Part shown: positions 1 through 64,000 of the stretch, piece after piece | Layout: the number at the start of each line of letters is the position of its first letter | Numbering within the stretch: position 1 is the stretch's first letter | Source of the DNA: Candidatus Avelusimicrobium pullarium | GTDB taxonomy: Bacteria; Elusimicrobiota; Elusimicrobia; Elusimicrobiales; Elusimicrobiaceae | Reading direction: 5' to 3' | Length of the DNA: 64,000 nucleotides | Assembly: GCA_944323745.1 (NCBI GenBank) | Contig: CALUTQ010000001.1 | Span: 1-64,000, forward strand | The notes under the pieces: generated by a model | Databases searched by the model: none | Told to the model about the DNA's origin: nothing | What the model saw: the letters and a program-made list of their open reading frames with translations, nothing else | Program-made: the position numbers and the translations under genes

Positions 1-1004
1 ATCTCAAACGGAATTTCATCGGTTATATCTACTTCTTTATCGCCCATCTTCTCATAATGGCGATTATCACGCTTATAGATATAACTCTCTATTTTGTCTT
101 TTTTAATCTTTCCCGCTTTGATAAGTTTTTGCTTTTCGGCTTTTATTTTTTCTAATAATACCGAAGCAGGTTCATCATTGGGATCCTGTGGAACTAGTTT
201 TCCTTGGATAGCGTATTGTAGAAGAGATTTTTTTATCTGTTCGGGAAATGCGGCGTTAAGTTCAGATAGTTCCGTTTCTGCCTGAGCATATTCTTCTATG
301 AAAGTTTCTAATTCTTCTATCTTCTTAACAATTCTCTGCTGCTCTTTTAGAGGTGGCAAAGGAATCAATTTAGGAGTAATCATCGGTACCGTTAACTGTT
401 TGATACTTGTTCCAACTCCTTGTTCTAACAACGAAGACATAGCGTACTTAAGAAAGTTTAAGTTTATTCCGCCAAACGGAGTGATGGTTATTAACCTAAC
501 AATAGGGAAATATGGTTTTAACCTAACACAGGAAAAACCGATAGTACCGCGTCCTGAAACAGTGATACTAGGATCGGTAATAGTTGCCTTGTTTGTATAA
601 CCAAAAATTCCCTCATTTCTTTCTCCATTAGATAAAACGGGAATTTGACATAAGTCTGTCTGTATCTTACTAAAATACTGAGGTTTATCTCCTCCAGCAG
701 ATATTTTAGAAGAGATATTTCTCAATCTCACCCACGCCCAAGAATCCGGAATTTCAAACGGAATCTCATCCGTTATATTGCGGATGTCTTTACCAATCTT
801 CTCATAATAGTTGTTATCGTCACCTTTGTAGATAAAACTTTCCTGCTTGTCTTTCTTTATCTTCCCTTCTTTGACAAGTTTTTGCTTGGCGGCACGAATT
901 TTTTCCAATAGTTTGGAAGCGGGCTCATCTTTGGGGTCTTGAGGAACCAGTTTGCCTTGAATCGCCAATTGTAGGATAGAATTCTTTAAATCTTTCGCTT
1001 TCAT
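1..1004 (-). CDS. hsdS: Type I restriction-modification specificity subunit (HsdS), 3' part outside the window
   Basis: The open frame runs leftward from an ATG at 1004 off the window edge, so only the first ~334 residues are visible. It is the DNA-recognition subunit of the type I complex encoded with hsdM and hsdR. The protein opens with MKAKDLKNSILQLAIQGKLV, followed by a charged helical segment and a first target recognition domain of about 200 residues; a PLPPLKEQQRIVKKIEELE segment is the typical conserved central helix. The opening block then recurs (KKSLLQYAIQGKLVPQDPND) near position 230, beginning the second half-subunit. The ATG overlaps the hsdM stop by one base (TAATG), which suggests translational coupling. 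The identification rests on motifs and operon context and is secure; the recognition sequence cannot be read from it. Confidence 0.93.
   Translation of the reverse strand, partial: MKAKDLKNSILQLAIQGKLVPQDPKDEPASKLLEKIRAAKQKLVKEGKIKKDKQESFIYKGDDNNYYEKIGKDIRNITDEIPFEIPDSWAWVRLRNISSKISAGGDKPQYFSKIQTDLCQIPVLSNGERNEGIFGYTNKATITDPSITVSGRGTIGFSCVRLKPYFPIVRLITITPFGGINLNFLKYAMSSLLEQGVGTSIKQLTVPMITPKLIPLPPLKEQQRIVKKIEELETFIEEYAQAETELSELNAAFPEQIKKSLLQYAIQGKLVPQDPNDEPASVLLEKIKAEKQKLIKAGKIKKDKIESYIYKRDNRHYEKMGDKEVDITDEIPFE
1..1004 (-). repeat. Internal tandem repeat within hsdS
   Basis: The coding sequence at about 755-1004 (first half-subunit N-terminus) recurs, diverged, at about 1-245 (second half-subunit). 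Shared peptide words include QGKLVPQDP, DEPAS, KIKKDK and DITDEIPFE or NITDEIPFE. Tandem half-subunits are normal for HsdS, but here the duplicated arms are unusually alike and could support recombination between recognition domains. Confidence 0.8.
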
Positions 1005-2470
1005 TACTTGGTCTCCAAGATGGTTGTAATCTGCGATAAGATAGAATCTATATTAGCATTGAGAGTGGCGCGTTTTTCTTGGTATTGCGCTATCAGCTCT
1101 TTAGGCTCTAAAATTTCTTCCTCTTCGTGAGGGAAACCACACAGATCAATATTGTAGTTCTTCTCTTTGATTTCATTAAGGCTATATTTTTGTGCTTTGG
1201 GAGCATCATCTACAATAATTTCTTTACGATCATTCCACCACTCGATGACTGGCGCAAAGTGTTCCAACTTGATAGGTTTGGTTTTGGAAAAATGCTTATA
1301 TCCCTCCGGCATATCCATACGATAGAACCATGTTTCTTTAGTCGGACCCGTCTTATCAAAAAACAACAAGTTGGTGGTAATAGACGTATAAGGCGCAAAC
1401 ACACTATGCGGCAAACGAATTACCGTATGTAGATTATATTCACTTAAAAGTTTTTCTTTAATAGCCACTTTTGCATTGTCTTCCCCAAACAAAAAGCCAT
1501 CCGGCAAGACAATGGCCACACGTCCGTTTTGTTTCAAACGGAACATAATTACATCCATAAACAAATCAGCAGTTTCGCTGCTGCGAAGCGCTACAGGGAA
1601 ATTTTGTTTTACCACCTCTTTTTCACTGCCGCCATAAGGAGGGTTCATCAAAATCACATCAAATTTATCTTCCTCCGTATAATCCCGTACATTCTTTTCT
1701 AACGAATTTCCATGAATTACGCGAGGCTGATCAATATCGTGTAATAAGAGGTTAGTCGCACACAACAAATAGGGCAAGGCCTTTTTCTCTACGCCATATA
1801 CGCAACTACAATAGATTTCTTTATCTGATACGTTTTTTACTTGGGGAAGCAAATGCTTGAGCGAAGATGTTAAAAAGCCACCCGTTCCACAGGCAAAATC
1901 AGCAATTTGTTCACCCAACCGTGGATTTACCATTTTTACCATAAAATCCGTTACAGCACGCGGCGTATAAAACTCCCCGGCGTTTCCGGCGGATTGAAGA
2001 TCTTTTAAAATTTGCTCATAAATTTCGTTAAAAGCATGGCGTTCGGCATATTCCGCAAAATTGATTTCATCAATCACATTAATTACTTGCCGTAAAAGAA
2101 CGCCATCTTTCATATAGTTATAACTATCCGCAAAAGTAGCTTGAACCACCAGTTTACTCATAGGGGTAGTTTCATCAAGTTCAATATTTTTTAATGCGGG
2201 GAATAATTCTGTATTTACAAAGGAAAGCAAGGCGTCCCCGGTAAGAGCCTTACCATCTTTATGGTCTACGGCCCAGTTGCGCCAACGAAATTTTTCTGGG
2301 ATAATAGAAGTATATTCATTTTCAGTCAGTTCCCATTCTTCTTCCTTAGCATCATATACTTTTAAAAATAACAGCCATGTCATTTGCTCAATACGCTGGG
2401 CGTCCCCGTTAATACCCGCATCGTTGCGCATGATGTCTTGCAGTCTTTTGACGATATTATTTAAACTCAT
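1004..2470 (-). CDS. hsdM: Type I restriction-modification DNA methyltransferase subunit (HsdM)
   Basis: A 488-residue N6-adenine methyltransferase subunit. An N-terminal helical HsdM domain (MSLNNIVKRLQDIMRNDAGI) is followed by the AdoMet-binding motif I FACGTGGFL (about residues 193-201) and the catalytic motif IV NPPYGG (about residue 276). With HsdS it forms the modification enzyme, and with HsdR the full restriction complex. Its start is 9 bp beyond the hsdR stop and is preceded by AGGAAG; its stop overlaps the hsdS start. Length and motif order are typical of the family, and all expected catalytic residues are present, so it looks functional. Host methylation at an HsdS-defined site is the expected activity. 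Confidence 0.96.
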   Translation of the reverse strand: MSLNNIVKRLQDIMRNDAGINGDAQRIEQMTWLLFLKVYDAKEEEWELTENEYTSIIPEKFRWRNWAVDHKDGKALTGDALLSFVNTELFPALKNIELDETTPMSKLVVQATFADSYNYMKDGVLLRQVINVIDEINFAEYAERHAFNEIYEQILKDLQSAGNAGEFYTPRAVTDFMVKMVNPRLGEQIADFACGTGGFLTSSLKHLLPQVKNVSDKEIYCSCVYGVEKKALPYLLCATNLLLHDIDQPRVIHGNSLEKNVRDYTEEDKFDVILMNPPYGGSEKEVVKQNFPVALRSSETADLFMDVIMFRLKQNGRVAIVLPDGFLFGEDNAKVAIKEKLLSEYNLHTVIRLPHSVFAPYTSITTNLLFFDKTGPTKETWFYRMDMPEGYKHFSKTKPIKLEHFAPVIEWWNDRKEIIVDDAPKAQKYSLNEIKEKNYNIDLCGFPHEEEEILEPKELIAQYQEKRATLNANIDSILSQITTILETK

Positions 2471-2479
2471 AAATTCTTC

Positions 2480-4840
2480 CTAATTGTAATACATAGACGA
2501 ACTATACAGTTGGTCTTGAAGGTCCTTTACGGCCTGCATATAAGCATTTTTCCCGCCAAATTCGCGCATAATTACAGGCAGGCTGGCAATTTGCCGGAAC
2601 CGGTCAATTGTTAATACCTGCGTGCCGCACAAATCTTTAATGCCCTCATTCTTGTACTGCTCCAAAAGCGCATTTAAGACGCGCTGCGCCAGCGCAGAAT
2701 ACTTGTGCAAATATCCCTGTTTTTGCACATTTCTAACACGTTCTGCTTTAGTAAGTGGAGGCCGGTCATAAGCGATGTGACAGATAAGGTCAAAGTCATC
2801 TAAATCTTTATTTCCAGCCTCCTCTCGCAAGGCATCCAAAAGGACGCCTTCTCCTTGGAGTTCCTCAATAATAGCCTGTTTCTGAGCGTCTTTATTCCAT
2901 CGCTGCAAAAAAGCATCCAAGGTAGCATATTTACCTAAAATATTCTTTTTGGTGTAGTTCGTCAAACTTTCAGTAATCAATTTACCGTCTTTGTTGTAGT
3001 ATTGAACGCGCTCTGATAGCAAATATACCTCTACATCTTTTATTTTCACTTTTTTACGAAGTGTCTCCGGTGGAAAAGGAGGATCTACCAATATAGGCCC
3101 TCGGTCTGTTCCCGAGCCCTCGCTAGGCATCTCCGGAGGCAATGGAGTCTCCTCGGGAGGCACAGGATCTGGGTTCACGCCCGTAGGTTCATAAATAGAT
3201 ATTGGTTCCCCATCAAATCCTTTATCGGCAAATTTACGCGTCACCCCTCGAAAGTCCATTATTGTAAAATATTCTTTTCCCGCACTAGGGTATAAACGCG
3301 TTCCTCGGCCAATAATTTGCTTGAATTCCGTCATAGATTCAATATTGTTTTCGAGCACGATTAATTTACAAGTTTTGCAATCTACCCCGGTGGTCATTAA
3401 CTTAGAAGAAGTCACTATCGTGGGAGTTTTTTCTGCAACATCAATAAAGTTGTCCAATTGGGCTTTGCCCTCAGCGTTATCCCCCGTAATACGCATAATA
3501 TATCGTGGATATTGTGCTACCAAATCGGAATTTTCATTTACAAGCGCTTGACGCATACGTTCAGCATGATCAACATCTACGCAAAATACAATCGTTTTGG
3601 CGAAACGATCCGTTTTTTTAAGAAACTCTGTAATCTTATGAGCCACAGCTTCGGTGCGTTCGTAAATAATCAAATTACGATCGAAATCTTTGACATTATA
3701 TTCCCGATCTTCTACAAGGTTCCCTTCTACATCAGTTTTACCCATTTCTGGTCGATATCCTTGAGAATCAACATTTAGATCCAAGCGTATAACTTTATAG
3801 GGAGCTAAGAAGCCATCATCAATCCCTTGTTTTAGGCTATAAGTGTAAATTGGATCACCGAAATAATGGATATTGGAAATTTCCTTGGTTTCTTTGGGTG
3901 TGGCGGTCATCCCAATATGAGTAGCCGAGTGGAAATACTCCAAAATCGCACGCCATTTTGACTTTTCATCTGCACTTCCTCTATGGCACTCATCAACAAT
4001 AATCAAATCGAAAAAATCTGGTTTTAGCTGTTTCAATATAGCCAGAGGATCGGTATCGGCATTTTCAACCAACTGCTGATATAGGGCGAAATAGACCTCG
4101 TAAGAACTATCTAACTTTTTATTTTTGACTTTCGTTAGCACCTTTTCTAATGGTTTAAAATCATTTGCGATAGTTTGATCCACTAGAATATTTCTGTCCG
4201 AAAGATACAGGACCTTCTTTTTAAGACCAGATTTAAGCAGCCTCCAAACAATCTGAAAAGCGGTAAAAGTTTTCCCCGTTCCAGTAGCCATAGTAATCAA
4301 AATACGTTGTTGTCCACGAGCAATCGCTTCTACGGTACGGTTAATAGCAATACGTTGATAATAACGAGGAGTTTTATGTTCTATCCCGGAATAATAACGT
4401 TCATTAATAATTTTTTCTTCCGAGACAGAAATAGAACGTTCTTTTTTCACTCTCTCCCAAAGCTCATTTGGGGTCGGGAAATCTTCCAATTGGAGCTCTC
4501 TTTCTTTACCTGTAAGCATATCATGCTCCAAAAAACCTGTGCCATTCGAACTATACACAAAAGGAACGTCAAGCATTTCCGCATAACCAATAGCCTGCTG
4601 CATACCCGCTCCAAGAGAATGAGTATTGTCTTTGGCTTCAATAATAGCAATAGGAAAATTTTTCCGCAGTGATAGTAAGTAATCTACTCTTTTTTTGGGA
4701 CCACGTTTAACAACATTCCCTCGTACTAAAACTTGACCCGCAGTAAATTCACAATGAATTTGGGTCATTTTATCCCACTTTTTCTCAATAGCAGGGGTAA
4801 TAAATTTCAATTTAATATCTTCTTCAGAAAAACGTTCCAT
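2480..4840 (-). CDS. hsdR: Type I restriction-modification endonuclease/translocase subunit (HsdR)
   Basis: A 786-residue restriction subunit. The N-terminus carries a PD-(D/E)xK nuclease core (VDYLLSLR ... IAIIEAKD, about residues 52-72). The SF2 motor follows: Walker A MATGTGKTF near residue 186, DECHRG near 283, MTATP near 312 and motif VI IGRGTRLYP near 513. A C-terminal helical region would bind the methyltransferase. A proline-rich linker (about 555-600) separates motor and C-terminus. It is on the short side for HsdR and is likely the EcoEI-like subtype. First of the three hsd genes in transcription order; 47 bp separate it from the upstream membrane-protein gene. It translocates and cuts DNA lacking the cognate methylation. 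Confidence 0.95.
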   Translation of the reverse strand: MERFSEEDIKLKFITPAIEKKWDKMTQIHCEFTAGQVLVRGNVVKRGPKKRVDYLLSLRKNFPIAIIEAKDNTHSLGAGMQQAIGYAEMLDVPFVYSSNGTGFLEHDMLTGKERELQLEDFPTPNELWERVKKERSISVSEEKIINERYYSGIEHKTPRYYQRIAINRTVEAIARGQQRILITMATGTGKTFTAFQIVWRLLKSGLKKKVLYLSDRNILVDQTIANDFKPLEKVLTKVKNKKLDSSYEVYFALYQQLVENADTDPLAILKQLKPDFFDLIIVDECHRGSADEKSKWRAILEYFHSATHIGMTATPKETKEISNIHYFGDPIYTYSLKQGIDDGFLAPYKVIRLDLNVDSQGYRPEMGKTDVEGNLVEDREYNVKDFDRNLIIYERTEAVAHKITEFLKKTDRFAKTIVFCVDVDHAERMRQALVNENSDLVAQYPRYIMRITGDNAEGKAQLDNFIDVAEKTPTIVTSSKLMTTGVDCKTCKLIVLENNIESMTEFKQIIGRGTRLYPSAGKEYFTIMDFRGVTRKFADKGFDGEPISIYEPTGVNPDPVPPEETPLPPEMPSEGSGTDRGPILVDPPFPPETLRKKVKIKDVEVYLLSERVQYYNKDGKLITESLTNYTKKNILGKYATLDAFLQRWNKDAQKQAIIEELQGEGVLLDALREEAGNKDLDDFDLICHIAYDRPPLTKAERVRNVQKQGYLHKYSALAQRVLNALLEQYKNEGIKDLCGTQVLTIDRFRQIASLPVIMREFGGKNAYMQAVKDLQDQLYSSSMYYN

Positions 4841-4887
4841 AATACAAGTAAAAAACAGAATTATGACTAATTTATTTATATTATACG

Positions 4888-5526
4888 TTATTTATACAAA
4901 GAGGCTGTTTCCGCTTTATTACTGGGAGTAATTCCCTTATCATTATTATGCTGTATTATAGTCATTAACTCTTCTATTACTTTAAAATTTTCTTTATTTT
5001 CTTTGAGATAAGGAATTCGCAAAAATCCACCCATCGCATATAAGTCTATACTACAATAGTGCCCAAATTTGCCACAAAAAGAACGTGTTAACTCTATATT
5101 ATTGATTTCATCAATATACAACTTATCATACCCAATATTCAGAAATCCTCTTTTTACAGTGATATAGCCAGGGCCTTTCCATACCTTAATAAAAACGGAT
5201 TCAAAACAATCTTTTGCATCTTTTAAAGAATATAAAAGAGGCAACACTAATACCGAATATAAAATATCTGAGTTAAATCCCCCTTGTATGAAAAAGTTAT
5301 TTTGAGCTAATTCCTCCCCGATAATATTTAAAATACAGAACAAAAGGAGCAATAATAAAACTTTTAAGCAGATCTTACCTATTTCCTCAAAACATTGTTT
5401 CTTTTCTATTTTTAACTCTATACCTTTTTCTTCTTTAAATAATTCATCTATATCATTCATATAATTTTGTTTTTTAAATTTAGGGAAGAGTGTATAATAC
5501 AATCTGTGCCCGTCAATTTCCTCCAA
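4888..5526 (-). CDS. Uncharacterised protein with two hydrophobic segments
   Basis: Function not recognised. Residues about 50-75 (LKVLLLLLLFCILNII) and about 84-103 (DILYSVLVLPLLYSL) are likely membrane helices. The C-terminal half, with alternating hydrophobic strands (GYITVKRGFLNIGYDKLYI) and a terminal helix, recalls bacterial PH-like (bPH2) domains, but only weakly. The listed start is a TTG with no well-spaced ribosome site; the first ATG in frame is at 5460 and also lacks a clear site, so the true start is uncertain. It lies immediately upstream of hsdR on the same strand and may be cotranscribed with the hsd operon. AT-rich like its neighbours. Confidence 0.6.
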   Translation of the reverse strand: MEEIDGHRLYYTLFPKFKKQNYMNDIDELFKEEKGIELKIEKKQCFEEIGKICLKVLLLLLLFCILNIIGEELAQNNFFIQGGFNSDILYSVLVLPLLYSLKDAKDCFESVFIKVWKGPGYITVKRGFLNIGYDKLYIDEINNIELTRSFCGKFGHYCSIDLYAMGGFLRIPYLKENKENFKVIEELMTIIQHNNDKGITPSNKAETASLYK

Positions 5527-5676
5527 TAAATAAGTCCATTATACTAAATACCCAAAGGTGGCTTCTGAACACCTCTACAATTTCTTCTATGAAGAGATTT
5601 TAATCACCTTTCACTATATAGATAGAGGGTTTTGGAAATAAAATAAGATAAAATAAAATTATTCTAAGGAGGCCTT

Positions 5677-6660
5677 ATGAAAAAAATTTGGTTTTTACGT
5701 TCCCTACATGGAGAATTAGTTCCCTTTTTTATAGATAAGTCATGTGTAGCGTTAGGGTGGGACAAATTAGCAGAAGATTTAAGTCAGAAAAGTACTGCAG
5801 CGCTTAAAAAAGATTTATTAAGAGCTTATCCAGAAAGAGAAACCGCTATCAACATCTGGGCTTCCTATTTTGAAAAATTTATTCATAAAATACAAATTGG
5901 AGATATGGTATTAACCTATAATTCATCGGAAAGGAATTATTTACTTGGAGAAATCACCGGACAGTATCAATACAACCCCAAAATGTATTTTCTAGGTCAA
6001 TATTGGCCCCATATTCGCAAAACTAAATGGAATCCAAAACCTATATCCCGAGATATTCTTTCTCAAAATACAAAAAATTTTTTAGGAACCACATTAACAC
6101 TCTCCGAGCTACAACAAGATCAAGTAAGAGAAATCTTGCAGTTGCTTGAGAAACCTTCTTCTGCAAAAGAAACAACTCTGGATACTAAAGAGGAAAATTC
6201 TATTGGTATTGAAGAAGCTTTTGAACGTCTAAAGGACAAAATCATGTCTTTAGATTCCGATCAAATGGAAAAATTATTAAAAGAAATCTTAAATGCAATG
6301 GGTTATATTGCAGAACAAACGCCAAAAGGGCCAGATCGAGCCTTAGATGTTTTTGCCTCAAAAGATGGGTTGGGATTGGAAGATCCGAGAATTTTCGTGG
6401 AAGTTAAACATCGAAAAGGGAAAATGGGCTCTAAAGAAATAAGACAATTTCTAGGAAGCAGGAAAGAAGCTGACAAATGCTTATATGTAAGCACCGGTGG
6501 TTTCACAAAAGATGCCCACTATGAAGCAGAGAGATCAAATGTTCCACTTACATTAGTAGATATAGACAAATTAGCTTCAATTATTGAAAGATATTACGAT
6601 AATTTTTCATCAGAGGGACGGACTCTCTTGCCTCTCAAGAAGACTTATTTGCCTCTATAA
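5677..6660 (+). CDS. Mrr-like restriction endonuclease with N-terminal PUA/EVE-like module
   Basis: A 327-residue protein preceded by a strong AAGGAGG site. Residues 1-110 (IWFLRSLHGE ... VALGWDKL ... IGDMVLTYNS ... YLLGEITGQY) match the small barrel module often fused to restriction nucleases, which may sense modified bases. Residues about 190-310 form an Mrr-type PD-(D/E)xK domain: GPDRALDVFA supplies the Asp, IFVEVKHRKG the E-x-K, and a later Gln lies in KEIRQFLGS. Such proteins cleave modified DNA (type IV restriction). It begins a rightward pair, divergent from the hsd-side genes, and ends 7 bp before the next gene. Modification specificity cannot be read from sequence. Confidence 0.85.
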   Translation: MKKIWFLRSLHGELVPFFIDKSCVALGWDKLAEDLSQKSTAALKKDLLRAYPERETAINIWASYFEKFIHKIQIGDMVLTYNSSERNYLLGEITGQYQYNPKMYFLGQYWPHIRKTKWNPKPISRDILSQNTKNFLGTTLTLSELQQDQVREILQLLEKPSSAKETTLDTKEENSIGIEEAFERLKDKIMSLDSDQMEKLLKEILNAMGYIAEQTPKGPDRALDVFASKDGLGLEDPRIFVEVKHRKGKMGSKEIRQFLGSRKEADKCLYVSTGGFTKDAHYEAERSNVPLTLVDIDKLASIIERYYDNFSSEGRTLLPLKKTYLPL

Positions 6661-6667
6661 TCAAAAT

Positions 6668-7348
6668 ATGAAACAAAGCAATAAAGAGCAATTATTTAAT
6701 TGCAAAGGTTGGTTAGCCTGCAATAGAATAGGACATTTGGCGGAAATGCATCATATATTCAATGAAAACTATAACACATTGTTAAATACTATTGATGAAA
6801 TCCGCCAACAATGTTTTCCAAAAGAGATATTCTTTTCGCCCCATGACCGTTTCAAAAGGCATGCTTTTAACTTTCTGATGTCGGCAACAGCCTTGAGAGA
6901 CAATTGTCGCAGAATAATTAATTATTATAAAGAAACAGAAATCAAACGAGAATACGAACAAAAAGTAAAAGTATTTCAATGCAGTTTAGTCAGTTTCGTA
7001 GAAGGTTTAAGAAATTACAATGCACATGTTAGTATTATCCTACCTGATATTGTCAAAAGCCCAATCAATTCCCAGCAGTGGGATATAATACTAATGACAC
7101 CTAATTTATTACAAACCAATTTTAATTGGTCTACCTTAGCTCGGACATATATGAAGCAGTATGGGCCTGAAATTAATTTCAAGGATCTTTGTCTGCAATA
7201 TCATACTATGATAGATCAATTTTATAACTGGCTATATGCTCGGTTGCTAGCATATCATAAAGAAGATTTTATTGCTAAAGAGCGTTTAATAGATAAGTTA
7301 GGCCTACGACAAGAATTAAAACAAATTACAAGTTTGTTTCGCAATTAA
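6668..7348 (+). CDS. Uncharacterised helical protein with an RNxxxH (HEPN-like) motif
   Basis: I choose the ATG at 6668 (226 residues, MKQSNKEQLF), 7 bp after the nuclease stop; an upstream in-frame ATG at 6584 lies inside the nuclease gene. No clear ribosome site is visible, so translation may be coupled. The protein is predicted mostly helical. The segment FVEGLRNYNAHV contains R-N-x3-H, the catalytic signature of HEPN ribonucleases. HEPN domains are common effectors beside restriction genes, so an abortive-infection role with the Mrr-like gene is plausible but is inference. Nothing else is recognised. Confidence 0.6.
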   Translation: MKQSNKEQLFNCKGWLACNRIGHLAEMHHIFNENYNTLLNTIDEIRQQCFPKEIFFSPHDRFKRHAFNFLMSATALRDNCRRIINYYKETEIKREYEQKVKVFQCSLVSFVEGLRNYNAHVSIILPDIVKSPINSQQWDIILMTPNLLQTNFNWSTLARTYMKQYGPEINFKDLCLQYHTMIDQFYNWLYARLLAYHKEDFIAKERLIDKLGLRQELKQITSLFRN

Positions 7349-7556
7349 CTTGTTTAGTCTCTTTCCGAATCACTATACAGTGAAAATTGCGGTCACTTTT
7401 TGCGAGAGAAAGAACGCGCTAAACCGAAAGGAGGATGTTACTAAAGTTAGTATATGGCATTCAGCCAACATTCACGGAAATATTACACAAAATGTTCTAT
7501 TAATCGCATTTTCCTTTTGTTTACTTTTGCCATTTTCAAATAAAATACACCTATTT

Positions 7557-7766
7557 CTATAGATTTTTCTGATTGATAAACAACATGGCTTCGTAGATAT
7601 GTTTAATATGTGAAGCTGTTTGGTCTATCCCAGCTAAACTACCAAGTATTAAATTGGCCGACTTTTCAGTCACACCTTCTTGTGCTTGCATAATTTGTTT
7701 TTGCAAATCCGTTGATAATTCCTTCAAAACTTGCAAACTTTGTGTTAATATTTCTAATTTTCTCAT
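7557..7766 (-). CDS. Small helical protein downstream of the terminase gene
   Basis: A short protein (69 residues from the ATG at 7766; 76 from 7787). The 7766 start is preferred because GAGGGAG lies just before it. The sequence is a heptad-like amphipathic pattern (KLEILTQSLQVLKELSTDLQ) ending in a second helix, suggesting a small coiled-coil oligomer. It lies 41 bp beyond the terminase stop on the same strand and is probably the last gene of the packaging cluster. No family recognised. The 208 bp between it and the HEPN-like gene contain no convincing gene. Confidence 0.55.
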   Translation of the reverse strand: MRKLEILTQSLQVLKELSTDLQKQIMQAQEGVTEKSANLILGSLAGIDQTASHIKHIYEAMLFINQKNL

Positions 7767-7828
7767 AAACTCCCTCGTAAATTTCATTCATCAATTACAA
7801 TACGCATTACTTCTTATATGCAAGTCAA

Positions 7829-9313
7829 CTAAATAAAATCAAAGGTTTTGGGTTTCCAATACTCTAATAATTGGGATAATGCGTCCACTTGGTCATCGTG
7901 CTTGGTATGCGGAAAACCCAGCACTTCGTGCTTAAAGTCAGCCAGCCATGAGGCTTCCCCTTCCGGCAGGAAACAACGCCCCGCCTCTAAAGCAGGGGTT
8001 ACATTTTTAAGGCGGGTTTCCTTATCATCTACGGGTTTAACCGGCCGAACAGAACCGTGGAAGTATTTGCGCTGTATTTCCTGCAAAAACCCTATGCCGC
8101 AGCCAGCTTCTTCCACCAGGACCTTAAAAGATAAGCCATATCTAAGCCGTTTGAACAGCGCGCGTTTTTCCTCCATATACGCATAACCAGTTTTAACCAG
8201 TTCGGGCAGTTCCAATTTCCAGCGTTTTACATCCAAAATATACCACCCCTTATCGGTACGCAAAGCACAAATGCACACGCTATAATCATTTTCCTTGCCG
8301 CGTTTGATGGCCAAATCCCAGCTAAACATCATTTGCAGAACAGAAAACTCCCCGTTGTAAACGCTCTGTTGCAATGCGTCCCAGCGGTAACGTTTAAACC
8401 ATTCCCATTTGACGATATTCCCGCCCGGCGCCAACGGATTCTGCTGGCACTGGCAGGCAAACGCCATGCGCCCCATAGAGTTTTTGATACGCTCTATTTC
8501 CGCCAATCCTTCCCTGGCCGGGTGTAACGGCTCATCAGGCAGCCGGTCATAGTGAAACTGGCGCGTTATATTCCCTATCCGCCGTGTCCAAACCCAATGC
8601 TCGGCTTGCCGGGCCAGCAACGGAATAGCCATATGCTTAAACCCGGCCTGGCTTTCCAGCAGATAACCGGTCAAATCCTGTTCGTGTGTGCGCTGCATAA
8701 TAAGAATAATCTTCCCGTTTTTCTTGTCATTTAATCGGCTGTAAAGTGTATTCCCATACCACTCGTTCACTTTATTGCGTATTAAGTCCGAATTTGCGTC
8801 AGCAGGCTTAATGGGGTCATCTATCACCAACCAATTGCCACCGCGCCCGGTTAAGGTGCCGCCTACCGTCGTTGAATACCGCCCACCGCCGCGGGTAGTT
8901 TCAAAATCCATCACTTCCCGGCGGGCCGGCGCCAGGCGCGTCCAGGGAAACACACGCTTATACCAAGGGGTTTCCATCACGCGCCGACAATCTGCCGCCA
9001 GTTTTTTGGATAATTCATCTGCGTAACTCACACAAACTACGGCCTCCTGCGGACAATGCCCCAGCACATAGGCCGGCCACGCCACAGAACAAATAATGGA
9101 TTTCATATAGCGCGGCGGGATATTGATAATTAATCGGTTATTTTCGCCGCGGAGCATAGCCTCCAACTCGGCGCAAATAAGACTGATGTGCCAATTATCC
9201 TGGTAAACCGCTCCCGGGCTGATTTCCAAAAACACCTTACAGACGAATGTTTTAAAATCCTGCCGCAGAAGCGCGTCCAACTGTTTTCGGTAAAGAATTA
9301 TTTCTTCATCCAC
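7829..9313 (-). CDS. terL: Phage terminase large subunit
   Basis: A 494-residue DNA-packaging motor and nuclease. The ATPase half carries a Walker A variant (PPRYMKS, about residues 66-72, the usual GPPRHGKS replaced by IPPRYMKS) and Walker B WLVIDDPIKPA near 160, plus a TTVGGTLTGRG segment typical of this group. The RNase-H-like nuclease half has FSWDLAIKRG near 330 with the first acidic residue, a central Glu (LVEEAGCG) and the terminal DDQVDAL near 480. All nuclease acids appear present. Its start overlaps the DUF5681 stop by 8 bp. No portal, protease, capsid or tail gene lies nearby, which is odd for a prophage. GC content is clearly higher than that of flanking genes. Confidence 0.93.
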   Translation of the reverse strand: MDEEIILYRKQLDALLRQDFKTFVCKVFLEISPGAVYQDNWHISLICAELEAMLRGENNRLIINIPPRYMKSIICSVAWPAYVLGHCPQEAVVCVSYADELSKKLAADCRRVMETPWYKRVFPWTRLAPARREVMDFETTRGGGRYSTTVGGTLTGRGGNWLVIDDPIKPADANSDLIRNKVNEWYGNTLYSRLNDKKNGKIILIMQRTHEQDLTGYLLESQAGFKHMAIPLLARQAEHWVWTRRIGNITRQFHYDRLPDEPLHPAREGLAEIERIKNSMGRMAFACQCQQNPLAPGGNIVKWEWFKRYRWDALQQSVYNGEFSVLQMMFSWDLAIKRGKENDYSVCICALRTDKGWYILDVKRWKLELPELVKTGYAYMEEKRALFKRLRYGLSFKVLVEEAGCGIGFLQEIQRKYFHGSVRPVKPVDDKETRLKNVTPALEAGRCFLPEGEASWLADFKHEVLGFPHTKHDDQVDALSQLLEYWKPKTFDFI

Positions 9314-9689
9314 GCGCCTCTTCCCCCAAAAACTCTTTTAAAACAGCGTCAAGCAAGGCTTTGTCATCTTGCTGAAGGACCTCCCGCTGGACGGCCTGCT
9401 CCGCCTGGCTGTGTTCCAGGCGTTCGCATAACTCCAGGATACGTTTAATCGCCCCCTCTTTGCCCTGCAATCCCGCCACAAAAAGTTTGCGGATAATTCC
9501 CTCCAGCATCGTCATCTTTAGCACCTCGCCATTTTTCAAAATGCTAATTTTTTCTTTTAATACTTTTCCTACGATGGTGTGCAAATTGGGATGACCTTTT
9601 GGGCGGCCTTTTTTATTGCCGCTAAAGCCCGGCTTAAACCGGTTCTTCTTTGGAGGCTTGCCGTATCCGACCTCATAATCATTCAACAT
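9306..9689 (-). CDS. DUF5681-domain protein, probable terminase small subunit or packaging accessory
   Basis: The real start is the ATG at 9689 (MLNDYEVGYGKPPKKN), giving 127 residues; the longer open frame to 9860 is the methyltransferase gene read out of frame. Residues 7-35 (GYGKPPKKNRFKPGFSG, then NKKGRPKG) match DUF5681, a short basic motif found directly in front of phage terminases. The rest is helical and charged (LKEKISILKNGEVLKM). It overlaps the methyltransferase gene by 11 bp and the terminase gene by 8 bp, so the three are almost certainly one translationally coupled operon. The small-terminase role is inferred from position and basic DNA-binding character. Confidence 0.85.
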   Translation of the reverse strand: MLNDYEVGYGKPPKKNRFKPGFSGNKKGRPKGHPNLHTIVGKVLKEKISILKNGEVLKMTMLEGIIRKLFVAGLQGKEGAIKRILELCERLEHSQAEQAVQREVLQQDDKALLDAVLKEFLGEEARG

Positions 9690-11016
9690 GCGCGGCCTCC
9701 CGCCGTTTTTCGGCCAGCAACTCTTGATATGTTTTCCCGCTGGGCAGATGCACGGCCGTCCGGCCGCCCCCAAGGCCCTCATAGCGCCGGATAGCCGTAT
9801 CCACATATTTGGGCTCCAATTCCACCCCATAGCAAATCCGCCCGGCCTTTTCGGCGGCAATAAGAGTACTGCCGGAGCCTAAAAAGCTGTCCAGCACCAA
9901 TCCGCCGCGGTTGGACGCGTCCAAGATTGTGTCTTTAATCATTTCTACCGGTTTGACGGTGGGGTGCATAGAGCGTTTTTCGGTATTTTCTTCCCCCGGG
10001 GTATTGACGCTGGGATAACACCATACATTGGTGCGGTAACGACCGTGTATGCCCAGTTCCACATTGTTGATGTGCGGCTCGGTTCCGTGCTTAAACATAA
10101 AAACCAGTTCGTGCTGGGAACGGTAAAACGAGCCCATCCCCGCATTGTTTTTGCGCCATACACACAGATTTTTAAACTGGTCATATACTTCTCCCGCCGT
10201 CACCATCTCTTTAATATGCCGCCAGTCCATACAAATATAATGCAAAGAGCCGGATTTGCTGAACGCACACAGACATTCAAACGCCGTACGCAAAAAATGC
10301 GTAAATTGCTCGCTGGTCATTTCGCCGGAGGCAAATTTAAATTCATCGTGTTTGACACTGCCGGCCCCGCAGACATGCCCGTTAATTTTTACATTGTACG
10401 GAGGATCCGCAAACACCATATCGGCTTTCTTGTCCTCCATCAGTGCCCGCAGGGTTTCCTCCTGCAGGGAATTGCCGCAAATCAGGCGGTGTGCCCCCAA
10501 CTGCCAAAGGTCACCCTCCCGGGAAATGATATCGCTGTCTGCAATAAACGGGATTTGATTGGTTTTGGGGTCCGCCTCGCGCTGTTCCCCCTCCAAAATG
10601 AGGTCTATATCCCCCATATCATACCCCGTAAGCGTAAGCGGAACGTCCAAATGCAGTTCTTCTATCGCTTTAAATTCCGCCTGCAGCAGCTCTATGCTCC
10701 AGGTGCCCAGTTCCATCAAGCGGTTGTCGGCAATACGATAAGCCTTCTTTTGGGCTGGGGATAAGTGTTTTAAGCGAATAACGGGCACTTTTTCCATACG
10801 GGCGGCTTGAGCGGCCGCAAAACGGGCGTGGCCGGCTATAATTTCATTCTGCTCGTCGATTAAAATAGGGTTGATAAAACCAAAATGCTCAATAGAACGC
10901 GTAATTTGCGCGATTTGTTTATGACTGTGCTGCCGCGGGTTGCCTTGATATTCTTTTAAACTAGACAAAGCGGCATACTCCACCACCAAAGGCGTAATTA
11001 ATATATGGTCCGTCAT
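9679..11016 (-). CDS. ParB/Srx-domain fused to a beta-class N6-adenine/N4-cytosine DNA methyltransferase
   Basis: A 445-residue phage-type modification enzyme. Residues 10-110 form a ParB N-terminal-like domain (NPRQHSHKQIAQITRSIEHF ... EIIAGHARF). The methyltransferase follows with catalytic DPPYNV near 206 and the AdoMet motif LDSFLGSGST near 390; this DPPY-first order defines the beta class. The fusion is common in phages and prophages, where it methylates phage DNA, often solo. AGGAG lies 9 nt before the start. First gene of the packaging operon (methyltransferase, DUF5681, terminase). Its leader (11,017-11,160) can fold into hairpins. No cognate endonuclease is adjacent. Confidence 0.93.
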   Translation of the reverse strand: MTDHILITPLVVEYAALSSLKEYQGNPRQHSHKQIAQITRSIEHFGFINPILIDEQNEIIAGHARFAAAQAARMEKVPVIRLKHLSPAQKKAYRIADNRLMELGTWSIELLQAEFKAIEELHLDVPLTLTGYDMGDIDLILEGEQREADPKTNQIPFIADSDIISREGDLWQLGAHRLICGNSLQEETLRALMEDKKADMVFADPPYNVKINGHVCGAGSVKHDEFKFASGEMTSEQFTHFLRTAFECLCAFSKSGSLHYICMDWRHIKEMVTAGEVYDQFKNLCVWRKNNAGMGSFYRSQHELVFMFKHGTEPHINNVELGIHGRYRTNVWCYPSVNTPGEENTEKRSMHPTVKPVEMIKDTILDASNRGGLVLDSFLGSGSTLIAAEKAGRICYGVELEPKYVDTAIRRYEGLGGGRTAVHLPSGKTYQELLAEKRREAAHVE

Positions 11017-11419
11017 AGAGAAGAACTCCTAATGGGTGTATTGAGGGAAACCCTCAGGTTTTTATAGCAGTTGGCCTTGCTTCTTCATGTTAAGGCAGGA
11101 AAGAGGTGCCGGCACATTTGTCCTTGTGCCAAGGGTAGGGTACTGTGACCTTTCCAAAGGTAAGATAATTTAGTTTTTGCACTCTTTTGATATTGCCATC
11201 AAACGAATACAAAGGTAATTTATAGCATTATTTTGAAACAAAAATCAAATTTTTGCCATTTATTATCATAAATAAATAGTCTTAAAAAATAAGGATTTCC
11301 AATAAAATACGACGACAAATTATTAGATTTTTATTTTTAAAAATTTTTCGGTAACGCGGAAGCCATTTATCCATTAAAACACCCTAATTAATGCTTTTAA
11401 AAACTATTTTGCAACAAAT
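11017..11419. other. Intergenic region with leader hairpins of the packaging operon
   Basis: No gene is visible in this stretch. Close to the methyltransferase start there are short inverted repeats: TGAGGG/CCCTCA at 11,042-11,056 and GGCACA/TGTGCC at 11,111-11,130, the latter inside a segment containing GAGGTGCCGGCA that recurs near 42,016. The rest (11,161-11,419) is AT-rich without recognisable signals. Confidence 0.5.
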
Positions 11420-11428
11420 TGCTACAAT
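11420..11428 (+). promoter_or_regulatory. Putative extended -10 promoter of the structured RNA
   Basis: TGCTACAAT fits the extended -10 pattern (TGn followed by a -10-like hexamer). No good -35 is visible at 16-18 bp spacing. If used, transcription would start near 11,435, just before the folded region. Confidence 0.45.
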
Positions 11429-11434
11429 GAAAGT

Positions 11435-11680
11435 AACTTTTAAGGAGGACTGACATTTAACATTATCTTTAACATTTTTACCCTGGCTTAGTGCCGCACC
11501 AACGGCACGCTTTTACAAAAGTAAAAGGAAACCAATACTAAGAAGGCCAATTAGCCGCAAGAAGGTAGGAAGTCATGAGCCTGCCGACTTACGGTCAATG
11601 TTATTTGCCATTTTGGTAAGTAACTACGGCTGTGTTTCTAATGCGTATTGGTTTCCATTGGAAATAACAGCCGTTTTTTA
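11435..11680 (+). ncRNA. Candidate pseudoknotted structured RNA upstream of a DUF262 gene
   Basis: No coding frame of note occupies this region, but dense complementary segments do. In order: hairpin GTGCCG/CGGCAC (11,491-11,508); hairpin CTTTTAC/GTAAAAG with an AAAA loop (11,510-11,527); a perfect 12-bp long-range pair GGAAACCAATAC (11,527-11,538) with GTATTGGTTTCC (11,645-11,656); inside it an H-type pseudoknot geometry in which GGTAGG (11,564-11,569) pairs with CCTGCC (11,580-11,585) while loop AAGTC (11,570-11,574) pairs with GACTT (11,586-11,590); and a terminator stem ACGGCTGT/ACAGCCGT ending in six T. An SD-like AAGGAGG at 11,442 has no start codon after it. Only the + orientation has a U tract. 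Not a family I recognise (not tmRNA, 6S or RNase P). Confidence 0.6.
11626..11680 (+). terminator. Terminator/attenuator between the structured RNA and the DUF262 gene
   Basis: ACGGCTGT (11,626-11,633) pairs with ACAGCCGT (11,667-11,674), followed directly by a T tract. An inner TTTCC/GGAAA hairpin (11,652-11,664) extends it. The upstream 12-bp long-range stem uses overlapping bases and would compete; a second CGGCTGT at 11,702-11,708 could also capture ACAGCCG. This is the layout of an attenuator controlling readthrough into the gene at 11,766. Confidence 0.6.
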
Positions 11681-11765
11681 TTGCCATCCTGTTTGACTTC
11701 CCGGCTGTTCTTAGCGATAATACGTTGTCGCCCAATCAATTCGACATAACTGAGGAAAAAGGAAA

Positions 11766-13556
11766 ATGAATACCCAATTATTTGATAAGGACCAACTAAA
11801 CATTGAAGAAATTTTTAAAAAATTTTATGAAGTACCAGACTACCAGCGTGAATATGTATGGCGAAAAGCAAATGTATTAGCTTTGCTAAATGATATTTAT
11901 TGCGCATTCAAAGAAAATGCGCAAAATGCCTATTTCATTGGGACCACTGTCGTAGCAACTAATCTAAAGAGCTCCACTTTAGAAGTCATTGACGGACAGC
12001 AACGTTTAACCACTTTGTTCATTTTATTAAGTATATTTACACAAAAAGTTACAAACGATCGTCAACAATTCCTTAATGACCTTATTAAAAATAAAAGCTG
12101 GGACTCATTTGGGGATTTATCCTCACGTTATCATCTTAATCTCAATTATGCCAATGCACAAAAATTCTTAGAAATAATTAACACGCAACCGAGTAATCTT
12201 ATCAAGCAATTGCATTCCGATTATGGGAACCGACTGCCAGACACTATTAAAAATCTATATAATGCTTATCAACAAATTAATGATTTTTTAGATGAACATT
12301 GTTCATCCGCAGAAGAGCTTTTCGCTTTTATTACATACACACTGCATCAAGTTTTTGTACTGCAAATCACGACAGATATCAACAAAGCTTTACAAATCTT
12401 TGAGACCATTAATGAGCGCGGTGTCGGGTTAAATCCACTAGATTTGATTAAAAACCGTTTGTTCTGTCATATCGATAAAAAAGATTTTAAAATCCTAAAA
12501 GACAAATGGCAAGAAATATTCAAACTGTTTCGCAAAAATGAAACCCATAAATTACGTTTTATCCGTTATTTTCTCATGGCCAATTTCCCGGATAAAATTG
12601 ATTCCGGCATTTATAAAAATGGCATCCTAAGAACCGATGATATCTTTGACTTTACCTCTAATCTCGAGGATATATCTAAGCCCCAGGATTTTTTACAAAA
12701 TTTATATCAAGCTGCCCTCGATTACAATGGTTTTCTGGAAGGGAAACTTAACGGTGAAGACAACGAACATTTGCAGAATATTAACACCTTAAATGGAGGG
12801 CTGTCTACATACATTATTGCCTTGCTGTCCGCCAAAAATTTGCCTTTGCCTATTCTAAAACATTTTATTAAGCAAGTAGAATCTTTTATGTTCTTCTATA
12901 TCATACCAGGGAATAATACTAATGCGTTAGAGCGTGAGTGTGCCAGCTGGGCAAAGCAACTATATAGTTTGAGCAAAATACAAAATGAAGAAGAACAACT
13001 TTCCTCATATAATAAATTTATTACTAGCGCTTTAATAACTCCTACTCAGCAAAGAATGAATAATTTTGATGATTATTTTAGGCGTCTACAAATGGGAAAA
13101 AATAGAACACGTACTCGTTATATTTTGAATAAAATTAGTCTTTATGTACAAGAGAAATGGAATGGCTGCCATGTATCCAACAACTTATTCTCGGGGTTGG
13201 ATATTGAGCACATTTTACCCAACCATCCAAAAGAAGGGTTAAGAGAAGCGTTTGGAGTAGAAATATATGAAGAATATAAAAATAGGCTAGGAAATCTTAC
13301 CTTATTAGAAGCCCCGCTTAACAGATCGTTAGGGAATGATTTCTTTGAAATCAAAAAGCAAACTTACACAACAAGCAATTGTGTATTTACGAAAAGCATT
13401 ATTGCCCTCCCAAACACAACCGGGGCAACAAGTCAACATGGGCAATTTTTCCGACATATCCCCCATTGGGATACTTGGACAAAGGAATCCATCGAGCAAC
13501 GCCAAGAATTACTATTAAAATTAACCAAAGAGGTGTGGCCCTTAACTACTTATTAA
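11766..13556 (+). CDS. GmrSD-like DUF262/DUF1524 restriction protein
   Basis: A 596-residue protein starting 5 bp after AAGG-rich sequence. The N-terminal DUF262 domain has the nucleotide-binding signature DGQQRLTTL (about residues 76-84) and an upstream YQREYVW motif. A helical middle follows. The C-terminal DUF1524 part has an HNH-like nuclease core (DIEHILPNHP, then NRLGNLTLLE and a later Asn). Single-chain GmrS-GmrD fusions of this kind act as NTP-dependent type IV enzymes against modified DNA. It lies just downstream of the candidate structured RNA and attenuator, with the orphan packaging operon diverging on the other side. All key motifs are present. Specificity is unknown. Confidence 0.88.
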   Translation: MNTQLFDKDQLNIEEIFKKFYEVPDYQREYVWRKANVLALLNDIYCAFKENAQNAYFIGTTVVATNLKSSTLEVIDGQQRLTTLFILLSIFTQKVTNDRQQFLNDLIKNKSWDSFGDLSSRYHLNLNYANAQKFLEIINTQPSNLIKQLHSDYGNRLPDTIKNLYNAYQQINDFLDEHCSSAEELFAFITYTLHQVFVLQITTDINKALQIFETINERGVGLNPLDLIKNRLFCHIDKKDFKILKDKWQEIFKLFRKNETHKLRFIRYFLMANFPDKIDSGIYKNGILRTDDIFDFTSNLEDISKPQDFLQNLYQAALDYNGFLEGKLNGEDNEHLQNINTLNGGLSTYIIALLSAKNLPLPILKHFIKQVESFMFFYIIPGNNTNALERECASWAKQLYSLSKIQNEEEQLSSYNKFITSALITPTQQRMNNFDDYFRRLQMGKNRTRTRYILNKISLYVQEKWNGCHVSNNLFSGLDIEHILPNHPKEGLREAFGVEIYEEYKNRLGNLTLLEAPLNRSLGNDFFEIKKQTYTTSNCVFTKSIIALPNTTGATSQHGQFFRHIPHWDTWTKESIEQRQELLLKLTKEVWPLTTY

Positions 13557-13581
13557 GACAAATTTTAAGAGCCCCTTTAAC

Positions 13582-13610
13582 AGCCCTCTGAACTCCTCGG
13601 AGAGGGCTAT
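13582..13610 (+). terminator. Probable terminator after the DUF262 gene
   Basis: AGCCCTCT and AGAGGGCT form an 8-bp stem with an 11-nt loop, 25 bp after the stop codon. The T tract is short. A second inverted repeat, TTCCAATC/GATTGGAA, lies at about 13,726-13,757. Confidence 0.5.
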
Positions 13611-13800
13611 TCATAATTAATATATCATTAAATTGAAATCGATTTTTATACATCCACTAGTATCATCTTAACCTTTAGACATTCGGACATACTGTTTAAA
13701 CGGATAATCTAATATCAGAACTTATTCCAATCATTATTACTCTTCCTCTGATTGGAACAGTAATACAACAAAGCTTAAATTTATAAATATTAACTATAAT

Positions 13801-15777
13801 TTATTTCCAATCCGATGGAATTAATTTTTCTTGATTCGTTTCATTCCAACGAGCAGCCAAATGGACATTAGGCAAATCTCCCCACAAGCTTTCATCTGCA
13901 TGTTCTAAAATTATTACTTGCAAGGATGGTGATAATTTTTCGACAACAGCACTAATTAAACTAAAGATCTTTCTAACCGCTTGTTCATCTGTTGTATATT
14001 CTGTTGAAATATCTTTTTTAGTAATTACTTTTGCTTCTTTTTCTTTGGTGGGGAAATATACCTGGCTCGGTTGATCAAATATTAAAAAAGAAGGAACAAA
14101 ACTTTGAAAAGTAGAGAAATATTCTGCTAAAGCAAGCATAGCAGCAATATGATAAGATAGCCAGTTTGCGCCACTACCTAACATGCTGAGATATCGCCGT
14201 TGCATTTCGTCAGTTTGTATAACTACTGTAAGAGCTTTCCAATCAAATTCTGCTTTAGAATCAGGATATTCAATATTTAGTTGAGAAGCATATGAAGTGA
14301 GTCTATCTGCCAAGAATTTCCTAACTTTTTCTCTCTTCTCTTTTATTTCTTTCTCAGAAATAATATCTTGTATATCAGCAAGCTGAGATTGAAGCTGATT
14401 AATTTTTGTATCTAAACCCGCACTATCTCCAATATCTCTATACAACTCAATAAACTCCTCAATACCTCCTATTAATCTAGCCACTTCTCCTTGTGTTAAC
14501 AAATCTTGATGCTTTTCTTTGGACTCGCTTTCTAAAGCAGAAATTTGCCTTTGTATCTTGCGCAAACTAATTTTTTTAGAGGCGACATCTTTTTCAACTT
14601 CAGCTAACTGTTTAATAAAATTAGATGAAGATAAATCTAACACCTCTAAAGAAGCTTCTGTTTCTCTCAGAGCCTCTTGTAATCTTTTTAGCGATTCATT
14701 CTCTTGTTTAACAATCGAATGACAGAAAGGGCACTTTTCTTGAGATATTTTTAAATTCTCGGAAATATACAAACGATCTGCTTGAATCTGAAATGTTTCA
14801 CGAAACATACCATTACAACTTGTAGTATTAATTAATGTATGCAATCGAGTTTCTGTGCAGAGTAATTCTCTCAAAGCTAAAGCTAATGTTTGTTCTTCCT
14901 TCTTCAAAAGGAGTAGTTTTTCATTAACAAGATTTTCCGTATCCTTCACCCCAAAAGGATTTTTCTTATAGTTTTCCACAACTTCTAATAAAAGGTTAAA
15001 CATTTCTTTACTTTTCATGTTTTGATGAATTGTTTTATCCAACAGACCAGCTCTAGTAGCCAAAAGTAATTTATCAAGCAAATCTTCTTTCTTGCTTTCT
15101 GCTATTTTTTTCAATTCTTTTTTTTCTTTATAACAGGCATCCAATTCCTCTTGTATTTGTTTGATTTTCTCTCTATTCTGCATGATTGTAGCATCAATAA
15201 TATCTAATACCAATTCTGAAATTACCTTTAATTTTTCTCTATGTTCAAATGATTCTGTTTTAAAAAACAGACTAGTTGGATTGGCAATAATATATTGAGG
15301 TTGATATAAAAAAGCTGCTAAATCTCGAAATCCTGCTCTATTCTTAAATCCATTTTTTTCATCTGCACTTCCTTCTTTAAAATCCATTTCAGGTAAATTC
15401 GCCAGAAGATCCAATCTTTTTTTAAATTCCGCAAAAGGAATATTAGCAGTTAACACTTCTGGCACACAAATATCTTTGCCAATATCCAAAAATACTTCCA
15501 TCTTAGAAATATCAGGATTTCGCCGCGCAACAATTAGCGTTTCATTGTTATCAAGAGAACATACCATTCCAAACCAATCAACTTTTTGCAAAATGATTCC
15601 AGATGGTATTTGAGATGAATCGGAACCCAAAATATAATCGATGATAAAAATAATAGCAGTTTTACCAGTCAAGGAATTACCCACAATAAAATTTATCTTC
15701 CCTTCTTGAAAAGCAATCTCCCTATATTTCTGTTCAATTTTTGAAGTAATAAATAATTTTTTGATTTGCATTTTCAT
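13801..15777 (-). CDS. ABC-3C system ATPase, DUF3732 family
   Basis: A 658-residue SMC/Rad50-like ATPase. Walker A GNSLTGKTA lies at about residues 33-41; long coiled coils surround a CxxC hook (CPFCHSIV, about 350); the C-terminal lobe has an ABC-signature-like LGSGANWLSYHIA and Walker B LIFDQPSQVYFP, the form typical of DUF3732. DUF3732 ATPases are the motor of three-component ABC (ABC-3C) conflict systems, in which the ATPase is thought to sense invasion and license the effector. It is last in a three-gene leftward operon and begins at the stop of the small middle component. Motifs look intact. Assignment to ABC-3C rests on both the family and the gene order. Confidence 0.88.
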   Translation of the reverse strand: MKMQIKKLFITSKIEQKYREIAFQEGKINFIVGNSLTGKTAIIFIIDYILGSDSSQIPSGIILQKVDWFGMVCSLDNNETLIVARRNPDISKMEVFLDIGKDICVPEVLTANIPFAEFKKRLDLLANLPEMDFKEGSADEKNGFKNRAGFRDLAAFLYQPQYIIANPTSLFFKTESFEHREKLKVISELVLDIIDATIMQNREKIKQIQEELDACYKEKKELKKIAESKKEDLLDKLLLATRAGLLDKTIHQNMKSKEMFNLLLEVVENYKKNPFGVKDTENLVNEKLLLLKKEEQTLALALRELLCTETRLHTLINTTSCNGMFRETFQIQADRLYISENLKISQEKCPFCHSIVKQENESLKRLQEALRETEASLEVLDLSSSNFIKQLAEVEKDVASKKISLRKIQRQISALESESKEKHQDLLTQGEVARLIGGIEEFIELYRDIGDSAGLDTKINQLQSQLADIQDIISEKEIKEKREKVRKFLADRLTSYASQLNIEYPDSKAEFDWKALTVVIQTDEMQRRYLSMLGSGANWLSYHIAAMLALAEYFSTFQSFVPSFLIFDQPSQVYFPTKEKEAKVITKKDISTEYTTDEQAVRKIFSLISAVVEKLSPSLQVIILEHADESLWGDLPNVHLAARWNETNQEKLIPSDWK

Positions 15778-15778
15778 A

Positions 15779-16240
15779 TCATTTCACCATAGTTATCCGA
15801 ATAATTTGAGATAAAGATAACTTTTCAAACCATTTACCTAATTTAATTCCTTGTGTTCCCATATCCCGAACCACTTCCTGAGGGGTAATATTTATTTTGA
15901 GAGGAACAATCCTATCTTTTCCATCATATTTGATAAGCCCAGTTCTAGCTGCCAATCCCAAGGATTCAAATGTTAATTCTTTATACAAAGACACTCCCTC
16001 ATTAATCTGTATAAATTCATTTGGAGTAAGCTTTGAAATTAAATTATAAAGTGTAGATGTTGCTTTTGTAGCTTTTACTTTCTGATATATTTTCTGATTA
16101 AGTAACATAGGTATTACAAGAAATAAAAGATGCATAGAAACAAATGGGTGCTGCTTAGAACAGTAACCTAATGCTGTTTTCCAAATTAAATAGGCCCCAA
16201 TTGCTGGATTCTGTATATTTTTAATTGTTTCCCGAATCAT
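15779..16240 (-). CDS. ABC-3C system middle component
   Basis: A 153-residue protein overlapping the upstream effector gene by 20 bp and abutting the ATPase gene. It has no enzymatic motif; the sequence suggests a compact helical and winged-helix-like fold (LGLAARTGLIKYDGKDRIVPL). Small three-component ABC system middle components sit in exactly this position and are thought to bridge effector and ATPase. I assign it mainly by position, size and overlap, with moderate support from its composition. The subtype number cannot be given from sequence alone. Confidence 0.8.
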   Translation of the reverse strand: MIRETIKNIQNPAIGAYLIWKTALGYCSKQHPFVSMHLLFLVIPMLLNQKIYQKVKATKATSTLYNLISKLTPNEFIQINEGVSLYKELTFESLGLAARTGLIKYDGKDRIVPLKINITPQEVVRDMGTQGIKLGKWFEKLSLSQIIRITMVK

Positions 16241-17387
16241 TTTTTAATTCTCGTTCATAGTCTGGATGCCAACCAATTAACAATCTGTCTGCTAAATCTT
16301 GACAAGTTCCTCTAACAAAAAGTCGTGGGGAATCTTGTCCTTGGAGTTTTGTTTTTAAAAGCAACGTTTTATTATAAATCAAACGTCCTGCGCGTTTTTT
16401 ATCTAAAGACTCTGGCGGAAAAGAATTAACCGTTATATCTTTGATATTTTTCCAATCAGACTGGATCTCTTTACGAAAAATTTGATAACTTTCCTCGTTC
16501 ACTACTCCATCAGCCGCCATCCTTGCCCAGGTATTTCCTGCGGTAACAAAATCAATGATGGCTAATTCTTTGTCTTTATTAGAACACTCAATTAGATTAA
16601 GTTGCTCAATAAAAGTACTTTTTTTATATTTTTCTTTATCACTTTCTGAACAAATATCTTCCGAAGCCAAGGAATAAGAAGAAAGAGGATCGGCTTTTAA
16701 TCTATTCCAATAACTCAAATATTCTTTTCGAAATTCATTCCGAGGAACAGCCATTACTCGACCTTGTTTAAATTGTTCACGAATAAAATCACAAATCCAT
16801 CCTAACAAATGAACTTTAACTTGATTTGCTTGAATAGGATTAGGAATAGCATCTTTAATGAGTTTATCAAGGCCATCGGGTTTCGTTGGATCTTCATGAA
16901 TAAACTCAAAATTGGTTATAATTAATATCAAAAGAGGATTCTGAATTAAATTGAGAATTTTATCCTTATTTTTCTTTAACCTAGAACTATTTAATAAACT
17001 CTGTGTTTTCAAAATAGCTTCTTGTGCCTGAGCTTTAGAACTAGCGTTATGGTATTGTAAAATTAACTCGCCTGGAGATTTCTTAGTGCTACAACAATAC
17101 ACAAACTTAAGACGATTCCTTGATTTTGGATAACTATTCATTACTTGTATCCAATTTTCGATAGTTTTCCAAAAAGCAGGAGACCAATTCGAAGCCGGTG
17201 TCGCCGTGGTATATTGCTTTGCTTGTTCTAAAGTTATCAGACCATTCTTCTTTTTAAGAGCAAGATCATCATAATGTTCAAGACAAATGATATCCCCGTC
17301 ATCACCACCCCAAAGACGAGAAAACAATCGGCATATCTGGTAATAATATCCCTGAAAAGAAGCAGGGACACTAGATGAATAACTCAT
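16221..17387 (-). CDS. ABC-3C system effector with N-terminal Cap4/DUF4297-like nuclease fold
   Basis: A 388-residue first gene of the operon. The N-terminus (ASFQGYYYQICRLFSRLW ... ICLEHYDDLALKK ... ITLEQAKQY) resembles the restriction-nuclease-like domain of DUF4297/Cap4 proteins: an initial helix with GY-YQ, then E-x2-DD, then E/Q-x-K. In those families this domain cuts DNA. The C-terminal half is helical with a final region typical of ABC-3C proteins. Together with the next two genes it makes a complete ABC-3C conflict system. The active-site core is present by eye (E-DD-EQAK) but the match is distant, so nuclease activity is inference. Confidence 0.78.
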   Translation of the reverse strand: MSYSSSVPASFQGYYYQICRLFSRLWGGDDGDIICLEHYDDLALKKKNGLITLEQAKQYTTATPASNWSPAFWKTIENWIQVMNSYPKSRNRLKFVYCCSTKKSPGELILQYHNASSKAQAQEAILKTQSLLNSSRLKKNKDKILNLIQNPLLILIITNFEFIHEDPTKPDGLDKLIKDAIPNPIQANQVKVHLLGWICDFIREQFKQGRVMAVPRNEFRKEYLSYWNRLKADPLSSYSLASEDICSESDKEKYKKSTFIEQLNLIECSNKDKELAIIDFVTAGNTWARMAADGVVNEESYQIFRKEIQSDWKNIKDITVNSFPPESLDKKRAGRLIYNKTLLLKTKLQGQDSPRLFVRGTCQDLADRLLIGWHPDYERELKNDSGNN

Positions 17388-17499
17388 GATCTTCTAATAT
17401 ATAAAGCCCTTAGGTATTAATTATTTTTATTTATAAAAATACAGTTGCTATTTATATTATAGTTGTTTTTTGCAACATGGACGCATGTTATTATTTATT

Positions 17500-17740
17500 A
17501 ATTCCCTGTTATGATTTTAGGGAATTTGGGCAAATTATACAGGGGCGGCACTATACAGAAGGCCGTCCCTTTCCTTATGTAATAGGGCTAGAAACCCACC
17601 AATTCCCTGTATTTTCCCTGTTTATCAGGGAATTTATCTAATTTTTGAATACATTCTCTTATTATCTTTATATCCGCTTGCAAAGCAGATACAAACGCTC
17701 TTTTGGATAAAGCGAGATATTCCCTGTTTAGCACAGGGAA
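17500..17740. repeat. Three inverted repeats with TTCCCTG/CAGGGAA-type arms at the recombinase 3' end
   Basis: AATTCCCT/AGGGAATT at 17,500-17,526, AATTCCCTG/CAGGGAATT at 17,601-17,634 and TTCCCTG/CAGGGAA at 17,720-17,740 share the same arms at roughly 100-bp spacing. They overlap the end of the recombinase gene and the space before the ABC-3C operon. Possible roles are recombinase or regulator binding sites or an attachment region. Confidence 0.5.
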
Positions 17741-19406
17741 AAGCTATCTTTTGCGCGGGATTCGGATAGAAATGAGGTACCGGCAATTGGTTAGCACCCC
17801 AATAATTTCTGCTACAACTTTTAGATGCGCCTTGAGCGCTTTTATCGTCGTAGATTTCCAAACAGCCCTTATTTAAAAGGGCTGTTTTTTTATCCTTTTC
17901 CGCTTCTTTGGCTTCTGTCTGGGCCAAATGCTTGGCTTCATAAATGGCCTTAAACGGCTCTTTATACTCCACCACAATTTGATTATCTTGCGTAAGCAGG
18001 AACTTGGCCCCTACCGCACGCAATAAGTCCGCCTTGCCGTAATTATCCGCTTCCCGGTAACACTTTTTAAGCCCGGACAGCATAGCCAGCCCCTGTACAG
18101 CCCGCTGGGCCCCTTCGGCACTGCCCGTACAGCGGGCGAGTCCTCCCTCAATACGTTCCCGTTCTTCCTGTAATTGGCGGTTTTTGGCCTGATAGGCCGC
18201 ATCGGTTATTTTACGGTCCAAATACATATCCAGCAAGGCTTCTATACGGCCATTTGCGCGCTCCAGTTCCTTTTGCAATATCTGCTTAGTACCTGCATTA
18301 ATTTGGTTTGCATGTAAACCTTTCTGCTTAAGCCCCTTACAAAGCACCTCTACCACTTCTTTGGGCAGTTCAATGTCTTGTATAGTATCTGCCAATTGTT
18401 CGGCCAAGCGGGCTTCCGTCAAATACCCGCTCTTTTTATGGTCTTTATTGTAATGCGCACACCGATAATACAAATACTTATGCTTGGCTTTGGCCCCCAA
18501 TATATAATGCCCGCAATGTTCGCAGATAATTAAGCGGTTAAAGGGATAATTGTGCCGTGTATCATAGCGGTGGGCCTTAGCGGCCAGGGCTTCTTGGGTT
18601 TTATCCCATACAGCTTTGCTAACAAGCGACGGATGCGTCCCTTGGTAAAGCTTTTTACCCCACTTAAATACACCGTAATAAAAGGGAGAATGAAGCATTT
18701 TGGATATACTTTTTAACGAGACTCGGTTCCCCCTGCTTTTGGTTCTAAGCCCTTTACCGTAAAAGATTTCTTCCAACTCTTCCAAAGAATACTTGCCCGT
18801 AGAGGCATATTCAAACAGTTCCGTCACCAACGGGGCATTAACCGGGTCCGCTTCGATAATGGACTCTTTCTCTTTCGTAGTTACGTTTATATACCCCAGC
18901 GGCGCATTGCCCGGATAAATGCCCTGTTCGGCCTTTTCCACCATACCCATACGGGTTTTATAGGCAATGTCGTTAGATAACTTTTTGGAAGCCGCTACTT
19001 CCACATCCATCATAAATTCCTTATTGGAATCCAGCGTCTGGTCATTTAACAACTGGTTGGTTCGGGAAAAATGAATACTTTTGTGGTATTCCCGGATTAA
19101 GCGGATTATCCGTATTTTGTCGGCATCGTTACGGGTCATACGGTCTACCACGTCAAAGATCACGTGTTTTACGCTGTCATTACGCTTTACAAAGTCCAGC
19201 ATGGCGCTAAACTCCTTGCGTTCTTTCTTACCCCAGGCAGATTCCTGTACTTTCCACATTTTTACTATCTGCAAATTATTTCGTTGAGCATACGAACGGG
19301 CCAACTTCTCCTGTGCGTCCAGGGAGTATCCATCTTCCTGCTTAATGCTGGAAACACGCAAAAAGATGACGGCTTTTTCTTGAAATTGATTTTCTTTATT
19401 TACCAT
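17634..19406 (-). CDS. Large serine recombinase/integrase
   Basis: I start it at the ATG at 19,406 (MVNKENQFQEKAVIFLRVSS), preceded by AAGGAAG; the longer frame to 19,478 lies inside the regulator gene. About 590 residues. The resolvase catalytic domain contains the nucleophile Ser in LRVSSIKQEDGYSLDAQ and a MTRNDADKIR segment; a recombinase domain (GNAPLGYIN ... LRTKSRG) and a zinc ribbon (CEHCGHYILG ... YYRCAH) follow, then a coiled coil. Such enzymes integrate and excise mobile elements. The last ~80 residues (after KKTALLNKG) are Cys/Tyr-rich, overlap repeats and a terminator on the other strand, and look like readthrough beyond the normal end. The start overlaps the Cro-like regulator by 11 bp. 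Confidence 0.92.
   Translation of the reverse strand: MVNKENQFQEKAVIFLRVSSIKQEDGYSLDAQEKLARSYAQRNNLQIVKMWKVQESAWGKKERKEFSAMLDFVKRNDSVKHVIFDVVDRMTRNDADKIRIIRLIREYHKSIHFSRTNQLLNDQTLDSNKEFMMDVEVAASKKLSNDIAYKTRMGMVEKAEQGIYPGNAPLGYINVTTKEKESIIEADPVNAPLVTELFEYASTGKYSLEELEEIFYGKGLRTKSRGNRVSLKSISKMLHSPFYYGVFKWGKKLYQGTHPSLVSKAVWDKTQEALAAKAHRYDTRHNYPFNRLIICEHCGHYILGAKAKHKYLYYRCAHYNKDHKKSGYLTEARLAEQLADTIQDIELPKEVVEVLCKGLKQKGLHANQINAGTKQILQKELERANGRIEALLDMYLDRKITDAAYQAKNRQLQEERERIEGGLARCTGSAEGAQRAVQGLAMLSGLKKCYREADNYGKADLLRAVGAKFLLTQDNQIVVEYKEPFKAIYEAKHLAQTEAKEAEKDKKTALLNKGCLEIYDDKSAQGASKSCSRNYWGANQLPVPHFYPNPAQKIAFPCAKQGISRFIQKSVCICFASGYKDNKRMYSKIR
17725..17799. repeat. Direct repeat, left copy (right copy at 41,966-42,041)
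   Basis: From TGTTTAGCAC to GGTTAGCACCC this 75-bp segment is about 90% identical by eye to 41,966-42,041, in the same orientation. It lies in the unusual 3' tail of the recombinase gene. Its partner lies at the right edge of the accessory region, so the pair could be attachment-site arms or the tail of a second, lost recombinase gene. Confidence 0.75.
17861..17891 (+). terminator. Rho-independent terminator on the + strand, inside the recombinase 3' tail
   Basis: AACAGCCCTT and AAGGGCTGTT form a 10-bp stem with an ATTTAA loop, followed by T5 on the + strand. It points against the recombinase gene, so it may end transcripts entering from outside, or hint that this part of the open frame is not normally protein-coding. 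Confidence 0.55.
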
Positions 19407-19590
19407 ACTGCACTTCCTTATCTTGTAAAAGTTGTTTAATCTGATATACCTGTAATTTTTGGGGTCTGGCGTGGCCATTTAACCACCTGTTTACCGATAC
19501 AAAGGATACGCCCAATTTACGGGCTAAATCCTGCTGTGTAATACGATGTTTCAATCTGTATTCTTCTAGTTGAATGATTATATTATCCAT
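19396..19590 (-). CDS. Cro/C1-type helix-turn-helix regulator of the recombinase element
   Basis: Start chosen at the ATG at 19,590 (MDNIIIQLEEYRLKHRITQQ), giving 64 residues, with AAAGGGAT upstream. The helix-turn-helix is ITQQDLARKLGVSFVSVNRW, followed by LNGHARPQKLQVYQIKQLL. It overlaps the recombinase start by 11 bp, so the two are coupled. A close paralogue lies at 31,942-32,160 beside the Rep gene. The shared 18-bp palindromic repeat found upstream of both elements (20,091 and 33,328-33,570) is a candidate operator. Likely role: autorepression and control of element maintenance. Confidence 0.82.
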   Translation of the reverse strand: MDNIIIQLEEYRLKHRITQQDLARKLGVSFVSVNRWLNGHARPQKLQVYQIKQLLQDKEVQYGK

Positions 19591-19639
19591 ATATCTATAT
19601 ATCCCTTTATAAAACTTTATAGCAGCTAAGCTTATCATC

Positions 19640-19840
19640 CTATGAGAAAGATGTAAAGCCCTCATTTTGAGGGGCTCCCTGCACCTTTCTGACTACTTCT
19701 TCCAGTTCCAGGAAAGAATTAATAATACTTTCCACTTCCTCTAAACTTAAAGGACGCTGAAAATATTGCTCCAATACGGGCCTGCTTTCTTCCAAATAGG
19801 CCTCGTCAAATGGTCTGAGTGAGATATTATAAGCGTCCAT
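19640..19840 (-). CDS. Small acidic protein of the recombinase element
   Basis: A 66-residue protein from the ATG at 19,840 (MDAYNISLRPFDEAYLEESR), after a G-rich site (GGGGTGGGG). It is acidic and helical (SLEEVESIINSFLELEEVV). No family recognised. It sits between the regulator and a second small gene in a tightly packed leftward run (50 bp before the regulator gene), as expected for an accessory gene of a small mobile element. Confidence 0.6.
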   Translation of the reverse strand: MDAYNISLRPFDEAYLEESRPVLEQYFQRPLSLEEVESIINSFLELEEVVRKVQGAPQNEGFTSFS

Positions 19841-20012
19841 AACTACCCCACCCCGCTGGATATTTTCCACTCTGTACGTCTACAGATTCCGCCACATCCC
19901 AATTATTACCCAATACACAAGATGCAAATATGTCATTTACATACTTACCCCGCTTGCTATTAGAGGACCATGCCTCATTATTCCTTTCGTTTTTATCAAT
20001 ACTACCTTTCAT
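19827..20012 (-). CDS. Possible small protein of the recombinase element
   Basis: A 61-residue open frame from the ATG at 20,012 (AAGGAA lies just before it; another ATG is at 20,024). It overlaps the next small gene by 14 bp, matching the coupled style of this cluster. The sequence (MKGSIDKNERNNEAWSSNSK) is polar and not recognised. It could be the first gene after the repeat at 20,091. Coding status is plausible, not certain. Confidence 0.4.
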   Translation of the reverse strand: MKGSIDKNERNNEAWSSNSKRGKYVNDIFASCVLGNNWDVAESVDVQSGKYPAGWGSYGRL

Positions 20013-20090
20013 TTCCTTCAACATTTATATCACCTTAATTTCATAAGATGCACGGTTCTAAAACCGGGAACCCTTTATCGGGGTTCATAT

Positions 20091-20108
20091 AATGGGTAAG
20101 TGTAAACC
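20091..20108 (+). repeat. Operator/iteron-like 18-bp repeat, copy 1
   Basis: AATGGGTAAGTGTAAACC, preceded by ATAT and followed by ATTTTCAA, matches copies at 33,553 and 36,473 over a longer stretch. It lies upstream of the leftward small-gene, regulator and recombinase cluster. No rep gene is in this cluster, which favours an operator for the Cro-like regulator over a replication iteron. Confidence 0.6.
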
Positions 20109-20285
20109 ATTTTCAATTTGTATAGCGGATTATAAAGGAAACAATTGTAGCAATTTAGTTTTTGGGGGCTTATTGGAGCGTTTCAGCCTCAAAATAAACA
20201 TTTTTAGGGGTTTTTATCCATCGTTTGCAGTTACAGGCATAAAATTGCCCTTATCTTGCGTGTTTTTTGTTCATTAAGCACACTG

Positions 20286-20291
20286 TATAAT
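20286..20291 (+). promoter_or_regulatory. Probable -10 box of the lipoprotein gene
   Basis: A perfect TATAAT sits 57 bp before the lipoprotein start. The -35 is poor: a T-rich hexamer at 20,263-20,268 gives 17-bp spacing. Confidence 0.4.
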
Positions 20292-20348
20292 GAGCTAATA
20301 TGTTATGTTATATAGGAGAACAGTGGAGCCTTTAATTAGGAGAATATT

Positions 20349-20759
20349 ATGAAGAAGATCCTTTGTATTGTTTTTAGTCTATTTCTAGTAGCAGGATGTG
20401 CCACCGCATATAAAGCCGCTAAAAAACCAACGGCTAATGGCTATTTTTCGGTGCAATTACAAGAAGGCTTATTCAATGTTTCTTTCAAAGGCAACGAAGA
20501 AACAAGCGTAAAGGTGGCAAAAGACTATGCTTTATTAAGAAGTGCTGAGGTTTGTTTAGAAAACGGTTATCAATCTTTCTCTATCGCGGAGTCTCGAGAT
20601 ATGTCTATAACTGAAGAGTTCTTTGTAAATGGATATGGAGGCTCCTCTACACAACCACACATAGATTTGACTATTCAATGCTCCCTAGATACCGATTTAT
20701 TATATCAGGCAGTACAAATTCAGCAAAATATCCGAGAGATATACGATATTAAGGAATAA
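20349..20759 (+). CDS. Small lipoprotein resembling the CC0125/CC1285 family
   Basis: A 136-residue protein with a lipoprotein signal (MKKILCIVFSLFLVAGC); the lipobox LVAG-C puts the modified Cys at residue 17. The mature part includes GLFNVSFKGNEETS, then a Lys/Val-rich helix and LLRSAEVCLENGYQSF, the pattern of CC0125/CC1285 lipoproteins: a strand with V-x-F-x-G-N, then a helix with L-R-x-A-E. Function unknown; location would be the outer or inner membrane. Alone on the + strand with its own promoter and a strong terminator, so it is a monocistronic cargo gene. Confidence 0.75.
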   Translation: MKKILCIVFSLFLVAGCATAYKAAKKPTANGYFSVQLQEGLFNVSFKGNEETSVKVAKDYALLRSAEVCLENGYQSFSIAESRDMSITEEFFVNGYGGSSTQPHIDLTIQCSLDTDLLYQAVQIQQNIREIYDIKE

Positions 20760-20943
20760 AAAGCCCAAAAATTTTCCAGAAAATTTTTTGACCAGACTTT
20801 TTATTCTAAAATCCCAAAATTTGTTTTTGTGATGTTATCTTCCGCTCTTGGTGGTCTCCGTCCGCCATCCTTATTTTTGGCAGGCGAAAAATAGCCACTA
20901 AGTTCTGCCGTTTATTTCATTAATTGATTTAATTATTTAAAGC

Positions 20944-20973
20944 AAAACTCCTCACACAATTGTGAGGAGTTTT
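20944..20973. terminator. Bidirectional terminator between lipoprotein and DUF262 genes
   Basis: A perfect 13-bp stem (AAAACTCCTCACA paired with TGTGAGGAGTTTT) with a CAAT loop. A and T runs on both sides make it usable from both strands, which suits the converging genes. Confidence 0.85.
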
Positions 20974-21000
20974 AACATACTGGCAATAAAGCACTATTGA

Positions 21001-22803
21001 TTATTTTAGCAATTGATAATATTGTTTGATTTTTTGTGCCATTAAATAACGACGTTTATCCAAAAAATCTTCGAATTTTGTATAGTCCATATCAAAAATC
21101 TCTGGAGGAATACAATTTTCTTTCATATTCTTATTCAACTTTTCCATTGAATTAATGCCGCCATAACCTATATCATTAGCAAGGCATTGTTCCTTTACTA
21201 GAGCCATATAATCTCGAGGGGCTTGGTCTTTAATCTTGATATTAATTTCAGATTGAGTATATACATAGTTAGCAATTTGGTTATACAAACTACGTTCTTT
21301 AATCCCAAATTTCTGTAAATATTTTTTAGGGAAAATATGATGAATATCCCCTCGTTGCTCTATAAGAGTTTTCACGTCTATCTGCTCTGATAAAAAGCCA
21401 AAATCTCCCATTTTGACTTGTGCCATCAAGAAGACATTGAACATGGGGCTACTAGCTACGGCGGTATCCAACTTCGTTACCAATATATTATTCCAGAAAG
21501 CCTCCGACAATTCCCCTTCTTCGGTATGCTGTAATAAATCCATTGGATCATTCATGTGGAAACGTTTAATATCATAATCAAAGGTAGATTCCGGCGAACC
21601 AGAATATCTGCCAGTCAAAATAGTTAATACAATCCAGCGGCGCACGACTTTTTCAATCACAGCATTTTCGATTCCTCTTTCACGCAAAAGCAAATACAAA
21701 GCATAACCAAAATTCAAAACATTTTGCGAGCGAATCATAGACGGAGAAATAATGCCCGTTGATTTCACAATCATTAAGTAGCGTTGAAAATTGGTTTTAT
21801 TTACGAACGCCAATACACCTTCCTTAAGCCTGGCAAAAGAATCCGCAGCTATTGCTTCCTGATACTCCCGCGAGTTAAAATCTCTGCCAGATAAAAGACT
21901 TACTAAATCAGCAATCTTTCCACGCAGGAACTTAAAGGTAAATGCTACGCGCAATACATCGGTATAATCTGGCACATAAATATCTTCATTTTCTGTAACA
22001 ATCCATTTAATCTCAGTAAAATCTTCCGTGGAAGAAAAATCTATATCATTATGTAAAATAGCATCATAATCTTCAGGTTTTTGCATTAGATGACAAAAAT
22101 AATCCATTATTTTACGGATTTGATTGCCTCCATATTGATTATCAGAAGAAATCTTTGACATTGCAAAATCTGCTTGTGACAAAACAACCCCTTTGGAGTT
22201 AATACGAATAAAAATATCTGTAACCTGGGCAATATCCAACTGTGGCGAAAGTTCAATAACACCTAAATTATTATTTTGAATTTGTTGTAGACGCGTAATA
22301 ACCGCATTGATATCACTACGTTTATTATCTTCCAATTTATTCTGTTTACAATAATTGATAACAAAGTTAAAAGAATCAAACCCCGGCTGATAAAGTGGCG
22401 CAATATCAGAGATCCAAGCAATGTCATTTTCAATGGCTGGGTTGGCAACTTCAAAGCATTCTTTTAATGGATTAAAAGCAATTTTAATGCGTTTTTTCCG
22501 GTAATTGCTCCCGACAATTGGTTCACCTACAATCGCTGCTTGCAAGGCAGTAATACGTTGTTGGCCATCAATTAAAATTTTCTTTCCGGAAGAAATAGTG
22601 CCATCTTTTAAATGAATATCTGGATTCTTCCAAACAATAATATACCCCACCGGAAACCCAGCATAAAGGGAATCAATCAAATCACGAACTTTGGTCGAAT
22701 CCCACACAAAAGGGCGTTGAATTTCTGGTATTGCAATTTCTTCACTACGAATCCAAGATAATAATGTAGAAATAGATGTATTATTTACTTCATATTGGGC
22801 CAT
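21001..22803 (-). CDS. Second GmrSD-like DUF262 protein with HNH-type C-terminus
   Basis: A 600-residue protein. DUF262 features: IPEIQRPFVWD near residue 25, the YAGFPVGYIIVW segment, and ILIDGQQRITAL near 78-89 for nucleotide binding. The C-terminal part carries an HNH-like core, GDIHHIFPKKY followed by an Asn-rich helix (YNQIANYVYTQSEINIKI). This is the type of protein that restricts modified DNA. It is only distantly like the protein at 11,766, differing in the C-terminal spacing, so it is an independent acquisition rather than a recent duplicate. Monocistronic, AT-rich, preceded by GGAG near its ATG. Confidence 0.85.
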   Translation of the reverse strand: MAQYEVNNTSISTLLSWIRSEEIAIPEIQRPFVWDSTKVRDLIDSLYAGFPVGYIIVWKNPDIHLKDGTISSGKKILIDGQQRITALQAAIVGEPIVGSNYRKKRIKIAFNPLKECFEVANPAIENDIAWISDIAPLYQPGFDSFNFVINYCKQNKLEDNKRSDINAVITRLQQIQNNNLGVIELSPQLDIAQVTDIFIRINSKGVVLSQADFAMSKISSDNQYGGNQIRKIMDYFCHLMQKPEDYDAILHNDIDFSSTEDFTEIKWIVTENEDIYVPDYTDVLRVAFTFKFLRGKIADLVSLLSGRDFNSREYQEAIAADSFARLKEGVLAFVNKTNFQRYLMIVKSTGIISPSMIRSQNVLNFGYALYLLLRERGIENAVIEKVVRRWIVLTILTGRYSGSPESTFDYDIKRFHMNDPMDLLQHTEEGELSEAFWNNILVTKLDTAVASSPMFNVFLMAQVKMGDFGFLSEQIDVKTLIEQRGDIHHIFPKKYLQKFGIKERSLYNQIANYVYTQSEINIKIKDQAPRDYMALVKEQCLANDIGYGGINSMEKLNKNMKENCIPPEIFDMDYTKFEDFLDKRRYLMAQKIKQYYQLLK

Positions 22804-23000
22804 ATTTGCTCTCCTTTAACTTTCTTCTTACCCCGCATTTCCTTATTCATCCTGCCAATTTATACAAACAGTGGAACATACTTAACAAACGAAAGAATAG
22901 CCAAAATATATTATATATAATATATGTCTAATAGCTTATTTGTCTTCTGATTAAGCGTCCGTCCTTACGAGCAAATTTTACGATACGATGGTCGTGGCTT

Positions 23001-23690
23001 TTAGAAAGAGACATATAATGTAGATAATTCTTTAATTAGCTCCTTCCAATAACAATCTATCCTTAGAAGAAATACGCGCTTATGCACAATGCCATCATAT
23101 AAGTGCTCATTGTTTAGGCTGAACGGGCAAAAATGCAATATTTTAGAAGTCAGTTTATAAAAATAGGCATAATCGGCTTCCAACCCTAAATCATCTGCCA
23201 TTTTTCGTACAGAAGGAAGTTTACACGGTTGGGCATATTTTCGTTGTAAAGAGTCCAAATCCTGTTGTTGCTTTATATCCCATTTGATAATTCCTTCCAA
23301 ATAAGGGAATAAATCTAAATCGGCTTTAACTCGTGCCTTTTGGCCTTCTAGGTACTCTTTTCGGTCCCATTCACAGAATCCTACCACTTGTTCAAACAAA
23401 TCGTGTTTTTGGATATATTTAACTGTAATAACACACTCTAAAAGGCGTCTCCCCTGTAGAAAGATTGAATCAATGTCCGATTTTTCATCTAACACCTTTA
23501 AATCACGGAGATATTCAGACACAAAAAAGCCAAAAGCATGTTTATATGCCAGATCTGGCCTGTCGGAGGGATTGGTTACTTTAAAATTTTTGAACTTTTC
23601 GTGTAATTCCACCAGTTTTAGATGATTCGTTTTAAGGGACAGAACTATTATATTATCTAATTGTTGAAAAAGTGTATTATCCCCTTGCAT
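23001..23690 (-). CDS. DUF5677-like helical protein
   Basis: Start placed at the ATG at 23,690 (GGAG six bases upstream); a TTG at 23,702 is the alternative. About 229 residues, helical. SIFLQGRRLLECVITVKYIQ, then a W-DRKEY helix and a late SKILHFCPFSLNN segment fit the DUF5677 pattern of alternating helices with R-x-L-x-E and a conserved His in the S-x-x-x-H region. Function not established. A decayed relative of this gene lies at about 37,491-37,790, fused to a recombinase fragment, so the gene travels with the mobile elements here. Stand-alone; downstream space (22,804-23,000) has nothing clear. Confidence 0.6.
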   Translation of the reverse strand: MQGDNTLFQQLDNIIVLSLKTNHLKLVELHEKFKNFKVTNPSDRPDLAYKHAFGFFVSEYLRDLKVLDEKSDIDSIFLQGRRLLECVITVKYIQKHDLFEQVVGFCEWDRKEYLEGQKARVKADLDLFPYLEGIIKWDIKQQQDLDSLQRKYAQPCKLPSVRKMADDLGLEADYAYFYKLTSKILHFCPFSLNNEHLYDGIVHKRVFLLRIDCYWKELIKELSTLYVSF

Positions 23691-23927
23691 ATGCCACTCC
23701 AAAACTCCTCAAATATTCGGTCCAAGTCTTTTATCATATCTTAATTGGGCAATTTTAAAATTAATTGTATAAAATGATTTCTAGTCAGAAAATATTTAGT
23801 CACAAATCACTATATACTTATAAAGGGCTTTGCAAGAAATTACATAAATTTTCTCTATAGAAATAATTTTTTTATTTAGTGTAATTTTGTAAAGTAATAG
23901 TAAATACAGTTTTTAAGGATTGATATT

Positions 23928-25445
23928 ATGCCCATTTTGGATTGGTTAAATAAAAAAGAAGCCCTCACCACGGCAGATAAAACGCCGTATAAGGTATTGG
24001 TGGAAAATAAAGAACTGTCCGTGGGGGACCAAACCCAAGGCAATATGCTTATAAAAGGGGATAATCTGGAAGCACTAAAAGCCCTTTTGCCCTATTATAA
24101 AGGGCGGGTAAAATGCATTTATATTGATCCTCCTTACAATACAGGCTCTGCTTTTGACCATTACGATGACAACTTAGAACATTCCACCTGGCTTTCTATG
24201 ATGTACCCCCGTTTGGAACTATTGCACGAACTATTAGCAGAAGATGGAAGTATTTGGATCTCCATCGACAGTGATGAAAAACACTATTTGAAAATTATTT
24301 GCGATGAAATCTTCAATCGAAAAAATTTTATTGACGAAATTATTTGGCAACGGGCCTTTTCTCCTGTAAACTTAAAGAAAACACTTTCCCGCAGCCATGA
24401 CACTTTGTTAGTATATGCTAAAAATTTCTCAGCCAATTTTACCTTAAATTCTTTGCCTAGAAGCAACCATCAATTAGAAACTTATAAAAATCCTGATCAA
24501 GATCCCAGAGGGCCTTGGACATCTGCTGATTGTACAGTAGGACCTGTTATTAAAGAAAAATGTTTTCCTATTATTTTGCCAAGTGGAAGAATTGTATATC
24601 CGCCAGAAGGCCGTTGTTGGGTTTACACAAAAACACGATTTGAAGAAATGGTAAAAGACGGACGTATTTGGTTTGGGAAAAAAGGAGATAATGCCCCTCG
24701 TGTTAAGAAGTTTCTTGCTGATGTTAAACAGGGTGTGGTTTCTACAACTCTTTGGATGAGAGATGAAGTTGGTGACAGCCAAGAAGCCAAACGAGAAATA
24801 AAAATACTTAATTTGGGAACAATTTTTGCTACCCCCAAGCCGGAGCGTTTAATAGAACGTGTATTAATTTTAGCTACCCAACCCGGGGATTTGGTGTTAG
24901 ACTCCTTTCTAGGATCCGGTACTACTGCCGCTGTGGCGCAAAAAATGGGACGCCAATATATAGGTGTAGAAATGGGAGAGCATGCTATCACCCACTGTGT
25001 TCCTCGTATGAAGAAAGTAATTGATGGAACAGACCAAGGTGGTATTTCTAAAGCCCTTGGGTGGACTGGCGGAGGCGGCTTTACATTTTATGACCTTGGC
25101 CAACCCATTTTTGATACTACCGGAAACATTAATCAGGGTATTTCTTTCAAAGATTTAGCCTTTCATGTGTGGTTTAGCGAAACCAAAACCCCTATGCAAA
25201 GTTATCAATATTCTCCTTTGCTAGGTGTACACCAAGGCACAGCATTTTATTTGCTCTATAATGGGGTTTTAGGGGATAAGAGTGTAAACGGGGGCAATGT
25301 ATTAACTTCCAAAATTTTAGAAGGATTACCGCCCTTTGATGGTCCCAAGGTGATTTATGGGGAATCCTGCCGGTTAAGCCCGCAACGCTTAAAGAAAGAA
25401 AACATTGTATTCAAACAAACTCCCTATGCCATTCCCGCGAGGTAA
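23928..25445 (+). CDS. mod: Type III restriction-modification methyltransferase (Mod)
   Basis: A 505-residue beta-class N6-adenine methyltransferase. The catalytic IDPPYNTG motif lies near residue 67 and the AdoMet motif LDSFLGSGTTAAVAQKM near 325; the region between holds the recognition domain. The N-terminus (LIKGDNLEALKALLPYYKG) is typical of type III Mod. It starts a three-gene operon, with the DUF3800 gene 2 bp downstream and the Res gene after that. Mod alone methylates one strand of the site, and the Mod-Res complex restricts. All catalytic residues are present. No simple-sequence repeat suggesting phase variation was seen. Confidence 0.92.
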   Translation: MPILDWLNKKEALTTADKTPYKVLVENKELSVGDQTQGNMLIKGDNLEALKALLPYYKGRVKCIYIDPPYNTGSAFDHYDDNLEHSTWLSMMYPRLELLHELLAEDGSIWISIDSDEKHYLKIICDEIFNRKNFIDEIIWQRAFSPVNLKKTLSRSHDTLLVYAKNFSANFTLNSLPRSNHQLETYKNPDQDPRGPWTSADCTVGPVIKEKCFPIILPSGRIVYPPEGRCWVYTKTRFEEMVKDGRIWFGKKGDNAPRVKKFLADVKQGVVSTTLWMRDEVGDSQEAKREIKILNLGTIFATPKPERLIERVLILATQPGDLVLDSFLGSGTTAAVAQKMGRQYIGVEMGEHAITHCVPRMKKVIDGTDQGGISKALGWTGGGGFTFYDLGQPIFDTTGNINQGISFKDLAFHVWFSETKTPMQSYQYSPLLGVHQGTAFYLLYNGVLGDKSVNGGNVLTSKILEGLPPFDGPKVIYGESCRLSPQRLKKENIVFKQTPYAIPAR

Positions 25446-25447
25446 CA

Positions 25448-26713
25448 ATGGACCATTTTTTTGCTAGCCTGTCGGTAAAATATGTATATATTGACGAGTC
25501 TGGGAATACGAGTATTTCTACAGATAAAGGTGCTACCCCTTTTTATGTCCCAGCAGCGATTATGATTGATGAGCAAGATTTACATATGGCCGCCGTGCAA
25601 GCAGAAGCCGTTCGTAAAAAATTTTTCAACCAAGGTCCTATTAAAAGTAAATCTATTTCCCAAGAAGAAAAACGCATACAGATTTTGGAAGCGATTAACG
25701 AACTGCCTTTTCGCTATTCATTCATGGTCATAGATAAGCGATTATTAGATAAAGACTCTGCTTTACAATATCGTCCTATTTTTTACAAATTTATCAACAA
25801 GCAGTTATATTCACACTTTTTACATAATTATTCCAAGCTAAAAATATTTATTGATAATTATGGCAGTAGCGAGTTTCAGGAAAGCTTTAAGAAATACATC
25901 AAAAACCATTGCAAAGACAGCCTTTTCACTCAGCCAGAATTAGATTATTTGTCTGGGAGAGATGATGCGCTAATAGGCGTTGCAGACTTTTTATCTGGAA
26001 GCATTCGCCTGATGTTAGAGCATAGATTCCAGAAGAAAGGTACTATTGCCAATCTTCTTACCAAAAAAGCATTGTATTATGATCGGTGGCCCATACCCAA
26101 GAATCCGTTGAAAGATAGGGATCTTTTCAAAGGATTTGATACATTTATCCGGGATATTTCTATATATAATGCCCAAATGTTTATAGAGAAACACCTTGAC
26201 GATCCGGATGAATTTATACGGATGCAGAGTGCGGTATTAGTAGCATTATTAAAGGAGGTGCCCTTTGATCTAGATTCTAGAAAAGGCCTCTATACAGAAG
26301 AATTAATAGCTCACTTGTCTGAATTAAATTTTAAACCCATAACAGACCGCGTTTTTAGACAAAAAGTAATCGGTCCATTACGTGACCATGGTATTTTAAT
26401 TTCCGGGTCAAAGAATGGATATTACTTGGCAGCTAATGCTAAAGATATTAAACAGTTTTTAGAACATGGAAAAAGAATTATATTCCCCATGCTAAATAGA
26501 ATTGCTAGAGCACGTAATACCCTTTTAGAAGCTTCTTCTGCCGAGTGTGATATCTTATCTTCAGAGATGGGAGATATGCAACTTTTGCGGCAGTTTATTG
26601 ACGACATGAAAGATAGTAAGGTTGGCTTTATTGAGCCAGAAGATTTAGACGAAAAATTATACGATATAGAACAGGAAAAAGGCCATGTTTCAACTGAAAA
26701 ATTATCAAAATAA
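25448..26713 (+). CDS. DUF3800-domain protein inside a type III RM operon
   Basis: A 421-residue protein beginning 2 bp after the mod stop. The N-terminal domain has the DUF3800 signature YIDESGN (about residues 14-20) with later acidic residues (FIDNYGS near 138, and YLSGRDDALIGVADFLSG near 175), an RNase-H-like fold proposed to be a nuclease. After ~270 residues comes a winged-helix-like region (VFRQKVIGPLRDHGILISGSKNGYYLAA), then a helical tail. Its end overlaps the res start by 29 bp, so it is coupled to Mod and Res. DUF3800 proteins recur in defence loci; a second nuclease or regulator in this system is inference. Confidence 0.85.
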   Translation: MDHFFASLSVKYVYIDESGNTSISTDKGATPFYVPAAIMIDEQDLHMAAVQAEAVRKKFFNQGPIKSKSISQEEKRIQILEAINELPFRYSFMVIDKRLLDKDSALQYRPIFYKFINKQLYSHFLHNYSKLKIFIDNYGSSEFQESFKKYIKNHCKDSLFTQPELDYLSGRDDALIGVADFLSGSIRLMLEHRFQKKGTIANLLTKKALYYDRWPIPKNPLKDRDLFKGFDTFIRDISIYNAQMFIEKHLDDPDEFIRMQSAVLVALLKEVPFDLDSRKGLYTEELIAHLSELNFKPITDRVFRQKVIGPLRDHGILISGSKNGYYLAANAKDIKQFLEHGKRIIFPMLNRIARARNTLLEASSAECDILSSEMGDMQLLRQFIDDMKDSKVGFIEPEDLDEKLYDIEQEKGHVSTEKLSK

Positions 26714-29228
26714 CACTTTAGAAGTTTTGGCTAATTACTTAGAAGAAGCCCGCATTGTGGGGCCAAAAGAGGCGTTTTATAAAATATTAGGCAATGACCG
26801 GGTACCCTACCATGCCATTCCCGGGTTGGAAGACATCCCTTATGTTTGCTTGCGTTTGCCAACCGGCGGAGGAAAGACCTTTTTGGCTACCCATACTGTC
26901 AAATTAGCCGCACAACACTATGTGGATAAGGATTATCCAATGGTATTGTGGTTAACCCCTACATCGGCCATTAAACAACAAACCATAGAAACCTTAAAGA
27001 ACCCAACCCACCCCAATAGGGAAGTATTAGACGCCGCTTTTAAAGGGAATGTGGCCATTTTTGATATTGATGATTTTGCAAACCTTCGTCCAACTGATAT
27101 TGCCAACAAAACCTGTGTGTTTGTTTCTACTGTGCAATCTTTTAATGTAAAAGATACAGACATCCGCAATATATATGCGGATAATGAAAGTTTGGAGCCT
27201 CATTTTAAGGTTATTCCCGAAATTTATCTAGAATCTTTAGAAAAGGTAGAGAGTGGAAAGCCGGATGCTGGCCGGGTGAAAAACTCCTTTGCTAATTTAT
27301 TGCACATGCACCAGCCTATTGTGATTGTAGACGAAGCACACAAGGCCGTAACAGAGTTAAACAGGGAAATTATGAAGCGTTTAAACCCTGCCTGCATTGT
27401 AGAGTTTACAGCCACTCCTAACGAAAAGGAAAGTAATGTATTATACCGGGTGAGTGCGGTGGAACTAAAAGCCGAAGAAATGATAAAACTACCCATTATG
27501 CTGACGGAAACACAAACCTGGCAACAAAGTTTAACAGAAGCCTGCCTAATGAGAAATAAATTAGCGCAAGATGCTAAACTGGAAAAAGAATATATCCGTC
27601 CTATTGTATTAATCCAGGCCGAAAGCAAAGGGCAGGAAATTACTGAAGATATTATCAAGCAATATCTAATTGATAATGAACATATTTCAGCAGATCGTAT
27701 TGCAATTGCCACAGGAGAACAAAAAGAATTAGATGGAATTAACGTATTAGATCCCAATTGCCCCATAGACTTTATTATTACAAAGCAGGCCTTGCGAGAA
27801 GGATGGGACTGTCCGTTTGCATATATTTTCTGCTCTGTGGCTCAAACTAGGTCCTTAACTGCAGTAGAACAGTTTTTAGGCCGTATTTTGCGCATGCCTT
27901 ATGCAAAACGGCGCTCCCAAGCCGATTTGAATAAAGCATATGCCTATGTGTCCAGTGCGTGCTGGACTAATGCCGTAGCCAAACTAAAAGATAGTTTGGT
28001 AGAAATGGGTTTTGATGAACAAGAAAGCCAAGAGTATTTAAAGCCCGAACCCAGCAAATTGGGTTTGACATATTCTTTTACAACCAGCCCAGTAGATACT
28101 TCTACCCTAACCGCAGAAGAAAAACAAGAGTTAGCCTTGCAACAACTTCCAGATGGGCGGGTAACTGTACAGGTAAAAACAGATATTCAACCGGCTCTGA
28201 GAGATAAGTTTGCAAGATTGCTTCCCAAACAAGAAGCTATTGCTTTTTTTAATACTTGCAATATAATTACCCCAAAAGAACCTTCTTTTGCTGAAAAAGG
28301 GGAGAAATTCTCTGTTCCACAATTGTGTTTATTTACAGATGACTCCTGGAACGTCATCCAAGATAGAGAATTTTACTTGCCTAATGGCTGGAAATTGTTA
28401 GATTTTCCTGCTGAGCTTACAGCGGCAGATTTCTCTATTGCCCAAAATGGGAAAATTTTTGAAATTGATATAGACGGAAAACGAGTTACAGAACGCGTAG
28501 CAAGCCGCTTATTTTTACATAATGTGGAAGAGGTAGAGGCAGCTTGGACCAATTTAGAATTATCCCGCTGGCTGGACCGGGAAATTCCCCAAATAGATGT
28601 GCCTCAACCAGTATTATTGGAATTTCTACGCCGTGTGGTTGATTTTTTAACTGTTACCCGTAAAATCAATATCAACTCTTTGGTGCGGACTAAATTTTTA
28701 TTGGCTAAGGCAATTGATCAGAAAATCGACTCTTACCGTAAACAGGCCTATGCCAAAGGATATCAAGACCAATTATTCCATTTAGGCACAGTAGAAACAA
28801 AAATGGATTATTCCTTTACCTTTGGTCCTAACTATCCTTTGAACTCCAAATATGAGGGATCTAAACGCTTTAATAAGCATTTTTATAGTTTTATTGGACA
28901 AATGAATAACGAAGAGGCTGAATGCGCCCAAGCAATAGACTCTATGCCAGAAGTTAAATATTGGGTTCGGAACATAGAAAAATCGGCTTACTCCTTCTCT
29001 TTACCCACTTCTACGGATCGGTTCTATCCGGACTTTATTGCTTTATTAAACGATGGCAGATTATTAGCGGTGGAATATAAAGGAGAACATTTGATTTCAG
29101 CCCAAGACGCTCAGGAGAAAGAGAATATAGGCAAATTATGGGCTGAAAAGAGTCATGGAAAATGCTTATTTGCTATGGTTACTAAAGATAACTATCGGTC
29201 TATACTCCAGAATATATGCCAGGGATAA
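26685..29228 (+). CDS. res: Type III restriction-modification endonuclease/helicase (Res)
   Basis: An 847-residue SF2 helicase-nuclease. Walker A LPTGGGKTFLATH lies near residue 62, the Walker B box DEAHKAV near 218, motif III FTATPNE near 243 and motif VI QFLGRILRMP near 403. The C-terminal nuclease core is FYPDFIALLNDGR followed by LAVEYKGEH (D...E-x-K, about 783-803). The start ATG lies within the last codons of the DUF3800 gene. It works with Mod, moving along DNA and cutting when two unmethylated sites meet. All motifs present. A clear terminator follows at 29,271. Confidence 0.93.
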   Translation: MFQLKNYQNNTLEVLANYLEEARIVGPKEAFYKILGNDRVPYHAIPGLEDIPYVCLRLPTGGGKTFLATHTVKLAAQHYVDKDYPMVLWLTPTSAIKQQTIETLKNPTHPNREVLDAAFKGNVAIFDIDDFANLRPTDIANKTCVFVSTVQSFNVKDTDIRNIYADNESLEPHFKVIPEIYLESLEKVESGKPDAGRVKNSFANLLHMHQPIVIVDEAHKAVTELNREIMKRLNPACIVEFTATPNEKESNVLYRVSAVELKAEEMIKLPIMLTETQTWQQSLTEACLMRNKLAQDAKLEKEYIRPIVLIQAESKGQEITEDIIKQYLIDNEHISADRIAIATGEQKELDGINVLDPNCPIDFIITKQALREGWDCPFAYIFCSVAQTRSLTAVEQFLGRILRMPYAKRRSQADLNKAYAYVSSACWTNAVAKLKDSLVEMGFDEQESQEYLKPEPSKLGLTYSFTTSPVDTSTLTAEEKQELALQQLPDGRVTVQVKTDIQPALRDKFARLLPKQEAIAFFNTCNIITPKEPSFAEKGEKFSVPQLCLFTDDSWNVIQDREFYLPNGWKLLDFPAELTAADFSIAQNGKIFEIDIDGKRVTERVASRLFLHNVEEVEAAWTNLELSRWLDREIPQIDVPQPVLLEFLRRVVDFLTVTRKININSLVRTKFLLAKAIDQKIDSYRKQAYAKGYQDQLFHLGTVETKMDYSFTFGPNYPLNSKYEGSKRFNKHFYSFIGQMNNEEAECAQAIDSMPEVKYWVRNIEKSAYSFSLPTSTDRFYPDFIALLNDGRLLAVEYKGEHLISAQDAQEKENIGKLWAEKSHGKCLFAMVTKDNYRSILQNICQG

Positions 29229-29270
29229 ACATTTCATAAGCCAAAAACTCTACATAAAAATAAATAGATG

Positions 29271-29303
29271 AAAGGCTCTAGCTACATACTGGAGTCTTTT
29301 ATT
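29271..29303 (+). terminator. Terminator of the type III RM operon
   Basis: AAAGGCTCTAG pairs with CTGGAGTCTTT (11 bp including two G-U wobbles) around a CTACATA loop, followed by T-rich sequence, 43 bp after the res stop. Confidence 0.7.
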
Positions 29304-29353
29304 TTCTATTAATAGCATTTATCAATCGCTTTCAATTGAAACTTCCTGAGAAT

Positions 29354-31513
29354 TTATAAGCTCCTAATAAGAGACATAATATCTGTCCTCTCTTTTCCAA
29401 GAGCTTGGTCGGTAATATCGATAGCAGGTTGGAAAATGCTTAAATTCCCTTCAAAGTGGTTAAACTCATTAATAAGAGTCTTCTTTGAAGTTAGACGAAT
29501 ACGATAGCGAATTTGCATAGGATCATTTCCATTAGGAAAAGCCTTATCTATTATTTGCCCGAGTTGCTTATTTTCTCTGGTATCAATATTAAATTTCTCA
29601 ACAAGATTTTTCTCAACACACAGACGTAAAAACAAATATTCAAATGAATGGCATAGTGTTCTATCTAATAAAGGAAATTTTTCCTCATTTACTAGGTGCA
29701 CTCCATCCACCGTTTTAGTAAGTATATCTTTCACAGAAACCTGATAACTACTAGGAAGGGATTGTTCCTGACGACCAAACAACTCTGAATATGCCTTTGC
29801 AATATCTACTTTTCCTGTTTTATATCCATGCATTACTTCCGTTAATTCTTCAAATAAATTTTTATTATTAATAATATTTGCATAACCACGCATAAAAGGA
29901 ATCATGGAAATTAAAAATAACTCTTTATTACGCACTTCTTGGGGAATCTGTTCTCTAAAGGCTTTCAAAAGTTTTTCCAGACTAATTAACATCCCCTTTT
30001 CAAGATCGCTTAAAGGAACAAATCCATTATCCCCATCTTCGGTATTATTTAATAGATAAAGCTTAAAACTGCCTTTATGCTGGCCCTCAAGGAGACGGAC
30101 TAAGTCTAAATTATGAGTGAGGATAATTCTTTTTTTATTATGTAAGATTTTGGCAATAGCATACACAACTTTATTCTTATATATAGAATCAAAGCTGGAT
30201 ACCGGATCATCTATTACTACTATTGAACAATCTGAGTTCTTGGCTTTCAGGAATTCAAAAGTTAGGGATAAGAAGTTTTGTTCTCCTGTACTTAATGGCA
30301 ATTTTTTCCTATCTGTTTCCAAAAATTCTTGATCATTCAAGACAATACGAAGATGATGATGTGGATCTCTATCCAATTTTAGAGTCTTGTTCATGCTATT
30401 ACTGATTATTTCCTGGATGTAAAGACAATCCTCATCACTAATAGTTGGTTGATTCTGTAAAATACGCTCATACTCAGCATAATTGGCAAAAAGTGGACTC
30501 TGTTCTGTCAGCTCCAGAATGTTATTTTCTAGTAATACACTATATAGATTTTTATAACCAGTTATTGTGCGGGCTAAGGCTCCCATTTCTTTCATACTTC
30601 CGGTAGAAACAGCATTTAACAGACATTGTTTGATGCCAAAAGGATCCTCAGAAGGTAGAATATTGACTGCTTGTTCTATAGCTTGCCTAACTTTATCGTC
30701 TAATGCCTCTAGCGTCTCCTTTTTCCGGGTTGTTTTTTGAGCTAACAATTTTTTCCGATCAATATTTTGATTATCACATACAATACATTGGTCTTTTTGA
30801 AAGCGATCAAGAATTTTAATTGCTTCTGTATTTTCTTCAATTTCCGTTACATGTATATTTGGAGAAATATGGCCCTTCATTAATTCTTCAAATTTTTTGA
30901 TTATTGAGTTCTTATCTGCCAGATCTTTCTGAAGAAATAGGAGTTTATTTTCATCGTAGTGAGGAATTGATTGTTTGGTCAAAGACTGTAATAAATTTAT
31001 AAGATCCTCTGCTGTGTAGGAAGAGCCCTTGGATCTACTATTAGCACAATCTTTGATAAAATCAATCAACTTCCGCTTTGATAACAACCCTATTAGCGGA
31101 CTACTAGCAGACGAAATATTGAAAGTGGTTTTTATTAACTGTAAAATATCCCCAATAACCTTTTTGCGATCTTCCTCAACCTGTTTTTGTAATTCGAATT
31201 CACGCTGAATATTATCTCCAAGTAAAAAATCACGTGCCTCTCCATTAATAATATTACGATTATTTTGGTCATTAATAACATGAAAAATGCTTTTAGGATC
31301 CTGATAGTCTCTCCCTTCTAAGGAAAATTCTACCTTTGTGTTTGGGGCAGATTCTAATACTTTGATCAAACTACTTTTCCCTGTACCATTCGGCCCGTAG
31401 ATGACTGCAATATTTTGGGAGCCAGAAAAGTGAATTTCATTATTACGTGCAAAGGGGCTAAAATCTCTTGTAAAAATATTTTGGTTTTCAATTTTTTTAA
31501 ATACAAGTAACAT
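29354..31513 (-). CDS. AAA_13 family ATPase resembling RloC/PrrC anticodon-nuclease proteins
   Basis: A 719-residue ABC-type ATPase: Walker A YGPNGTGKSSLI near residue 40, a CxxC zinc-hook-like CIVCDNQ near 245 between coiled coils, ABC signature LSTGEQNFL near 420, Walker B VVIDDPVSSFDS near 448 and H-loop LTHNLDL near 475. This is the AAA_13 architecture shared with RloC and PrrC, whose C-terminal domain cuts tRNA anticodons. Here the C-terminus has an R-x3-E (RLCVE) and a later N-H (FNHFE) that could form the nuclease triad, but spacing differs from PrrC and I am not certain. Stand-alone on the - strand. Likely defence or abortive infection. Confidence 0.8.
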   Translation of the reverse strand: MLLVFKKIENQNIFTRDFSPFARNNEIHFSGSQNIAVIYGPNGTGKSSLIKVLESAPNTKVEFSLEGRDYQDPKSIFHVINDQNNRNIINGEARDFLLGDNIQREFELQKQVEEDRKKVIGDILQLIKTTFNISSASSPLIGLLSKRKLIDFIKDCANSRSKGSSYTAEDLINLLQSLTKQSIPHYDENKLLFLQKDLADKNSIIKKFEELMKGHISPNIHVTEIEENTEAIKILDRFQKDQCIVCDNQNIDRKKLLAQKTTRKKETLEALDDKVRQAIEQAVNILPSEDPFGIKQCLLNAVSTGSMKEMGALARTITGYKNLYSVLLENNILELTEQSPLFANYAEYERILQNQPTISDEDCLYIQEIISNSMNKTLKLDRDPHHHLRIVLNDQEFLETDRKKLPLSTGEQNFLSLTFEFLKAKNSDCSIVVIDDPVSSFDSIYKNKVVYAIAKILHNKKRIILTHNLDLVRLLEGQHKGSFKLYLLNNTEDGDNGFVPLSDLEKGMLISLEKLLKAFREQIPQEVRNKELFLISMIPFMRGYANIINNKNLFEELTEVMHGYKTGKVDIAKAYSELFGRQEQSLPSSYQVSVKDILTKTVDGVHLVNEEKFPLLDRTLCHSFEYLFLRLCVEKNLVEKFNIDTRENKQLGQIIDKAFPNGNDPMQIRYRIRLTSKKTLINEFNHFEGNLSIFQPAIDITDQALGKERTDIMSLIRSL

Positions 31514-31822
31514 TTTTGTATATCTCCTTTATTCCTTAAGATTCACTCACGTAACAGTGTGTTAGTATTGGATCTTGAAAATATAACTTGATAAATATTA
31601 ATAAGTAGAGTTATAGGATGTAACGCAAGTAAGGACAGACAATGAAATAATCCAGAGGTCCAATTATTAAAACAAGATAACTACTTCGTGAAGTATCTAA
31701 ACTTTGGCAATTATTGTTGCAACAGTTATATTACTATATATTTTAGATTAGTTTTATTATATTTCTAGATTCTATCTTGTAGAACCACCTCCTTCCCTAC
31801 ATCTCTAAATTGTCTTCTGATA
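31514..31822. other. AT-rich intergenic region without a visible gene
   Basis: Upstream of the AAA_13 gene. It should hold that gene's promoter, but no convincing box can be singled out in such AT-rich sequence. Confidence 0.4.
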
Positions 31823-31940
31823 TCTTTCCAAATCCTATTTAAAGATTACCTTGTAATCTTGCCAAGTCTACTTCGTACCCTTGGCACTATACACTTATAT
31901 CTTCTTTACTTATGTCTATTATTTATCTATATCTACTAAC
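31823..31940. repeat. Element-end repeat, copy A (copy B at 41,846-41,957)
   Basis: From TTTCCAAATCCTA through ATTATTTATCTATATCT to CTAACC this segment matches 41,846-41,962 over about 115 bp with scattered differences, in the same orientation. Here it lies directly downstream of the Rep-Cro regulator pair. A reversed ATAAGTGTATA core also occurs inside it. Confidence 0.65.
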
Positions 31941-31941
31941 C

Positions 31942-32160
31942 TTACTTATTCTTACATAATATACACACCTCTTCCTCATCCCTGTCCCCTCTGTTTATTA
32001 ATTGCTCAATCTGATAAATTTGCAACTTTTGGGGGCGCGTATGCCCGTTAAGCCATTTGTTGATTGATACATAAGAAACCCCCAATAATTGGGCCAGTTC
32101 TGCCTGTGTAAGTCTGTTTTTAAGTCTATAGTCTTCCAACTGTTTAATTAAGTTATCCAT
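31942..32160 (-). CDS. Cro/C1-type regulator of the Rep element, paralogue of the one at 19,396
   Basis: A 72-residue protein from the ATG at 32,160 (MDNLIKQLEDYRLKNRLTQA); the start is fixed by AAAGGAG seven bases upstream. The helix-turn-helix is LTQAELAQLLGVSYVSINKW and is followed by LNGHTRPQKLQIYQIEQL, matching the regulator at 19,396 almost residue for residue. It ends in a Cys-containing tail (CILCKNK). It follows Rep by 25 bp in the same direction. Probably controls Rep through the palindromic repeats upstream at 33,328-33,570. Confidence 0.82.
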   Translation of the reverse strand: MDNLIKQLEDYRLKNRLTQAELAQLLGVSYVSINKWLNGHTRPQKLQIYQIEQLINRGDRDEEEVCILCKNK

Positions 32161-32185
32161 TTTATTACTCCTTTGTATTCCCCTG

Positions 32186-33262
32186 TTAGTAATCAATTAT
32201 TTCTTTGGTCCTCATATCCACCCGAATAGGCTTAAAATCTCTAATCGTCCGTTTGATTTTTCTAATTGTCTGGTCCCGCTTAGTCTTAAAATATTCGGCT
32301 AATTTCTCTTGTTTATTCTTTGCGGCGCTGTACTGCATATATTGCTTTTTCCCTCCAGCGTATCTCTCTTCAATAGGATTAAACATTTCCTTAACGGTAT
32401 TGGCTCCCAACTTTTTTTCTAGATTTTCCAACCCTTTGTATATGAGAATATCGCTAGTGGAGAATCCGCCCCTTATGGCTTCTTTTATTTGCCTTAGTTC
32501 TGCTTCTTTGGAACACCCAGCAGGGGGTAAATTGTTTAGCACCTCATTAGAGAAACTTATCAGCAACTCCCTGGCTAATTTACTATCCCACACTTCCCGT
32601 AATGTAAATTTCCCACTACATTGCTTAAACTTGGATAAATTAGCCTTTACGGAAGGGCTATTATAAAAAGTGGCTTCATATCTAAGCACTTGCTTCCCTT
32701 GCTCTAGCAACTTGCCATAGATTTCTTTGTTTTCCTTGTTATATAGGCTCTTTCCCACTATTTCCTTGGTTGTTTTGTCATAAAAAGCGATGTCTCGGCT
32801 GTCCAGGCTTATACCCACTTTATACCCGTCTCTTCTGTCTTTTCTATAGTGATGAAATTCAAGCGCATTATATCCTTTAGTTAAAGCCTTCCCAAACCGC
32901 TTGAACAAGGCGGTCATAGAAGTAGTTATAGGCAAAATAATGTTCTTTCCATACTCCAGATAATAAATCTGTGCGTTATATATCGCTTCTTTGGGCACAT
33001 CTACGCCGTTTCTGGTAAATTCGCATTGAATAGCTGTCACTAACTCATCCAAGTCCGCATCCGTGGCTTCCGCCAGGTTATTGCCAAATAAACATCTTGG
33101 TGCGGCTACATCAAATACAACCTGTTGTTTTTTGCTGTGATAAGACACCACAGGTTTATTGTGGGGATTCTTAATTCTCTGGGCTTTCAAGGCCTCTATC
33201 GCCCCAGGCCACAATTCTTTTACATTTTCTGGTTCAATACCACCTTTTATTCGATCTATCAT
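32186..33262 (-). CDS. Phage/plasmid replication initiator, gene II/X-like
   Basis: A 358-residue protein. The central part (LEFHHYRKDRRDGYKVGIS, DSRDIAFYDKTTKE, then VLRYEATFYN) fits the gene II/X family of filamentous-phage and plasmid replication proteins, with the typical late Y-D-K and R-Y-E strands. Such proteins nick the origin to start rolling-circle replication. A GAGGAG site lies 11 bases before the ATG. Downstream is the Cro-like regulator; upstream (33.3-33.6 kb) are palindromic direct repeats. It therefore marks an integrated or decayed replicon. The catalytic tyrosines cannot be assigned with confidence by eye. Confidence 0.7.
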   Translation of the reverse strand: MIDRIKGGIEPENVKELWPGAIEALKAQRIKNPHNKPVVSYHSKKQQVVFDVAAPRCLFGNNLAEATDADLDELVTAIQCEFTRNGVDVPKEAIYNAQIYYLEYGKNIILPITTSMTALFKRFGKALTKGYNALEFHHYRKDRRDGYKVGISLDSRDIAFYDKTTKEIVGKSLYNKENKEIYGKLLEQGKQVLRYEATFYNSPSVKANLSKFKQCSGKFTLREVWDSKLARELLISFSNEVLNNLPPAGCSKEAELRQIKEAIRGGFSTSDILIYKGLENLEKKLGANTVKEMFNPIEERYAGGKKQYMQYSAAKNKQEKLAEYFKTKRDQTIRKIKRTIRDFKPIRVDMRTKEIIDY

Positions 33263-33327
33263 ATTTGTCGAATCTCCTCAGTTCAAATCCAAGATTTTTC
33301 AATCTGGGAACTCTTTCGGGTTCAACA

Positions 33328-33570
33328 AATGTATAAGTGTATACCTTCTTTAATCTCTCTTAATAAAAGTTATGGGCTTTCTGGGTGGCCTTATAAACTG
33401 CCATTAGAACCTATAAATCCCGTTATAATTTCTTATCCTTCCTTGCTACTTAATGTATAAGTGTATACCAAGTACAATTCCTATTTACGGTATGGCACTT
33501 TCAACCTATATATCTGGGGCATTTTAGGCAAAAATCTTCCTCCCTTCTATATAATGGGTAAGTGTATACC
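33328..33570 (+). repeat. Three operator/iteron-like repeats upstream of Rep
   Basis: AATGTATAAGTGTATACC occurs at 33,328-33,345 and 33,452-33,469 and AATGGGTAAGTGTATACC at 33,553-33,570. The core GTATAAGTGTATAC is itself an inverted repeat (GTATA/TATAC). Position upstream of Rep and the regulator suggests an origin or an operator. Confidence 0.7.
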
Positions 33571-34020
33571 ATTTTTAACTTTTGCTTAGAAATATTGCAT
33601 TAGGTAAACAGCCTAGGAGTGCACCCACGCTTTGCACAAGAGTGCACAAGCCTTCTTATTTCCAGAATCTTATTATGAGAAATATAATTCACAGATGATA
33701 GAGGCAAAAATCTACTTTTATGAAAGTAGTGAAGTAACTTCGGAAAATTCTATAGAATAAGCAGACAACTACCCCATCAAGAGAGGTCCGTCAAAATACC
33801 TGTCTTCTTAAATTAAAAGTTTATACAGGTAACGCTGTAAAAAACATTCTTTTCCCAATGAGGATAAATTGTGCGATATAGCCTTGTAATCCAAATAAGT
33901 CAGTTGTGGAGTCCAGCCCCAAAGTAGGCGTCTAGACAGACTGAATACACGCCGCAAATAGAGCAATACTAATGCTAGCTAGACACAAAAACATGTCCTT
34001 TCCATAACAAAATTATATCT
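33571..34020. other. Intergenic region beyond the Rep repeats
   Basis: Positions 33,571-33,625 continue the similarity to the 36.5-kb copy (TTGCTTAGAAATAT, GGTAAACAGCC, AGGAGTGC). Two GAGTGCAC words lie at 33,617-33,649. The remainder to 34,020 shows no gene or recognisable signal. Confidence 0.45.
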
Positions 34021-34773
34021 TTATTGCTTTTTCTGCTTTTTCTCTAAAGTTTCAAGCATGTCCGTCGTCCCAGTATTAAACAACCAAGAAGGGATCGAAG
34101 TCAAAGCCACCTTCCTATCCACTTCATTGTTAATATTTTCTAATAGAGAAATCCAACGATATATAAACTTTTCACCTTCTGAGTCAGGAACTAAATATCT
34201 AAAAATCCATCCTTTTTCTCCTTTTTCCATTATCAATTCGAACTTAAAATTATTTTTAATTAGAATGGTAACATAAGCAATGTTTATAGGATTCCCATCA
34301 TTATCCCTTATAATTCTTTCCTCAATTTTTTCTATTTTAGCAAAAGAGGGCTCTTTCATATAAATAAGAACATCAATAGCACTGAGAATATGATGCTTTA
34401 TATCTCTGACTTGTTTGGCAACAGCTAAAAACTCTTTCAGCCCTTCCTTCTCAAATAATTCTCTCCTTAAATCCTGTTCAGTTAAAATATGTTTTTTATA
34501 GCTCCAATAACCTAGCACAACACTATCTTCAATTTTGGAACCCTCCAAATCATCAAATAATACCGTCGCTTCATTCTGAGCTTTTATATTACCCAGTTTC
34601 CCTTTCCACAAAACCTGTAAAGCATATTGAGGAGTTTGGATGACATAAGCATGGTATTTGTTATATCCCCAATATATTCCCAAACCTAATACTCCACATA
34701 ACAAGACTCCTAGTAGAATAATTACTAAAATCTGTATTACTTTAGCTAAAGATAGGGGTTTTGAAGTTTCCAT
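34021..34773 (-). CDS. Uncharacterised single-pass membrane protein
   Basis: A 250-residue protein with one N-terminal membrane helix at about residues 12-34 (ILVIILLGVLLCGVLGLGIYW) and a periplasmic or extracytoplasmic remainder with mixed strands (YVTILIKNNFKFELIMEKGE). The C-terminus is Lys/Gln-rich (LEKKQKKQ). No family recognised; the fold of the soluble part resembles small stress-type DUF4878-like domains only vaguely. Third gene of a leftward cluster with a small membrane protein and a Sel1 lipoprotein, so probably an envelope function. Confidence 0.6.
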   Translation of the reverse strand: METSKPLSLAKVIQILVIILLGVLLCGVLGLGIYWGYNKYHAYVIQTPQYALQVLWKGKLGNIKAQNEATVLFDDLEGSKIEDSVVLGYWSYKKHILTEQDLRRELFEKEGLKEFLAVAKQVRDIKHHILSAIDVLIYMKEPSFAKIEKIEERIIRDNDGNPINIAYVTILIKNNFKFELIMEKGEKGWIFRYLVPDSEGEKFIYRWISLLENINNEVDRKVALTSIPSWLFNTGTTDMLETLEKKQKKQ

Positions 34774-34843
34774 TTTCTCTCCAATTATTATTTTGTTTAT
34801 TTTTGTTATATCATTAGTAGGTTTTGCTAAATTTTATTTCTTT

Positions 34844-34996
34844 TCAGAAAAAACACCTATTATGCCACAAACAATTAATTATAAATACGATGCTGATAGG
34901 AAGCAATAATAAACTTAGTTTTAATTGTAAATATGTTAGACATCCCATTACTGCACATAAAATGATTATGGCCAAAATAGAAAAAATTTTTTCCAT
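34844..34996 (-). CDS. Small membrane protein, 50 residues
   Basis: An open frame from the ATG at 34,996 to a TGA at 34,844. TAGGAG lies seven bases before the start. The protein (MEKIFSILAIIILCAVMGCL then LSLLLLPISIVFIINCLW) consists of two hydrophobic helices joined by a short polar turn. It lies between the Sel1 lipoprotein gene (17 bp away) and the single-pass membrane protein gene, all on the - strand, which supports a three-gene envelope operon. No known family. Confidence 0.55.
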   Translation of the reverse strand: MEKIFSILAIIILCAVMGCLTYLQLKLSLLLLPISIVFIINCLWHNRCFF

Positions 34997-35013
34997 AAAT
35001 ATACTCCTACATC

Positions 35014-36015
35014 TTAATTTTGTTTTTGTAGCCAGAGTTTAGCTGGCAGAAAATTCAAATCTGCAGCTTTTTGTATTAATTTCTTTCCTTTTTGTTTATC
35101 TTGCTGCACCCCTGTTCCATTAAAATAAGATAATCCCAAATAAAATAATCCAGGCTCAGACAGGGGATAATCATCTAAAAATAATTCTTCTAGATATTTG
35201 CTCCCTTTCATTATATTTTGGGTAGTTCCGATTCCTTCATAATAAAGTAAGCCCAGTAACATCTTAGCCTCTACATAATCTTGTTCAGCAGCTCGTTGCA
35301 CAAGAATAAACCCCGTTTTCTGATCTGCAGGTATAACTTCTCCCCGAAGGTAAAAATTAGCAGTTGTATATTGGGCAGGGGGATATCCTTTGTTGGCAGA
35401 CTCTGAAAACCATTGAAAAGCTTTTTTCATGTTTTGAGGAACAATTTCCCCTTCTAGATAGATAATTCCTAACAAATATTGAGGCAGAGCATACCCCTTT
35501 TCGGCATTTGTACGAGTCCACTGAAGTATTTCTTCTGCTCGTTCCTTTCTTGTTTTAGGATTCTCATAAAGCATCTTCACAAATCGTACTTGAGCTTGGA
35601 TATTACCATGTTTTATTGCATCAATTAAATATTTCTTAGCTTTCTCTTTGTCCTCTTTGACGCCAAGACCAACCATATAGAACATAGATAATTGATCCAT
35701 GGCAACGCTGTTCCCTTTATCGGCAGCCTGAGACAATAACTCTATAGCTTTGCTATATTCGTTTTGTTCAGCATGTTTTTTTGCTTGAATGATCAGCGGA
35801 TCTTCTGATTCTTTCCAGGCATTACCCATATTAGTCCATTCGTTCAAACCGATATTGTTAGGCTGAGCGACATCTGCTTGCGTTATTCCAATAGAAGATT
35901 CAACTTTTTGTGGTACGGATTCAGATCTATTTACATTTTGTGCAAATTGCTCTTGTTGGCCACATCCCATACTAAGCAATCCTACTCCGAACAAAATTAT
36001 TAATACTTGTTTCAT
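35014..36015 (-). CDS. Sel1-repeat lipoprotein
   Basis: A 333-residue protein with a lipoprotein signal (MKQVLIILFGVGLLSMGC; Cys at 18). After a polar linker come tandem Sel1-like repeats of about 36 residues, for example AMDQLSMFYMVGLGVKEDKE, LLGIIYLEGEIVPQNMKKAF, TTANFYLRGEVIPADQKTGF, LLGLLYYEGIGTTQNIMKGS and LGLSYFNGTGVQQDKQKGKK. Sel1 repeats form helical solenoids that bind protein partners. It heads the leftward envelope operon. The partner is unknown; accessory-region location suggests cargo. Confidence 0.82.
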   Translation of the reverse strand: MKQVLIILFGVGLLSMGCGQQEQFAQNVNRSESVPQKVESSIGITQADVAQPNNIGLNEWTNMGNAWKESEDPLIIQAKKHAEQNEYSKAIELLSQAADKGNSVAMDQLSMFYMVGLGVKEDKEKAKKYLIDAIKHGNIQAQVRFVKMLYENPKTRKERAEEILQWTRTNAEKGYALPQYLLGIIYLEGEIVPQNMKKAFQWFSESANKGYPPAQYTTANFYLRGEVIPADQKTGFILVQRAAEQDYVEAKMLLGLLYYEGIGTTQNIMKGSKYLEELFLDDYPLSEPGLFYLGLSYFNGTGVQQDKQKGKKLIQKAADLNFLPAKLWLQKQN

Positions 36016-36103
36016 TTTTTATCTTTCTCCTGAAGTACCCAAATAAAAACAGCTGTTATGCCTAGATTTTGAGAATTGGCCCCAATATAAAAATATTCCC
36101 ATG

Positions 36104-36299
36104 ACAGCAAGCACTCCGCATAGGACATTCAAAGGATCTCCTCGACTATACGGCACCTAATAACGACTATTCTGCAATTCGCTATGGCTATTACCACATC
36201 AATAGCTATCCGTATTTTTCATATACTCCAAACGAACAGGCTGTAACTGTGTATAAAGCTGCATTTAAAACTTATGTAGCCGATTTAACCTTTTTGTAG
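36104..36299 (+). pseudogene. Possible 3' remnant of a lost gene
   Basis: A stop-free frame of about 65 codons without a start, from just after a TGA to a TAG at 36,297. The translation is Tyr-rich (TAPNNDYSAIRYGYYHINSY, then PYFSYTPNEQAVTVYKAAF) and reads like the C-terminus of a real protein rather than random AT-rich DNA. Parent gene not recognised. Confidence 0.3.
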
Positions 36300-36429
36300 T
36301 ACTATATTTATCAGTATAACAAAATATAAATATTTTCATTTGAATCGATTAGTACAATATATTCTAATACCCTCAAATCATACGGCCATTTACCATCAAT
36401 CATAAAGAAAACCCCCTTTGTATGCAGCA

Positions 36430-36545
36430 AATGCATAAGCGTATATCATTTTCTCTTTTCCCCGTTCTATATAATGGGAAAGTGTAAAGCATTTTCAAAT
36501 TTTCCTTAGAAAGATAACATCACGTAAATAAGCCAGGAGTGCGAC
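36430..36545 (+). repeat. Decayed copy of the Rep-upstream repeat region
   Basis: AATGCATAAGCGTATATC (36,430-36,447) and AATGGGAAAGTGTAAAGC (36,473-36,490) are degenerate copies of the 18-bp repeat. From TTCTATATAATGGG (36,465) the match to 33,545 onward continues for about 80 bp, through CTTAGAAA and AGGAGTGC. Downstream at 36,632-36,668 a GCCTAAAA/TTTTAGGC hairpin is present. Confidence 0.65.
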
Positions 36546-36675
36546 ATGTAGGCTCACGGTAGCAATATAGGAACACCCGAGATTAGGTATCTTAAACGCT
36601 CCCCAATATTCATAAATAGCCATAAATCCTAAAAGTTGTAGCGGACGGGCCTAAAATGCCGTTTTTAGGCTGAAT

Positions 36676-37490
36676 TCAAGGCCCAAAGACACCTTGCAAA
36701 AAGTTATAAGAAGGGCCTTTTTGACCATTTTTAAGGGTTCGTTCTCGTCGGGAAAGCAAAATATGCCAATAAATGACATTGGTGGAGAAAAAGTTGTAAA
36801 AATATTCTAAAAGCGAACCCCATATTAAATGCTTAGAACTTTTAGGAGTTTTTTCCTTAATTTCTAAGCATTTTTTATCTCCTTCCGCAAAAATATTGAA
36901 CGGTTCACGGTATTTGGGGTGAATTGTGTGCCCAGCCAATACAAAATCGCTGGCTATATGGCGCAAAAGCGACTTTTTTTCTGAAAGCGGAGCCGCGCGA
37001 TAAATAGTACCCATATTACATACCAACTTTAAAAGATCTGTGCTTTTTTCCGTACGGCGTCCGGCTGTATAGTATAATTTGCTGTGTAAGCTCGGCAATA
37101 GCTGTTTTTAAGCGTTCTTCCGTGCGTTTTATAAACTCCGCCGGCTAGCCCTTTTCCCACCCCTCGTCATATAACCGTTCTAATTCCGTTTGCTTTTTGC
37201 TTAGTTCTGCTTTAAGCCCGCCCGTCGCCTTGTTTTGGGCCTTTTCCAAGTGTTTGAATCGTATTTCTATGGCTTTTTGTAGCCACGCGCTACTACCCCC
37301 GGCTTTAAACTAATAGCATCTATCAACGCCGCAAAGGCTTCATCCAGCTGATGTTCCCGAATGTATTTTTCGTGCGGATGTTGTCCTTTAGAAAATGAAC
37401 AGCGGTAATATATATATTTCTTTTTGGCGAAATCCCCCACAATAGAATAGCCACAATCTTTACAACGGAGCAGATTAAAAAAAGGATGCC
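36676..37490 (-). pseudogene. Serine recombinase pseudogene, C-terminal half
   Basis: Three reading-frame fragments on the - strand add up to the end of a large serine recombinase. The first begins at the zinc ribbon (LLRCKDCGYSIVG ... YIYYRCSF), homologous to CEHCGHYILG of the intact enzyme at 17,634. Frame is lost near 37,290; the coiled-coil segment (RFKHLEKAQNKATGGLKAEL) ends at an in-frame TAG (GGGCTAGCC, about 37,147); a further shift leads to the last fragment (STDLLKLVCNMGTIYRAAPL). Catalytic domain absent. At least two frameshifts and one stop, so it is inactive. Confidence 0.82.
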
Positions 37491-37790
37491 CATTATTAAG
37501 ACTGAAAGGGCAAAAATGCAAGATTTTAGATGTCAATTTATCAGAGCAGATGTATTCTTCTGCTAATTTCACATTTTTGACCATTTTATACACAGCTGAC
37601 AGTTTGTATAATTTGGGGTACTTTCCTACAATTCAAGCAAATTCTTTTCTTTATCAAAGTCAATTAGCCCTTGTAAAACAGAAAATAATATTAAATCTGC
37701 TTTCAGGCTTGCTTTTTAGCCTTCCAGATATTCCTTTCGTGCCCATTCCAAATATCCCAGCATTTGTTCAAATAAATCATATGTATCGTA
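37491..37790 (-). pseudogene. DUF5677-like pseudogene fused to the recombinase fragment
   Basis: The peptide DKLTSKILHFCPFSLNNGH is nearly identical to KLTSKILHFCPFSLNNEH of the intact gene at 23,001. DNA similarity continues to about 37,790 (CCTTCCAGATATTCCTTTCG and TTGTTCAAATAAATC words), but stops break the frame. The coding similarity switches to recombinase at about 37,488, so this is a recombination junction. Confidence 0.75.
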
Positions 37791-37858
37791 TAAAAACGAT
37801 ATTATTCTTTTATATTTAAACTTTAATTTATTCTTCTTTTAAAATAGTTATATAAATA

Positions 37859-37890
37859 TATAAAAGTATTGGAAATACAATACTTTTATA
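37859..37890 (+). promoter_or_regulatory. 13-bp-arm palindromic operator upstream of the RM regulator
   Basis: TATAAAAGTATTG and CAATACTTTTATA form a perfect inverted repeat with a 6-bp GAAATA spacer. It ends 1 bp before a TATAAT -10 (37,892-37,897) and 26 bp before the regulator start. This is the expected position of a controller-protein box that autoregulates the RM operon. Confidence 0.7.
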
Positions 37891-37916
37891 TTATAATATC
37901 AATATAGGAGGTCTAT

Positions 37917-38132
37917 ATGGCTTTTACATATAAACCGTTATGGAAATTGCTTATTGATAAAGAAATGACCAAAAAAGCATTGATGCAAGAGGTTGGAATC
38001 TCCAAGTCCACTATGGATAAAATGGGTCGTTCAGAAGAGGTTTCTTTGTCAATTATAAATAAAATATGCCGCTATTTTGATTGCAAAGTTGAAGATGTCA
38101 TCGCCTATGTTAACAAAGAGGCCTCGAAATGA
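37917..38132 (+). CDS. Cro/C1-type controller-like regulator of the type II RM system
   Basis: A 71-residue helix-turn-helix protein (YKPLWKLLIDKEMTKKALMQ, then VGISKSTMDKMGRSEEVSL, ICRYFDCKVEDVI) of the common small Xre type. AGGAGG precedes the ATG. Its stop overlaps the next gene start by 4 bp, coupling it to the adenine methyltransferase. The palindrome at 37,859-37,890 is the likely operator. It plays the part of a C protein, delaying or balancing restriction and modification, although the nuclease genes here face the other way. Confidence 0.82.
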   Translation: MAFTYKPLWKLLIDKEMTKKALMQEVGISKSTMDKMGRSEEVSLSIINKICRYFDCKVEDVIAYVNKEASK

Positions 38133-39130
38133 ATTATATCGGCTCTAAATACTCTTTGCTTGATTTTATAGCAGAAACTATTAGCACCGTCACTGGCTGT
38201 ACACAAGGGCAAAACCTTGTTTTCGGAGATTTATTTGCAGGAACAGGTGTAGTTGGCAGTTATTACCGTCAGCTGGGATATCGTGTTATTTCTAATGATA
38301 TTCAATACTACAGCTATGTCATCAATAAACACTATATTGAAAACAACAAACCAATTAATAAAAAAATTGTGGAGAATTTAAATAAGCTGCCAGGGAAAAA
38401 AGGATTTATATACAAAAATTTCTGTTTAGGTTCCGGTTCCGGAAGAAATTATTTTAATGATGCAAATGGAAAAAAATGTGATGCGATTAGACAGGAAATT
38501 GAAAAACTCTACAAAAACAAAAAAATTAGCCGTTTGCATTACTTTTCTTTGCTTGGCAGTCTTGTCAATTCAATAGACAAATATGCAAATACAGCCTCTG
38601 TATACGGCGCGTTCCTTAAGCATTTGAAAAAATCTGCCCAGAAATCCTTTGTTTTAACACCATTAAGCACCATTGAGGGCCCTAAAGGAAAAGTCTATAA
38701 TACTGATACTTCGATACTTATTGAAAAGATTAAAGGAGACATATTGTATCTAGATCCACCTTATAATGCTAGGCAATACTGTACCAATTACCATGTTTTA
38801 GAAACAATTTCTAAATATGACAATCCAACATTATTCGGAATTACTGGTCTTAGAAAGGAAGAGAATCAAAAAAGTGAATTTTGTTCCAGAAGAAATGTAA
38901 AAAAAGTTTTTGAACATTTAATTGCTAAAGCTCAGTTTAAATACATCTTTTTAAGTTATAACAATGAGGGGCTAATGGACTTGGCCACGATACAGCAAAT
39001 AATGTCCAAGTATGGGGAATATAAAATATTCACAAAAGAATATAAAAGATTTCAAGCTGATAAAACAGCCAATCGCAATATTAACTCTTTTTCTACAACT
39101 GAGTATTTGCATTGTTTAATAAGAAAATAG
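38129..39130 (+). CDS. D12-class N6-adenine DNA methyltransferase
   Basis: A 333-residue alpha-class adenine methyltransferase. NYIGSKYSLL at the very N-terminus and FGDLFAGTGVVGSYYR (AdoMet motif, about residues 32-47) come before ILYLDPPYNARQY (catalytic, about 207-219). This is the Dam/M.EcoRV-like D12 family. It overlaps the controller gene by 4 bp and lies 4 bp before the second methyltransferase. Two methyltransferases in one type II system usually mean an asymmetric recognition site with one enzyme per strand. All motifs present. Confidence 0.92.
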   Translation: MNYIGSKYSLLDFIAETISTVTGCTQGQNLVFGDLFAGTGVVGSYYRQLGYRVISNDIQYYSYVINKHYIENNKPINKKIVENLNKLPGKKGFIYKNFCLGSGSGRNYFNDANGKKCDAIRQEIEKLYKNKKISRLHYFSLLGSLVNSIDKYANTASVYGAFLKHLKKSAQKSFVLTPLSTIEGPKGKVYNTDTSILIEKIKGDILYLDPPYNARQYCTNYHVLETISKYDNPTLFGITGLRKEENQKSEFCSRRNVKKVFEHLIAKAQFKYIFLSYNNEGLMDLATIQQIMSKYGEYKIFTKEYKRFQADKTANRNINSFSTTEYLHCLIRK

Positions 39131-39134
39131 CTCT

Positions 39135-39923
39135 ATGCCAAAGTACAATGATTTAGACTTATCCAACTGGAAAAGACTAACAGATATATACACAGATTCT
39201 CTTTGGTTAATTGACAAAAGAGATAATACAGGTGTACATACCGGGGAATACCATGGTAATTTTATTCCTCAAATTCCGTACCAACTGCTCAATAGATATA
39301 CTAAAAAAGGTGAGTGGGTATTAGATCCCTTTGCGGGGAGTGGAACCACTTTAATAGAAGCCCAGCGTCTTTCCCGTAATTCTTTAGGAATAGAATTACA
39401 AAAAGAAATAGCATCAGACGCTTTGAAAAGAATAAAAAAAGAACATCAAGCCGGGATCCAAACAAAGCTTGTAGTGGCTAACTCACAAAACATTGATTTA
39501 AGTAAGATTTTAGGTCAACTTAACATTTCTAAGATACAATTTGTTTTAATGCATCCGCCTTACTGGGATATCATTAAATTCTCATCCCGACCGGAAGATC
39601 TTTCCAACGCCCCAACAATTAAAGCATTTAAACAAAGATTAGGAAAAGTAATTGACAATACTACACGCTATTTAGAAAAAGACAGATATTGCGCCCTCGT
39701 CATAGGGGACAAATATGCCCATGGGCAAATTGTTCCTCTAGGGTTTGAGTGTATGCAATTATTCTTAGATAGGAACTTTATACTGAAAGCAATTATTGTA
39801 AAAAACTTTGGTGAAACCAAAGGCAAAGCCCATCAACAAGCTATTTGGAGATACCGAGCCCTGGCCGCTGATTATTATATTTTTAAGCACGAATATATTA
39901 TGGTGTTTAAAAAAATCAAATAA
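39135..39923 (+). CDS. Second DNA methyltransferase of the type II RM system (N6/N4 type)
   Basis: A 262-residue enzyme. AdoMet motif VLDPFAGSGTTLIEAQ at about residues 57-72; catalytic motif MHPPYWDII near 137-145, where HPPY replaces the usual DPPY or SPPY. Motif order (I before IV) is unlike the beta-class enzymes elsewhere in the window. It ends 3 bp from the convergent nuclease gene. With the D12 enzyme it should protect the two strands of the site. Whether it makes m6A or m4C cannot be told by eye. Confidence 0.87.
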   Translation: MPKYNDLDLSNWKRLTDIYTDSLWLIDKRDNTGVHTGEYHGNFIPQIPYQLLNRYTKKGEWVLDPFAGSGTTLIEAQRLSRNSLGIELQKEIASDALKRIKKEHQAGIQTKLVVANSQNIDLSKILGQLNISKIQFVLMHPPYWDIIKFSSRPEDLSNAPTIKAFKQRLGKVIDNTTRYLEKDRYCALVIGDKYAHGQIVPLGFECMQLFLDRNFILKAIIVKNFGETKGKAHQQAIWRYRALAADYYIFKHEYIMVFKKIK

Positions 39924-39926
39924 TTT

Positions 39927-41072
39927 TTATATTACCACCTTTCCATTTACAAACTGGAAGTGAATAATGCGCGTTCTTTCAATAGAGATATTCCCTGGGA
40001 GGGAAGACAAGGAACAAACATGCGCAGCAATTTGATTCTCTATTTCCCGTAACCTGTTTTTTCTGACCGCCCCAGCTGATGCTATACCATCAGAAATAAT
40101 AATAGGGTGAATAGTTATATTTTTATGTTGCCGCAAGTAAAAAGGTGAAATATATTCAGAAACCCATCTCACATAAAAATCTATTTGAGGCATAATTCCG
40201 CAAGTTACTCCCTCATCTTTGAGTTCTATTACAGAAATATCAACTTGATCTCGCTCCTCTTGAATACACAACACATCAATACGCCGTTCGCCCACGCTAC
40301 ACATAACTTCATTTCCAATCCAAGTAATAGGAGTCGAAGAAGGAAGAATGCTTTGATAAGAAGGCCCTTTTAAGGTTAAAACAGTTAAATATTGCAGATA
40401 GTGTTCAAAAGCCTTTCCTTGGATATATTTGCGCCCCAGGTTTTCTTCCAATTGTGCTCTAATATCTATCTTGTCCTTAGTATATTCTGGGGCATTAGCT
40501 ATCCCAACGATTTCTTGTCTGTCCTTATCATAGGTATAACCGGTTGATTGAATTAAACGATTATGGTCCGCTAATTTCCTGCTTAAAATCTGATATTCCT
40601 GATCAGTAATCGTCGTACAGCCTCTATTACCGCCCAACTTGCGGTAAATTAATGACCAGCAAATTTCATCAGGGAATTTTATTCCCTTTAAAGAATCTAA
40701 CGCATCATATTCGGCCAGCCCTTGCCGGTAAACTTGACAGGGCTTAATTCGAATTCTATAAGTCAATTTTTTCCCCAATTGATCATAAAGATAATTATTA
40801 TCATCATTGGGATCAAAAAAGAAATCGCTTGCAGCTTCAAAAATACCATAAAATTTTGCTATTTTTGTCACAAAAAAGAGGATTTTGTCTCCTTGGCGAA
40901 TTCGCGACAGATCCGCAATCATTCCAACGGAGCGTTTTTCATTTTGGGAATGTATCTGAATAGACGGGTCAAAAATAAAATCTGTACTTACATCCGAAGC
41001 CCCTGTCCCCGCAAATTGGTATTCCAGATGTGTTTTAAATGTTTGCTCATTTACAATAAAAACATGTGCCAT
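39927..41072 (-). CDS. PD-(D/E)xK endonuclease-like protein of the type II RM system
   Basis: A 381-residue protein. The N-terminal half has an EVE/PUA-like strand pattern (IRQGDKILFFVTKIAKFYGIF) that may help recognise DNA. The C-terminal half holds a nuclease core, GERRIDVLCIQ followed by ISVIELKDE (D ... E-x-K, about residues 277-299), with a later IMPQIDFYVRWV helix. It converges on the second methyltransferase gene with a 3-bp gap and follows the HNH gene by 17 bp on the same strand. It is probably the cognate restriction enzyme or one of a pair. Recognition site unknown. Confidence 0.75.
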   Translation of the reverse strand: MAHVFIVNEQTFKTHLEYQFAGTGASDVSTDFIFDPSIQIHSQNEKRSVGMIADLSRIRQGDKILFFVTKIAKFYGIFEAASDFFFDPNDDNNYLYDQLGKKLTYRIRIKPCQVYRQGLAEYDALDSLKGIKFPDEICWSLIYRKLGGNRGCTTITDQEYQILSRKLADHNRLIQSTGYTYDKDRQEIVGIANAPEYTKDKIDIRAQLEENLGRKYIQGKAFEHYLQYLTVLTLKGPSYQSILPSSTPITWIGNEVMCSVGERRIDVLCIQEERDQVDISVIELKDEGVTCGIMPQIDFYVRWVSEYISPFYLRQHKNITIHPIIISDGIASAGAVRKNRLREIENQIAAHVCSLSSLPGNISIERTRIIHFQFVNGKVVI

Positions 41073-41089
41073 AAAAAACCCTCTGCCTC

Positions 41090-41692
41090 TTATTCTTCTG
41101 CTTTTTTTAAGTGTTTTTTAAACTCTAAAGGATCATACCAATAGCACCCCACACATGCATCTTCCTCAAAGTTATGTTTGGATCCCCCTGCATAAAAAGA
41201 CATAGGATAACCTAATAATTTAGCATCATACCGCATTTGTGTTCTTTTACATTCCTTACAAAATTGCCGTTTGGCATCATTGGCCGCCTTGCTTAGAGGT
41301 TGAAAATCTGAAAGTTTTTGGTTTTCATTTTTCATTACTCTTGCTTCATTTTTCATGCCATTCTTATGATCCACCTCTGGGTTTGAGGTGCCAAGAATAA
41401 CACAACGCTGATTTTTAATTATTTTTTTAATTTTTGGATCTATATATTGAGAGGAATCTATATTATTAAAACCATTTAATCTAATAGCATCTATACCATT
41501 TCCGGAAGTTATATTTTTATCAAACTCAATGACATATTTTTTTGCTAATGTAGATTCTTTTCTAGCCCAAGAGGCCCCGTTTCCAAAAGCCAAAACGCTG
41601 TATTTTCCCTTAAACTCAGTTACCTGCACCCAACGGCTCTTTCCTTTCTCATCAGGTTTAGCCAACTCCAAAAACAACTCATTTTTAGTCAT
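41090..41692 (-). CDS. HNH-type nuclease-like protein of the type II RM system
   Basis: A 200-residue protein. The segment PEVDHKNGMKNEARVM, then DFQPLSKAANDAKRQFCKEC reads as a beta-beta-alpha metal HNH core: His in EVDHKNG, Asn in SKAAND, and later Cys pairs (CKEC, CVGC) that could bind zinc. The N-terminal part (WVQVTEFKGKYSVLAFGNGA) is unassigned. It is first in the leftward nuclease pair. Either this is the cleaving subunit and the 381-residue protein the partner, or both are independent nucleases. Two nuclease-like genes with two methyltransferases is unusual. Confidence 0.7.
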   Translation of the reverse strand: MTKNELFLELAKPDEKGKSRWVQVTEFKGKYSVLAFGNGASWARKESTLAKKYVIEFDKNITSGNGIDAIRLNGFNNIDSSQYIDPKIKKIIKNQRCVILGTSNPEVDHKNGMKNEARVMKNENQKLSDFQPLSKAANDAKRQFCKECKRTQMRYDAKLLGYPMSFYAGGSKHNFEEDACVGCYWYDPLEFKKHLKKAEE

Positions 41693-41845
41693 CTACATTC
41701 TCCCTGCAGTGTCAAACTGAATAATTCATACTATACCTTATTTAAGAGAATATAATAAGAATTTTGATAAGCTACCAGGTTTCAAACGATTCAAAACGTT
41801 AATCTTCTGGCTTAAATTCAAACCAAGGAAAGACAGGTTAATCAT

Positions 41846-42041
41846 AAGAGTAATTTCTAAATCTTACCTAAAGATTTCCCTGTAATTTTGCTGAACCTAC
41901 TTTGTACTCTTGGATACATATATCTTCTGTATCCGTTACTATTATTTATCTATATCTGTTAACCTTGTTTAGCACGGGGAAAAAGCTATCTTTTTGGCGG
42001 AATTTGGATAGAAATGAGGTGCCGGCAATTGGTTAGCACCC
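41846..42041. repeat. Composite element-end repeat at the right edge of the accessory region
   Basis: The left part (41,846 to about 41,960) matches 31,823-31,940. The right part (41,966-42,041) matches 17,725-17,799 in the recombinase 3' tail. The composite suggests that an element with the Rep-side end and the recombinase-side tail once joined here, or that this is a target or attachment site. The sequence after 42,046 shows no further match that I can see. Confidence 0.65.
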
Positions 42042-42149
42042 TATATTTACTCCCATCAACCTTGTGATGAAAGTTTTGATACATTTTTCCGCCGCTCTCA
42101 GCAAGTAAAATATTCAAATGCAGAGCATAAATTTCTTATGTCCTTCATT

Positions 42150-42175
42150 TAGAGCAAACTGTTGGCTCTATTTTT
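42150..42175 (+). terminator. Weak terminator-like hairpin before the core region
   Basis: TAGAGC/GCTCTA, 6 bp, with T5 after it, on the + strand. It would insulate the following chromosomal gene. Confidence 0.4.
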
Positions 42176-42264
42176 CCGAAACACTTTTTATATCATATTA
42201 TCCGTTTCAAACGTTTTTTGCCCGCTAACCAAAAAACGTTACTTCAAAGCAGTCTTTTTTTGTT

Positions 42265-42270
42265 TATAAT
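42265..42270 (+). promoter_or_regulatory. Probable -10 box of the choloylglycine-hydrolase-family gene
   Basis: TATAAT 37 bp before the start codon; a weak -35-like TTCAAA lies near 42,243. Confidence 0.4.
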
Positions 42271-42306
42271 AAAACCATAACCATTCCGTTGTAAACAGGA
42301 GCTGCT

Positions 42307-43401
42307 ATGAAAAAATCTATTTTGTCTGTATGCTGTGCCGCGGCTTTGCTGCTGGCACAAATGCCCTCCGTCTGGGCTTGCACGGGCATTGCCTTTGCTG
42401 CCCAAGACGGCAGCCGCTTGCAGGCGCGCACCATTGAATGGGGCGGCTACGATTTAAACAGCCGCCTGATTGTGCTGCCGCGCGGCCAAAAAAACGTATC
42501 GCTCACCCAAGGGGGCAAAAACGGCCTGCGCTGGACAAACAAATACGGTGCCGTAGGCATCAGCGTGGTGCAGGACGGCTTTATTGGGGAAGGCGTAAAT
42601 GAAAAAGGCCTGGCTGCCGGCGTTTTTTATTTTTCGGGTTATGGCAGTTTGTCGCCTTATAATGCCAAGAAAGCCAAAAAATCGGTGGGCGATATGGAAC
42701 TGGTGCGCTGGATGCTGACCAACTTTGCCACCGTAGATGAAGTAATCAAAGGGCTGAAAAAAATAGAGATTGTGCCCATTTATCCGCCCGAAAAAGGACA
42801 AAGCGCCCCCACCGGCCATTGGCGCATTGCCGACGCCAACGGACGCAGCATTGTGCTGGAGATTGAAGACAACGGGGTGCGCCATATTTACGAAAATACG
42901 GTGGGCGTGCTGACCAACTCGCCTTCTTTTCCGTGGCAAATGACCAATTTAAACAATTATGTCCATTTGCTGCCGGGGCCTGTAGCGCCGGCCAAATTTG
43001 GCCAAACGGAGCTGAAAGCCTTTGGTATGGGGGCCGGAATGACAGGCCTGCCCGGCGATATTACGCCGCCGGCCCGCTTTGTGCGCGCCTTTTTTTACAC
43101 GCACACAATGCCTGTGCCGGCCGACGCACAAAACGGGATGCTGCAGGCGTTCCATATTTTAAATAACTTTGATTTGCCCATCGGCATAGAGTTTGCCCCC
43201 GGCCAAAAAACCAGCGGTTTGCCCAGTGCCACACAGTGGACTACGGTAACGGATATGACGGCCCCCTGTTTTTATTACCGCACAATGCACAACAGCCAAA
43301 TCCGTAAAATAGACCTCAGCAAAATAAATTTTGAAACGGTCTCTTACCAAGCCCTGCCGCTGGACTTACACCCGCAACAAGTGCAGGAAATTACTTTTTG
43401 A
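42307..43401 (+). CDS. Periplasmic choloylglycine hydrolase/penicillin V acylase family enzyme
   Basis: A 364-residue Ntn-hydrolase. The signal peptide (MKKSILSVCCAAALLLAQMP) is cut before Cys25 (VWA-C-TGIAF), exposing the nucleophilic Cys at the mature N-terminus. RTIEW (R41, E44) is the variant seen in Gram-negative members, where bile salt hydrolases usually have Asp. NEKGLAAGVFYF, TNSPSFPWQ and ARFVRA supply the conserved Asn and Arg positions. The family cleaves amides such as conjugated bile salts, penicillin V or N-acyl homoserine lactones, and substrate cannot be told from this. AGGAG precedes the start. First chromosomal-type gene after the island. Confidence 0.88.
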   Translation: MKKSILSVCCAAALLLAQMPSVWACTGIAFAAQDGSRLQARTIEWGGYDLNSRLIVLPRGQKNVSLTQGGKNGLRWTNKYGAVGISVVQDGFIGEGVNEKGLAAGVFYFSGYGSLSPYNAKKAKKSVGDMELVRWMLTNFATVDEVIKGLKKIEIVPIYPPEKGQSAPTGHWRIADANGRSIVLEIEDNGVRHIYENTVGVLTNSPSFPWQMTNLNNYVHLLPGPVAPAKFGQTELKAFGMGAGMTGLPGDITPPARFVRAFFYTHTMPVPADAQNGMLQAFHILNNFDLPIGIEFAPGQKTSGLPSATQWTTVTDMTAPCFYYRTMHNSQIRKIDLSKINFETVSYQALPLDLHPQQVQEITF

Positions 43402-43529
43402 CCACTCTTTTGCCGCTCTTTTTGCCCGCCGCCCCAAAAGCGGCGGGTTTTTATGTGCGCAAGGTCCCGCCCGTCATACAGGCCCAAAGGCCCTTGTTTG
43501 CGTTTTGCGCAAACGTTATACTTAATGTA

Positions 43530-44573
43530 ATGAAACGTTTTTTGTGTCTGCTGTTTCTGCTTGCGACGGCCGCTTCGGCGGGCGCGTATCCTTATGCGCA
43601 CACGGAGTATATTTCCAAGCTGGGGCCGGAACGTTTTTTGGCCCAAAAAGTGCTCAACCAAGGCACGCTTACGTATTGTGTTTTTACGGCCCCCGATCAA
43701 AAACAAACCTCCGTTACGCAAGAGGAATTGGCTCTTATGCTGCAAAGCGCTTTGCGGGAATGGACCTACGGCATTGCCCTGCGCATAGAAAAAACAGGCA
43801 GGGCGGAAGAATTTGCCGATATTCTGGCCATTTTAAAAAAGCCGCTTAATTTACAGCAGCTCCCCGCGTGCGATTTGACCCGCCATCCGCGTCTGTCTGT
43901 TTTATACCCCGATGTGCCCGCCCGCGGCCAAAAGGCCGACATCAGCCTTCTTTTTGCACCGGACTACTGCGCCTATTTAAACGGCACGGTCAATTCGGCT
44001 TTCTTCTACGATTACAACCAAGCCCCGCCTTTTATTTGCCTTACGGACGGGTATGCCAATTCCGTACGGGCGCCCGAAGATACGGCGCATTTCCCTCTGC
44101 CGGCGCAAAATGACCCCGCCGCAAACGCCCAAGACCAAACCCTGTTGGCCGACGCGCCGCAGCAGTTTGCCCGCATTGCCCAAGGCAATTACACCCTGTT
44201 GGAGCAGGAAACTTTTTGGCGTTTAAACCGTTTGTTTGAATATGACGGACATACTTTTTTTGACATTATCATTCACGAAGTCGGCCACGCCTTCGGCTTG
44301 GGCGACGAATACAAAACCCAACGACCCAAACGCTATGCCAGCATTCACCCGGGGCAGGGCCTGATGCAAAACGGCTACCGCCCGCTTTCCTGCGACGAAA
44401 CAGACGGTCTTATTACCTTGCTGGACCGCTTCCGCGGCAAGGCGCGTACTTTTGAAAGCTTTTGCCCGGGCCGCCACCTTATCGTCAACGGCACGGAATA
44501 TGCGCCTACACTTAATTTGCCCGCACAACAGCTGGGCAAACAGCTGCGCGCCGCGGTCCGCAACGCACGCTGA
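43530..44573 (+). CDS. Secreted zinc metalloprotease-like protein
   Basis: Start placed at the ATG at 43,530 (MKRFLCLLFLLATAASAGAY), which gives a clear signal peptide; the earlier in-frame ATG at 43,398 would bury it. 347 residues. The zinc motif HEVGHAFGLGDEY (HExxHxxGxxD) lies near mature residue 250, and a Met-turn-like GLMQNGYRPLS follows, as in metzincin-type proteases. The N-terminal part (TLTYCVFTAPDQKQ) is unassigned. Probably periplasmic or exported. It follows the Ntn-hydrolase by about 130 bp on the same strand. Substrate unknown. Confidence 0.75.
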   Translation: MKRFLCLLFLLATAASAGAYPYAHTEYISKLGPERFLAQKVLNQGTLTYCVFTAPDQKQTSVTQEELALMLQSALREWTYGIALRIEKTGRAEEFADILAILKKPLNLQQLPACDLTRHPRLSVLYPDVPARGQKADISLLFAPDYCAYLNGTVNSAFFYDYNQAPPFICLTDGYANSVRAPEDTAHFPLPAQNDPAANAQDQTLLADAPQQFARIAQGNYTLLEQETFWRLNRLFEYDGHTFFDIIIHEVGHAFGLGDEYKTQRPKRYASIHPGQGLMQNGYRPLSCDETDGLITLLDRFRGKARTFESFCPGRHLIVNGTEYAPTLNLPAQQLGKQLRAAVRNAR

Positions 44574-44719
44574 TGCCGGTCTGTTGCCCGCCTTCGGCCG
44601 CGACAAAAGCGGCGCAGGCAAGCCTTTTTGTTACGCGGCGCGGCTTCTTATCGGCCGAGCTAGTCTTTTTAAAAGCTTTGTTTGCCACACGCCTGCAATT
44701 TTGGCCGCCCTTTACGCAA

Positions 44720-44752
44720 AAGGCCTCCGCTGACGGCGGAGGCCTTATTTTA
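44720..44752. terminator. Bidirectional terminator between converging protease genes
   Basis: AAGGCCTCCGC pairs with GCGGAGGCCTT (11 bp, loop TGACG), followed by ATTTTA on the + side; the - side has a poorer T run. Confidence 0.75.
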
Positions 44753-44781
44753 TCGGTTCAGCTATACAGCAAAAAGGCGTC

Positions 44782-46242
44782 TTATTCTTCTTTATACGTA
44801 TGCAGCGCCCGTATCACACACAGGTTGGACACATCGCTCATTTCTTCTTCCACTTGCTCTGCCTGATTGATCAAGCCGCTGGCTTTTTCTTTGGCAAGGG
44901 TTAACCCCTCTTTTACAGCCTGTTCCTCATCGGCGCCCAAACGGGCCAAACGCACAGAAAGCGTCGGATGCGTGTCTGTAGGATGGGCCATTGTCTGGCA
45001 ATGCAGTTCTTCGCGCAATTGTTCCGGCGAGGCTATTTGGGCAAGTTCTTCGTAAATATTGCACAAATTGCCGTAGCCTTTATTTTCTTTCGCCTTTTCG
45101 TGCTGAATTTCTTGCACTTGCTGAAAAAGCGGCCCGTACGCGTGCACTTTAACCAAAGCGGCACCCGCCTGCAAAGGCGTGCATAAATGGGTTTGGGAAG
45201 TTTTATCGGCATTCAGCTCACGCGCGCGGGAAATTTCCGCCTCTGTTTGAACAAAAACCGATAAAAAGAAAGAAAGCAATTCCGTGGCCGGCAGCAACGC
45301 CAGCAGGAAAACGCCATTTCGTTGCGCCTGTTTATCCAGCTCCCGCAAAGCATTGCCCGCACCGACATAAATAGGATAAAAACGCGTTGTATATTTTACG
45401 TCTTCACCGGCAAAATGGGCCAGTTCGTGCCCGATAACAAACTCCAGCTCCGTCGGCGTAAGCAAACGGCACAGCGGCAGCGAAAGGTGCAGTATTTCCC
45501 CGCGCAATACGCCTTTGGGCGTATAATGGGTCATTTCCGTAGCATAAAAAGCCGTATCCATTCCGGCCAGAATATGGTCCGGTTCTTTGGCCTGCAATTT
45601 GCGGGCCACGCGGCGCACCGTTTCCCACAATCGGGGCTGTTCTTCTTGGCTCAGTTCCGCGTCGTACGTTACCTGCACCGGTGCTTTAAGCGTAAACAAA
45701 ATGGCTCTGCCCAGCAGAAATAAACCGATTGCGCCCGCTACCGCCAGCAACGCGTGTATTTTAAGATACACAATATCCAAAAAGGCCGCCTGTATGTAAA
45801 ACAATGCCGCCAGCCACACCAGCACATTAGCCAGCAAGACGACCCCGCTTAACAGCGACGTAAAATACATTGCCGGACGGAAAAAAAGAAGCAGTCTTTT
45901 GCGGTTGCCGCGCGCACTGCGCCCCAGCCAAGCTACAAAAAACACGTACAAAAGGGACACCCCTATCACCAAAAGCGCCAGCAGTTCGGCACGGGCCATC
46001 CAGTCTATATCGTTGCAAAAATGTTCGTCAAAGCGTTCGCCTTGTTGCTGCGTTTGCCAACATATTTGCCGGCCGGACATTTTTAAATCGTCTGCCGTTA
46101 TCGGAATGCTTTCTTCGGCCGCCCAGCGGACAAATTCCTGCAGCAGCGCCTTATTGTAGCCGTAGTTGGCAATTTCCAAAAGGCCGACGGCCAACAGCAG
46201 CGGAACTATTAAAAAAAGTAAAATGCGGAGATATTTATTCAT
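44782..46242 (-). CDS. M48 family membrane metalloprotease (HtpX/Oma1-like)
   Basis: Starts at the ATG at 46,242 (MNKYLRILLFLIVPLLL). About 486 residues. An N-terminal membrane helix, two further hydrophobic segments around residues 95-115 and 130-160 and one near 165-185 precede the protease domain. The zinc motif EFVIGHELAHFAGEDV (HExxH) sits near residue 275, with a downstream ARELNADKTS supplying the third Glu ligand. These proteases remove damaged membrane or envelope proteins. The C-terminus (THPTLSVRLARLG) is the usual family end. Long for the family because of the N-terminal membrane part. Monocistronic. Confidence 0.85.
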   Translation of the reverse strand: MNKYLRILLFLIVPLLLAVGLLEIANYGYNKALLQEFVRWAAEESIPITADDLKMSGRQICWQTQQQGERFDEHFCNDIDWMARAELLALLVIGVSLLYVFFVAWLGRSARGNRKRLLLFFRPAMYFTSLLSGVVLLANVLVWLAALFYIQAAFLDIVYLKIHALLAVAGAIGLFLLGRAILFTLKAPVQVTYDAELSQEEQPRLWETVRRVARKLQAKEPDHILAGMDTAFYATEMTHYTPKGVLRGEILHLSLPLCRLLTPTELEFVIGHELAHFAGEDVKYTTRFYPIYVGAGNALRELDKQAQRNGVFLLALLPATELLSFFLSVFVQTEAEISRARELNADKTSQTHLCTPLQAGAALVKVHAYGPLFQQVQEIQHEKAKENKGYGNLCNIYEELAQIASPEQLREELHCQTMAHPTDTHPTLSVRLARLGADEEQAVKEGLTLAKEKASGLINQAEQVEEEMSDVSNLCVIRALHTYKEE

Positions 46243-46330
46243 ATTTTTTATCACGTATTTGCTAGATATATTGCCAGATGCCAGTGAATATATAGGAAGG
46301 ATGGCCGCTTCCGTTTTGGGTCAAGCGTCC

Positions 46331-48571
46331 TTAAGAGGGGTTTTTATCCTCTTGCAGGCGTTTTTCAAACTCTTGCGGCGGCAGCGGGCGGGAGAACAAA
46401 TAGCCTTGGGCCAAATCGCACCCGATGCCGCTTAAAAATTCCGCCTGTTCCTTGGTTTCCACCCCTTCGGCCACAATATGGCTGCCCAGGCTTTTTATCA
46501 TTTGCACCAAGCCGGATATAATTTGACGCATACGCGGGTTGCCTTCCCCTCGGGCTAAAAATTCTTTGTCCAGCTTAATGCAGTCAAAATCTAAATTTTT
46601 AAGCACATTTAAAGAAGAATATCCCGCGCCGAAATCGTCCATCGCCACCGAAAAGCCCTTTTCGTGCAGGCCGTCTATCACCTGTTTCATCAGGTCCACA
46701 TTGCCAAACACGACGCTTTCCGTCAGCTCCATTTCCAGCCAGCGGTGTTCCACGCCGTATTGGTCGGCCGTTTGCGCCAGCACTTCTATAAAACGGGGAT
46801 CTTCCAAATGCAGGCGCGAAAAGTTAACCCCTATGGGGACTAAGGCTTTGTTTTCTTCTTTCCAGCGTTTGAGCAAGGCCAGCGTTTCGCGCAGCATAAA
46901 CATATCCAGCTTAAGCACAAAACCGTTTTTCTCAAACACGGGGATAAACTGGTCCGGCGGAATCATACCGTGCTCGGGCTGCTGCCAGCGCACCAGCGCT
47001 TCGGCACTGAGGGTTTGGCCGGTTTTAAAATCGCATTTCGGCTGCAAATAAATTTTAAATTCGCCATTATTCAACGCTTGATCCATCGTGCTTTCTATGC
47101 GTTTTTCAATAACAATTTGACGGCGGAATTCTTCGTCATAAAAAGCACAAATTTGTCCGGCGTGCTGTTTGGCAGACGCCCAAGCCAAATTGGCGCGGTC
47201 CATCATAATATAAAAGGGCACGTCTTCGTCCACCAAATAAATACCGCACGTTAAAGACAGCGGCAAGCATTGTCCGTCCGTCTGGCAATAACGCCCCGCC
47301 CGCAAAGCAAGCGCGTCTACGCGCCGGCCCAGTTCGGTGCGGTTCGGGCAAGCCAGCAAAAGCAAAAAGGTGTCCGCCCCCGAACGGCAGCATAATTCGC
47401 CTTCCTGCATTTCCGCCTGCAAAGCGGCCGATACCTGCTTAAGCACCTGGTCGCCCTGCTCAAAGCCGTAAATATCGTTGACGGCTTTAAAACGGTTGAT
47501 GTTGACCAGCACCAAAGCATAAGGGATCCCTTTTTCTTTAAAGGCGGCCGCCGCGCGGGAAAATTTAAAACGAAACGCATTTAAATTGTCCGTTCCGGTC
47601 AACGGGTCTACAAAACCCATACGGTAAAGGGCCTTGCTGCTTTGCCGCTGCATACGCAAGATAAACAACAGTAGCAGCCCCAGCACAATGATAATGGACA
47701 AACACAGCACCAAAGACATCAGCATTAACGTCTGCGCACGGTCCGCCACCGAGCGCGTAGGCAAAACAGACAAAGCATACCATTCATTATATTGCAGCGG
47801 ATAGAAAGAGGCAAAGCGGTGTTCCCCTTTTAAGGTGTAGCCCGTCCACCCTCTTTCGCGGCGGGCAATTTCCTGCTGCATACGCAAAAAGGAGCGGCCC
47901 CTGTCAAACACAGACGCTTCCGCCACCTTTTGCAAATTGTCATATGCCGCTCTTGGATAGGCAATGATGATATTGCCTTCTTTATCTATAATAAACGAAG
48001 ACCCTTCCCCGTGCAGCAAATTGGCCGCCAGCGTGGCGGAATAGAAATCCAAGGTTTGCGTGGCAAACACTACGCCGGCTTTTTCACCTTCGGGGGCCGG
48101 CATCGGCACGGCAAAGACTAAAATGTCTTTCCCTGTAAACGGTCCTTTGCGCCGGCCGGAAATATAGTGCCCGTGCTTATAAGCATAGTCCACATTTTCG
48201 GGCGAAATAAAATCAGGCAGCACCTTCCCGTTGGAAAAAACAGCCTTCCCTTTTGCGTCCTGATAACCCGTCAGGGTAAAAGAGTTGCTTTTGTTTTGTT
48301 TATCCAAATACACCACAAGTGCTTGCGTATCTTTTAAAGCCCCGGGGCGGGTTAACGACACCCCCACGGAAGAAAGCACCTGAAATTCCGTCCCCAGCAG
48401 TTGGCTGAAATTTTCCCCCAGTTCGCGGCTGACGCTGACAATAGCCATACGTGCATCTTGCGACAGCCTTTGCGAAACCTGCTTCCAATACAAAACCGAG
48501 CCGGCCGCCACCACGGTGGCTGCCGCTAAAATAAGCACAAAAGCGCGTTTAAACCCGGTTGTTTTATACAT
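46331..48571 (-). CDS. Cache-GGDEF-EAL protein, probable c-di-GMP phosphodiesterase
   Basis: A 746-residue membrane sensor. Membrane helix 1 at about residues 10-29, a periplasmic Cache-type sensor region, then helix 2 near 273-305 (MLMSLVLCLSIIIVLGLLLL). The GGDEF domain has RSGADTF where RxGGDEF is expected, so it is unlikely to make c-di-GMP. The EAL domain looks complete: AEALVRW, NFSRLHLEDP, ELTESVVF, DDFGAGYSSL, KLDKEF and AEGVETKEQ. It should degrade c-di-GMP in response to an external ligand, affecting attachment or surface life. The next upstream gene ends 3 bp before its start, so the two are cotranscribed. Confidence 0.9.
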   Translation of the reverse strand: MYKTTGFKRAFVLILAAATVVAAGSVLYWKQVSQRLSQDARMAIVSVSRELGENFSQLLGTEFQVLSSVGVSLTRPGALKDTQALVVYLDKQNKSNSFTLTGYQDAKGKAVFSNGKVLPDFISPENVDYAYKHGHYISGRRKGPFTGKDILVFAVPMPAPEGEKAGVVFATQTLDFYSATLAANLLHGEGSSFIIDKEGNIIIAYPRAAYDNLQKVAEASVFDRGRSFLRMQQEIARRERGWTGYTLKGEHRFASFYPLQYNEWYALSVLPTRSVADRAQTLMLMSLVLCLSIIIVLGLLLLFILRMQRQSSKALYRMGFVDPLTGTDNLNAFRFKFSRAAAAFKEKGIPYALVLVNINRFKAVNDIYGFEQGDQVLKQVSAALQAEMQEGELCCRSGADTFLLLLACPNRTELGRRVDALALRAGRYCQTDGQCLPLSLTCGIYLVDEDVPFYIMMDRANLAWASAKQHAGQICAFYDEEFRRQIVIEKRIESTMDQALNNGEFKIYLQPKCDFKTGQTLSAEALVRWQQPEHGMIPPDQFIPVFEKNGFVLKLDMFMLRETLALLKRWKEENKALVPIGVNFSRLHLEDPRFIEVLAQTADQYGVEHRWLEMELTESVVFGNVDLMKQVIDGLHEKGFSVAMDDFGAGYSSLNVLKNLDFDCIKLDKEFLARGEGNPRMRQIISGLVQMIKSLGSHIVAEGVETKEQAEFLSGIGCDLAQGYLFSRPLPPQEFEKRLQEDKNPS

Positions 48572-48574
48572 ATG

Positions 48575-49186
48575 TTATTTCTCTGGCGTATTGGGTTCTT
48601 GGGGCGTTGGCGCCGCCTCGGCAGGCTGTTGCGGTGCTGAAGCCTGCTGCGCGGCGGCTGTGTTTTTTTCTTTTGCCGCCGCTTCTGCTTTTTCCTGCTC
48701 GGCGCGGAAAGCCCCCAAAACTTGCTGCGTATAGGCAAAAAACGGATAAAACGGATTTTCGGGGTTGCGGGCATCGGTTTCTTTCAGTTCCTGCACATAC
48801 AGCTGCCCCTGGCCCGAAACGGCAAACAGCGTTACGTTTTCCGCATTGGACTGCGGCGTTAACGTTGCGGCCGGCTGCAGGCGTCCGGCCGCCATAGCGG
48901 CGGCCTGCATTAGGCGCAGGGCTTTTTCCCGCACGGGGCCGCTGGCAGCCCCACCGGTAAAACCACCCAAACCGCTGGCGCTGTTATTTTCAAAATACAC
49001 GCTGGCATTGCCCAAAGAAGAAGCGGCAATCATCAAATTTTTAATTTTGCCCTGCGTGTCAACCGCGGCCATTTCCACACCGGCCACGCAAATTTTTTGT
49101 TCGCCCAACTGCGGCACTTCTTTTTTATGCTGCAAATTGTTTACGTCCAGCCAAAAGGCTCTCATCGTTTCGTAGGCTTTATTCAT
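48575..49186 (-). CDS. Uncharacterised protein with Ala/Pro/Gln-rich C-terminus
   Basis: A 203-residue protein with no family recognised. The N-terminal half (MNKAYETMRAFWLDVNNLQH ... KICVAGVEMAAVDTQGKI) looks folded and cytoplasmic; residues about 165-203 are a low-complexity Ala/Gln/Pro/Glu tail. No signal peptide. GGGGGAAAA before the ATG gives a solid start. It is cotranscribed with the c-di-GMP phosphodiesterase (3-bp gap), so a signalling or surface-related role is possible but unsupported. Confidence 0.65.
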   Translation of the reverse strand: MNKAYETMRAFWLDVNNLQHKKEVPQLGEQKICVAGVEMAAVDTQGKIKNLMIAASSLGNASVYFENNSASGLGGFTGGAASGPVREKALRLMQAAAMAAGRLQPAATLTPQSNAENVTLFAVSGQGQLYVQELKETDARNPENPFYPFFAYTQQVLGAFRAEQEKAEAAAKEKNTAAAQQASAPQQPAEAAPTPQEPNTPEK

Positions 49187-49280
49187 ATTTTCCCCCTTCC
49201 CTGCTGTATATAGTTTAGCAAGAAATACACATAAACGAAAAGCAAAATTGTCCGTTATTTTGTGTTAGGTTGCATAACAA

Positions 49281-49310
49281 AAAAGCCCCGGTTTGGCCGG
49301 GGCTTTTAAA
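49281..49310 (-). terminator. Terminator after the autotransporter gene
   Basis: AAAAGCCCCGG pairs with CCGGGGCTTTT (11 bp, loop TTTGG), 16 bp beyond the autotransporter stop. Confidence 0.85.
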
Positions 49311-49322
49311 AAGCATCTGCGT

Positions 49323-52040
49323 TTAGAAAGAAAATGCTAAACGCACATTGGCACCCCAGCCTTCGGCCTGCCCCGTCAGCCCGAATACGGACAGGCTGGA
49401 CTTAAGCGGCATCAGCGTTTCGTTATTTTCGTAACTTACGCCGATTTCGGCCTGGCCGGTCAGCCCGCCCAAGTCAACATCGTTGACGCGGTGTCCGTCC
49501 ACCGTTACATTGCTGTCGGCGTCAAACTCGTAAATACCGTTTACGCCCACATAGGGTTGATAACGGTTGGCCCACGTACCCAAGTTTAACCGCGCGCCAA
49601 AACGGCCCGTTAAACTTTGGGTATTTTTAAATTTGATGTCTTGATCCAAATTATCGTTTACGCTGTCGCCGGCCAAGTACAGCCAGTTCACTTTTCCGTA
49701 AAGCTGCAGCGCCGATATATTCTGCACCAGTCCGGCAGACAAACCACCGTAAAAACTGCTTTGGTTGAGGTCCGAAGATAACTCGTCGGAAGAAAAGTCC
49801 GTCTTTTGATAGCCGGCCCGAGCCACAAACTCCCAGCGGCCTTCATCGCTGTAAGGCAGCAGCGCAAACCCGCCCAGCGCAAAGCTGTTGCCTTCACCGG
49901 AAGCATCCAGCGGGTCCGTGGTATAATGGCCGTAGCCATACTGGGCAAAAAGGCCCAGCACGTTTTCGCCGGCTTTGAACCAGCGCCCGCCCTGCACGGC
50001 AAAACTTTGCATATCAAACCCGCTGCCGGTTTCATAAGAATTGTCGTAATATTGAACGCCGGCAAAAGTATCGTTGTCCGTTTTGAGTTTAACGGCTTCG
50101 TCAAACACTTTGCCCAGCATTTCATCGCCTTGCGTTACCAGCGTTAAAGCCGCCAGCTGAGACTGGGCATACGGCTTGGCCAAGTCGTTTTTATATTGTC
50201 CTTTCACCGTCCAGACGGTCTGCGCGCCCTGGCTGGCGCTTTCCAGCGTATAGGCATAGGCACCCAACGAATCTCTGTTCAAGGCCATCGTGGAATTGCC
50301 CGGCGTATACGCCAACGTTTGGGTACTGTCGGAAGGTCTGCCATACAAAACGACGTTTACGTCATTTACGTTTTCTTTAAATGTTACGTTGCTGTTTAAA
50401 CCGTAAATGGTTACATTGTCAAACGAATTGATTCCGTTTACGGTGCCCGTATAATTGCGCAGCAGCAGATGGTTGCCTTGGGCTACCGTACCGTTGCCGC
50501 CATAAAATTCGCCTTTGACTACCGTATTGCCCGACAAAACAACCGTATTGTTGCTGGTGGCAGTTTCGGTAGAAGCAGAGGTGGTATAACCGCCGTATAC
50601 ATCGCCGCTGATTTGAACGTCATTTAATTCCACCGTATTGCCGGAGGCTTCCCCTTCGGCGGCATACCCGCCGTACACATTGCCGCTAAGCGTACTGCCG
50701 GAGGCGGAAAAGCGGTTGCCCGTAGCCGGGCCCGTCTGCGCATATCCGCCGTAAAAAGTGCCGGAAAGAGTAGAATTGGCCACGCCCAACGTATTATTGC
50801 TGGCCGTACTGCCGTATCCGCCGTACAAGGCGCCGCTGCCGCTAAAAGAAGCATTGGCAATGCTCAGGGTGTTACCCGCGGCTGTACCGCTGTTAGCCCA
50901 ACCGCCGGCCAAAACCGTTCCGCCTTGTTGGGCACCCGAAATGTTCAAAACGTTATTGGTAGCCGTGCCTTGTTCCGAATATCCGCCATAAGCTTGCGCA
51001 CCCGTAGACAAAGCATTGAGAGTCACTTGGTTATTCAAGGCTTCCCCTTGGGCAGAATAGCCGCCATACACCAAGGCACTGTCTGCCAAAGACGCATCGG
51101 CCGACACAGTCACCCGGTTGCCTTCTGCATTATTGCTGCCGTTGGCCCAGCCGCCGGCTACCGTGCCGGAAGCCTGCCCGCCTGTAAGGCGTACTTCGTT
51201 TTCATAAGCTTGGGAACCGGCCTCTGTATAGCCGCCGTACACATTGCCGCTGACAGTTCCGCTTTGCACCAGCACCAAGTTGCGTTCAGCAACGGAAGAA
51301 TTGGCATAGCCGCCGTATACGTCGGCCTCTACGCTTCCGGCATTCTGCAAATTGACTTGGTTATTGTATACGTCTCCTTCTTTGGAATAGCCGCCATATA
51401 CTGCACTGGTGCCGGACGCATCGGTAATATTGCTGGCGCCGTTTACGTTGACGGTGTTGTAAAAAACTTCGCCGGTGCCGTCGCTGTAGCCGGCGGCCGC
51501 CGTCGTACCCAGCACAGAAGCATTATTAATGTTAATTACGTTGTCGGTTACCTGGCCGGAATAGCCTTTGCCGGCCACTACCTGGTTTTGGGTTTGGCTG
51601 TTGTAGTTGACCGTGCTGTTATCCAGCGTTACGGTGTTATTGGTGGCGTCCACGGCCGCTTCACCGGCCACTACATTGGCCTGCACGGTGATATTGCGCA
51701 GCGTAACCGTATTGTCGGTTGCGTTTAACTTTTGGGAAACGCCCGCCTTTAAATTACTGGAGTTTACCGTCCCGCCTTCCACGCGCAATTCATTCTGCGT
51801 GGCATTGCCGTACTGGCTCTGCCCCGTAATGATATTGCCGTTAAACGTGCCGTTGCGCACCGTCAATACGTTAGAGGCCGTGTCGGTCAAGCCTTCGTCT
51901 TCACGGTCTTCATTATCGCCGATGATATCGTCGTTGTAAATTCTTTCGGAAACATTATAAATGATATTGTTGTTGCTGCCGGCCCATCCGTTTGCGCAAA
52001 GCACAAACAAAGCCGTCCATAACGCCAAAAGTTTTTTCAT
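49323..52040 (-). CDS. Autotransporter with a YGGY-repeat passenger
   Basis: A 905-residue type V secretion protein. Signal peptide (MKKLLALWTALFVLCANGWA). The passenger (about residues 25-600) is built of roughly 25-residue repeats ending in VYGGYS or a variant, with N-x-V strands between (for example VYGGYSKEG, VYGGYTEAG, FYGGYAQTG); nine YGGY and two GGWAN units are visible. This is the pattern of a beta-solenoid. The last ~270 residues form the outer-membrane barrel and end in the aromatic C-terminal VRLAFSF. Probable adhesin or surface structure. Monocistronic, divergent from deoB. Confidence 0.88.
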   Translation of the reverse strand: MKKLLALWTALFVLCANGWAGSNNNIIYNVSERIYNDDIIGDNEDREDEGLTDTASNVLTVRNGTFNGNIITGQSQYGNATQNELRVEGGTVNSSNLKAGVSQKLNATDNTVTLRNITVQANVVAGEAAVDATNNTVTLDNSTVNYNSQTQNQVVAGKGYSGQVTDNVININNASVLGTTAAAGYSDGTGEVFYNTVNVNGASNITDASGTSAVYGGYSKEGDVYNNQVNLQNAGSVEADVYGGYANSSVAERNLVLVQSGTVSGNVYGGYTEAGSQAYENEVRLTGGQASGTVAGGWANGSNNAEGNRVTVSADASLADSALVYGGYSAQGEALNNQVTLNALSTGAQAYGGYSEQGTATNNVLNISGAQQGGTVLAGGWANSGTAAGNTLSIANASFSGSGALYGGYGSTASNNTLGVANSTLSGTFYGGYAQTGPATGNRFSASGSTLSGNVYGGYAAEGEASGNTVELNDVQISGDVYGGYTTSASTETATSNNTVVLSGNTVVKGEFYGGNGTVAQGNHLLLRNYTGTVNGINSFDNVTIYGLNSNVTFKENVNDVNVVLYGRPSDSTQTLAYTPGNSTMALNRDSLGAYAYTLESASQGAQTVWTVKGQYKNDLAKPYAQSQLAALTLVTQGDEMLGKVFDEAVKLKTDNDTFAGVQYYDNSYETGSGFDMQSFAVQGGRWFKAGENVLGLFAQYGYGHYTTDPLDASGEGNSFALGGFALLPYSDEGRWEFVARAGYQKTDFSSDELSSDLNQSSFYGGLSAGLVQNISALQLYGKVNWLYLAGDSVNDNLDQDIKFKNTQSLTGRFGARLNLGTWANRYQPYVGVNGIYEFDADSNVTVDGHRVNDVDLGGLTGQAEIGVSYENNETLMPLKSSLSVFGLTGQAEGWGANVRLAFSF

Positions 52041-52185
52041 ACTCCCTCCGCTGGAAAGATAGATCTATGTCCATTATACAGATTTTTGGCCCCTTCGTAC
52101 GCACTTTAACGGTTTAATTTGCTAGAGTAAATAAAAGATATCAAAACGGCCGCAGCAGCAGGCTGCCGTTTCAGGAGCGTTATTT

Positions 52186-53394
52186 ATGCAAGAAAAAGGA
52201 CGCGTAATTATTTTAATGATGGACTCTTTTGGCATCGGCGGGGCCGAGGACGCCGCCAAATTTGGCGACGAAGGAGCCGACACCCTGGGCCACATTGCCG
52301 CCGCGCGCGGCGGCATCAAACTGCCCAATCTGGCACAGCTGGGGCTGTTTAAAGCGGCCCAAGCCTCTACCGGCAAGGCCGTGCCTGCCGGAGAGCAACC
52401 GGCGGCCAATGTGTTTTTGCCTTCCAAATACGGCTATATGAAAGAAGTGAGCAAAGGCAAAGACACTTCTTCCGGCCATTGGGAAATGGCCGGCGTGCCC
52501 GTAACCTTTGACTGGGGATATTTCCCGCACGATTATCCGTCCTTTCCAAAGGAACTGATAGAAAAAATTTGCTCCGAAGCGGATTTGCCCGGCATTTTGG
52601 GCAACAAGGCCGCTTCCGGCACCGTAATCATAGAAGAACTGGGCGAAGAACACATTAAAACCGGCAAACCTATTTGTTACACGTCGGCAGACAGCGTCTT
52701 TCAAATTGCCGCGCACGAAAAACACTTTGGGCTGGAGCGGCTCTATCACGTGTGTGAAATAGCTTTTAAACACCTTAAGCCCTACAATATTGCACGTGTA
52801 ATTGCACGCCCGTTTGAAGGCGAGAAAAAGGGCGAGTTTAAACGCACCAAAAACCGCCACGACTATTCCGTCAAACCGCCGCACGACACGTTGCTGGACG
52901 TGATGAAAAAAGCGGGCGGCAATGTTGTTTCCGTAGGGAAAATTGCCGACATTTATGCCCATTGCGGCATTACGCGCGCGGTAAAGGCTTCCGGTCTGGA
53001 AGAACTTTGGAACATAACTTTGCAGGAAGTAAAAACCGCTCCGGACAACAGCATTATTTTTACCAACTTTGTGGACTTTGATATGACCTGGGGCCACCGC
53101 CGCGACGTGGAAGGCTACGCCAAAGGACTGGAATATTTTGACGCCCGCCTGCCGGAGCTGGCCGCCATTTTAAAAGACAACGATATTGTCTTTATTACCG
53201 CCGACCACGGCTGCGACCCTACCTACAAAGGCACCGACCACACCCGCGAACACGTGCCCGTGCTGCTGTTTGGCAAACACGTAAAACCGGGTTGTGTGGG
53301 CGCACGCAGCACATACGCCGATTTGGGCGCCACAGCAGCCGAATATTTGGGCTTGCCAAAACTGCTTACCGGCAAGAGCTTTTTAAACGAATAA
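52186..53394 (+). CDS. deoB: Phosphopentomutase
   Basis: A 402-residue alkaline-phosphatase superfamily mutase that interconverts ribose-1-phosphate (or deoxyribose-1-phosphate) and the 5-phosphate, linking nucleoside breakdown to central metabolism. The N-terminal [12 protein letters not shown] gives the first metal Asp; GADTLGHIA contains the phosphorylated Thr region; [18 protein letters not shown] holds the second metal site, and [10 protein letters not shown] closes the domain. Full length, AGGAG-type site 8 bases before the ATG. Single gene, flanked by a terminator. Very confident. Confidence 0.97.
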
Positions 53395-53412
53395 CGTTTA
53401 TTACAGCAAGCG

Positions 53413-53443
53413 AAAAACCCCGCGTTCAACCCGCGGGGTTTTT
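53413..53443 (+). terminator. Terminator of deoB
   Basis: AAAAACCCCGCG pairs with CGCGGGGTTTTT (12 bp), 19 bp after the stop. Confidence 0.88.
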
Positions 53444-53525
53444 GTACCTAAAAAATACTTTGAAAAACGTAGTTTTTCCTTTACGTTTTTGCACCGGCAA
53501 ACACGCAAAGACCAGACTTCTTTCG

Positions 53526-54581
53526 TCAATGAATGACAGAAATGGCCGAAAGACCGCTTTTCATTACGATTTTACGCAAAAAAGGCTGATACATAAACGG
53601 ACATTTGAGCAGTTTGCTCCACAGTTTAAAGCGCAGCGCCAGTGTAGCCTGTGCATATTTGCGGTGTTCGCGCGGGTTTGGGTTAGGCTCCAGCACACGG
53701 GCCAATTTTTGCGCGCTAATCAACGCACTGGATATACCTTCCAAACTGCTGGGGCTGATAAAGCCCGCCGCTTCCCCTATTAAAAACACGCCTTTTTCCC
53801 CCAGGCAAAACGCTTTCCAACCGGACGGACGCAGAACGCGGCAGGCCTCTGTTTTCAGCGGCGTGCCGAAACGAAAGCCGTATTTTTGCAGTTTTTGTTT
53901 TTGGCGTTCAAACCGGGTGCGGCATTGGCCCGCGGGATAAGCGCCGCCAAAAATAAAATAACCGTCTTTGGAAACAGACCAGGAGTAGCAGTCCGTTTCC
54001 TGCGGGTCAAAAATACAAGAATAAAAAGGACTTTTGTGTTTTTCTTTAAACCATTGCTGCACGGCCACATAACCGCGCACCTTGTGCTGTGGGAAAAACG
54101 TCCTCCGCACCAAAGAGTCGGCCCCGTCCGCGCCCACGACCCGTTTGGCCGTTACCGTTTTTTCCTGCCCGTTTTGACGGTAAGTTACATCAAACAAACC
54201 GTCTTTGCGGCGGGCAAGACGCGTCACCTGGGCGCCGTTTTCCACCTGCACGCTGGCAGGGATAAGCGTCTGCAGCCAGCGGTCAAATTTCTGGCGGTCC
54301 ATATTAATATAAAAGCGCTGATAATGCCGCGTCAGCCCCGTGGCCAAATCTAACGTGCGCACGGCAAAAAGCTGCGGGTCCACCAACACCGTTTTGGGCA
54401 AGGTTAAATCAAACCGCGCCAAGGCTTTTTGCGCATCGGGCGCCAGCAAACCGCCGCACGGCTTGGCAAAGCCGCCTTGCTGAAAAGTTTTTTTGTCCAG
54501 ACACAGCACCTTTTGGCCGTTTAACAGCCGTGCCAACGTGCTGCCCGCCGGCCCCAGGCCGATGATAACTACGTCAAACAT
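53526..54581 (-). CDS. FAD-dependent reductase of the geranylgeranyl-reductase type
   Basis: A 351-residue flavoprotein. The dinucleotide-binding GLGPAGSTLARLL starts at residue 8; GADGADSLVRR (second FAD motif, residues about 148-158) and GEAAGFISPSSLEGIS (about 266-281, in place of the GD motif) follow. This order marks the group that includes geranylgeranyl reductases and related lipid or quinone oxidoreductases. Substrate unknown. It has no neighbours in an operon; a terminator stands before the prepilin gene upstream. Confidence 0.8.
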   Translation of the reverse strand: MFDVVIIGLGPAGSTLARLLNGQKVLCLDKKTFQQGGFAKPCGGLLAPDAQKALARFDLTLPKTVLVDPQLFAVRTLDLATGLTRHYQRFYINMDRQKFDRWLQTLIPASVQVENGAQVTRLARRKDGLFDVTYRQNGQEKTVTAKRVVGADGADSLVRRTFFPQHKVRGYVAVQQWFKEKHKSPFYSCIFDPQETDCYSWSVSKDGYFIFGGAYPAGQCRTRFERQKQKLQKYGFRFGTPLKTEACRVLRPSGWKAFCLGEKGVFLIGEAAGFISPSSLEGISSALISAQKLARVLEPNPNPREHRKYAQATLALRFKLWSKLLKCPFMYQPFLRKIVMKSGLSAISVIH

Positions 54582-54712
54582 TGTTCTTCTGCCGCCTTAG
54601 CGTACAAATTTGTTTTGTAAAGCAAGTTCGTCAAAAGCAAATTGATTTTAAAACTTATCTTTATTTTATCAATTCCGACAAAACAAAACGGAAAGAGCAA
54701 ATCCCATTGAAT

Positions 54713-54743
54713 AAAAACGGACGCTTAAAAGCGTCCGTTTTTC
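54713..54743 (-). terminator. Terminator after the prepilin gene
   Basis: AAAAACGGACGCTT pairs with AAGCGTCCGTTTTT, overlapping the prepilin stop by two bases. The loop is short (about 2-4 bases). Confidence 0.85.
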
Positions 54744-55302
54744 AATTAAGTTCATAATATTGATGACTTGATCCTGCTGACCACGAGGCTAATTTCCCGT
54801 ATGTAGAACACAAGGCCTTTCCTTTTTCAAATTCGGGGGAATTGTCCGCTATTCCACAAGCCCGTCGTCCATCTGCAGCGAACTCCCACAATATAACCGA
54901 AGGCACTTGGGACGAAGAAACCATTACGCGCGGCAAACCAGAAACTAGAGCAAACTCTATGGTATGCACTCCATCCGAATAACTGGATAATGTAGCCGAA
55001 GAACTCTGCTGGCTATATGCTTTGGGCAAACCTATATCTAAATTACCGGCGTCCAGCGTATATTCTCCGTTTGCCAAGTAATATTGTTGTTCTGCCCGAG
55101 CCAAAGAAGATGCCAGTAAAATCATTCCGCTTAAACGACTGCGAGCAACTGCTTTTTCATACTGGGGTAAGGCAATGGCCGCCAAGATGCCGATAATCAG
55201 CACCACCACCAAAAGCTCAATAAGCGTAAAACCGCCTATTCCGCGTATTATGCCGTTTGTTTGTTCCTTATACATTTTTTGATAAATTTTGCTCATAGGC
55301 AA
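54742..55302 (-). CDS. Type IV pilin-like prepilin
   Basis: A 186-residue protein. The leader (MPMSKIYQKMYKEQTNGIIR, Gly at -1 in GIGG) is cut before FTLIELLVVVLIIG, with the conserved Glu5 and a hydrophobic helix. A second ATG six bases downstream (MSKIYQ) is possible. The mature part (LANGEYTLDAGNLDIGLP and a late Cys pair, CGI and CST) fits a pseudopilin. Prepilin peptidase and the assembly machine are elsewhere. Proteins with this leader are numerous in Elusimicrobium-type genomes. Its role, in pili, secretion or uptake, is not fixed by sequence. Confidence 0.9.
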   Translation of the reverse strand: MPMSKIYQKMYKEQTNGIIRGIGGFTLIELLVVVLIIGILAAIALPQYEKAVARSRLSGMILLASSLARAEQQYYLANGEYTLDAGNLDIGLPKAYSQQSSSATLSSYSDGVHTIEFALVSGLPRVMVSSSQVPSVILWEFAADGRRACGIADNSPEFEKGKALCSTYGKLASWSAGSSHQYYELN

Positions 55303-55384
55303 AATTTATCAAAAAAAAAAAACGCGTCAAGGCTTCCTAATTTTATCAGCCAAAAACACCGTTAATAAAAATGAACGCATCCGC

Positions 55385-55422
55385 ACAAAAAACAGGCGCT
55401 CAAAAGCGCCCGTTCTTTGTGC
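55385..55422 (-). terminator. Terminator after the copper ATPase gene
   Basis: GGGCGCT/AGCGCC stem extended by flanking ACAAA/TTTGT complementarity; on the - strand it is followed by a T run. Confidence 0.75.
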
Positions 55423-55430
55423 CACTTATT

Positions 55431-55637
55431 TTATTTGCTTTTAATATCGGTTACTTTATAACCGGCTTTTTCCACCGCTTCTTTTAAGGCAGCGTCATCG
55501 GCAGGGCCGGTTACTTCGGCCGTTTTGGCGGCCAGGTCCACCTTGGCTTTAACCCCCGGCAAAGCATTAAGCGCCGCTTCCACACGGCCGGCACAATGCA
55601 TACACATCATTCCTTCTATATGAATAATTTTACTCAT
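55431..55637 (-). CDS. copZ: Possible separately translated copper chaperone (CopZ-like) within copA
   Basis: The ATG at 55,637 (MSKIIHIEGMMCMHC, 68 residues) is preceded by GGAGGAATCT, an excellent ribosome site, in frame inside copA. The peptide is a complete heavy-metal-associated domain with the MxCxxC copper site. It could be made on its own as a cytoplasmic chaperone delivering Cu+ to the ATPase. It could also be the C-terminal domain of the ATPase only. Confidence 0.55.
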   Translation of the reverse strand: MSKIIHIEGMMCMHCAGRVEAALNALPGVKAKVDLAAKTAEVTGPADDAALKEAVEKAGYKVTDIKSK

Positions 55638-57965
55638 AGATTCCTCCAAATTTTTATTTACGGGGCAAGACTGCACACAAGAAAGGCAAGCCTCTGCCGC
55701 ACGTGTTCCGAACGGTTTATACCGGCGCAGACGCAACGCATTGCTGACTACAAATACAGAACTTAAACTCATACAGGCTGCAGCAAACATCGGGTTTAAT
55801 TTCCAGCCCAGCCAATGATAAAACACCCCCGCCGCCAACGGTATGCCGCACACATTATAAAAGAAAGCCCAAAACAAATTTTCTTTTATGTTTTTAATCA
55901 CCGCGCGGGAAAGACGCACCGCGGCGGGCACGCCCGTCAAATCATTTTTAACAAGCACAATGTCGGCTGTTTCCAGCGCGACGTCGGTGCCGGCCCCGAC
56001 GGCCATCCCTATGTCTGCACGGGCCAGCGCGGGGGCATCGTTAATACCGTCGCCCACCATAATCACTTTCTTGCCTTGGTTTTGCAGACGGCGTATTTCG
56101 GCTTCTTTATCCTGCGGCAAAACACCCGCAATAATGTGCGTCAGCCCCAGTTGTGCACCCACCGCACGGGCGGTGCGCTCGTTATCCCCCGTTAAAAGAA
56201 CAACGTCCAATTTCAGTTGCTTTAATTGTTCCAGCGCCGCCAAGGCCGAAGGTTTCAGCCTATCGGCCAAAGCCAAAAGGCCGGACAGTTTCCCGTCAAA
56301 AGCAAAATACAACACCGTTTTGCCTTGCGCTGCCCAAGCGGCGGCCTGCGCGGCAAACGGTTCGGATACGGGCACTCCTCTCTGCTGCATAAGGGCTGCA
56401 TTGCCCGCTACCACCTGCCGCCCGTTTACGCGCGCGCAAACACCAGCGCCGGGCAGCGTTTCAAACTGTTCGGCCGCCTGCGGGGGCACGGGTTGTGCTT
56501 GGGGGGCGCGCAGTACGGCGCGCGAAAGCGGATGTTCGGAAGGGCTTTCTGCCCATACCGCAAAAGACCAAAAATCTGTTTCGTTCACGCCTTCAGCCAG
56601 AAGCACATCGGTCACTTCCGGCTTGCCTTGCGTAAGCGTGCCGGTTTTGTCAAACACGACGGTATCAGCCAAGCGGGCCGTTTCCAGCGTTTCGGCCGAT
56701 TTAAACAAAATGCCGTTTCGGGCCCCGGTGCCGGTGCCCACCATAATGGCCGTGGGCGTAGCCAGCCCCAGCGCACACGGGCAGGAAATAACTAACACCG
56801 CCACGGCGCAACTCAAGGCCCAGCTCCAATTAAAACCGCATAAAAACCACACCGCAGCCGTAAGCACGGCCAGGGCGATGACTGCCGGCACAAATACGCC
56901 GCTTACTTTATCGGCCAAACGCCCTATGGGAGCCTTGGAGGCGGAGGCTTCTTCCACCAAACGAATAATTTGACTAAGCAGTGTCTTTTGACCGGTTTGT
57001 GTTACTTTAAAACGAAAATATCCGGCCCGATTGATGGTGCCCGCGCGCACCGCTGCGCCGGTTTCTTTATCCACGGGCAGGCTTTCCCCGGTTAAAGCGG
57101 CCTCGTCTAAAGCGCCACGCCCGCTGATAATCTCTCCGTCGGCCGGCACGGACATACCCGCCTTAACGGCCAAAATATCCCCTGTTTTAATGTCTGCGGC
57201 GTCTATTTCTCTTTCTGTTTCGTTTTCCACCAGTAACGCTTTTTGCGGAGCAAGCTGCAGCAGTTGCTCAATCGCACCGGATGTTTTGCGTTTGGCGCGG
57301 CTTTCCAAATATTTGCCCAGCGTAATGAGCGTTAAAATCATACCGGCGGACTCAAAATACAGTCCGTGCAATGCCTCAAGTGCACCCGTCAGACCGGCCT
57401 GCTGCATTAAAAACAACACGCGGTATAACGCCCACAAACCCGACGAAAACGCCGCTCCCGCCCCCACGGCAATTAAACTGTTCATATTCGGCGCGCCGTG
57501 CAGCAGAGTTTTAAAACCGTTTATAAAAATTTCTCGGTTAACAAAAAGAATGGGAATAACCAGCAAAAGCTGCGTTAGGGCAAACACGCCCGGGTTTTGC
57601 GTTAAACCCTTCGGCAAAGGCAGCCCCGCCATATGGCCCATCGCCACGTAAAAAAGCGGCAACAGAAAACAAAGTGACGCCCACAAGCGAAAGCGCAGCC
57701 CGTGTTCCGCCTCATCGGCTACTTGGTTTGCCGCCGGCGTTTGCAAAGCGGCGGGCCGGTCTTCTTTGGCGCCGTAACCGGCGTGTTCCACGGCGGCAAT
57801 AATGGCGGCCGTATCTATGGTTTGTTCGTCAAACTCGGCCTGCAGGGTATTTTGCAGTAAATTTACTTCGGCTTTGCGTATGCCTTTTAAAGCCCGCACG
57901 GCCTTTTCCACCCGGGCCGAACAGGCGGCACAGCTCATACCGGAAACGATAAATTTTTTCTTCAT
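55431..57965 (-). CDS. copA: Copper-transporting P1B-type ATPase with N- and C-terminal metal domains
   Basis: Start at the ATG at 57,965 (MKKKFIVSGMSCAACSARVE), about 844 residues; an upstream TTG is unlikely. Domains: N-terminal heavy-metal domain (CAAC), eight membrane helices with the transport motif SCPCALGLATP, phosphorylation site DKTGTLT, ATP-binding GDGINDAPALA, and then, after a Cys-containing linker (CLSCVQSC), a second metal domain (GMMCMHCAGRVE). It exports Cu+ from the cytoplasm. The last domain is preceded within the gene by a good ribosome site and ATG. Monocistronic, divergent from the thioesterase gene. Confidence 0.94.
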   Translation of the reverse strand: MKKKFIVSGMSCAACSARVEKAVRALKGIRKAEVNLLQNTLQAEFDEQTIDTAAIIAAVEHAGYGAKEDRPAALQTPAANQVADEAEHGLRFRLWASLCFLLPLFYVAMGHMAGLPLPKGLTQNPGVFALTQLLLVIPILFVNREIFINGFKTLLHGAPNMNSLIAVGAGAAFSSGLWALYRVLFLMQQAGLTGALEALHGLYFESAGMILTLITLGKYLESRAKRKTSGAIEQLLQLAPQKALLVENETEREIDAADIKTGDILAVKAGMSVPADGEIISGRGALDEAALTGESLPVDKETGAAVRAGTINRAGYFRFKVTQTGQKTLLSQIIRLVEEASASKAPIGRLADKVSGVFVPAVIALAVLTAAVWFLCGFNWSWALSCAVAVLVISCPCALGLATPTAIMVGTGTGARNGILFKSAETLETARLADTVVFDKTGTLTQGKPEVTDVLLAEGVNETDFWSFAVWAESPSEHPLSRAVLRAPQAQPVPPQAAEQFETLPGAGVCARVNGRQVVAGNAALMQQRGVPVSEPFAAQAAAWAAQGKTVLYFAFDGKLSGLLALADRLKPSALAALEQLKQLKLDVVLLTGDNERTARAVGAQLGLTHIIAGVLPQDKEAEIRRLQNQGKKVIMVGDGINDAPALARADIGMAVGAGTDVALETADIVLVKNDLTGVPAAVRLSRAVIKNIKENLFWAFFYNVCGIPLAAGVFYHWLGWKLNPMFAAACMSLSSVFVVSNALRLRRYKPFGTRAAEACLSCVQSCPVNKNLEESMSKIIHIEGMMCMHCAGRVEAALNALPGVKAKVDLAAKTAEVTGPADDAALKEAVEKAGYKVTDIKSK

Positions 57966-58049
57966 AATTTCTATTTCTTCATTATACAAAACCCCCTTGC
58001 CCGTGCCGCATAAACGGTTTTACTTTGCTATCATAAAAAGGGGGAACCT

Positions 58050-58769
58050 ATGCTCAAAAAAAATTTTGAAGTACGCTATGACGAATTAGACACACAGGCG
58101 CATATCAGCGTGATTACGCTGCTGCGTTATTTTGAAGAAGCCGCCGCACTGGACGCAGCCCAAATGGCGTTCGGCTGGGAAACGCTGCAGAAGCAGCATT
58201 TGGCCTGGATATTAACCCATATGCAGCTGGAAATAATTACTCCGCACGCACCGAAACAAACCGTATGCGTACGCACGTGGCACGCCTATTCGGACAAAAT
58301 TTTAAGCCGCAGGGAATTTGAAATTACCGCCGCAGACGGCACCGTTATTGCACGCGGAGCCAGCTGGTGGATATTAATGGATACCCAAAAACGCCGCATT
58401 ACCAAAAACCCGCCGCAGCTGTTGGCGCTAAACCCTAAAGAACCGCTTTTTGTGACGCAGGAAGAAAACATCAAACGTCCACTGCCGCAAAACGCCCCTG
58501 CCTATATGCAAAAAACATTTGCCGTGCGCACCGAAGATTTGGACCTCAACGGCCACGTCAATAATGTGCATTATGCCGCCTGGGCGCTGGATACCGGTCC
58601 GCAAGACAAGCAACTGCACAAAATACTGATTAACTTTAAAAACGAATGCCGCGCCGCAGAGATGGTGGATGCCGTGTCCTATCCGGAACAAGACACGCTT
58701 TACCACCACGTGCTTACCCGTCGTTCCGACGGCAAAGAAGCCGCCCGCATTATCACGTTTTGGCGCTGA
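58050..58769 (+). CDS. Acyl-ACP thioesterase (FatA/FatB type)
   Basis: A 239-residue double hot-dog thioesterase. The N-terminal half has VRYDELDTQAHISVITLL, and the second half has VRTEDLDLNGHVNNVHYAAW, with the characteristic N-G-H-V-N-N motif. Such enzymes release free fatty acids from acyl-ACP, ending fatty acid synthesis. GGGGGAA precedes the ATG. A YFEEAA segment and a late RSDGKEAARIITFWR end are also typical. Divergent from copA. Chain-length preference unknown. Confidence 0.88.
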   Translation: MLKKNFEVRYDELDTQAHISVITLLRYFEEAAALDAAQMAFGWETLQKQHLAWILTHMQLEIITPHAPKQTVCVRTWHAYSDKILSRREFEITAADGTVIARGASWWILMDTQKRRITKNPPQLLALNPKEPLFVTQEENIKRPLPQNAPAYMQKTFAVRTEDLDLNGHVNNVHYAAWALDTGPQDKQLHKILINFKNECRAAEMVDAVSYPEQDTLYHHVLTRRSDGKEAARIITFWR

Positions 58770-58924
58770 TGCCCGCCGCCGCAACTGCAGGAGAAACCCT
58801 ACATCCTTTCTGTATGCCGCGGCAAAACCGACACGGCCGTGGCCCGGGTTTTGCCGTACGCCGGCCTTAGCGCCGCATTTGTTTTTTGAAACACCGCCCG
58901 GCGATTTGCTATACTTTGCCTTAA

Positions 58925-60220
58925 ATGAGCATAATCATCATCTTGTTAATGTTGGTCTTAAACGCCTTGCTGGCCGCGTATGAAATGGCCCTGGCGTCTG
59001 CTTCCCGCACAAAACTTTCCATTCTGGCACAGGAAAAGAAACGCGGTGCGGAAAGCGCGTTGTATATGAAAGACCATATGGAAGGCAGCCTGGCCACCAT
59101 CCAAATCGGCATTACGCTGGTGGGTGCGGTGGCGGCCGCCGTGGGCGGGGCAGGTGCCGACGAATGGTTTGCCCCGTGGATGCAGGAACACTTTCACCTT
59201 CCGCTAAAGCTGGCCAATGCGCTGGCCGTTATTATCGTAGTGCTGCCGTTAAGTTTTATTACGATTGTGTTTGGCGAGCTGACGCCTAAAACCTTTGCGC
59301 TGAAAAACAAGGAATGGGTGGTGCTTTCTTTCTCGCCGCTGATGCGCCAGTTATACCGCATCCTTTACCCCATCGTGCGCGTGATGGAAGCTATTGTAAA
59401 TATGCTTACCAAAAAGACGGTGCGCAAAAACACCGACCCGAAAGAAGCGCAAAAAGCGGCTATGGCCGATTTGCGCGCGGCGGTGTCCATTGCGTCTTCT
59501 TCGCGCTTGTTCGGCAAGGCGGAAGAAAAAATCGTGCTTTCAAGCGCTATGTTCTGCGTGCGTAAAATTAAGGAAATTCAGGTCCCGCTGGACCAGGTAT
59601 ATATGCTTTACGCCGGCGACAATATTGCCGACACCTTTGTAAAAGCGCATTTGGATATGCACACCCGCTTCCCCGTATGCGAAGAAAAAGACAATCCGCA
59701 AAGCATTATCGGTTATTTAAATTTTAAAGACATTTTTTCCGCCACCAAAACGGCCGCTTTGGGTGTTTCTCCTACGGCGCGCTCCATTCTGCGCCCGATT
59801 ATCCGGCTGGATGAAGACACCATTATCTCCGCCGCGCTGGAAAAGATGATGAAAGCCCGCCAACATATTTGCTTAGTAACCGATGACGACAAAATAACGG
59901 GTATTTTAACGTTGGAAGACATTTTTGAAGAACTGGTGGGAGAGATTGAAGACGAATATGATTTCTTCCCCTCCTACATTCGCCCGTTTGGCGACGCGCT
60001 GATCGTAAGCGCCACCGCGCCGATGAGCGAGGTATTTAAACAGCTGCAGCTTCCTCTGCCGCAAGACCTGCCCGAAAACATCAATGCGGAAAAATGGGCC
60101 GAGCTGAAAGCCGGCCAGCCGCTGCAGACCAGCAAAGAAGTAACCGCCGACGGCCTGCGTATGGCGGCGCGTAAATTCCGCCGCCACAAACTGATGGAAG
60201 TGCTGGTTTCCAAACTTTAA
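58925..60220 (+). CDS. CorC/CNNM-type membrane protein (DUF21, CBS pair, CorC domain)
   Basis: A 431-residue protein. The DUF21 membrane domain (LLMLVLNALLAAYEMALASA; then TIQIGITLVGAVAAAVGGAG) covers residues 1-140, a CBS pair (FPVCEEKDNPQSIIGYLNFK; LVTDDDKITGILTLEDIFEE) about 235-340, and the CorC/HlyC domain (LIVSATAPMSEVFKQL) the C-terminus. These proteins are linked to Mg2+/Co2+ efflux or homeostasis and are often miscalled hemolysins. Start at 58,925 lacks a clear ribosome site. A strong terminator follows. Confidence 0.88.
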   Translation: MSIIIILLMLVLNALLAAYEMALASASRTKLSILAQEKKRGAESALYMKDHMEGSLATIQIGITLVGAVAAAVGGAGADEWFAPWMQEHFHLPLKLANALAVIIVVLPLSFITIVFGELTPKTFALKNKEWVVLSFSPLMRQLYRILYPIVRVMEAIVNMLTKKTVRKNTDPKEAQKAAMADLRAAVSIASSSRLFGKAEEKIVLSSAMFCVRKIKEIQVPLDQVYMLYAGDNIADTFVKAHLDMHTRFPVCEEKDNPQSIIGYLNFKDIFSATKTAALGVSPTARSILRPIIRLDEDTIISAALEKMMKARQHICLVTDDDKITGILTLEDIFEELVGEIEDEYDFFPSYIRPFGDALIVSATAPMSEVFKQLQLPLPQDLPENINAEKWAELKAGQPLQTSKEVTADGLRMAARKFRRHKLMEVLVSKL

Positions 60221-60247
60221 AAAACCCGCCGAACGGCGGGTTTTTTG
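60219..60247 (+). terminator. Terminator of the CorC-like gene
   Basis: AAAAAACCCGCC pairs with GGCGGGTTTTTT (loop GAAC), overlapping the stop region. Confidence 0.88.
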
Positions 60248-60268
60248 CAGATCTTTAAAGACGGTTCA

Positions 60269-60868
60269 TTAAAGTATGTTTTTCTCTTGCAGACGGCGGC
60301 GCAGGGCGGAGGCATTTTCAAATTGCAGTGCGTCAAACCCCAGCCTGCGGGCAGCGGCTACGTTGGCGGGGCTGTCGTCTATAAACAAACATTCGGGCGC
60401 CTGCAGGTGAAAGCGGTTAAGCAAAATGTGAAAAATTTCCGGCTGCGGTTTAATCACTTTTTCTTCACCCGATACCACAATGCCGTCCAGCAAATCAAAC
60501 ACGCGGTAACGCGCCCGCGCCCGCGGAAAAGTCTGCGCAGACCAATTGGTCAGCCCGTACAGTTTATATCCCTTGTCTTTAAGTTCTTGCACCAAGGCGG
60601 GCATATCTTTTATTTCGCCGCCCAGCATATCTTCCCAGCGGGCATAATAGGCCTCTATTTGGCCGGCATAGGCCGGATATTGTTTTTTAAGCAAGGCAAT
60701 GCCTTCTTCAAAAGGTCGGCCGGCGTCCTGCTTGGCATTCCATTCCCCGTTGCAGACATTTGTCAAAAACCATTCCGTTTCTTCCGGCAAGTCAAAAATA
60801 TGCCGATACACGTAGCGCGGGTTCCAATCTACCAGCACACCGCCGAAATCAAATACGATGTTTTTCAT
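60269..60868 (-). CDS. HAD-IA family phosphatase (YihX-like)
   Basis: Start at the ATG at 60,868 (MKNIVFDFGGVLVDWNPRYV), supported by GAGGGAAAA just before it; 199 residues. HAD motif I is DFGGVLVDW (nucleophile Asp), motif II is LTNWS, motif III the Lys in KPQPEIFHILL, motif IV FIDDSPANVAAA. The helical cap lies between I and II (about residues 20-80). Subfamily IA.3, akin to the glucose-1-phosphatase YihX, though the substrate cannot be read. Single gene. Confidence 0.85.
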   Translation of the reverse strand: MKNIVFDFGGVLVDWNPRYVYRHIFDLPEETEWFLTNVCNGEWNAKQDAGRPFEEGIALLKKQYPAYAGQIEAYYARWEDMLGGEIKDMPALVQELKDKGYKLYGLTNWSAQTFPRARARYRVFDLLDGIVVSGEEKVIKPQPEIFHILLNRFHLQAPECLFIDDSPANVAAARRLGFDALQFENASALRRRLQEKNIL

Positions 60869-60915
60869 ATTTTTCCCTCGCTTCATTTTAACTTTAATGC
60901 CGACGGCTGACAAGA

Positions 60916-60945
60916 AAAAGAGCGCAAAATCTTTTGCGCTCTTTT
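60916..60945 (-). terminator. Terminator after purA
   Basis: AAAGAGCGCAAAA pairs with TTTTGCGCTCTTT around a TC loop, with T runs on both sides. It lies 58 bp beyond the purA stop and could serve either strand. Confidence 0.85.
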
Positions 60946-61002
60946 ACAAATACTTGCCTGCCGAACAGGCCGCCTTCGGCCGCCGCCGCGGCAGACTTAC
61001 GG

Positions 61003-62019
61003 TTACAGCACCAACGTGTCTTCCATATCCGAGCCCGTGGAAATAAGGGCGAGTTTCGGATGCGGATAAACCTCGCGGGAAAGCTCACGTATGCTTTCCA
61101 AAAAGGCTTTGGCCTGCGGCGTAAAATCTTCGTAGCTCTTGATATGGTCGTTGCCTTCAAACATATCAATATGCGTAATGGCAATTTTGGTGGCGTTGTT
61201 AATCATAATGGCGCGCGAAGCGGAGCGTTTTTCAAACGCGCCCACGCGGCGCAGGCGTTTGCTCACGCTGCCGATTTCGTGCCCTTTGGTATGATAAATT
61301 TCCAATTCTTTTTCGTCGGTCATTTCTTTTTCCAGCGGGCCGGGGCCGACGCGGGTGATGTAGGGTTTAAACACCACGTACACGTCGCGCACGCTTTTGG
61401 GGCCCAGGCCGGCTTCGCCCAAAAAGGTGGAGGCCGTGGTATCGCGCGACGTTACAAACGGATATTCCCCGTGCAGTAACGAAAGTTTAATGCCCTGCGT
61501 GCCTTCCAGCAAAATATGTTCGCCTTTGTCCAAGGCTTTGTTTAACAGTTCGGGCACGTCTTGGATAAAATCTTTCAGCAGCGGTTCGTCTTTGGCAAAT
61601 TTTACGTCGCGGCGTTCAATGCGGTCTTTGACTGCCTGCCCCAAGCCGGTGCCTACGCTGCCGATGTGCTGCATAAAGTGGCTGGCGCCTTTTTCGGCGG
61701 CGGTTTCCTCGTCGGTAATCAACACGGCGTACGGGTCAATAATCAAGCGGTCGGCAGTGCCCGTCAGTTCCACTTCTTTAAGCAGCCACTGCGTTTTGGT
61801 ATAGGCGCCCGCCCCCAGCACCAGTTTGGTGGCCGGGTTCAAAAAGCCCGACGGAATGTTTTTAAGCGTGTACGACTTGCCGTCCGCCACCACCGTATGG
61901 CCGGCATTGGGGCCGCCCACGCGCACACAATATTCGTAGTCGCCTTTATAAGACAAATACGCGGAAATTTTCCCTTTCCCTTCATCGCCGGCTTGTCCGC
62001 CGCATACGATATCAATCAT
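61003..62019 (-). CDS. purA: Adenylosuccinate synthetase, short form
   Basis: Start at the ATG at 62,019 (MIDIVCGGQAGDEGKGKISA), supported by GGAGGGAAAAT; 338 residues. It joins IMP and aspartate to make adenylosuccinate at GTP cost. GGQAGDEGKGK is the phosphate-binding loop; GGPNAGHTV holds the catalytic His; GTQGIKLSLLHGEYPFVTSR is the IMP/substrate region. It is about 90 residues shorter than the common bacterial enzyme (near 430), resembling the short archaeal form. It overlaps the purB stop by 8 bp, so the two AMP-branch steps are coupled in one operon. Confidence 0.93.
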   Translation of the reverse strand: MIDIVCGGQAGDEGKGKISAYLSYKGDYEYCVRVGGPNAGHTVVADGKSYTLKNIPSGFLNPATKLVLGAGAYTKTQWLLKEVELTGTADRLIIDPYAVLITDEETAAEKGASHFMQHIGSVGTGLGQAVKDRIERRDVKFAKDEPLLKDFIQDVPELLNKALDKGEHILLEGTQGIKLSLLHGEYPFVTSRDTTASTFLGEAGLGPKSVRDVYVVFKPYITRVGPGPLEKEMTDEKELEIYHTKGHEIGSVSKRLRRVGAFEKRSASRAIMINNATKIAITHIDMFEGNDHIKSYEDFTPQAKAFLESIRELSREVYPHPKLALISTGSDMEDTLVL

Positions 62020-63406
62020 ATTTTCCCTCCGCCAGTGCCGCTGCCCGGCCCACATAATTTTCAAGCCGCAGCGCACGCAGTTTGTTTTTTGTCTGTTCGT
62101 CCACGGACAGACTTTCTATAAAATCGGTCAGCAAAGAAGCCGTCATTTCCTGCCCGCGGGTAAAGTCGCGCAGCGTTTCATATGCGTTTGCATAGCCTGC
62201 CGCGCGCAAAATGGTTTGTATGCCTTCTGCAAGCACTTCGGGATGGGCCTGCAGTTCCCGCTTGGCAGCCAAACGGTTAAAATCAATTTTGCCCAACCCT
62301 TTGCACAAAGACTGATAGGCCACCAAACAATAGCCGAACGCTACCGCCATATTGCGCAATACCGTAGAGTCCGACAAGTCCCGCTGCAAACGCGACTGCG
62401 GCAGCTTTTGCGCAAAGAAAGCCAGCAAAGCATCCGCCAGCTGCAGGTTGCCTTCGGCATTTTCAAAATCAATGGGGTTTACCTTCTGCGGCATCGTGGA
62501 AGAACCCACCTCTCCGCGGACGGTTTTCTGATGCACCAGCCCCGCCGAAATGTAGCGCCATATGTCTTGGCTGAAATCTTGCAAAATCACGTTTGCGCGG
62601 CGGATATTGTCAAACAAAGCGGCGTAGCTGTCGCGGTTATCCACCTGGGTGGAAACGGGACTTAAATAAATTTTAATTTTGCGTCCGCGGTTTAACGCGC
62701 GCACCAGGCGCTGGGCACAGCGCGGCCAGTTTACCTTGGCAAAAGCGGCGTAATGGGCGTTATAATTGCCCACCGCTCCGCCGAATTTGCAGGAAATTTG
62801 CCGCGTCTTCAGCTCGGCAATCTGCAGGGCCAGCCGCTGGGCAAACACGCGTATTTCTTTGCCAAATGTGGTAGGCACGGCCGGCTGGCCGTGCGTGCGG
62901 GCCAGCATAACGGAGCGCGCTTCTTTTTTGGCCAGACGTTCCAGCTCTTTTTGCAGTTTTTCCAACGTCGGAAGCAGCGCCTTTTCCAACCCGTCGGCCA
63001 GAAGCAGTGCATAGGCAACGCTGTTGACGTCTTCGCTGGTAAGGGCAAAATGCAGCCAGTTCAGGCGGTCTTTTAAAGAGGTTTTTTGCAGGCGCAGTTT
63101 TAAATAATATTCCACGGCTTTTACGTCGTGGCGGGTGGCGGCAATGCCATTTAAACCCGTAAATTCAAGTGCGCGGATATCGGACAAGTCTTTATCCTGC
63201 AGGGTGCAAACGGTTTGCAGGATGCGTTTTTCCTGCTGAGTTAAACTTTTAAATTTGGGAAGACGCAGAGAAGAAAGTATTTCAAACCAGGCACATTCCA
63301 CCCGCACGCGGGATGCAACAAAGGCGGCTTCGCTCATTACACTTCTGAGCGCGCCCAGTCTGCCGCTATAGCGGCCGTCCAACGGGCACAGCGCCGATGT
63401 TTCCAT
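62012..63406 (-). CDS. purB: Adenylosuccinate lyase
   Basis: A 464-residue fumarase/aspartase-superfamily lyase that acts in purine synthesis (adenylosuccinate to AMP and fumarate, and the earlier SAICAR step). The N-terminal PLDGRYSGRLGALRSVMSEA and ALTSEDVNSVAYALLL, the middle ARTHGQPAVPTTFGKEI and the signature GSSTMPQKVNPIDFENAEG (about residues 298-316) are all present. The IDFE variant and length match the longer PurB group (about 450). First of the purB-purA pair; they overlap by 8 bp. Confidence 0.95.
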   Translation of the reverse strand: METSALCPLDGRYSGRLGALRSVMSEAAFVASRVRVECAWFEILSSLRLPKFKSLTQQEKRILQTVCTLQDKDLSDIRALEFTGLNGIAATRHDVKAVEYYLKLRLQKTSLKDRLNWLHFALTSEDVNSVAYALLLADGLEKALLPTLEKLQKELERLAKKEARSVMLARTHGQPAVPTTFGKEIRVFAQRLALQIAELKTRQISCKFGGAVGNYNAHYAAFAKVNWPRCAQRLVRALNRGRKIKIYLSPVSTQVDNRDSYAALFDNIRRANVILQDFSQDIWRYISAGLVHQKTVRGEVGSSTMPQKVNPIDFENAEGNLQLADALLAFFAQKLPQSRLQRDLSDSTVLRNMAVAFGYCLVAYQSLCKGLGKIDFNRLAAKRELQAHPEVLAEGIQTILRAAGYANAYETLRDFTRGQEMTASLLTDFIESLSVDEQTKNKLRALRLENYVGRAAALAEGKYD

Positions 63407-63457
63407 AAATATATTTTAGCAAATTACAGGAGATTTCTTGCGCAAGGATAACCGATT

Positions 63458-64000
63458 TCAGTGTTCGTTTTTTTCCATTAACTGCGCGCCACCGTTATCA
63501 TTGGTAAAAACGGTAAACACGGGCGGCTGCAGCAGGGTTTTGCCCCATACAAAGGTTTCGGCCGCCCCTACGGCGTTAAGCGCTACCACACGCCGGCCGA
63601 TAAATACTGGCTCCCCTATTTGCCGCTCACGCAAAACATTATGCAGCGTAAATTGGTCTGCTTCGTCTTTCATCGTGCAAAAGCGGTAATGTTCCCGCCC
63701 GCAAAACACAAAATTCTGTGCAGCCAATGAAACGGCATTGCCGGCTTCGTCCCGCTGCAGCTGCCCCTGTGCGTCTTCCTCCGCAAAAACGAGCAGCACT
63801 GCCGGTTCCACCGAGTCAAATTGCATTGGGGGCAAGTCCCAATAAATAAAACGGCCGGCGCTTTGGGGCAGCCCGCCCGCATAATTTAGGGTTTTCCCGT
63901 CGTGAAAATGCAGCGATATTTTTTGCACTTTTCCGTCGGTACCCAATGAAGCGGGCAAAAGCAAACAATTGCCGTGGGATACCACCCGCTTTTCCCCGTT
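63458..64000 (-). CDS. Uncharacterised protein, 5' end outside the window
   Basis: The frame is open to the right edge of the window (NGEKRVVSHGN reading in from 64,000), so the GTG at 63,985 is probably not the start. About 180 C-terminal residues are visible. They are rich in strands with no recognised family (SLHFHDGKTLNYAGGLPQ; VLLVFAEEDAQGQLQRDE; REHYRFCTMKDEADQFTLH). It ends 52 bp before purB on the same strand and could be a distal gene of the same transcript. Function not assigned. Confidence 0.6.
   Translation of the reverse strand, partial: NGEKRVVSHGNCLLLPASLGTDGKVQKISLHFHDGKTLNYAGGLPQSAGRFIYWDLPPMQFDSVEPAVLLVFAEEDAQGQLQRDEAGNAVSLAAQNFVFCGREHYRFCTMKDEADQFTLHNVLRERQIGEPVFIGRRVVALNAVGAAETFVWGKTLLQPPVFTVFTNDNGGAQLMEKNEH

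Follow-up and report, generated by a model that had tools for sequence, protein, structure and literature searches.

An RNA element in front of a GmrSD-type gene

The window, by which we mean the whole stretch of 64,000 nucleotides analysed here, holds a defence island between positions 2480 and 17387. This island comprises a type I restriction enzyme, an Mrr-type endonuclease, a GmrSD-type gene (HEC-06) and the Lamassu-like genes LmuB and LmuA; a serine recombinase adjoins it, and a ParB-methylase, DUF5681 and a terminase set accompany it. The features of the RNA that lies 5' of the GmrSD-type gene are collected in Table 1. From 11484 to 11679 this RNA has a minimum free energy (MFE) of -73.6 kcal/mol, compared with -47.0 +/- 4.3 kcal/mol for shuffled sequences (z = -6.25), and the wider segment from 11420 to 11690 reaches a z of -4.9 on the + strand versus -2.9 on the - strand.

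Table 1. Positions of the RNA element, its parts and neighbouring genes in the window
Feature	Position	Strand	Remarks	Basis
Extended -10 element, TGC TACAAT	11420-11428	+	TACAAT at 11423-11428	Read from sequence
AGGAGG-like motif	11442-11449	+	Near transcript 5' end, no ORF behind	
Strand a, UGGCUU	11484-11489	+	Partner b	MFE fold
Hairpin H1	11491-11508	+	Hairpin at equivalent place in the homologues read	Fold
Hairpin H2	11510-11527	+	Position kept in the homologues read	Fold
Long-range arm A	11527-11538	+	Partner A'	
Strand b, AGGCCA	11544-11549	+	Partner a or (via GGCC) c	
Hairpin P5	11554-11595	+	Apical loop 11570-11579, palindrome UCAUGA 11573-11578	
Hairpin H6	11600-11624	+	Covarying in seed alignment	MFE
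Terminator hairpin	11626-11674	+	Apical loop contains A'	
Terminator strand c, CGGCUGU	11627-11633	+		
Long-range arm A'	11645-11656	+	Inside terminator loop; exact 12-bp pair with A	
Terminator strand d, ACAGCCG	11667-11673	+		
Terminator U-tract, U6	11674-11679	+		Read from sequence
Second promoter-like site, TTGACT-N17-GATAAT	11693-11721	+	Between terminator and GmrSD gene	
GmrSD-type gene	11766-13556	+	3' of RNA; GmrSD_N and GmrSD_C; PADLOC HEC-06	
Lamassu-like LmuB	13801-15777			
Lamassu-like LmuA	16221-17387			
Serine recombinase	17634-19478		Adjoins the defence island	

Several of these parts had been pointed out in an earlier, sequence-only reading of this DNA, namely the extended -10 element before the RNA, two tight hairpins (H1 and H2), the exact 12-bp pair between A and A' and an intrinsic terminator (strands c and d followed by U6), and all of them are present in the sequence. 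Following the extended -10 element, transcription is expected to start near 11435. A TATAAT-like box is found 10-40 nt 5' of strand a in many homologues, and AGGAG or GGAGG occurs 15-65 nt 5' of strand a in 54 of 165 copies, with no evident ORF, as compared with 5 of 162 in a control window. In the window copy, strand b has alternative partners: MFE folding of the whole RNA pairs it with a, its GGCC against GGCU of that strand, whereas MFE folding of the core pairs its GGCC with GGCU of strand c, in a b:c helix of 4 bp only.

The same reading had missed the second promoter-like site, which agrees with the consensus at 10 of 12 positions. The GmrSD gene is thus likely to have a promoter of its own. 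Because this site is located 3' of the terminator, the RNA need not govern GmrSD, and in the window copy its control of the gene may be partial or lost. Related loci of the window lineage differ in how far they follow the window. L035 has the same upstream operon and RNA and a different gene downstream, its similarity to the window ending just past the terminator; in L004 similarity ends within P5, and in L006 after the first 26 nt. The three loci present one conserved promoter region with differing cargo behind it. No relative of the GmrSD gene was confirmed in viral contigs.

Homologues in the Elusimicrobiota

When 101 genomes (that of the host and 100 relatives) were searched with a 271-nt segment, two relatives had near copies along the full length, another had a partial copy of 168 nt and further relatives had weak matches to the core; on reading, these had a common architecture. 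A covariance model of the core, built from eight sequences, identified the element in 61 of the 66 genomes of the host genus at E <= 0.1 and in 60 of the 66 at E <= 0.001, the E-values being rough owing to a short calibration and the assemblies being fragmented. Across the phylum, 88 of 341 genomes were positive: 60 from the host genus, 18 from another genus within its family and 10 from a different family. Within a single genus the copy number per genome varies between 0 and at least 61, and two genomes carry at least 61 candidates each.

The covariance-model search covered the Elusimicrobiota, and other phyla were scanned by pattern. One such scan of 84,980 species genomes found no copy outside the Elusimicrobiota; it recovered 76 stretches. 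A few of these are titled 'uncultured bacterium' alone, and all others bear the name Elusimicrobia, Elusimicrobiales, Elusimicrobiaceae or Elusimicrobium; many of the record titles refer to rumen or other herbivore gut samples. Rfam 15 gave no family at or above the gathering threshold for the whole window, under relaxed settings neither the window region nor 20 homologous loci yielded a credible Rfam match to the element, and we found no paper describing the RNA family among the open-licence literature. The earlier impression, gained from the letters of the window, that no known RNA family is represented here agrees with the lack of any Rfam match. On the evidence of these searches, the RNA is one copy of a family that is absent from Rfam and so far found in the Elusimicrobiota only.

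A role as a phage packaging RNA, which had also been put forward, found no support. Few copies are located near a terminase operon, which among the loci read is a neighbour in the window lineage only; two pattern scans of viral contigs detected no copy, and phage and plasmid collections returned by DNA similarity short chance matches only.

Conserved helices and a long-range pseudoknot

Compensatory changes in homologues had been named beforehand as the test of a structured RNA at this place, and they were found in A:A', in a:b and in the terminator. The A:A' helix comprises about 10 bp in 167 of 169 copies. There are 148 distinct A sequences among the 167, and the region A pairs with its own partner over a median of 10 bp, compared with a mean of 6.2 bp with the region of another copy. 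In alignment A4, which holds 40 composites, each of fixed length and assembled from strands a, A, b, c, A' and d, the helices a:b, A:A' and the terminator together contain 89.9% standard pairs, and the covariation score is 0.427 as compared with 0.193 when shuffled (0 of 500) and at most 0.169 (about 0.17) when slid; these composites are joined excised segments, which are gap-free by construction and whose choice by equal length could favour regular copies.

Considered separately, A:A' exhibits double changes in 10 of 10 pairs. The a:b helix, which in homologues is CTGTTTTTGG/CCAAAAACAG, is paired in 99.8% of cells and includes compensated variants, whereas c:d with the upper stem is paired in 86.9% of cells and has double changes in 10 of 16 pairs. 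For b:c, 96.8% of cells are paired; the changes are mostly one-sided here, because c is nearly invariant. In L114 the strands a, b, c and d all differ together, and elsewhere a change in a goes with a fitting change in b. The copies are related, and counts of sequences such as these represent non-independent events. U-tracts are present behind the terminator in the homologous sequences read. On the + strand GU pairs outnumber AC by 169 to 20 in P5 and by 88 to 5 in H6, which points to a + strand RNA, the alignment being one that was fitted to the RNA model. By comparison between copies we have shown helices a:b, A:A', P5, H6, b:c and c:d and the + strand as the molecule that would fold.

The pseudoknot that is conserved arises where the long-range pair engages the terminator loop. 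A different, H-type pseudoknot had been proposed from the window. Its elements AAGTC and GACTT are indeed present, but among 50 copies that share this loop only 2, each belonging to the window lineage, have GACTT 3' of it, and the proposal is not upheld. In the homologues, GGAAGTCATGAGCC is an apical loop and CTT is part of the long stem below it. By its letters, the window copy is a divergent member of the family, in which the strands have acquired a new wording (UGGCUU / AGGCCA / CGGCUGU) and the pairing logic is kept.

Might the conserved unit be DNA rather than RNA? A hairpin-rich recombination or mobile module could be moved or exchanged before variable genes, the RNA being a by-product. 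The uneven copy number within one genus would suit such a module, as would orthologous flanks that enclose different RNA bodies: L018 and L067 compare at 0.95 upstream and at 0.49 in the RNA, and L039 and L059 at 0.71, 0.45 and 0.98 for flank, RNA body and flank. Moreover, L205 joins the A of one copy to the A' of another, and in some copies part of strand a recurs as its reverse complement behind the terminator. However, the excess of GU over AC on the + strand and the kept terminator are both constraints at the RNA level, no transposase was noticed, and single chimeras could stem from fragmented assemblies. The match of the tail to strand a, furthermore, is hardly copy-specific (22.2 for the own tail versus 21.2 for mismatched ones), lying above shuffles but hardly above the tails of other copies. 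We consider a mobile DNA module very unlikely. As to the individual loci, L018 versus L067 and L039 versus L059 look as if leaders had been exchanged as modules; in L205 A and A' do not match, its A' matches the A of L144 and its A is that of L181, as in a natural recombinant or an assembly chimera.

A palindromic loop on hairpin P5

The P5 loop contains a palindrome of at least 6 nt in 142 of 170 copies and of at least 4 nt in 165 of 170, and about 5.5% of shuffled P5 loops reach a 6-nt palindrome. When only distinct P5 loops are counted, 20 of 34 have at least 6 nt, whereas 2000 simulations averaged 1.9 such loops and never exceeded 8. The palindrome exists in many versions (TCATGA, TAATTA, TTATAA, TTCGAA, TTGCAA and others) within a recurrent geometry, whereby 2-3 nt are followed by the palindrome and then by 1-2 nt; the layouts 2+6+1 (73 copies) and 3+6+1 (46 copies) are common. 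The palindrome recurs elsewhere in its own RNA in 3 of 138 cases, with 2.5 expected by chance, and so has no intramolecular partner beyond chance. The simplest reading is that the palindromic P5 loops are evidence for homotypic kissing-loop dimers. Alternatively, something else could keep the loop palindromic, for instance a dimeric protein or a site at the DNA level such as a restriction site.

Genes behind the element

Among the 170 distinct copies, 156 have enough downstream flank, and in 149 of these (95%) a same-strand gene with a ribosome-binding-site-like motif is located 3' of the RNA, at a median distance of 84 nt from the end of the modelled core. In the control, an opposite-strand start is found within 400 nt upstream in 77 of 161 cases. 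The downstream gene has a pilin-like N-terminus in at least 112 copies. In genome G041, an N_methyl pilin domain follows 76-140 nt downstream in at least 30 of 43 copies, which is a lower bound, the count having used 80 of 114 N_methyl matches. The other cargo includes genes for an EcoRI-type methylase, a type III methyltransferase and a PLD-helicase as well as polysaccharide pyruvyl transferase, rhamnan synthesis and glycosyltransferase genes; besides pilins, the classes represented are restriction-modification, helicase, glycosylation and exported-protein genes.

The host genome has two copies of the RNA, one before GmrSD and one before a type III methyltransferase (G000:C1, at about 550 kb), and 106 N_methyl matches. 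These pilins do without the RNA, so that pilin control does not require it. Both G041 and G000 have more than 100 N_methyl pilin-type matches in a genome of 1.5-1.6 Mb. The link to defence that had been suggested for the window is partly borne out, whereas a purely defensive role is unsupported: both copies of the host genome precede defence genes, but most copies of the family precede pilin-like genes.

The position before genes also bears on the notion of a stand-alone dimeric small RNA, whose terminated product would be functional while the gene is read by leakage or from its own promoter. Such an RNA would account for the element having its own promoter-like sequence and a strong terminator, and for the second promoter between RNA and gene in the window, and RNA homo-oligomers are known (PMC12286853). 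Yet 95% of copies are placed directly before a same-strand gene, with scant room for another promoter, and the b:c pairing is kept, which would be needless in a stand-alone RNA. We judge this explanation decidedly improbable.

A model for leader-controlled transcription

How might the element act on the gene behind it? Its place 5' of a same-strand gene, its covarying terminator and a b:c antiterminator helix that is mutually exclusive with the alternative pairings are the hallmarks of an attenuator. We favour, with a probability of about 0.6, the reading that the RNA acts in cis as a leader attenuating transcription and carries a self-dimerising hairpin, the switching and the dimerisation being what we infer. 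Its parts would be arranged in the order promoter, a, H1, H2, A, b, P5 with its palindromic loop, H6, c, A', d with the U-tract, ribosome-binding site and gene. Strand b would be common to a and c, and strand c to b and d; that these shared strands are all maintained fits what an attenuator needs. We envision that formation of a:b leaves c to pair with d, so that transcription would stop. Conversely, formation of b:c, in a three-way junction with P5 and H6 that is extended by A:A', would preclude the terminator, and the gene would be read. In this model the palindromic P5 loop would also kiss its counterpart on a further copy, whereby leader transcripts, terminated or nascent, would influence one another and tilt the balance between the two outcomes.

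Folding energies for 152 copies can be compared with this scheme. Before d is made, the form with b:c and A:A' is lower in 151 copies, a comparison that is biased to b:c because A:A' was omitted from the a:b and terminator forms, nested folding being unable to hold it there; once d is made, the terminator form is lower in 133. No consistent upstream ORF that might encode a leader peptide was noticed when the 5' regions were read by eye.

A more far-reaching version of the attenuator model would have the leader sense its own kind. Orthogonal palindromes would pair loop to loop, A:A' would restrict folding or the exchange of strands to transcripts from one and the same gene, and the expression of pilin, surface and defence genes would follow the number of copies of the same leader that are present. 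We regard this extension as speculative and rather unlikely; if true, it would amount to an RNA-only self-recognition code for variable genes.

Alternatively, the element might be a classical riboswitch or a protein-controlled attenuator, in which the junction of b:c, P5 and H6 binds a small molecule or a protein and the palindrome is a docking or packing element instead of a dimer contact in cells. Unpaired positions of the junction are conserved (A30 0.94, A85 0.96, T87 0.88, A159 0.93), and many copies per genome before pilins recall the cyclic-dinucleotide riboswitches. On the other hand, no Rfam class matches, and the loop is kept as a palindrome in many versions rather than as a sequence, which is atypical of a ligand pocket. 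We consider a ligand-binding junction possible but doubtful, and continue with the self-dimerising attenuator leader.

Relation to known systems

The RNA family is new and of a known kind, the attenuator leader, fitted with what would be an unusual dimer module. Large, well supported and absent from Rfam, it at the least accompanies, and may control, genes for pilins, surface functions and defence in gut bacteria whose RNA biology has been little studied. With attenuators and riboswitches such as T-box and trp-type leaders it shares the 5' leader, the mutually exclusive helices and the intrinsic terminator before the gene. It differs from T-box and trp-type leaders in incorporating a palindromic loop module and a pseudoknot arm of hypervariable sequence, and in having no Rfam class and no consistent leader peptide. 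Cyclic-di-GMP and cGAMP riboswitches likewise occur as many leaders per genome before surface-appendage genes, but the Rfam scans gave no match to them in sequence or structure. The packaging RNA of phi29 is phage-encoded and oligomerises through loops, whereas the present family is not tied to terminase genes and most of its copies are found before chromosomal pilin genes.

For the P5 loop, the closest likeness in geometry is with the dimerisation loops of HIV-1 and retroviruses in general (for a review of their palindromes see PMC5874298), the dimer being a prediction in our case. The HIV-1 dimerisation initiation site has an apical loop with a 6-nt palindrome between short flanks and limited sequence variants (PMC5874298); in contrast, the palindromes described here belong to a bacterial mRNA leader and exist in far more versions, some of which consist of A and U alone. 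Functional RNA oligomers have rarely been observed in nature (PMC7357161). If the kissing loops work as they look, there would be many natural and apparently orthogonal dimer classes inside mRNA leaders, and RNA-level self-recognition in bacteria would become directly testable in vitro. Among bacterial RNAs, OLE, ROOL and GOLLD form homo-oligomers via kissing loops, with support from covariation (PMC12286853). Those RNAs are large and stand-alone, whereas the members of this family would be leaders of about 200-245 nt placed directly before genes.
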